DNA from: an uncultured Methylococcaceae bacterium
GTDB lineage: Bacteria; Pseudomonadota; Gammaproteobacteria; Methylococcales; Methylomonadaceae
Reading direction: 5' to 3'
DNA length: 33,002 nt
NCBI GenBank assembly: GCA_903905335.1
Contig: CAIVGC010000073.1
Coordinates: 1 to 33,002, forward strand
Shown here: positions 1-33,002 of the stretch, piece after piece
How the letters are laid out: each line of letters opens with the position of its first letter
Numbering within the stretch: the first letter of the stretch is position 1
Notes under the pieces: generated by a model
Seen by the model: the letters and a program-made list of their open reading frames with translations, nothing else
What the model was told of the DNA's origin: nothing
Database searches by the model: none
Program-made: the position numbers and the translations under genes

Positions 1-126
1 GATTTGTTTGGTGTGCGTTAATTAAATTTACATGATTTTTAATCAAACCAATCTTCTAAACGCAACTGATTGATGCGAGAAAACTCTTTCGTATTATGGG
101 TAACTAAGGTTGCTTTATTGGCTAAC
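1..126. repeat. 126-bp direct repeat, copy 1 (copy 2 at 1146-1271)
   Basis: Direct comparison: 125/126 identical. The left extent is cut by the window edge. Confidence 0.95.
39..126 (-). pseudogene. Truncated 3' fragment of a vapC-like PIN toxin gene (duplicate of the gene at 1184-1579)
   Basis: Bases 1-126 match 1146-1271 with a single mismatch (C/G at ~98, synonymous Thr ACG/ACC). The match ends at 'ggctaac', followed by an unrelated repeat. Confidence 0.85.
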
Positions 127-227
127 TCGTAAGATGTATGAGTAAGGTGGATTCGCGCTAGCAATCCACCATTTCTGAGCTACGGTGCTGCAATGAGCTT
201 GCGGTTTGCTGTCGCGAAACCGCCCTA
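124..227 (+). repeat. Dispersed palindromic repeat, intron-free copy (other copy at 3306-3411)
   Basis: Shared core aactcgtaagatgtatga...gtaaggt[g/c]gattcgcgctagcaatccaccatttctgagctacggtgctgca[a/t]tgagct[t/g]gcggtttgctgtcgcgaaaccgcccta. Internal hairpins GGTGGATT/AATCCACC and GCGGTTT/AAACCGC. Confidence 0.85.
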
Positions 228-330
228 CGACTTACGGACTTGTGTTTGCCCCATTCGAAACGTTTTGATGAGTTACGGACAGCACTAAACGTTAAAGACG
301 AAATTACAAACCTTGTCACGTTTTGGTGAT

Positions 331-681
331 TTAGATATCAAACAATTGATTGAATGCTTTGCTAACCGCTTGTTGATCAGCTTCTGCCAAACTACCGGCC
401 TGTCTAATAATTAAGCGATTATCCAAGGTAAATAGTTTCATACGGACAATAGACTCAGAAGTAAGTCCAGCATTTTGTAAATTGGAGATTGCTACATCCA
501 ATAGCCAATTGGAGTTTTTGGCGCTGGTTATCATCGCCAATACCGAATGCTGCACTGCGTTGTTAAATTGTGTGCTTGATAGGACTAATGCGGGTCGCCT
601 TTTACTGGCGTTTTGATCCGTAAACGGAAAAGGCACGACCACCACGGAGAATTTTTCAAAGGTCTGCATAGGCTTCATCAT
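331..681 (-). CDS. MazF/PemK-like type II toxin (mRNA interferase fold)
   Basis: 116 aa. N-terminal 'VVVVPFPFTDQNASKRRPALVLSS' is typical of PemK/MazF (PFPFTD...KRRPALVLS). Overlaps the upstream antitoxin-like ORF. Confidence 0.8.
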   Translation of the reverse strand: MMKPMQTFEKFSVVVVPFPFTDQNASKRRPALVLSSTQFNNAVQHSVLAMITSAKNSNWLLDVAISNLQNAGLTSESIVRMKLFTLDNRLIIRQAGSLAEADQQAVSKAFNQLFDI

Positions 682-883
682 CCGCAGCTGATTCCCATTC
701 GCTCAAAGTGCCTAGGAGAGCCTCTGTATAGGCTTGATCTATAGCGGGGACTTTGCGTAAATGAACGCCGGCTTGATCAATTTCAAAAACTATTGCGTCA
801 CCGTCACGCAGTTTTAAGGCTTTGATAACGAGATGCGGAATGATGGCTTGATTGTGGTGGATTAATTGACTATTGGTTAGCAT
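656..883 (-). CDS. AbrB/MazE-like antitoxin
   Basis: 75 aa SpoVT-AbrB-like: 'NQAIIPHLVIKALKLRDGDAIVFEIDQAGVHLRKV'. Directly upstream of and overlapping the MazF-like ORF. Confidence 0.75.
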   Translation of the reverse strand: MLTNSQLIHHNQAIIPHLVIKALKLRDGDAIVFEIDQAGVHLRKVPAIDQAYTEALLGTLSEWESAADDEAYADL

Positions 884-1183
884 GGCGATTAACTCCCTGT
901 GAGTGAGCCTACTTTATTAAATGTTATGAAAGACCCTTATTATCGGCTAGTTGCGGTTAAAGGGTTATAGAAATCATAAGGCCGTGTATCTGCTCAAAAC
1001 AAACATGCTTACTCTACCATTGCCAGCAAGTAACCTCAATTGCTCTGTGTTGTATCGAGGTTTCGGAGCAATGACTTACATTGCTTCTTATATGCTGGGA
1101 TGATAATCAAGCTGGTTTTTTGTTTCCAGTTTGTAGGCTAGGCAGGATTTGTTTGGTGTGCGTTAATTAAATTTACATGATTT

Positions 1184-1579
1184 TTAATCAAACCAATCTT
1201 CTAAACGCAACTGATTGATGCGAGAAAACTCTTTGGTATTATGGGTAACTAAGGTTGCTTTATTGGCTAACGCTGTGCCTGCAATCATCATATCTAAAGG
1301 GCCAATAGGCGTACCCGCCTGTTCCAGTATGGCTCTAAGCTTAGCTGAAATAGCCGCTTCATTTTCCGAAAAAGGCAATACACGCACGAGCGTTAGTAGT
1401 TCATTTAACTGAGCTCTACGTTTTTCAGGTGATGTTGATTTGGCAATGCCCACTTCAAGTTCATACAAAACCACGGATGGTAGAGCTATTTCATGCGGTG
1501 GTAAACTAAATAAATGCTGGGCAACATGACCCATGTTTTTAAAAAAATAAATCACGGTATTGGTATCTAAAGCGTACAT
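1184..1579 (-). CDS. VapC-like PIN-domain ribonuclease toxin
   Basis: 131 aa. 'MYALDTNTVIYFFK' plus 'LPSVVLYELEVGI', 'GTPIGPLDMMIAGTAL', 'LVTHNTKEF' are PIN/VapC acidic-residue motifs. Confidence 0.88.
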   Translation of the reverse strand: MYALDTNTVIYFFKNMGHVAQHLFSLPPHEIALPSVVLYELEVGIAKSTSPEKRRAQLNELLTLVRVLPFSENEAAISAKLRAILEQAGTPIGPLDMMIAGTALANKATLVTHNTKEFSRINQLRLEDWFD

Positions 1580-1809
1580 TAAAAACTTTCTCTTGTTGCG
1601 TCATGGCCTTCATCATTGCGTAACTCTTCAGAAAATGGCACATCTTGCCATGTTCCTGCTAAAGCTTTAACGGAATCAGGCCATGTAGTGACGGTTTTTT
1701 CATCAATAATGTTTTTTAACCATTGCTGGGCAGTAAGACCTGCTGTTTTAGCCGCCGTGATAATTCTGGCTTCTGTCGTATCGTCTATTTCTAGTATAAG
1801 TTGTTTCAT
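1579..1809 (-). CDS. VapB/ribbon-helix-helix-like antitoxin
   Basis: 76 aa. 'MKQLILEIDDTTEARIITAAKTAGLTAQQWLKNII' RHH-like. Stop/start junction with vapC at 1579. Confidence 0.7.
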   Translation of the reverse strand: MKQLILEIDDTTEARIITAAKTAGLTAQQWLKNIIDEKTVTTWPDSVKALAGTWQDVPFSEELRNDEGHDATRESF

Positions 1810-1928
1810 TAATACCTCTTTTAAGCTTCAAACAAATGATACAAATTCGGGTTGGTATTGCAAAGGATCTTCACTGATTAGATTTTATGTAAAATTACCA
1901 CAGTTCGAACGGCACAAACAAACAGACC

Positions 1929-1998
1929 AACAGGGACAGACCACGGTTTATTCGATACTCATAAATGCTGGGCTGAATAATTACCCAGCTTTATGAGT
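1929..1998 (+). repeat. Direct repeat copy A flanking the rpn-like gene, with near-perfect hairpin
   Basis: AACAGGGACAGACCACGGTTTATTCG..ATACTCATAAATGCTGGG. Hairpin ACTCATAAATGCTGGG (1957-1972) / CCCAGCTTTATGAGT (1984-1998). Related copy at ~3232-3304. Confidence 0.8.
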
Positions 1999-2870
1999 CA
2001 ATGCAGATTATTCTTTGCCAATAAAGCCTTTAATCGCTCAAGTTCTACATCTTTCTCTTTGATAAGTCTTAACGCTGCTTCTGTATCCGCCAACGCTGCT
2101 TCTTTATCCGCCAGTGCTGCTTCTTTATCGGCTAATGCTGCTTCTTTATCTATTAAAGCTTCATCACGCTCACGCTGAATGCATATTTGTTCACGCAGAT
2201 AATTCTGTCTTGCTTGATAAGCATGGTAATCACGTTCTTTATCTGAGAATTGTTTTAATGTGCTCATGGCTTGCCTCATTTCATTAGTGGTCATCCAGTC
2301 TGGTAAAGCAGTCTCATCAGTTAACTGCTCACCTTCTTTGAAGAATCTTACCCAACGTTGTTGTTCATTTTCAACTTGTGGCGAGTTAAACTTCTGCAAT
2401 TCTAATAACCAAATACCACAATGATTGTTTAGAGTTCTGCCTTTGTTATCCCTGACTTTATAGGTATGGATATAATCAGTATCATCTTTAATTAAATTCT
2501 CTGCCAATAGCCATATTGAATAAGTCGGCTTTAACTTGTAATAACTTTCACCCTGTTGTAGCTGTTGGCTATAAATATCTGCCCAATAATATAGGATACG
2601 CGCCGGCAAGTTAGCATAACTGACCAGTTGAATTTCAATCTGGTAAATATTGTCGTCACTATCCTTTGCTTTAACATCAACAATGCTAAGCTTGTCCTCA
2701 AGAAATTCTTTGTCATTATAAGGATTCAGAATGTCTACATTGGTTAATGGAGCGGCAATATCTGAACCTATAATGGCATTCAAGAAATGCACTAATAAGT
2801 TGCGGTTATCCTCTGCACCTAATAATGCCTTAAATACGCAGTCTATCTTTGGGTCAATTTTATGTTTCAT
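1998..2870 (-). CDS. Rpn family recombination-promoting nuclease / PD-(D/E)XK nuclease family transposase-like protein
   Basis: 290 aa. 'KIDCVFKALLGAEDNRNLLVHFLNAII...VDVKAKDSDDNIYQIEIQLVSYANLPARILYYWADIYSQQLQQGESYYKLKPTYSIWLL' is typical of this family. C-terminal coiled-coil repeat. Confidence 0.88.
   Translation of the reverse strand: MKHKIDPKIDCVFKALLGAEDNRNLLVHFLNAIIGSDIAAPLTNVDILNPYNDKEFLEDKLSIVDVKAKDSDDNIYQIEIQLVSYANLPARILYYWADIYSQQLQQGESYYKLKPTYSIWLLAENLIKDDTDYIHTYKVRDNKGRTLNNHCGIWLLELQKFNSPQVENEQQRWVRFFKEGEQLTDETALPDWMTTNEMRQAMSTLKQFSDKERDYHAYQARQNYLREQICIQRERDEALIDKEAALADKEAALADKEAALADTEAALRLIKEKDVELERLKALLAKNNLH
2074..2157 (-). repeat. Four in-frame 21-bp tandem repeats encoding (A-D-K/T-E-A-A-L) heptads
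   Basis: gctgcttct[g/t]tatc... units at 2074, 2095, 2116, 2137. Protein: DKEAALADKEAALADKEAALADTEAAL. Confidence 0.93.
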
Positions 2871-3213
2871 GATTTATTATAACAATCGAATCTGCATTGG
2901 CAATATAGCTTTCGAAACGTGAGTAATAAGATTATCAATGTTCCCTAGGCTTCATACAAACTCAGCCAGGTAGACAGCTAGGGTGGGCAATGATTTTCTG
3001 CTCATCGCTCAATCGGCAAAGGGTGGGCAAACGATAAAACTATTTGCACACACTACATGACTGATGATGACCAAATTCAATTTGATCTTATGTGATTTGT
3101 AACGCTTAAAAATCTATTTTTATTCCCTTTCAATAAATTCAATTAGACATGATTTGTCGCAAGACTGACAGATAATATTCATGATTTAAAAATAAGAAAT
3201 AACAGTAAGAAAT

Positions 3214-3240
3214 AACAGGGACAACAGGGACAACAGGGAC
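3214..3240. repeat. Three tandem 9-bp units AACAGGGAC
   Basis: aacagggac|aacagggac|aacagggac, running into AGACCAC of direct repeat copy B. Confidence 0.95.
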
Positions 3241-3304
3241 AGACCACAGTTTATTCGCGGATACTAATATATGCTGGGTTGAATGAATACCCAATGTTAT
3301 AAAT
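3232..3304 (+). repeat. Direct repeat copy B flanking the rpn-like gene
   Basis: aacagggacagaccacagtttattcgcggatactaatatatgctgggttgaatgaatacccaatgttata aligns with 1929-1998. Confidence 0.75.
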
Positions 3305-3305
3305 T

Positions 3306-3411
3306 AACTCGTAAGATGTATGAATGTAAGGTCGATTCGCGCTAGCAATCCACCATTTCTGAGCTACGGTGCTGCATTGAGCTGGCGGTTTGCTGTCGCG
3401 AAACCGCCCTA
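3306..3411 (+). repeat. Dispersed palindromic repeat, intron-interrupted copy
   Basis: Matches 124-227 nearly base for base and stops at 'aaaccgcccta', exactly where GTGTG starts. Confidence 0.85.
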
Positions 3412-4055
3412 GTGTGCCCGGCATGGGCTAAAACTTGTTATCTGAAAGGAGATAACCGGAAGTAGTAACGACAACCGTAGCGAAACGCAAGGTGGAAGCC
3501 GTGAGGCCAAGCTGAAAGAAGCGCGTAGCAAAAGCACGACCGTAGGAACACGAACAAGCAGTGAGGGGGCGATGAGTGTGCTAGGGAACACGAAATCCAA
3601 CCGTTACCGAAAGACGCATCAGGTAGAGCTTGGCGGCACGGGCAGAAAGTTTTAGCACCTTACCCGGGGAGATCTTCGAAGCGAGAGCTTTGAAGAAGTC
3701 AGCAGAAGCCGTAGTAGCGAAGAAGCCTTGGAAACTTGGCAGAGCGAAGGGCTGAAGGAACCGAGATACGACGAAAAGACTTTCAAGCGAAGCGAGTAGT
3801 CATTTGAAACAGAAAGGAATGGCAACTTAGGCAACTTCCTGATTGGTAGTCATTGGAAACGCCTAGTGGATACAGGTCGAAGCCAAAGCTGCAAATGGCA
3901 AGCTAAACATTGAAGCGTCCAAATGTAAGATGTATCGACAGGGAGCAAAACCCTGAGCGGAAAAAAAACGTTGGTTCCAACCGCCGGATGCGGAAAACCG
4001 CATGTCCGGTGGTGTGGGAGGGATAACGGGCGCAATCCCGTTATCTCCACCCGAT
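3412..4055 (+). mobile_element. Group II intron-like element, ORF-less (no reverse transcriptase/maturase)
   Basis: 5' end GTGTGCCCGGCATGGG. Domain V-like hairpin CCGCCGGATGCGGAAAACCGCATGTCCGGTGG (~3980-4012). Domain VI-like stem GGGATAACGGG/CCCGTTATCTCC and 3' end ...CACCCGAT. Upstream CCCTA can pair with intron TAGGG (3582-3586). No RT-like ORF in any frame. Confidence 0.82.
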
Positions 4056-4115
4056 CGCGAATATTTCGTAAAGATTAAACCGCCGTAGGGGCAGCAACTC
4101 ATGCCAGTCAGGTAG

Positions 4116-4142
4116 GTCGGGCACATGCTTTTTGTGCCCGAC
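4116..4142. repeat. Perfect inverted repeat / hairpin
   Basis: GTCGGGCACA (4116-4125) / TGTGCCCGAC (4133-4142), 7-nt loop. Confidence 0.85.
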
Positions 4143-4208
4143 AACTCGCGTTAAACGCACGAATGGCATTGAAGAAATTCGCTCGATATTCTGATTTTGA
4201 CCGTCGTA

Positions 4209-4238
4209 GGTTGGGCAATTAAAAGATGTTGCCCAACC
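4209..4238. repeat. Perfect inverted repeat / hairpin (TTGGG-type family)
   Basis: GGTTGGGCAA (4209-4218) / TTGCCCAACC (4229-4238). Confidence 0.85.
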
Positions 4239-4377
4239 ATGCCCACATGAAGTTTAACTGGTAAGATGGCTAGAGGCGAAACCCGAACAGCTCTTCACCT
4301 ACGCTGAGTAAATCGGGCAAGGTGTTAAAAACTATAATTATCGAAGTCTATCAACCTAACTCACAGAGGATAAAACT

Positions 4378-5016
4378 ATGGCCATATCAGAACAACAACG
4401 ACAAAAAAAATTAGCAAAGAAAAAGCAAAAAAGAGGCCTGACCGTTAAAAAAGTAACGCACTCTATGACAAAAGCCAAACTTTATGCTAAGTATCCAATT
4501 CATGAATGCTTAATCCCTGAGGATCTGTTTAGTTCTGGTATTGGTGAGCTAGTAGTCGCAAGGCGCACTCCGAGCGGGGATATTGCCTTTAGTGCCTTTG
4601 TTATTGATGTCTTTTGTCTGGGCGTCAAAGATGCTATGTTTTTAGTGATGTCGGAAGACGAATATGAACAAAGAATTAAAGTAGAAATGATAAAGACAGC
4701 TAATCGGACATTTGAAAAGCTACATCAAAGCAGTGCCAAAAAGCTACTGGACGGCTTGCTTAACTATTCAAAAGAGCTAGGCTTTGTACCACATCCAGAT
4801 TATAAAAATGCCTATGATATCTTTGGTGACATTGATGCCAGCGTAAGCCCTGAAAAATACACCTACGGTAAAGAGGGTAAGCCTTTTTATATGAATGGCC
4901 CGTATGAATCCGAAGCTGATAGTAAGCGAATTTTAAATACCTTGACGAAAAGCTGTGGTGCTGATGGCTTTGGCACCCTAATTTTACTAGGTGATATGGA
5001 AGATGACTTTATGTGA
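4378..5016 (+). CDS. Uncharacterised protein with Lys/Arg-rich N-terminus
   Basis: 212 aa ORF (ATG). N-terminus MAISEQQRQKKLAKKKQKRGLTVKK, globular remainder. Purine-rich 'cacagaggataaaact' upstream. No family recognised. Confidence 0.7.
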   Translation: MAISEQQRQKKLAKKKQKRGLTVKKVTHSMTKAKLYAKYPIHECLIPEDLFSSGIGELVVARRTPSGDIAFSAFVIDVFCLGVKDAMFLVMSEDEYEQRIKVEMIKTANRTFEKLHQSSAKKLLDGLLNYSKELGFVPHPDYKNAYDIFGDIDASVSPEKYTYGKEGKPFYMNGPYESEADSKRILNTLTKSCGADGFGTLILLGDMEDDFM

Positions 5017-5365
5017 TTTCAGTCAGTAGGATAGGCAAAGGCAGCGCAGTGTTCATCATGTTTTATAGGAGTGGGCCTGCGAAGGGTGGATGTTGGAAAG
5101 GGCCATATATGTGTTGAACAAAGTGAAGCGCATCGTTTATGAACGTGAATGATGCGCCTCCTAGCGTCGACACATCCTATGCACTTTTTTAGCGCAGTAT
5201 TTATCAGAACCTTTAGCAAGTAGCTTCGACGAAACGCAATGGAATCGAGGAAGTCGGAGCGCTGTATAACCATGATTCCGCCTTGCTTCATTGAAGCTAC
5301 TTGCTTTGTTAAAGACGGGGAGCCGAATTTTTACAATCAAACACTTAAATCAGCCGTACCGCACT

Positions 5366-6088
5366 ATGTCAATCTTCCGCTTTCAGCAGTTTTCAGTCAT
5401 CCAGAAGCAATCCGCCATGAAAGTCTGTACGGACGCGGTTCTATTTGGTGCTATGGCACCCGTTAATAAGGGTGATCGGGTTTTGGATATTGGTGCGGGG
5501 ACAGGCGTACTGTCGTTAATGGCCGCTCAATTGGGAGCGGAACAAGTGACGGCGGTAGAATTGACGCAAGCTAGCTATGAAGAAGCGCAGCTAAATTTCG
5601 GCAATAGTCCTTGGGCCGATCGTCTTGAGGCCGTGCATCAAGATATTCAAGGTTTTGCTATTTCAATTGGGCATCAATATGATCTTGTTATTTGTAATCC
5701 GCCTTTTTTTGAGAATCACAGCAAGACCACAGATTCACTTAGAAAAGTCGCCCGACATAACGATGAATTGCCTTTTACTGATTTAATTAAAAGTGCCGAT
5801 CAATTACTGTCTAGTCAGGGCTTGTTTTACCTGTTACTACCCGTGCATGCGGTAGAAAAATTTGTTGAGGCCGCGTTAGTGGCGGGTTTTTATTTAAGCA
5901 AGCAAACAGATTTTCGTGGCTATAGTCATAATAACGCCAAAGTGTCTGCTCTGACTTTTAGCCGCACAGACGTTGTTTTTTCGAGGGCATTAATGACCAT
6001 TTACCAATTCCATCGGGTGTATTCGCAAGACAGCGAACATTACCTATCAGCTTTTCTGTTGCGATTTTCTTCACAGCCAATAGTTTAA
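5366..6088 (+). CDS. trmN6: tRNA1(Val) (adenine(37)-N6)-methyltransferase, TrmN6/YfiC-like
   Basis: 'FRFQQFSVIQKQSAMKVCTDAVLFGAMA...VLDIGAGTGVLSLMAAQLGAEQVTAVEL...DLVICNPPFFENH' (Rossmann motif I plus NPPF motif IV). The native start is likely Met at 5366 rather than the track's 5291. Confidence 0.85.
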   Translation: MSIFRFQQFSVIQKQSAMKVCTDAVLFGAMAPVNKGDRVLDIGAGTGVLSLMAAQLGAEQVTAVELTQASYEEAQLNFGNSPWADRLEAVHQDIQGFAISIGHQYDLVICNPPFFENHSKTTDSLRKVARHNDELPFTDLIKSADQLLSSQGLFYLLLPVHAVEKFVEAALVAGFYLSKQTDFRGYSHNNAKVSALTFSRTDVVFSRALMTIYQFHRVYSQDSEHYLSAFLLRFSSQPIV

Positions 6089-6174
6089 AGCTGAACAATA
6101 GTGTTAAGATTGACGTCGAATCGTTTTTTGAACTGTTGAGCGTTGATCACTATAATCAAGTAAGGAGACAACAG

Positions 6175-6750
6175 ATGCCCACTTGTTGGATTATCGCAGG
6201 ACCCAACGGAGCAGGAAAAACCACCTTTGCCCTGGAATATTTACCGACGGTAGCGGGTTGTAGGCGCTTTATAAATGCGGATTTGATTGCGGCGGGACTG
6301 TCACCGCTAGCACCGGAACAGCACTTATTAGTCGCCAGTCGCTTATTTCTACGTGAGCTTGAAGACTGTATTGCCGCGCGACAAGATTTTGCTTTTGAAA
6401 CCACGCTCTCGGGACGAAGTTACCTTAAACTGGTGGAGCGCTTACAAGCAACAGGCTGGCAGGTTGAATTGATTTATCTCGCGTTGCCCAGTGCCGACAT
6501 GTCGCGTCTGCGGGTGGCGGAACGCGTTAGCCACGGTGGACATCATATTGCAGAAGTCGATTTAATTCGTCGCTTTCCTCGTAGTTTGCATAACCTATTA
6601 AATGAGTTTGCTCCTAAGGTCAATCAGGTGCGCTGTTTTATGAATAATGATGATAAACCGGTGTTGATATTTCAACAAACAGGTGTTGTTCGTAGCGTTC
6701 TAAATCCTGATTTTTTTAATTTAATAACAAAAGGAAGTTTAGATGAGTGA
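6175..6750 (+). CDS. Zeta-toxin-like P-loop kinase
   Basis: 'MPTCWIIAGPNGAGKTTFALEYLP' Walker A near the N-terminus, plus 'FETTLSGRSYLKLVERLQATGWQVELIYLAL' and 'RVSHGGHHI'. RBS-like aaggaga precedes ATG at 6175. The track start at 6136 is probably too early. Confidence 0.82.
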   Translation: MPTCWIIAGPNGAGKTTFALEYLPTVAGCRRFINADLIAAGLSPLAPEQHLLVASRLFLRELEDCIAARQDFAFETTLSGRSYLKLVERLQATGWQVELIYLALPSADMSRLRVAERVSHGGHHIAEVDLIRRFPRSLHNLLNEFAPKVNQVRCFMNNDDKPVLIFQQTGVVRSVLNPDFFNLITKGSLDE

Positions 6751-6943
6751 ACAGGCTAATCTGCCCTTAAGCCCAGATACACAAGAGATGCTGGATTGCT
6801 TAAGGCTAGCAGTCAGTAAAACCTTAGAACGTAAACGTCGCCTTGGTCAGTATTCAGTGCAGTGGAATGGTAAAGCTCCTTTTGCCGTAGGTGAGGACGC
6901 ACCAGATTGTTTACAATTGTCGCAACCAGCTGATCATAAATGA
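6743..6943 (+). CDS. Small acidic uncharacterised protein, overlapping the zeta-toxin-like gene by 8 nt (possible partner)
   Basis: 66 aa. ATG at 6743 overlaps the end of the upstream ORF (6750). 'aggaag' precedes it. Confidence 0.65.
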   Translation: MSEQANLPLSPDTQEMLDCLRLAVSKTLERKRRLGQYSVQWNGKAPFAVGEDAPDCLQLSQPADHK

Positions 6944-6955
6944 AATTATTAAAAG

Positions 6956-7070
6956 CTCGTAAGATGTATAGAGGCAATAGCCGAAACCCATCATAAACAT
7001 CCAATGTGATTAATGAGTTTTGTTATTTTACCAACCTGATGGGTTTCGCTATTGCTTTACCTATCCTACG
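6956..7070. mobile_element. MITE-like imperfect palindromic element
   Basis: Left arm CTCGTAAGATGTATAGAGGCAATAGCCGAAACCCATCA (6956-6993) is nearly the reverse complement of TGATGGGTTTCGCTATTGCTTTACCTATCCTACG (7037-7070). Confidence 0.8.
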
Positions 7071-7072
7071 AA

Positions 7073-7774
7073 TTACTCGTCTGTCTTTTGTTTTTTATGT
7101 TTCAATGACGACCATCGTTTTTTTACTAGATCTTTAATGCGTGGTGCGTTAAGAAAAATAATAAAGGGAATCACACAACCTACTAGCACGCAGAGTATTA
7201 ATATAGCTGTGGTTAATGAACTCCAATCTACCGGATAGATATCGGCTTTTACTGGGGCGGTTAATCCGGGTATGCTGGGTAAGTCGCCATTGCCGCCATC
7301 AACTTTCAATTGTGCTTTCATGCCTTTTTCCATGTGTTGGGGCAATTCACAATGTACGAGATACGTCTTTTTTAAGCTAGGTACTATCAACGAGGCTTGT
7401 AGCTGGCCTTCGCCATAAAGTTCTAAATGCAGCATGCCATCAGGATATAAATAACCCGGTAAGCCATGTATCATCAATTGATGGCGTATCTGGTCATCAT
7501 TAATAAAAGTGATATTGATTTTAGCGCAGGGTTTAACATTCCATTCTTGTTGATCGAAGGCAAACATCTTGCCGGTAAACTTTTGTGCATGTTGTTGACC
7601 AGCTCGAATAGTAATATCGACGGTTTCTGAAATAGCCGTGCAGTCCCTAGGCAAGGTGTCGCTGTTGGCATTCATAATCATGCCTTTATCATCCATGAGC
7701 ATACCGCCCATTTGCATGGCAGATACCCATGAACTAGCGCAGAGCATGACTAAAGTAAGTGCTAAGGTTTTCAT
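7073..7774 (-). CDS. Membrane-anchored cupredoxin-domain protein
   Basis: 233 aa. Signal peptide, 'FINDDQIRHQLMIHG...YLVHCELPQHMEKGMKAQLKV' (type 1 Cu H..C..H..M ligand set), C-terminal TM helix 'SSLTTAILILCVLVGCVIPFIIFLNA'. 4-nt overlap with the upstream MCO. Confidence 0.85.
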   Translation of the reverse strand: MKTLALTLVMLCASSWVSAMQMGGMLMDDKGMIMNANSDTLPRDCTAISETVDITIRAGQQHAQKFTGKMFAFDQQEWNVKPCAKINITFINDDQIRHQLMIHGLPGYLYPDGMLHLELYGEGQLQASLIVPSLKKTYLVHCELPQHMEKGMKAQLKVDGGNGDLPSIPGLTAPVKADIYPVDWSSLTTAILILCVLVGCVIPFIIFLNAPRIKDLVKKRWSSLKHKKQKTDE

Positions 7775-9429
7775 GGTTGTTTCCGTCTAGCAATAAGCGC
7801 ACTAAAAACTAATAAGGCGATGATCAAGCCAGCCAGCAGGCCGAAGAGGATGATATGAATATAATTCGGAGCGACTAAGCCTGCGTCACCTAGTAAGGCT
7901 GCAAAATCGCCGCTGTTCCATACGGCTTGTTTTTTAGCGTAATAGTCTTTATTAAAGACTTGATCGAATAACTCATCATGCATTTTGGGCATACCTAGGT
8001 CATCAAGATAGTGTTTATAGGCAAGAATAGCCATATTACCACCCGGTTCCATGCCGTCGGTAGTCGTGCCTGTAGGCACATGATCATGAAACATCCACAA
8101 GCCAGGGCCATAGCTATGTAAGCCATCATCTTTGGTTTGTAAGCGTAAGTCGGTGCGTTGCGCTGGGGCGATATCAAAGACATCCCGTGTTATTTGCTGG
8201 CCTTCGGTTAGTTCTACGCCATCTAAGGCCGTGATCGTTGCTTTGTGGCCATGAATATGTAAAGCGATAGAAGAGCGCTGTAAATTGGCGATATGCAGCT
8301 TAATGGTCTCATTTTCCTCAGCGATGATCATAGCGTCACGCAGTGTATAAGGAAAAGAGTGACCGTTGAGCATGAAGTAGTTCTCAAAAGACTCCGTCAT
8401 GTTGTAGTCTCTAGCCATGCGTTGCGCAATGAGTCTAGGGTCAATGGCTGTTTGTATGATAGATGCCAATTTCTTATCAACGGATTGATAATGTAGATCA
8501 TATTCTTGACTGTAAGCTTTTTTGACCGCAGTCGAGGGGTGACGTACTTGTCCTGCGCCTATATTAAAGGTTTGTAGCCAGTTATTGGCTTTGTTTTCTT
8601 CAACGATGAACATGCCATTTAGGCCCATCATAAAATGCTGCGCAGTTTGCACATGGCAGTGATAAAGCATGGTGCCAGCATGTCTAGGCTGTATTTGATA
8701 AGTGTGGCTCTTACCTGGAAAAACCGCATGTTCTTCCATACCATCATTATCTTGGCCTTGGTCATTAAGCCAAGGATGATCTACGCCATGTAAATGTATG
8801 GTGTGCGGTAAGTAATGGGTGTTTTCTAGGGTAATATAAACCTTATCGCCTTGTTCAACGCGGATGATAGGAGAGGGCGCGCGTAATAAAGGATTAGCCA
8901 CTAATGAGTTAAAGTTTTTTAGCGCCATACCACGTGATTTGGGTGCATAGACCCAAAGCCCTGGTTGTATGCCTGGCGCTATATCATAAGTGTTGATTAA
9001 AAACTCACCATCAGGACTGGCGCCGTTAAGTTCAACGACTTCCAGTTTAATGTGAATAATATCTGGATCGCCATCATGATCTAAATCATCGCTTAGGGTG
9101 ATGGCATCTTGAGCAAAATTAGTCTGCATTAAGGTGGACATCGAGACATTATTAGTGCCTTTAACCGAGGTGACAATGTCATAAGGATTATCAGGTTCGC
9201 AGGACGGCGCCGCATCTATGGTAACTCCTTCAATCACTTGCGCAGGCCGCCATTCAGGATGATCATTGGAGCAGGGCTTATTGATACTGCTATTGTCTGA
9301 ACGACTGTAAATAGTCTCAGGAGGGATTATGCCAGCAGGTTCTTGTAATTGAGGGATAACTTTGATAAGAGCCGCGATCAGCACTACAAGCAGCGGTACT
9401 ATCCAGAGCATAACGTATTTAGAGTTCAT
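7771..9429 (-). CDS. Multicopper oxidase (apparently two cupredoxin domains, N- and C-terminal TM segments)
   Basis: Four HxH motifs: 'HTIHLHGVDHPW', 'MLYHCHVQTAQHFMMGLNG', 'IALHIHGHKAT', 'LWMFHDHVPTGTTTDGM'. Hydrophobic N-terminus and C-terminal 'IHIILFGLLAGLIIALLVFSAL'. Confidence 0.9.
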   Translation of the reverse strand: MNSKYVMLWIVPLLVVLIAALIKVIPQLQEPAGIIPPETIYSRSDNSSINKPCSNDHPEWRPAQVIEGVTIDAAPSCEPDNPYDIVTSVKGTNNVSMSTLMQTNFAQDAITLSDDLDHDGDPDIIHIKLEVVELNGASPDGEFLINTYDIAPGIQPGLWVYAPKSRGMALKNFNSLVANPLLRAPSPIIRVEQGDKVYITLENTHYLPHTIHLHGVDHPWLNDQGQDNDGMEEHAVFPGKSHTYQIQPRHAGTMLYHCHVQTAQHFMMGLNGMFIVEENKANNWLQTFNIGAGQVRHPSTAVKKAYSQEYDLHYQSVDKKLASIIQTAIDPRLIAQRMARDYNMTESFENYFMLNGHSFPYTLRDAMIIAEENETIKLHIANLQRSSIALHIHGHKATITALDGVELTEGQQITRDVFDIAPAQRTDLRLQTKDDGLHSYGPGLWMFHDHVPTGTTTDGMEPGGNMAILAYKHYLDDLGMPKMHDELFDQVFNKDYYAKKQAVWNSGDFAALLGDAGLVAPNYIHIILFGLLAGLIIALLVFSALIARRKQP

Positions 9430-9602
9430 TAATAGCGATGAATTTTTATTATAATTAGCGCTATTGTAATGGGCGAACTAAGGAAAACCTAGTGAACTTG
9501 TTTATGATGATTGGCTACCAACTTAAGATGGGACAAGACAGTATTTTAAGTTTTTATCGTTCTCACCCTCTGCGCTCATTGTTATATAGACTCTCAATTC
9601 CC

Positions 9603-9695
9603 GTCATTCCGGCATGGACTGCTGGAATGACGGCTACAGGGATGTATAAAGATTTCCATCCATGGCGCTGGATACCGGCTTCCCTGTCGGTATGG
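9603..9695. repeat. REP/BIME-like double-hairpin repeat, copy 1
   Basis: CGTCATTCCGGCA/TGCTGGAATGACG hairpin, spacer 'ctacagggatgtataaagat', second hairpin ATACCGGC..CGGTAT. Reverse complement of 27257-27351. Confidence 0.85.
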
Positions 9696-9739
9696 TGATG
9701 TTTTTACTGGTGTAGGTACTTATCCCCGAATACTGATAA

Positions 9740-10393
9740 TTACAGGGTAATTACTTCAGTACCTTTGCCAATTAAGATGATGTCGGCAGGTCTCATCGCA
9801 AAAAGACCGACAGTGACTACACCGGTAATGTTATTGATGATTTGTTCTAGTTTAATAGGATCAAGAATAGTAAGATTATGTACGTCGAGTATCACATTGT
9901 GATTGTCAGTAATACAGTTTTCCCGCCATACCGGTTGGCCACCTAATTTAACCAATTCTCTAGCAACGTAACTTCTGGCCATAGGAATAACTTCAACGGG
10001 TAAAGGAAATGCACCGAGTACATCAACGCATTTGCTTTCATCGACGATACAGACGAATTTTTTACTAGCTGCAGCAATAATTTTTTCTCGAGTTAATGCG
10101 CCGCCGCCGCCTTTTATCAAATGTTTATGAGGACTGACTTCATCAGCACCATCGATATAAACATCTAAGGTGCCAACTGCATTTAAATCTAAAACGGGAA
10201 TGCCGACTTTCTTTAAATGTGCGGTACTGACTTCAGAGCTAGATACTGCTCCTTCAATGTTACCTTTAATGTCGGCTAAATAATCAATGAAATGTTTGAC
10301 AGTAGAGCCTGTGCCAATGCCGACGACGGCAACATCTTTAATATAGTGTATGGCTGCGAGCGCTACTTTTTGTTTTAATTCATCTTGAGTCAT
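9740..10393 (-). CDS. rpiA: Ribose-5-phosphate isomerase A
   Basis: '[36 protein letters not shown]...[28 protein letters not shown]' RpiA motifs. The start is best placed at 10393. The track's 55-aa upstream extension reads through a hairpin repeat. Confidence 0.95.
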
Positions 10394-10537
10394 GGAAGGT
10401 TCCTGTGAAAGTAATTGGTATGGGATAATACCGCAGAATGGCGCGGAGTTCAGCCGTTTTTTAAACTTTCGTTGTAAGAAAGCTAATAAGTCATGTGGGT
10501 TGGTGCTCTTACAGCCCAAGAATATATCTAGACAATG

Positions 10538-10563
10538 TTGGGTTGCGAAAAGATGCAACCCAA
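10538..10563. repeat. Perfect hairpin repeat (TTGGGTTGC family)
   Basis: TTGGGTTGC (10538-10546) / GCAACCCAA (10555-10563). Confidence 0.85.
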
Positions 10564-10592
10564 CCTACAGTAGTTGATATAACACCGAGGCA

Positions 10593-12860
10593 TTGATGCT
10601 GGTATCTGTACTGTTATTTCTTATTGGGCTCTTAGCTGTTCAGCAGTTTCAGGTATTGCCCAGTCATCTTTGGCTACTAATGGTCAGCCTTTCGGCAGTG
10701 GTTTTTGCAAGCTTGCGTTATTGGCGCTTATTGTTTTTAGTAATGGGTGTTCTGTGGGCGGTGATTTTTGCCATACTACGATTAGCAGATCAACTGCCAG
10801 AAGCACAAGAAGGCATTGATATTGCAGTGAGTGGTTATATAGTTGATTTGCCTGAGCAAGATGACCGGCGTACACGCTTTGATTTTATCGTACAAGAGTC
10901 GGCGCAAAAACTTCCACGCTTATTACGATTAAATTGGTATTATCCTGAGCAGCCTATTAAGGCAGGTCAGCAGTGGTCATTTACAGTTAAGTTAAAGCGA
11001 CCTCATGGTAGTTTCAATCCTGGTGGCTTTGATTATGAGCGCTGGTTATTTACCGAAGGCATAGCTGCTACGGGTTATATACGTCCCAGTCCTAAGCCTG
11101 TGTTGTTGGGTGTTATGTCAGCGTGGCTGCATAGTGCTCAATGGCGACAAATAATTACAGATCGATTGACAGTTGTCGCTAGTGATTGCGCTAATCTAGG
11201 CTTAATAAAAGCACTCACTATTGGTGATGGTAGTGGCATCTCTCAGCATGAATGGGAGGTGTTTCGAAAAACCGGCACTACGCATTTAGTTGTTATTTCA
11301 GGTTCACATGTAGGCTTAATTGCTGGGTTGGTTTATTTCTTAGTACTAAAGCTCTGGGCTAAGACAGGGTTGTTAGCTTATTCGCCGCAACGAGTTGCTG
11401 CGCTTGCAGCAATGTTAACGGCTGTATTTTATGCCGGATTAGCCGGCTTTTCTGTGCCAACCCAGCGTTCAGTGATTATGTTAACGGTGGTGATGCTAGC
11501 TATTAGTTTTCAGCGTAATACTTGGCCTTTTAATACCTTAGCTGTGGCATTATTGCTTGTGATGCTTATCGATCCACTAGCAGCATTGTCTGCGGGCTTT
11601 TGGCTATCCTTTCTGGCGGTCAGTTTAATTATATATACGGTATCTGGTCGCCTAGGCTCATTTGGTTATGTAGTAGAAGTTATCAAAATTAATTGGGCGA
11701 CTTCGGTGGGCTTGGCTCCTTTGTTATTATTCTTTTTTCAACAAGTGTCCTTGATATCACCATTGGCAAATTTTATTGCCGTGCCTGTTATTAGTATATT
11801 AGTGGTGCCAGTGGCCTTGATAGGTGTGTTCTTAATGTTTGCTGTGCCAATCGTTGCGCACTGGTTGTTTATTGCGGCTGATGCTGTTTTACAAGGCTTA
11901 TGGTGGCTATTGTCGACACTGGCGGAGTTGCCGTTAGCCTCTATCAATCACGCGCAGCCTTCGACATGGGCGTTGCTATTTGCCTTGCCGGGTATTTTGT
12001 TAATGTTAGCACCTGCCGGTATGCCGGCACGATGGCTTAGTGCGGTTATGTTTCTACCGTTAATTTTTACTGCACCTAAACTACCTGAGTTAGGTGCGAT
12101 CAAACTCACTGTGTTGGATGTAGGACAAGGCTTGTCTGTGGTGGTGCAAACTACTCATCATAATTTAGTTTATGATACTGGAGCCAAGTTTTCCGCAGAA
12201 AGTGATATGGGGCAAAGTGCTATCTTGCCCTTTTTACGGCAACAAGGTGCCGAGCGCTTAGATGCCTTGGTTGTAAGTCATGGTGATAACGACCATATTG
12301 GCGGTGCGGACTCATTGTTGCATAGCATGCCTACTCAGCAAATATTAACAAGTGCGATTAGACAATTAAGAGCTTATGCACCGCAGGCTTGCGTGGCAGG
12401 ACAAGCTTGGGTTTGGGATGAGGTGAGTTTTACCATGTTATCGCCGCAAATAGAATTTTCTTCAGATAACGATAATTCTTGCGTGCTAAGAATTCAATCG
12501 AAGCAAGGTTCCGTGTTATTAGTCAGTGACATAGAGGCAGCCGCAGAATCTTGGTTGGTAGAGACTTATAGACATGGCTTAAAGTCAGATATTTTAATGG
12601 CGCCACATCACGGAAGTAAAACGTCTTCCACGCTGAGTTTCTTGCAGGCGGTACAGCCTAAGTACGTACTGATTTCTGCCGGATATAAAAATCAATTTGG
12701 CCATCCCACTGCCATCAGCTTACAGCGTTATCAGCAAATCGGTGCTCAATGGTGGAATACAGCAGATAAGGGTGCTCTTATGTTAAGTGAGCAGTTTAGC
12801 GGCTGGGATATACAATCATGGCGTGATAATAATGGTAAATATTTGAATTATAAGCATTAG
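10593..12860 (+). CDS. comEC: ComEC/Rec2 family DNA-uptake channel protein
   Basis: 755 aa. Multi-TM competence domain ('TKTGTTHLVVISGSHVGLIAG'-like block) plus C-terminal metallo-beta-lactamase-like domain 'VVSHGDNDHIGGADSLL...LMAPHHGSKTSS'. Confidence 0.93.
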   Translation: MMLVSVLLFLIGLLAVQQFQVLPSHLWLLMVSLSAVVFASLRYWRLLFLVMGVLWAVIFAILRLADQLPEAQEGIDIAVSGYIVDLPEQDDRRTRFDFIVQESAQKLPRLLRLNWYYPEQPIKAGQQWSFTVKLKRPHGSFNPGGFDYERWLFTEGIAATGYIRPSPKPVLLGVMSAWLHSAQWRQIITDRLTVVASDCANLGLIKALTIGDGSGISQHEWEVFRKTGTTHLVVISGSHVGLIAGLVYFLVLKLWAKTGLLAYSPQRVAALAAMLTAVFYAGLAGFSVPTQRSVIMLTVVMLAISFQRNTWPFNTLAVALLLVMLIDPLAALSAGFWLSFLAVSLIIYTVSGRLGSFGYVVEVIKINWATSVGLAPLLLFFFQQVSLISPLANFIAVPVISILVVPVALIGVFLMFAVPIVAHWLFIAADAVLQGLWWLLSTLAELPLASINHAQPSTWALLFALPGILLMLAPAGMPARWLSAVMFLPLIFTAPKLPELGAIKLTVLDVGQGLSVVVQTTHHNLVYDTGAKFSAESDMGQSAILPFLRQQGAERLDALVVSHGDNDHIGGADSLLHSMPTQQILTSAIRQLRAYAPQACVAGQAWVWDEVSFTMLSPQIEFSSDNDNSCVLRIQSKQGSVLLVSDIEAAAESWLVETYRHGLKSDILMAPHHGSKTSSTLSFLQAVQPKYVLISAGYKNQFGHPTAISLQRYQQIGAQWWNTADKGALMLSEQFSGWDIQSWRDNNGKYLNYKH

Positions 12861-12905
12861 TGAAAGATAATGCCTGTTTTGGATTTTAACTAAAGGCTAC
12901 AAGAG

Positions 12906-13610
12906 ATGGCACAATTTACAGTGACGGGTGATGTTGATCCTTTTTTGCATATTAGTTTGTTACAAGGGGAAAAGATTTATTGCGAATCAAACGCCATGGT
13001 GATGATGGAAAGCACCTTAGAGCTAAAAGGTAAAATGACTGGCGGTATAGGTAGTGCCTTGATGCGTCGCTTTGCAAATGGAGAGTCTTTCTTTCAACAA
13101 CATATTGAAGCGATAAAAGGAGCTGGTGATTGTTTATTGTCGCCGACCTTGCCTGGTGCTATACAAGTATTAGATGTTGGAACCATTAGTTACAAAATTA
13201 CTGATGGTGCTTTTGTTGCGGCAGAAAGTGGCGTGAGTTTGAATGTGAGATCACAAAGTCTAAGTACGGCCATGTTTGGGCAAACAGGCGGTTTCTTTAT
13301 ATGTGAAGCCAGTGGTGTTGGTAAGTTAGCCGTCTCAGGTTTTGGTTCTAGCTTTGTACTCGATGTAGAGCCGGGTAAAGATATTATTATAGATAATGCC
13401 CATGTGGTCGCTTGGGATAGTTCTTTACATCATGAAATCTCGGTAGCGACCCAACAGGCCAGCGGTTTGTTAGGGCAGTTAGTGAACAGTGTCACCAGTG
13501 GTGAAGGTATGGTGTTAAAGTTTTCCGGCAGAGGCAAGGTGGTTATCTGTTCGCGTAACAGAGAAAACTTTATCGCTTGGATGCTTAAAGGTATGCCTGG
13601 TGGTAACTAA
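12906..13610 (+). CDS. AIM24 / TIGR00266 family protein
   Basis: 234 aa. 'YCESNAMVMMESTLELKGKMTGGIGSALMRRFANGESFFQQHIEA...LSPTLPGAIQVLDV' resembles the TIGR00266/AIM24 family. Confidence 0.85.
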   Translation: MAQFTVTGDVDPFLHISLLQGEKIYCESNAMVMMESTLELKGKMTGGIGSALMRRFANGESFFQQHIEAIKGAGDCLLSPTLPGAIQVLDVGTISYKITDGAFVAAESGVSLNVRSQSLSTAMFGQTGGFFICEASGVGKLAVSGFGSSFVLDVEPGKDIIIDNAHVVAWDSSLHHEISVATQQASGLLGQLVNSVTSGEGMVLKFSGRGKVVICSRNRENFIAWMLKGMPGGN

Positions 13611-13649
13611 TTAACAAATAACTCGGAGCTTGGGCGGCGTGCTTTTCGC

Positions 13650-13681
13650 AACCCAACATAATTAGGGTGCAATGTTGGGTT
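13650..13681. repeat. Perfect hairpin repeat (AACCCAACAT family)
   Basis: AACCCAACAT (13650-13659) / ATGTTGGGTT (13672-13681). Confidence 0.85.
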
Positions 13682-13708
13682 AACGATAGAATCGTCAACC
13701 CATGTGTA

Positions 13709-14107
13709 TTAGCTACTTTGATGTTCTATAGCAATGGGTGCGGGCTGAAACAATTCAGCAATCAATTTAAAATAACCTATAAATTGTGGCGGCACAGGTA
13801 TGTTCCAAGCTCTTCCGGTAATATGTGAAAATATATTGGTTAACCAAATGCGGTTAGATTTCGCATCTTGAATTAATAACTGATAAACATTATCTTTGCT
13901 GGCAATGGCAAAATCATTTAGCCAAACTTCAATGGACTCTGCTTCCCCTTCGAGTTTAATATGCACATAGACTTTTCGTGCGTCTATGTCTAATTCGAAA
14001 TCGATTAATTCAGCAATGCCTTTAAGTATGAAATTGGATGTCCAGGTCACCATTAGTTTTGGAGTCCATTTGATAGCTAGTTTGATAAAGCGTGTCTTAA
14101 AACTCAT
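13709..14107 (-). CDS. Uncharacterised protein
   Basis: 132-aa ATG ORF with plausible globular composition. No family recognised. Confidence 0.6.
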   Translation of the reverse strand: MSFKTRFIKLAIKWTPKLMVTWTSNFILKGIAELIDFELDIDARKVYVHIKLEGEAESIEVWLNDFAIASKDNVYQLLIQDAKSNRIWLTNIFSHITGRAWNIPVPPQFIGYFKLIAELFQPAPIAIEHQSS

Positions 14108-14319
14108 GAGTAGCCTTTAATTATTTTATGAAATAGATTTAATACTATACCTTGAATGTAATGCTCAAGTAAAACAGGGTGCTTTATTAAACAGATTCTT
14201 TATAGAGTTCTTGTTCATATTTGAGCGGGGGATAGCGCTACCGAACGTTCGCTAGACTTACTTAAAGGAGTTTCACTATTCCCCAAGCTAATAGTAAGTA
14301 GCCTTAATGTTATGTGGTG

Positions 14320-14448
14320 GAATCGAGGTCTGTAGACTTGATAAATCCATGCAACGCAGCTGCATCAAGGCTAGTCTCTATGACTAGAGTGGGGCTTATA
14401 TGATGGATAAATGTAGCCTAGACTTAGAGGCTAGGCTACATTTTTTTT
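14320..14448 (+). ncRNA. Candidate structured small RNA / multi-hairpin intergenic element
   Basis: Consecutive hairpins CTTGAT/ATCAAG (14337-14342/14364-14369) and CTAGTC/GACTAG (14371-14376/14382-14387), then a terminator-like stem followed by T8 on the + strand. No plus-strand ORF. Confidence 0.35.
14412..14448 (+). terminator. Rho-independent terminator-like hairpin
   Basis: TGTAGCCTAG (14412-14421) / CTAGGCTACA (14431-14440) followed by TTTTTTTT on the + strand. May also act for clpX on the - strand. Confidence 0.75.
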
Positions 14449-14452
14449 GAGC

Positions 14453-15727
14453 TTAGGATTCAGAAGCAGCTAATTTCTTATCAGTTTCATACACTAATAA
14501 AGGTTCTGATTGACCTAAAATAACACTTTCATCGATAACCACTTTGCTGATGTTATCTGCTGACGGTATTTCATACATAGTGTTAAGTAAAACATTTTCG
14601 ACTATTGTTCTAAGTCCGCGAGCACCTGTCTTTCTTTCCATGGCTTTGGTGGCTATGGCTTTTAGTGAGTCTTCTCGGAACTCAAGTTCTGCACCTTCCA
14701 TTTCAAACAAATGTTTGTATTGTTTGATCAGGGCGTTTTTAGGTTCGGTTAAAATTTTAATTAACGCGGCTTCATCGAGTTCTTCTAGGGTTGCGATTAT
14801 AGGCAAGCGACCTACAAACTCAGGAATCAAGCCGTATTTGATTAAATCTTCAGATTCGACTTCGGCAAAGAGTTGGCCAATATTTTTGGATTCATCTTTG
14901 GTTTTAACATCCGCTGAAAAGCCAATGCCGCCTTTTTCTGAACGGGCTTTGATAACACGATCTAAACCAGCAAACGCACCACCTACAATAAATAAAATAT
15001 TAGCGGTGTTGACTTGTAAAAACTCACCTTGTGGATGTTTACGACCACCTTGTGGCGGTACTGATGCAATAGTGCCTTCGATAAGTTTTAGTAATGCTTG
15101 TTGTACACCTTCACCAGAAACATCACGAGTTATAGAGGGATTGTCAGATTTTCTGGAAATCTTATCGATTTCGTCTATGTAAACGATGCCGGTTTCTGCT
15201 TTTTCTACATCATAATCACATTTTTGTAGAATTTTTTGAATAATGTTTTCTACGTCTTCACCGACATAACCGGCTTCTGTTAGTGTAGTGGCATCAGCAA
15301 TAGTAAAAGGTACATCTAAAAGGCGTGCTAGAGTTTCGGCTAACAAGGTTTTGCCTGAGCCAGTTGGACCTATTAGTAAGATATTGCTTTTTGCAAGTTC
15401 AATAGAGTCTTTTTTAGATTTGTTGCGTAAGCGTTTGTAATGATTGTAAACAGCGACCGCTAATATTTTTTTAGCACGATCTTGTCCGATGACATAACCA
15501 TCTAGCTCTTCTTTTATTTCTTTAGGCTTGGGTAAGGAATTGCCAGAAAAAGTCGAGGTCTCATCGTCTAATTCGTCTTTGATAATGTCATTACAAAGTT
15601 CTACACATTCATCACAAACGTAGACAGAAGGCCCGGCAATGAGCTTTCTTACTTCGTGCTGGCTTTTGCCACAAAATGAACAATAAAGTAATTTATCGTC
15701 ATCTTTACTATTTTTATCATTACTCAT
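14453..15727 (-). CDS. clpX: ATP-dependent Clp protease ATP-binding subunit ClpX
   Basis: 424 aa. Zinc finger '[32 protein letters not shown]', '[19 protein letters not shown]'. Confidence 0.98.
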
Positions 15728-15813
15728 TAATCAATCCTCTGCAGTACCAAGTACATAGCTCAAGTTTTCTATATAGCTTAGCTTAGCCGAAATAGCCGAA
15801 TAATACCAATCCG

Positions 15814-16461
15814 TTATAGATCAGTAGTGCTTGCTCTGTTGGCTAATACTTTATCAATGAGGCCATAGCTTACGGCATCATTAGCATTCATAAAGTTATC
15901 TCTATCGGTATCTTGTTGCACTTTTTCTAGTGGTTGGCCGGTGTGGTGAGACATGATGTTATTAAGTTTGTCTCTAATAGACAAAATTTCTTTGGCATGT
16001 ATGTCAAAATCAGACGCTTGACCTTGAAAGCCACCTAAAGGCTGATGGATCATCATTCTTGAGTTAGGTAGGCAAAAACGTTTATCTTTGGCGCCGCCGG
16101 TTAATAATAATGCACCCATGCTTGCCGCTTGACCGATACAGAGCGTACTAACATCAGGTTTAATAAACTGCATGGTGTCATAAATAGACATGCCAGCAGT
16201 TACCGAGCCACCAGGAGAGTTAATATATAGATGAATGTCTTTATCTGGGTTTTCAGATTCTAAAAAAAGCAACTGAGCTACCACTAAGTTAGCCATGTAG
16301 TCTTCTACTTGGCCCACTAAGAAAATAACACGTTCTTTTAAGAGTCTGGAGTAGATGTCGTAAGAGCGTTCGCCTCTTGCGGTTTGCTCGATAACCATGG
16401 GGACTAATCCCCCAGCTGCTTCCAGTGCTCTAGCTTGATTTATTACATGTTGATTATACAT
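15814..16461 (-). CDS. clpP: ATP-dependent Clp protease proteolytic subunit ClpP
   Basis: '[19 protein letters not shown]...[20 protein letters not shown]...[11 protein letters not shown]...[15 protein letters not shown]'. Confidence 0.98.
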
Positions 16462-16470
16462 TGCTAATCC

Positions 16471-17766
16471 TTAGTGCTGGTCCATGACATCGCTGAATTT
16501 GACAGTTTCATCAGTTACTTTGGCTTGTGTTACTAGCCATTCAATAACTTGATCTTCTAAAACCATTTGGCGCACATCGTCCAGTCGTTTTTCATCAGAG
16601 TAATACCATTTAACAACATCGCCTGGACGCTCGTAGCTTTTTGCCATATTTTCGATAGTTGCAAGCACTTTATCATTGTCGATTTCAATACTGTTTTTTT
16701 GAACAACTTCACTTAATATTAAGCCTAAAGCTACGCGACGTTTGGCCTGTTCTTCAAAAGCATCTCTAGGGATGTTAAGTTCTTCAAGGCTAGTTTTTTG
16801 TTTTTTAGCTTTTTCGATATAGGGTTTAAGAAGGTTTTCGACTTCGGTATCGATGAGCGTATTAGGTGTAGTTATCTGAATTTTTTCATATAGCTCATTC
16901 ATGACTGCAATCTTCAGTTTACCGCGCAGTGCTTGTTCGAGCTCTCTTTCCATATTGTTTTTGATGTCGGCACGAAATGATTCAAGTGTGCCGCCAGATA
17001 TACCATAGGCTGCAATGAATTCTTCGTCGATAGTTGGTAATATGGGCTCTTCGACTGAAATTACATCTACGTCAAACTCAGCAATTTTTCCAGCGAGTTT
17101 TTCATGGTTGTAGTCTTCAGGAAAAGTGATGGAGAATACTTTATTATCGTCGGCTGTAAGGCCAATAAGATTTTCTTCAAATCCAGGGATCATTTTCTTT
17201 TCGCCGCAAATGACTTTAAAGTCTTCTATACGGCCATCAGTGAAGTTTTCGCCGTCTGCTATACCGGTAAAGCCAATAGTTACGCGATCAAGTGTTTGTG
17301 CGGAGCGCTCAACAATTAACCAGTCTTGTTTTTGAGCTCTTAGTTTTTCAATCATGACATCAACGTCACTGTCAGCGACGCTGGCTTGTGGGCGCACGAC
17401 TTTAAGATCTGAAACACCGGCTAATGATATTTCAGGATAAACTTCAAATACAGCGGTGTATTTGAAGCCATCAGCTTGGTTTATTTCTTCAATAAGCGGA
17501 CGTCCAACAGGATTTATGTTCTGGTCTTCTAGGGCTTTATAAAAGGTGCTGTTTATAAGGTCGCCGGAAATTTCGTTGCGAACTTGCTCGCCATACATTT
17601 TTTTAACAACCTGCGCAGGAACCTTGCCGGGGCGAAATCCATCGATTTTGACTTCGCGGGCTAATGATTTTAAACGCTGAGCTATTTTTTCCTGAACCAA
17701 AGCTTCAGGCACATTTACAGTCATTTTTCGGCTTAATTCTGATGTCATTTCGACAGAAACTTGCAT
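16471..17766 (-). CDS. tig: Trigger factor
   Basis: 431 aa. 'MQVSVEMTSELSRKMTVNVP...VKIDGFRPGKVPAQVVKKMYG', PPIase domain. Upstream of clpP-clpX as is conventional. Confidence 0.97.
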   Translation of the reverse strand: MQVSVEMTSELSRKMTVNVPEALVQEKIAQRLKSLAREVKIDGFRPGKVPAQVVKKMYGEQVRNEISGDLINSTFYKALEDQNINPVGRPLIEEINQADGFKYTAVFEVYPEISLAGVSDLKVVRPQASVADSDVDVMIEKLRAQKQDWLIVERSAQTLDRVTIGFTGIADGENFTDGRIEDFKVICGEKKMIPGFEENLIGLTADDNKVFSITFPEDYNHEKLAGKIAEFDVDVISVEEPILPTIDEEFIAAYGISGGTLESFRADIKNNMERELEQALRGKLKIAVMNELYEKIQITTPNTLIDTEVENLLKPYIEKAKKQKTSLEELNIPRDAFEEQAKRRVALGLILSEVVQKNSIEIDNDKVLATIENMAKSYERPGDVVKWYYSDEKRLDDVRQMVLEDQVIEWLVTQAKVTDETVKFSDVMDQH

Positions 17767-17870
17767 TCCTATACCTCGTGTTTGTATGTAGAAGATTTTT
17801 TATGAGTGCCGTTGATGGCTTGATAAAACTGAAAGCAGAACGATGATTCGTAAAGCTTTGTAGAATAGGG

Positions 17871-17955
17871 TGGTGCGAATGGAGAGACTCGAACTCTCAC
17901 AGGATAACCTACTGGAACCTAAATCCAGCGCGTCTACCAGTTCCGCCACATTCGC
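17871..17955 (-). tRNA. tRNA-Leu (anticodon TAG), CCA encoded
   Basis: Reverse complement GCGAATGTGGCGGAACTGGTAGACGCGCTGGATTTAGGTTCCAGTAGGTTATCCTGTGAGAGTTCGAGTCTCTCCATTCGCACCA folds as a class II tRNA. Anticodon loop TTTAGGT. Confidence 0.96.
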
Positions 17956-18134
17956 ATTTTGTATGAACGTACTATTATAAAGATCAATGCTCAATTTAAC
18001 AAGTTATAAATTATATTTTTCTTTTTTTGCCTGATTAAGAATGAATTGATGCCTAGCATCTGGCAAGGTTTTGTCGTAAAGTTTTACATTATGAGCTAGC
18101 AGACTTCATTATTTATCCTTTTTATAATAATTTT

Positions 18135-18848
18135 ATGATTAAAAATAACATTTCTAACCGTATAGTGGTTCTCGATACTGAAACAACGGGACTTAGTACA
18201 CGAGAGGGGCACAGAATTATTGAAATTGGCTGTGTTGAATTAATCAATCGTCGCTTAACAGGGAAGCGGTTTCATGCCTATATTAATCCAGAAAGGAAAA
18301 TAGATGATGGCGCTATTGCGGTACATGGAATAAGTAATGAGTTTTTAGATGATAAGCCGCTTTTTAAGCAAGTCTCAATTGAATTTATAGCATTCATAGA
18401 AAATGCAGAGCTAGTCATTCACAATGCGCCATTTGATGTTGGTTTTATCAATAATGAATTTTCACTTTTAGGAAATAACACCAAAACAATTGCTGATTTC
18501 TGTTTGGTTTTTGACACGCTGGTTTATGCTCGAAAAAAACATCCTGGACAGCGTAATAGCTTAGATGCTCTTTGTAAGCGTTATGGTATTGATAATAGTC
18601 ATCGAGAGCTACATGGTGCCTTACTTGATGCGGAAATTTTAGCAGAAGTATTTTTGCTAATGACGGGTGGGCAATCTTCATTGATAGATGATGAGCCTGC
18701 TAAGGTGGAGTTAATTGTCGCCAATTCAAATACGCCCAGAACGGCAATAACTCGTCCAGCACTGAGTATAGTGCGCTGTAATGAAGAGGAATTATCAGCA
18801 CATCAATTAAGCTTGAGTGCTATTGAAAACTGCTTGTGGCAGCTATAG
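18135..18848 (+). CDS. dnaQ: DNA polymerase III subunit epsilon (3'-5' exonuclease)
   Basis: 'RIVVLDTETTGLSTREGHRIIEIGCVELINRRLTG...VIHNAPFDVGFINNEF...HRELHGALLDAEILAEVFLLMTGGQ'. Confidence 0.96.
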   Translation: MIKNNISNRIVVLDTETTGLSTREGHRIIEIGCVELINRRLTGKRFHAYINPERKIDDGAIAVHGISNEFLDDKPLFKQVSIEFIAFIENAELVIHNAPFDVGFINNEFSLLGNNTKTIADFCLVFDTLVYARKKHPGQRNSLDALCKRYGIDNSHRELHGALLDAEILAEVFLLMTGGQSSLIDDEPAKVELIVANSNTPRTAITRPALSIVRCNEEELSAHQLSLSAIENCLWQL

Positions 18849-18918
18849 GTGTCTAGGGTGGTAGCGTTTTTCTGCTCACCGTTTATATTGTCCAACGACT
18901 ATTGCTTTGAAACGCCGC

Positions 18919-18941
18919 AGGGACAGTTGCGACCTGTCCCT
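18919..18941. repeat. Perfect hairpin repeat
   Basis: AGGGACAG (18919-18926) / CTGTCCCT (18934-18941). Confidence 0.75.
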
Positions 18942-18998
18942 ACATGCCTAGGTTATTAAGTTACCATCCCTTAAAGCTTAAAGCGAAAGACATAAAAA

Positions 18999-19027
18999 AG
19001 CCCCGATTGCTTGAAGGCAATCGGGGC
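18999..19027. terminator. Probable bidirectional Rho-independent terminator between dnaQ and groEL
   Basis: aaaaaaAGCCCCGATTGC..GCAATCGGGGCTctaattttt. GC-rich stem with A-tract on the left and T-rich stretch on the right. Confidence 0.9.
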
Positions 19028-19077
19028 TCTAATTTTTAAAGCTAAGTGTCTAAAGCCGAAGCTTTAAGGCAGCAAGA

Positions 19078-20739
<1,662 letters not shown>

Positions 20740-20778
20740 TTAGTAGTTTGTGTGATTATGAGGTAAGTAGCTTTAGGC

Positions 20779-21066
20779 TTAACCTAAGATGCCCATGATA
20801 TCTTCTTCACGCATAACGATGAGGTCTTCACCGTCAACTTTTACTTCGTTACCAGAGTATTTGCCAAATAATACTTTATCGCCGACTTTAACTTCTAAAG
20901 CGCGCACAGTACCATTGTCTAATGCTTTTCCAGAACCTACCGCTAAGATAATGCCTTGGCTAGGTTTTTCAGCAGCAGAGCCAGGAAGGACGATGCCGCC
21001 TGCTGTAGTTGTTTCTTCTTCAACGCGTTTTACTATCACTCTGTCGTGCAATGGACGTATATTCAT
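20779..21066 (-). CDS. groS: Co-chaperonin GroES
   Basis: 95 aa. '[38 protein letters not shown]'. Confidence 0.99.
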
Positions 21067-21103
21067 CTATATCTCCTAACATTAAAATAAAGGTTTTCGG
21101 TTA

Positions 21104-21130
21104 TTAGCACTCGCTAGTAATGAGTGCTAA
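21104..21130. promoter_or_regulatory. CIRCE operator (HrcA-binding inverted repeat) upstream of groES-groEL
   Basis: TTAGCACTC-gctagtaat-GAGTGCTAA: exact TTAGCACTC-N9-GAGTGCTAA consensus, 38 bp upstream of the groES ATG. Confidence 0.96.
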
Positions 21131-21202
21131 TAATAATCAGGTTTTGCAGTCTGTCAAGTTATTTGGCATCATTGACCTCCACCCTATAACAATAATTAAG
21201 CT

Positions 21203-21952
21203 ATGAATGACACTCAACTACTACGCTACAGCCGTCAAATCATGCTGCCTCAATGTGATATTGAAGGTCAGCAAAAAATTCTTGCCGCAAAAGTATTAAT
21301 CATCGGTGCTGGGGGATTAGGGTCTCCAGCAGCGATGTATTTAGCGGCAGCAGGCATCGGCAGTATTGTTATTTACGATGATGATGTGGTCGAACTATCT
21401 AATTTACAACGGCAGATCGCTCATCACACACCCGATATAGGGATGGATAAAGTAATTTCAACCCGCGAAACGCTTAATAAATTAAATCCTGATGTACAAG
21501 TAAAAGCGATTAAGCAACGCTTAGCAGGGGAGCGGCTTGATATCGAAGTCATTAATGCTGATGTAGTGCTAGATTGTAGTGATAATTTTTTAACACGTTT
21601 TGCCATCAATAAGGCTTGCGTTAAGCATCAAACAGCTCTGGTTTCTGGCGCTGCAATACGCTTTGAAGGACAGGTTTCAGTGTTTACGCCCGGTAAAGAT
21701 AACAGTCCTTGTTATAACTGTTTGTATAGCAGTGATGGCGAAGAATTACAAAACTGCGCAACTAATGGTGTTATTGCGCCCATTACAGGAATAGTAGGTA
21801 GTATTCAGGCCTTAGAAGCAATAAAGTTAATCATGGCTATTGGTAAGTCATTAACTGGGCGTTTATTGTTACTAGATGGGCTGACTATGGAGTGGAATAC
21901 TATGAAGCTAGCAAAAAACCTAAAATGCCCTACTTGTGGAACTGCTGCATAA
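21203..21952 (+). CDS. moeB: ThiF/MoeB/HesA family adenylyltransferase (molybdopterin-synthase adenylyltransferase-like)
   Basis: 'RYSRQIMLPQCDIEGQQKILAAKVLIIGAGGLGSPAAMYLAAAGIGSIVIYDDDVVELSNLQRQI', CxxC pairs 'CYNCLY' and 'CPTCGTAA'. Confidence 0.9.
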   Translation: MNDTQLLRYSRQIMLPQCDIEGQQKILAAKVLIIGAGGLGSPAAMYLAAAGIGSIVIYDDDVVELSNLQRQIAHHTPDIGMDKVISTRETLNKLNPDVQVKAIKQRLAGERLDIEVINADVVLDCSDNFLTRFAINKACVKHQTALVSGAAIRFEGQVSVFTPGKDNSPCYNCLYSSDGEELQNCATNGVIAPITGIVGSIQALEAIKLIMAIGKSLTGRLLLLDGLTMEWNTMKLAKNLKCPTCGTAA

Positions 21953-21980
21953 GCAGTCATTCTGAGGAGAAAACAAAAAA

Positions 21981-22243
21981 TGAGGTCGCTATTTGTAAAC
22001 GATGTTGGTCGGGGTTTGTAACCCAGTACCGAGTGAAGTAACTCGTTTTACTCTCGTTTGCTGGGACTAGATCCGCAGATTTTGTTGCGATTAGCCCGAA
22101 GAGGCGCGGCATGGATGCCGCGCGTCGGTAGGAAGCCCTCTCTACCGACCCCTGACAAAATTTAGGATCGCAGGAGAAAACGGCAATCGAGTCGCCATCG
22201 GGTGCGATAACGCGATACAATAATTGTCGCGATAGCGATCTCA
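21981..22243. mobile_element. MITE-like repeat with short terminal inverted repeats (copy 1)
   Basis: TGAGGTCGCTAT (21981-21992) / ATAGCGATCTCA (22232-22243) ends. The interior is the reverse complement of 26005-~26270. Confidence 0.7.
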
Positions 22244-22247
22244 AAGT

Positions 22248-22454
22248 TTAGCTTTTACTGAATAGACTCTTGATAAAATGAATAGCTGTTTCGGCTAAAT
22301 CATTAACAAACGAATGACTATCGCCATGCGGTTCAATTTCTCCAAAGGGTTCGCCATTTTTCTTGGTGTATTTATAAATAAAATAACCTAGCGGTGCAAA
22401 CGCTGCACTAGCTATGAGTAACATAATAATAAAAAGCTCAGTAACATCAGCCAT
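22248..22454 (-). CDS. Small membrane protein, uncharacterised
   Basis: 68 aa with one TM helix 'LFIIMLLIASAAFAPLGYFIYKY'. 'ggagg' upstream of ATG on the - strand (tcctcc at ~22457-22463). Confidence 0.6.
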   Translation of the reverse strand: MADVTELFIIMLLIASAAFAPLGYFIYKYTKKNGEPFGEIEPHGDSHSFVNDLAETAIHFIKSLFSKS

Positions 22455-22642
22455 AAGTCCTCCTCATCGTTGTATAGTCTTATAATTTTCAGGTGTATTC
22501 GGATAATACTCTTTTATTAAAATAAAAAACACCCCTGATTGAGTCATGTCTGTGTTGCGTAAAAAAATAGTTCATCGTATACTTTGAACTAGCTTACTTG
22601 ATCAAGCTAGCAACTAATTCTAATAATTACTGGAGGTTCATT

Positions 22643-22717
22643 ATGAAATGGGAAATACCAAGCTATACAGACCTACGTTTTGGTTTTGAAGTAACTATGT
22701 ACATTTACAACCGTTAA
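22643..22717 (+). CDS. pqqA: PQQ precursor peptide PqqA (24 aa)
   Basis: ATG...TAA encodes MKWEIPSYTDLRFGFEVTMYIYNR with the cross-linked Glu/Tyr motif E-V-T-M-Y. 'tggagg' RBS. Directly upstream of pqqB. Missing from the ORF track because of its size. Confidence 0.97.
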   Translation: MKWEIPSYTDLRFGFEVTMYIYNR

Positions 22718-22754
22718 TCACTTCAAGCTACAGAGCTTGAAAGGATTTACATAA

Positions 22755-22785
22755 AAAAGGGGACCTTTTCGGTTCCCTTTTTTTT
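22755..22785 (+). terminator. Terminator/attenuator-like hairpin between pqqA and pqqB
   Basis: aaaaaGGGGACCttttcGGTTCCCtttttttt. Confidence 0.85.
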
Positions 22786-22838
22786 GCCTGAAAAATATTA
22801 TTGCCGTATCATTTAGACATTTTATGTAGGTTTTTACT

Positions 22839-23750
22839 ATGAAAGTTAGAGTTCTTGGTTCAGGTGCTGGTGGCGGATTTCCTCAGTGGAATTGCAACTG
22901 TCATAATTGTCATCGTTTACGCCATAATACTATGAACGGTAAGGCGCGTAGCCAATCCTCTATTGCAGTAAGCACGGACAATAAAAATTGGTTGTTAATT
23001 AATACTTCGCCTGATATTCGTAGCCAACTGGAAGCTTTTCCTGCGATTCAGCCTAAAGAAGGCATACGTGATACCGGTATTAAAGCGATTCTCTTAATCG
23101 ACAGTCAAATTGATCATACCACTGGCATGTTAATGTTAAGAGAAGGTAAGCCTTTGGAGGTTTATTGCACGGATATGGTTAAGCAAGACCTAACTACCGG
23201 CTTTCCTTTATTTACCATGCTAAAAGATTACTGTACCGTTAATCATCATACTGTACCTGTTGATGGCAGTAGTTTTACCATTCCCGCCATCGAAGATTTA
23301 CGTTTTTATACACAGGCCTTAAAAAGTAAGGCGCCGCCTTATTCACCTCATCGCCATGACCCGCATGAAGGCGATAATATTGGTTTGATTATCGAACAGA
23401 TTTCTACCGGCAAAAAAGTTTTCTATTCTCCTGGCTTAGGTGAAATAGAGCCGCATGTAATGACGGCCATGCAAGAAGTCGATTGTTTATTAGTCGATGG
23501 TACGTTTTGGACGGATGATGAAATGTGTACACAAAACATCAGTCATAAAAAGGCGCGTGAGATTGGACATTTACCACAATCTGGCCCTGGTGGCATGATA
23601 GAAGTGCTAAACGGTGTTGCTAAAGCTAGGAAAATATTGATTCATATCAATAATACTAATCCCATTTTAGATGATGATTCTGAGCAGCGTAAAATTCTTG
23701 ATGCTGCTGGCATTGAAGTGGCCTATGACGGCCTAGAAATCGATTTATAA
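22839..23750 (+). CDS. pqqB: PQQ biosynthesis protein PqqB
   Basis: 303 aa. '[38 protein letters not shown]' metallo-beta-lactamase-like fold. Confidence 0.98.
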
Positions 23751-23770
23751 ACCCATTACAGTGAGTCACT

Positions 23771-24508
23771 ATGAACAATAACGACCAACAAGCATGGACT
23801 AAGGCAGAATTTGAAGTCGAACTACGTGGCATGGAAAAGTATTATCACATTCATCATCCTTACCACATCTTGATGAATGAAGGAAAACTTACCAAAGCTC
23901 AGTTGCAAGGCTGGGTTGCTAATCGTTTTTATTATCAAGCTTGCATTCCCATTAAGGACGCAAATATCTTAGCCAATTGCCCTGATCGAGAAACCCGCGC
24001 CAAATGGACGCAGCGTATTTTAGATCATGATGGTCATCCCGGCGATGTCGGCGGCATAGAAGCGTGGATACAATTAGGAATTGCAGTGGGTTTAACGAGA
24101 GACGACATTACCTCATTTAAGCATGTGTTGCCCGGTGTACGTTTCGCTGTTGATGCTTACGTTAACTTCGCTCGCAGGGCAGAGTGGCATGAGGCCGCGA
24201 GTTCTTCTTTGACAGAAATGTTTGCACCCAAGATACACCAGCAGCGCCTAGATAATTGGCCGGAACATTATCCATGGGTTGATGTAGAGGGCTACAGCTA
24301 TTTTCGTAAGCGGCTAACTGAAGCGCGACGTGATGTTGAGCATGGGCTTGAAATTACCTTAGATTGGTACAAGACTCGTGCCCAACAAGATCGTATGGTG
24401 CAGATTTTACAATTTAAATTGGATGTATTGTGGTCCATGGCTGATGCCATGTATCTGGCTTACATTAACAACATGCCGCCTTATTTTAATAGTGTGGATG
24501 CCGATTAG
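23771..24508 (+). CDS. pqqC: Pyrroloquinoline-quinone synthase PqqC
   Basis: 245 aa. '[49 protein letters not shown]'. Confidence 0.98.
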
Positions 24509-24653
24509 GATAGTAGTTGTTGCGAATCCTTAATGTTTAAATATGAACTAATTAGTAGATGTAGCAAACTGATGGTATTTCGGTGGTAACCGCGTATTTT
24601 AGACAACTGACCAGTCTAGCATATAGATTGCAATTTTTTTGTGAGTATAGGTC

Positions 24654-25832
24654 ATGTTAAATACCGATGTCGTTATTATCGGCGCGGGCGCATCAGGTTT
24701 GATGTGTGCGCTTGAAGCTGGCAAACGTGGACGACGGGTGTTGGTCATAGATCATGTTAACAAGGCTGGCAAAAAAATTCTTATGTCGGGTGGTGGGCGT
24801 TGTAATTTTACTAATTACACAGTGATGCCTGAACACTTTATTTCTGATAATGCCCATTTTTGTAAATCGGCCTTGAGTCGTTTTAATCAATGGGATTTTT
24901 TGGCCTTAGTTGAACGTCATCATATTAATTTTCATGAGCGTGAACACGGGCAATTATTTTGTAATGACAGCGCTAAAGACATCTTGACGATGTTGCTGGC
25001 TGAATGCGCTGCTGTAAATGTTACGGTACAGCTAGATACGAGCATCAATAGTATAAAAACGTGTGCAGATGGTTTTATGCTTGAAACTAATCAGGGTGTT
25101 TTGATTTGCGCTTCTTTAGTGGTCGCGACGGGCGGCTTGTCGATTCCAAAAATGGGCGCGACACCGTTCGGTTATCAAATAGCTCAGCAATTTGGTATTG
25201 CCGTTGTGCCTACTCGTGCCGGCCTTGTGCCTTTAACTTTACAACCAGAAGATAAGGAAAAGTTTTCTCCGCTGTCTGGCATTGCCGTGCCTTGTACGAT
25301 TAGCAATCATCGCCAATCTTTTACTGAGGCCTTATTGTTTACGCATCGAGGTCTGAGTGGTCCCGTGGCTTTACAGATGTCGTCTTATTGGTTTGCTGGT
25401 GAAGACTTGGAGCTTAATTTTTTACCACAGTTAGATTTAGTGGATACCTTAAAAGAAAAACGTCGCGATAAGGTGAAAAACACCTTAAAGACAGTCTTAG
25501 ATAGTTATTTGCCTAAGCGCTTAATTGCTTGTTTGTTGCCTGAAGAGTTATTAAGTTGCACCTTGCCGGATTTATCTGATCGCCAAATACAGTTAGTCGC
25601 ACAGCAGTTGCAACAGTGGAAGATCAAGCCCAATGCTACGGAAGGTTACCGTACCGCTGAAGTTACTTTGGGTGGGGTAGATTGTGATGCTTTGTCTTCT
25701 AAAACCATGGCCAGCAAACAAGTGCCGGGACTTTATTTTATAGGTGAAGTAGTCGATGTAAGTGGGTGGTTAGGTGGTTATAATTTTCAATGGGCATGGT
25801 CTTCGGCTTGGTGTGCTGGGCAATATGTTTGA
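24654..25832 (+). CDS. HI0933/YhiN family NAD(P)/FAD-dependent oxidoreductase
   Basis: 392 aa. 'DVVIIGAGASGLMCALEAGKRGRRVLVIDH...KKILMSGGGRCNFTN...GLYFIGEVVDVSGWLGGYNFQWAWSSAW'. Confidence 0.93.
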   Translation: MLNTDVVIIGAGASGLMCALEAGKRGRRVLVIDHVNKAGKKILMSGGGRCNFTNYTVMPEHFISDNAHFCKSALSRFNQWDFLALVERHHINFHEREHGQLFCNDSAKDILTMLLAECAAVNVTVQLDTSINSIKTCADGFMLETNQGVLICASLVVATGGLSIPKMGATPFGYQIAQQFGIAVVPTRAGLVPLTLQPEDKEKFSPLSGIAVPCTISNHRQSFTEALLFTHRGLSGPVALQMSSYWFAGEDLELNFLPQLDLVDTLKEKRRDKVKNTLKTVLDSYLPKRLIACLLPEELLSCTLPDLSDRQIQLVAQQLQQWKIKPNATEGYRTAEVTLGGVDCDALSSKTMASKQVPGLYFIGEVVDVSGWLGGYNFQWAWSSAWCAGQYV

Positions 25833-26004
25833 TGGTGTGTTGCCTAGTTTTTTATATTAACTCTCAATGCGCTCATTTCAACTAATTGAAAGTAAACATG
25901 ATTTTATGAGCGCAATTGCAATATTTTTCCCCGCTTTTTGGGGAGTGGAGGGCTGATGTTACGCAGCCATTCAGCGATTTATAAAAAAACTTAGATTCAA
26001 ATAA

Positions 26005-26270
26005 TGAGATCGCTATCGCGACGATTTATTCAATCGGGTTATCGCACCCGAGGGCGAGATACTTTCTTTTGCTCCGCCAAAAGAAAGTATCCAAATAAAA
26101 GGCGGCTCGATTGCCGCTCCTCTGTTTTGTTGGGGGGGGCGGTAGAGAGGGCTTCCTTGTCCTCCTACCGACGCGCGGCACCCATGCCGCGCCCCTTCAT
26201 GCTAATCCCAACAAAACCTGCGGTGCTCGGCGCGGCAAACGAGAGCAAAACGACGTTACTATGTAACGTC
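26005..26270. repeat. Inverted copy (copy 2) of the 21981-22243 repeat, with ~48-bp extra hairpin segment
   Basis: GAGATCGCTATCGCGAC..TTATCGCACCCGA..CTCGATTGCCG..GGTAGAGAGGGCTTCCT..CCTACCGACGCGCGGCA.CCATGCCGCGCC..CAACAAAA.CTGCGG..AAACGAGAG.AAAACGA aligns to the reverse complement of copy 1. Confidence 0.85.
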
Positions 26271-26295
26271 GGATATTAAGACAAAATCCTTCAAA

Positions 26296-27144
26296 CTATT
26301 CGGTAACCGAGACTTTATAATTTAATAGCCTAATTTCTGCTGCAAAATCATTTAATACTGTTGTATCTAAAGGTCGAATACTGGTGGCTTCTGGCTGCAA
26401 AGAAGGTCTGGCGATGGTATACAGTAAAATGTCTTCTAGTTGGCAATCCAATTGTTTCAAGGTTTTGAATAAGTCGATAAAAGCGAGTCTTTCTTTATTA
26501 GAAAAACCTTGTTCATCATAATCAACTAAGCAGATTTGTAACTTAGTGGGGCATAACGACGCCGATAGCAATAAATTGTTAAGGCTGGTTTTGCTACTTT
26601 GGCTGGCATGATTAATTAAGGCTCTGCCTTCTTCGGTGGCGCTATCGAATTTAAACCAAACTTCACCGCCATAAGTTTTCAGTGCGCTTAAGCCAGCTTG
26701 AACATTAGCTTGATGGATTAGGCTGCCATTGGTAATGAGTACATAGTGACTGTCTGGAAATATACCTGCCTCGGTGGCTATTTTGCCGATCAACTCTACT
26801 GCGGTGGCAAAGTCTTTTAGGCTAGTGGGTTCGCCATTGCCGGCAATGGCAATGTCTTTAATGATGCGTTTGTCAGCAGGAACATGATAACGATCATAGA
26901 AGTCGCCTTCATTAACATCATTAAGAAAAGATCGTAATTCTTGTTCTAGTAACTCAAGATCCATTTTAGGTGCTGCACCGATTTTTAAGTCAGGTACTTG
27001 GCAATAAATACAACGCCAATTGCAGGCGTTATTGGTATTAAAGTTAATGCCGATGGATAAACCGCCCATGCGTCTTGAGATGACGGGGTAAATGTAGGTT
27101 AATCCTGCGCTGTCTGAGCGATGATCGGTAGTTGTTAATTTCAA
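26296..27144 (-). CDS. Radical SAM protein
   Basis: 282 aa. 'NNACNWRCIYCQVPDL' (CxxxCxxC) and 'IAIAGNGEPT'-like motif. Not a PqqE-like sequence. Confidence 0.88.
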   Translation of the reverse strand: MKLTTTDHRSDSAGLTYIYPVISRRMGGLSIGINFNTNNACNWRCIYCQVPDLKIGAAPKMDLELLEQELRSFLNDVNEGDFYDRYHVPADKRIIKDIAIAGNGEPTSLKDFATAVELIGKIATEAGIFPDSHYVLITNGSLIHQANVQAGLSALKTYGGEVWFKFDSATEEGRALINHASQSSKTSLNNLLLSASLCPTKLQICLVDYDEQGFSNKERLAFIDLFKTLKQLDCQLEDILLYTIARPSLQPEATSIRPLDTTVLNDFAAEIRLLNYKVSVTE

Positions 27145-27256
27145 TGCGCTTTACTCTTGTAGGGTAGTTGGTTTTAAGGCTCTATATGAGTCGTAGCGGG
27201 TAAATAAAAAAGACCCACAAATACAATGTTATAAGTAGTTGAAAAGAAGCTGGTTC

Positions 27257-27351
27257 GTCATACCGGCCGGGAAGCCGGTATCCAGCGCCATAGAGAGTAA
27301 TCTTTATACGTCCCTGTAGCCTGGATTCCGGCAGTCCATGCCGGAATGACG
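27257..27351. repeat. REP/BIME-like double-hairpin repeat, copy 2 (inverted relative to 9603-9695)
   Basis: gtcataccggccgggaagccggtatccagcgccat...ctttatacgtccctgtagcctggattccggcagtccatgccggaatgacg. Confidence 0.85.
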
Positions 27352-27478
27352 TGCATGGAGCGTGTATATAACTCTGCGCGCAGAGAATGCGTACGATAAA
27401 AGTTTAAAACAATGCAATCGTAAAAGGTTTTCAGTATAACGATATTCTGCGGTGAATTTTAAGGTTTTTTCTGGTCTG

Positions 27479-28456
27479 TTATCTTGTATAAGCTAAGGCT
27501 TCGAGTATGACCTGTTCATCGGCACCGAGTCGACTGACATTTTCGCTGATATATCTACGCCAACCTCGTGCGCCAGGTTCTCCATGATACAAGCCTAAAA
27601 TATGGCGCGATACGCTGTTTAAACGGGCTTCGGTTTTAAGTTGCTCTTGTATGTAAGGAATTAATTGTTCTATGACTGCATGACGTGACAACCCTTGATG
27701 AGTCGCGCCAAAAATTCGTTGATCAACGTCTGTCAAGATATAAGGATTGTGATACGCTTCTCGCCCCATCATCACGCCATCAACCTGAGTCAAATGTTGT
27801 TCTGCTTGTTCTAGGGTGGTAATCCCACCATTAATAATGATGGTTAAATCTGGAAAATCTTTTTTTAGTTGGTAGACCACATCATAACGTAAGGGGGGAA
27901 TGTCACGATTTTGTTTGGGTGATAAACCACTCAACCACGCTTTACGGGCATGAACAATAAACGTGCTGCAACCAGCCTCGCTAATGGTCGAAACAAAGTG
28001 TACTAATTCAGGATAAGAATCTTGTTCATCAATACCAATTCTTGATTTAACGGTAACAGGAATTGAGACTGCTTCAGACATTGCGGCAACACAGTCGGCA
28101 ACCAGCTGCGGATCAGCCATTAAACAGGCACCGAAACGACCATTTTGTACACGATCACTAGGACAACCGACATTGAGATTAACTTCCGCATAACCATAGT
28201 CTTCAATCATCTTGGCACAAAGAGCGAGATCCTTAGGATTACTGCCCCCCAATTGAAAGGCAACTGGGTTTTCTATAGGCGAATACTGTAAGAAGCGATG
28301 ACTACCGCCGTGTATTATAGCGCCGGTAGTCACCATCTCGGTATATAACAAGGCCTGCTTGGTAATGAGCCGATGAAAATAGCGGCAATGCCGATTAGTC
28401 CAATCTAGCATAGGTGCAACGCTAAAGCGGTGACTTGGGGTATTCGGGATTAACAT
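27479..28456 (-). CDS. dusA: tRNA-dihydrouridine(20/20a) synthase DusA
   Basis: 'HRFSVAPMLDWTNRHCRYFHRLI...YTEMVTTGAIIHG...LNVGCPSDRVQNGRFGACLM...VDGVMMGREAYHNPYIL'. Confidence 0.97.
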   Translation of the reverse strand: MLIPNTPSHRFSVAPMLDWTNRHCRYFHRLITKQALLYTEMVTTGAIIHGGSHRFLQYSPIENPVAFQLGGSNPKDLALCAKMIEDYGYAEVNLNVGCPSDRVQNGRFGACLMADPQLVADCVAAMSEAVSIPVTVKSRIGIDEQDSYPELVHFVSTISEAGCSTFIVHARKAWLSGLSPKQNRDIPPLRYDVVYQLKKDFPDLTIIINGGITTLEQAEQHLTQVDGVMMGREAYHNPYILTDVDQRIFGATHQGLSRHAVIEQLIPYIQEQLKTEARLNSVSRHILGLYHGEPGARGWRRYISENVSRLGADEQVILEALAYTR

Positions 28457-28556
28457 GAATTAATTAAAAGAGTAGAAGATTGGGTTTTTTAAGTGCTAGG
28501 AGATTGATATAGGACACTCAGTTTTTAATTGAGTGTAGAGGCATTAATTAATAGGG

Positions 28557-29300
28557 TCAAGCTCTAGCAATGACCCAAACATCCACTCGACTCACGCCTG
28601 CGGCTTTTAATAGGCTGGCCAATTCATGTGCGGTGGAGCCGGTGGTCATTACATCATCAAGCAGGGCAATATGTTGCACCGGAATCGCCTTTGTAATAGA
28701 AAAAGCATGTTTGATGTTCTTGCGACGTTGCTTCGCAGTCAACGCAGATTGGTGTGGTGTGTTCTTATGCCTAAGGCAGCTGTGTAAATCTAGGGGTAGC
28801 TGTAATTCTTTGCCTACTGTTTTAGCGATTTCTATCGCTTGATTAAATCCGCGCTCTTGGTAGCGGGCTTTATGTAAAGGCACAGGTAAAATCAGATCTG
28901 GTCTTTGGGCGGTTAGTTTTAAATGATCCGCCAATAATAAGCCCAGTAAACGGGCATTCTTGTAATGTGCGCCGAATTTTAAGGTGGTAATTAAATGCCT
29001 TATTTCGCCTTGATACGTAAAGGGTGCATAGGTTTCATCAAAGGCCGGTGTGGCACTTAAGCAATGTCCGCAAAGCATCGGGTAGGAGGCGGGTGGCTCT
29101 AGTATTTCCGCGCATTTATAACAACAAAGTGTGTTTCTATGTAGGCGTAGATGACAGTGATTACAAAGGTCGCGACCTTTAGTGCCAGTATTGCCACATA
29201 AGATGCATATAGGCGGAAGCAGGTAATCCTGTATAATATCGATCCAGTTGTATCCCTTATTGATACTTGCCGGTTGACGAATAAGATTTTTGTTTGTCAC
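28557..29300 (-). CDS. comF: ComF family protein (phosphoribosyltransferase fold), GTG start
   Basis: 'LLPPICILCGNTGTKGRDLCNHCHLRL' Cys4 motif and PRPP motif 'IALLDDVMTTGSTAHELASLL'. Confidence 0.93.
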   Translation of the reverse strand: MTNKNLIRQPASINKGYNWIDIIQDYLLPPICILCGNTGTKGRDLCNHCHLRLHRNTLCCYKCAEILEPPASYPMLCGHCLSATPAFDETYAPFTYQGEIRHLITTLKFGAHYKNARLLGLLLADHLKLTAQRPDLILPVPLHKARYQERGFNQAIEIAKTVGKELQLPLDLHSCLRHKNTPHQSALTAKQRRKNIKHAFSITKAIPVQHIALLDDVMTTGSTAHELASLLKAAGVSRVDVWVIARA

Positions 29301-29332
29301 GTTTACCTTTATTGTAGTTGGAGATTATCAGC

Positions 29333-30325
29333 ATGTCTGCAAACCCTGCCATTAGCCATCCTAATTCACTTAGCTTACGTCATGATTGGCAGTTGGATGA
29401 AGTGCAAGCCCTGTATGCTTTACCTTTTAATGATTTGATCTTTAAAGCACAAACTGTTCATAGAGAGCATTTTGATCCTAATGAAGTTCAAATTAGCAGC
29501 TTATTAAGTATAAAAACTGGCTCTTGTTCGGAAGATTGTGGTTATTGTCCGCAAAGTGCGCGTTATGATTCAGGTTTAACACCTGAAGCCTTGATGCCCG
29601 TTGATGCCGTATTAAAAGCCGCTCAACAAGCTAAAGATCAAGGTGCTTCACGTTTTTGCATGGGTGCGGCTTGGCGTCAACCTAAAGATAAAGATGTGGA
29701 ACGTGTCATTGAAATGGTACAAGGCGTTAAGGCGATGGGTATGGAAACCTGCGTCACCTTAGGCATGTTGACTGATGCGCAAACGCTACGCTTAAAAGAA
29801 GGTGGCTTAGATTATTACAATCATAATCTGGATACCTCCGAAGATTATTATTCAGAAGTGATTACCACACGTACTTATCAGGATAGATTAGATACTTTAG
29901 AGCGTGTTAGAGATGCCGGTATTAATGTCTGCTGTGGCGGTATTGTTGGCATGGGTGAAACCGATGTTGATCGTGCTCAATTGCTCATACAGTTAGCCAA
30001 TATGCCTAAGCACCCTGAAAGTGTGCCGGTCAATATGTTGGTGCAGGTTGAAGGTACGCCACTAATGGGCACTGAACAATTAGATCCAATTATATTTGTG
30101 CGTACTCTGGCTGTTGCAAGAATCATGATGCCTAAATCGCGGGTGCGTTTGTCAGCCGGTCGCAGCAAAATGAGCGATGAAATGCAGGCCTTGTGTTTTC
30201 TGGCCGGTGCTAACTCGATTTTTTATGGTGATAAGTTATTGACCACTGATAATCCTATGACCAATCATGATCTAGCGTTATTTGCACGCTTAGGTGTTTA
30301 TTCTGGCGGGTCAAGTTACGCCTAA
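29333..30325 (+). CDS. bioB: Biotin synthase
   Basis: '[22 protein letters not shown]' radical SAM motif. ATG at 29333 with GGAG upstream. The track start at 29318 is a TTG. Confidence 0.98.
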
Positions 30326-31494
30326 TGACACTGGCTTTTTCAGAGTTGCCTAATGAACTAGAAAGCATTGCTAGCAAAGGTTTGTATCGTACTCGGCGGG
30401 TTATAAGCTCGCCGCAAGGTATTTATCTGCAAATTGATGGTAGAGCGGTGCTTAACTTTTGCAGCAATGATTATCTGGGCTTGGCTAATCATCCCTCCGT
30501 GGCTAGTGCTTTTAAAAGTGCCGTCGATCAGTATGGTGTAGGTAGTGGTTCTGCACATTTAATCTGTGGGCATAGCGCAGCGCATCATGCCTTGGAAGAA
30601 GAATTAGCCGAGTTTACCGGTCGAGATCGCGCCTTGTTATTTTCTACCGGTTATATGGCTAATCTGGGTGTTATGTCGGCATTATTAGGACGTAAAGATG
30701 CTGTATTTGAAGATCGGCTCAATCACGCCTCTTTATTAGATGGCGGCTTAATGTCTGGCGCAAGCTTCAAACGTTATCGACATGGCGATGTTGAGCATCT
30801 TAATAGTCATCTAAAAAAAGCCAGTGGCCAGAAATTAATCGTAACTGATGGCGTGTTTAGTATGGATGGCGATTTTGCGCCCTTGCCAGCCTTATCGATA
30901 GCGGCCAAAGCACAGGATGCTTGGTTGATGGTTGATGATGCGCATGGCTTAGGTGTGCTTGGTACACAAGGTGGCGGCTTGTTGGAATATTACGGACTTA
31001 AGCAGACTGATGTCCCTATATTAATGGGAACTTTAGGTAAAGGCTTCGGTACTTTCGGTGCTTTTGTGGCAGGTTCTGAAGACTTGATTGAAACGCTGAT
31101 ACAAAAATCTCGTACTTACATCTATACCACGGCTTTGCCTGCAGCCGTCGCTGAAGCGACTAGAGCCAGTTTAAAGTTAGTGATTGCAGAAAGCTGGCGC
31201 AGAGACAAACTCAAAAAGCTAGCTGAGCGTTTTAGCGTGGGTGCTAGGCAACTGGGTTTGCAGTTGATGAATTCTACCTCACCTATACAGCCGATAGTCA
31301 TTGGTGAGAATCAACAAGTCCTCGATATCAGTCGGGCGTTGTTAAACACTGGTTTTTTAGTCAGTGCTATAAGGCCGCCTACGGTACCGCAAGGTAGCGC
31401 ACGTTTACGAGTCACCTTTTCTGCTTTGCATGAGGAGGTTCATGTGGATAGTCTGTTAGATGCCTTGGATAAAGCTGGCGCAGGTCTTAGATAA
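30325..31494 (+). CDS. bioF: 8-amino-7-oxononanoate synthase
   Basis: 'NFCSNDYLGLANHPSV...GVGSGSAHLICGHSAAHHALEEELAEFTGR...DGVFSMDGD...GTLGKGFGTFGAF'. Confidence 0.97.
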   Translation: MTLAFSELPNELESIASKGLYRTRRVISSPQGIYLQIDGRAVLNFCSNDYLGLANHPSVASAFKSAVDQYGVGSGSAHLICGHSAAHHALEEELAEFTGRDRALLFSTGYMANLGVMSALLGRKDAVFEDRLNHASLLDGGLMSGASFKRYRHGDVEHLNSHLKKASGQKLIVTDGVFSMDGDFAPLPALSIAAKAQDAWLMVDDAHGLGVLGTQGGGLLEYYGLKQTDVPILMGTLGKGFGTFGAFVAGSEDLIETLIQKSRTYIYTTALPAAVAEATRASLKLVIAESWRRDKLKKLAERFSVGARQLGLQLMNSTSPIQPIVIGENQQVLDISRALLNTGFLVSAIRPPTVPQGSARLRVTFSALHEEVHVDSLLDALDKAGAGLR

Positions 31495-31509
31495 TTCGTA
31501 TATCAATTC

Positions 31510-32286
31510 ATGATTAAGCTACATCAACAAACTTTCGGTACCGGTAAGTCCATCGTGCTAGTGCATGGCTGGGCTATGCACAGTGGTATTTGGCATGATT
31601 TTGCCATGCAACTAGCCCAGTATTATCAAGTCACTTGTATCGACTTACCGGGACATGGTCATAGTGACAATCTCGATAATTTCACCTTAGAGCAAGTGGC
31701 TGATGCGTTGGTTGATGCGGTAGCTGATGAGCAGAGTTGTTGGCTGGGTTGGTCATTGGGTGCAAACGTAGTTGTCGATATTGCCCGTCGCTATCCAGAG
31801 CGTGTCAATAGCCTAGTTTTACTGGCAGGTAATCCACACTTTACTTGCACTGAGCAGTGGCCCGGTATGAAGGTGGATTTATTAGAGGCTTTTGCTGAGC
31901 AGTTGGCGCTTGATGCCCCAGCCACCTTATTACGTTTCTTATCCTTGCAAGTCGCTCAGTTGCCCGATTATAAAGTGCTATTGAAAAACCTTAAAGCAGT
32001 CATCATGGCTAGGGCAATACCCAATATTGATGCCTTACAAGGTGGGCTTGCGATACTTAAATACGCTGATTTACGATCTGCTTTAGCCGAAGCCCAGATG
32101 CCGATCTTGGTATTGTTAGGTACGCGAGATATCTTGGTGCCTATCGCAGTAGCCGAGGCTATAAAAGCCTTAGCGCCGGCTATTCAAATGGTTGTCATTG
32201 ATAAAGCGGGGCATGTGCCTTTTTTATCGCATCCACAAATCGTCTTGGAGACGATTACTAACTTTATGGACGCTCCATGCCACTAA
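31510..32286 (+). CDS. bioH: Pimeloyl-[ACP] methyl ester carboxylesterase BioH
   Basis: 'IVLVHGWAMHSGIWHDFAMQL', 'WLGWSLGANVVVDIA' (GWSLG nucleophile), 'DKAGHVPFLSHP'. Confidence 0.95.
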   Translation: MIKLHQQTFGTGKSIVLVHGWAMHSGIWHDFAMQLAQYYQVTCIDLPGHGHSDNLDNFTLEQVADALVDAVADEQSCWLGWSLGANVVVDIARRYPERVNSLVLLAGNPHFTCTEQWPGMKVDLLEAFAEQLALDAPATLLRFLSLQVAQLPDYKVLLKNLKAVIMARAIPNIDALQGGLAILKYADLRSALAEAQMPILVLLGTRDILVPIAVAEAIKALAPAIQMVVIDKAGHVPFLSHPQIVLETITNFMDAPCH

Positions 32287-33002
32287 CTAAAACAGGCATT
32301 AAACGCGCTTTTACTGCTGCTTCATCAACTTATGACGATGCTGCTGCCTTGCAGCGCAGAGTAGGTTTAGAACTACTTAAAACTATTGATGCCGAGTTGT
32401 TGAAAGGAACCTTATTAGACATAGGTTGTGGTACTGGTTTTTTAACTGCTGAATTATTAGCATGCTTTAATCATGATGCCACTATTGCTTTAGATATTGC
32501 TTGGACTATGTTGCAAAGCACACAACAGAAATTGGCTTTACATCAGCAAGTGCATTATGTGTGTGCGGACGCCGAACAACTCCCTTTTGGTGAACAGTGC
32601 ATCGATGGTGTATTTTCAAATCTTGCCTTGCAATGGTGTAGTGATCTGGATGCGGTATTCAGTGGTATTAAGCGCGCCTTAAAGCCTGGTAAATCTTTAG
32701 TATTCTCGACCTTTGGTCCACAAACGTTGTGTGAGTTGAAAAGTGCTTGGGCAAGCGTAAATGACTATCAACACGTTAATAGCTTTTATAGTGAATCAGA
32801 GTTAAGAGGGTTCTTAGTTGCGGCAGGATTTTATGATATTCAACTGCATAATGTATGTTATGACTCACATTACGCCTCTGTTTTAGCCTTGATGCAAGAG
32901 TTAAAACAACTGGGTGCTCATCATGTAGTGACGGGGGCTAATAAACATATTACGACTAAAACAGCGATGCAGCAGATGATTAGTGCTTATGAAAAACAAG
33001 CA
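32277..33002 (+). CDS. bioC: Malonyl-[ACP] O-methyltransferase BioC (3' truncated by window end)
   Basis: ATG at 32277 overlaps bioH by 10 nt. MPLTKTGIKRAFTAASSTYDDAAALQRRVG...LLDIGCGTGFLTAELLA...FSNLALQWCSDLDAVFSGIKRALKPGKSLVFSTFG. Open to the last base, so absent from the ORF track. Confidence 0.95.
   Translation, partial: MPLTKTGIKRAFTAASSTYDDAAALQRRVGLELLKTIDAELLKGTLLDIGCGTGFLTAELLACFNHDATIALDIAWTMLQSTQQKLALHQQVHYVCADAEQLPFGEQCIDGVFSNLALQWCSDLDAVFSGIKRALKPGKSLVFSTFGPQTLCELKSAWASVNDYQHVNSFYSESELRGFLVAAGFYDIQLHNVCYDSHYASVLALMQELKQLGAHHVVTGANKHITTKTAMQQMISAYEKQA

Follow-up and report, generated by a model that had tools for sequence, protein, structure and literature searches.

A group IIC intron without a reverse transcriptase, from a Methylococcaceae lineage found behind hairpins and probably mobilised in trans

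The 33,002-nt stretch of DNA analysed here (the window, contig C73 of a 473-contig draft genome of 3.17 Mb, 94.6% complete) contains at 3412-4055 a group II intron that encodes no reverse transcriptase (RT). We propose that this intron belongs to a non-autonomous, ORF-less group IIC lineage of Methylococcaceae which is probably spliced and mobilised in trans by the RTs of its relatives and which inserts behind a hairpin followed by CCTA. The observations established below are the identity and ends of the intron, the absence of an RT remnant, the occurrence of the lineage in several species, covariation, co-change of EBS1 with IBS1, the hairpin targets and the coexistence of both kinds of intron in Methylobacter marinus.

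Identity, ends and domains of the intron

A sequence-only reading had placed a group II ribozyme with a domain V- and VI-like 3' part at 3412-4055 and had suggested a search with Infernal and Rfam. Three group II covariance models matched the region in order (cmscan, gathering thresholds), which bore out this assignment: RF02001 (group-II-D1D4-3) at 3495-3658 (70.0 bits, E = 3.2e-12), RF01998 (group-II-D1D4-1) at 3660-3752 (43.3 bits, above its gathering score) and RF00029 (Intron_gpII, DV-DVI) at 3979-4055 (42.9 bits with a gathering score of 40, E = 2.3e-5, model positions 1-77 of 77). The RF00029 match stops exactly at 4055, and both proposed ends were supported independently, as full-length relatives elsewhere align over the entire length (nt 1-644) and empty copies of the 5'-exon repeat read CCCTA/C where the window reads CCCTA/intron/C. 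The predicted fold into domains was likewise upheld, by the Rfam matches to DI-DIV and DV-DVI and by a comparative fold of six full-length copies in which 33 of 176 pairs, all domains together, show compensatory (double) changes. The features, all on the + strand, are as follows.

3412-4055, +: ORF-less group IIC intron, 644 nt (Rfam matches, full-length ORF-less relatives, RT remnant absent)
3326-3354, +: partner REP-like palindrome GTAAGGTCGATTCGCGCTAGCAATCCACC, inverted with respect to the target REP, a REPIN/BIME-like pair (pattern search)
3384-3411, +: 5' exon, REP-like stem-loop GGCGGTTTGCTGTCGCGAAACCGCC followed by CTA (genomic repeat, hairpin fold, EBS1 pairing)
3408-3411, +: IBS1, CCTA (pairing with EBS1)
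3417-3668, +: domain I (RF02001, comparative fold)
3566-3567, +: site of an 8-nt DI deletion peculiar to this copy; the 5' strand of a helix is lost, its 3' strand being 3601-3609 (alignment of six full-length copies)
3582-3585, +: EBS1, TAGG, within the arm 3576-3591, pairing with IBS1 CCTA (co-changes in L113 and L076)
3669-3700, +: domain II (RF01998, five compensatory pairs)
3707-3753, +: domain III (RF01998, comparative fold)
3757-3978, +: domain IV, ORF-less and structured, with a DIVa-like segment common to RT-encoding relatives (16 of 50 pairs compensatory, alignment)
3980-4013, +: domain V (RF00029; almost invariant among six ORF-less copies)
4015-4053, +: domain VI (RF00029, three compensatory pairs)
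4049, +: candidate branch-point A, assigned from its position
4056, +: first base of the 3' exon, C, candidate IBS3, completing the CTAC of the empty site, i.e. the GTAG foot (16 of 18 family members, empty sites)

The absence of an RT or maturase frame, which the sequence-only reading had also claimed, was corroborated. No stop-free stretch inside the intron exceeds 73 codons, and a relative's RT used as a tblastn query found nothing significant within it; the same query detects clear remnants in L073, a relative with partial RT loss. These results indicate that 3412-4055 is a genuine group II intron of complete length without a maturase, and its splicing is predicted from the sequence.

The alignment also revealed an 8-nt gap in DI of the window copy, where all five of its full-length ORF-less relatives have sequence. 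This deletion removes one strand of the helix below the EBS1 arm and may impair the intron. A second copy lies on contig C216, where nt 1-153 are matched with one mismatch before the contig ends inside the intron, an instance of repeats breaking the assembly. No cognate RT was found in the 473-contig draft by RVT_1, GIIM and RT-protein searches: the RVT_1 search returned one short fragment below the cut-off and the GIIM search one sub-threshold match, and an RT query had no match in the draft. A search of the genome for related RT-bearing introns had been suggested with the original reading; it gave no full RT in the host draft, and RT-encoding relatives were found in other genomes.

Relatives with and without a reverse transcriptase

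RT-encoding relatives of 1871-1874 nt have ends almost identical to those of the window intron and a DIV that codes for an RT of 416-429 aa matching TIGR04416 and Pfam RVT_1 and GIIM. When the RT of one relative (L074) was compared with solved structures, the best match was the GsI-IIC RT (6ar1, E = 4e-112), followed by 7uim (1.8e-86), with the non-IIC protein LtrA at 1.4e-32. Since the relatives' RT is closest to that of GsI-IIC, the family is assigned to group IIC, and the window ribozyme is by this kinship a group IIC intron. It also displays the IIC traits of a stem-loop in the place of IBS2 adjoining an IBS1 of 3-4 bp. A 26-nt probe of the intron 5' end, run against species-representative genomes, matched nearly all within Methylococcaceae (Methylobacter, Methylomonas, Crenothrix, Methylovulum and Methyloglobulus); outside the family it matched a few Nitrosomonas and one Bacteroidetes metagenome-assembled genome. 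The host is accordingly likely to be a methanotroph belonging to Methylococcaceae. In another genome of the same order (G079, 2.7 Mb), about 35 RT frames matched the IIC RT query, most with a 473-codon frame; this heavily expanded RT family probably represents group II introns.

With the window intron and, separately, its DIV alone as query, DNA searches found full-length ORF-less copies (643-654 nt) that share its DIV of about 220 nt in at least four further Methylococcaceae genomes (L113, the same as L186; L118 and L131, both of M. marinus A45; L129; L189). Truncated or decayed ORF-less copies were found in G003, G107, G121, G002 and G015. Because the 5' exons of the full-length relatives all differ from one another, these copies represent separate insertions. 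Compared from one species to another, cores are 87-93% identical and DIVs 54-84%. The DIV nonetheless covaries: 16 of its 50 pairs show a double change, and the number of double-change cells is 34, compared with 13.0 in shuffles and 1-6 with slid partners, although these counts reflect few independent events since there are six sequences and two are near-identical. The DIV of the ORF-less copies has a DIVa-like stretch and a GTGGAT motif in common with that of the RT-encoding relatives, and it lacks RT codons. RT-deletion products also exist among the relatives (L070, 692 nt; L071; L073; L077), and these retain RT codons, which distinguishes them from the ORF-less lineage. The concern that the window intron might be only an internal deletion product was thus not sustained, given a DIV that has homologues in other species and is free of RT remnants; to judge from these comparisons, the intron is not a random deletion product. 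In a core tree of modest support the ORF-less copies are not united in one clade, and it is therefore the shared DIV that argues for a single lineage. A shared DIV combined with mixed cores implies either that the ORF-less copies recombined with RT-encoding introns or that they arose more than once.

Both kinds of intron reside together in M. marinus A45. Of the RT copies in this genome, one is intact (421-codon frame) and two have broken frames; the genome also contains two full ORF-less copies, which are 98.8% alike, and deletion forms. The cores of its ORF-less and RT-type introns are about 92% identical, and the EBS1 of its ORF-less copies is TAGG. The ORF-less Mmar2 and the RT-type IEPb follow the same 5'-exon hairpin, GTGCGAATGAATTCGCACCTA. 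The combination of several ORF-less copies and an RT-encoding relative was thus seen in M. marinus A45 but not in the draft genome of the window. The two partners and their common hairpin provide the strongest indirect evidence, at the level of sequence, for an RT acting in trans. Against it stands G115, a one-contig genome with an ORF-less copy, where the only RTs are of 35-41% identity.

The target hairpins

The insertion sites share a DNA hairpin and a short IBS1. In 39 of 57 distinct 5' exons the insertion is preceded, at a distance of 1-5 nt, by a perfect stem of 6 bp or more, compared with 11.6% of shuffles, and the most frequent distance from stem to insertion is exactly 3 nt. IBS1 reads CCTA in 33 of the 57 and is complementary to the EBS1 TAGG. 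The two elements change together, to TAGC/GCTA in L113 and TGTT/GACA in L076. The first base of the 3' exon is C in 16 of 18 family members, and TTTT occurs within the first 10 nt of three of these 18 3' exons.

In the host genome the hairpin is a dispersed repeat. A pattern search detected a GTAG-footed palindrome 38 times and the reversed-pattern control not once. The intron interrupts two of the 38 (on C73 and C216), in each case between G and TAG (G^TAG). Many copies are arranged as inverted pairs, and some pairs enclose a terminator-like spacer. At 123-228 the window itself contains a second pair, near-identical to the 5' flank of the intron but intron-free, ending CCCTA/CGACTTACGG. Contig C328 encodes a REP-associated tyrosine transposase (NF047646, 204 bits), and the GTAG palindromes that flank it are unlike the target family in sequence. 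Since a GTAG-footed palindrome is dispersed in 38 copies and a REP-associated transposase is present in the genome, the host-genome targets are, by these sequence features, REP-like. The spacing of the palindromes, which recur at intervals of about 1 kb, prompted an integron/attC reading of the repeats; judged on the repeat sequences, it was tentatively set aside because the attC consensus is missing and the GTAG foot is present.

Group IIC introns are known to insert behind terminators and attC sites (PMC4424553, PMC7923331), and the hairpins could accordingly be intrinsic terminators or integron attC sites receiving ordinary IIC insertions. The terminator-like spacer within some host pairs is compatible with this explanation. 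We nevertheless consider it unlikely, as IBS1 is CCTA rather than TTGT and the insertion CCTA/C rather than TTGT/T, a T run is rare in the 3' exons, and the host target is the dispersed GTAG-footed palindrome.

Action in trans and its alternatives

The intron RNA is predicted to keep DI-DIII, DV and DVI, with DIV reduced to a structured module of about 220 nt that includes a DIVa-like segment. A group IIC RT/maturase from a related intron would bind this ORF-less RNA and aid its splicing, and the borrowed RT would carry the intron to new sites by reverse splicing and reverse transcription. Pairing of EBS1 (TAGG) with a CCTA that immediately follows a DNA stem-loop would select the site. In the host genome that stem-loop would be the REP-like palindrome, and insertion would fall within the complement of its GTAG foot. 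We infer the action of an RT in trans, the formation of a lariat and current mobility from these comparisons. Weighing against the proposal are the failure to find a cognate RT in the host draft, the distant RTs of G115, the DI deletion of the window copy and the scatter of the ORF-less copies in the core tree. More tentatively, the lineage may be SINE-like and self-sustaining, having lost its RT before several methanotroph genera diverged, and may have evolved its own structured DIV, survive in one species after another on IIC RTs borrowed from co-resident introns, home on REP-like palindromes and split their GTAG foot; this is a possibility that we entertain but do not yet favour.

The sequence-only reading had regarded an ORF-less copy as either degenerate or acted upon in trans. 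At the level of the family, the conserved ORF-less copies at different sites in several species, the covariation and the coexistence with an RT-encoding intron in M. marinus speak for the second, and partial degeneration of this particular copy is also possible given its DI deletion and the failure to find a cognate RT in the draft. We take seriously, while leaning somewhat against it, the explanation that the window copy is a dead relic, formerly mobilised in trans and now non-splicing, with its DI damaged and its RT partner gone. The deleted helix strand that the other five full-length copies keep, the lack of a detected RT in the host draft and the fossils of the lineage in G002 and G015 all speak for it, but DV, DVI, EBS1 and the splice sites are intact, the EBS1 arm is still predicted to form its local fold, and the second copy on C216 agrees over nt 1-153 but for one mismatch. 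C.te.I1 of Clostridium tetani is a splicing-only intron that needs no RT. The window intron could be self-sufficient in the same manner, considering its compact and conserved DI-DVI core and the absence of a close RT among those found in its own genome and G115. This appears improbable, however, because insertion sites that differ from species to species, and the two near-identical copies of M. marinus, imply that the intron moves, for which an RT is required, and because the DIVa-like RT-binding segment is seemingly kept. Least probable by far is that an RT-encoding intron simply lost its RT frame by deletion in place, or that such an intron was collapsed in the assembly. Products of this type exist, both as L070, L071, L073 and L077 and on contig C27 of the same genome, but they keep RT codons whereas the window DIV has none, and the window DIV is homologous to those of other species, with covariation. 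This explanation was rejected on the basis of the DIV homology and the absence of RT codons.

Mobilisation of ORF-less introns in trans has a precedent in Thermosynechococcus elongatus, where it was shown experimentally that ORF-less TeI3 introns are mobilised by the RTs of TeI4 "drivers" (PMC2882425). The likeness lies in ORF-less introns and an RT acting in trans, which is experimental there and inferred here. TeI3 was described in one genome and keeps recognisable N- and C-terminal ORF remnants, whereas the methanotroph lineage is group IIC, occurs in several species, has a covarying DIV without ORF remnants and sits behind DNA hairpins. It resembles the bacterial class C introns GsI-IIC and B.h.I1 in the IIC-type RT of its relatives, a short EBS1 and a hairpin immediately upstream of IBS1 that replaces IBS2; it differs from them in that the window copy has no RT and in that the REP-like hairpins end about 3 nt before the insertion with CCTA, instead of being terminators or attC sites with TTGT. 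Like the group IIC-attC introns (PMC7923331) it is inserted at a folded palindromic repeat used by another mobile system, although the element that it targets here is REP-like and the genome encodes a REP-associated transposase. In Pseudomonas putida KT2440, two of nine group II introns were listed as REP-associated by a 2006 survey (PMC1525189), whereas the present case concerns an intron family, a fixed position at the hairpin foot and an ORF-less lineage. Trans-mobilised ORF-less introns being already known from T. elongatus, what would be new is a multi-species IIC lineage behind REP-like hairpins. We found no report of a methanotroph ORF-less lineage in the literature searched, which covered few subscription journals. 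If our proposal is correct, this lineage would join T. elongatus as a second natural system in which RTs act in trans, a step that figures in models of how the spliceosome arose. Since M. marinus A45 has both an intact RT copy and two full-length ORF-less copies, trans action could be tested within one cultured strain.

Several minor observations concern the host genome. Contig C267 (L015) contains at 225-740 an RT fragment with the motif RYVDDFILVHED, just under the RVT_1 cut-off. On C27 (L010), a further group II intron has its end at 3052-3317 (RF00029, 63 bits); the start and end of an RT are apparently fused in it, indicating an internal deletion of the RT frame. A plasmid origin, for which only two weak Burkholderia matches were obtained, was rejected. 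Near the intron the window encodes PemK-like, PIN-domain and Zeta-toxin-like proteins (331-681, 1184-1579 and 6136-6750), and 1998-2870 is a PD-(D/E)XK family transposase. Contig C354 (L013) contains at 2300-2343 a palindrome of two facing group II intron 3' ends, with arms of 19 nt and a loop of 6; it is flanked on one side by a 3' exon like that of the window and on the other by CGACTTACGG, the usual REP continuation, and may have arisen as a chimera, by rearrangement or from an insertion that was aborted.
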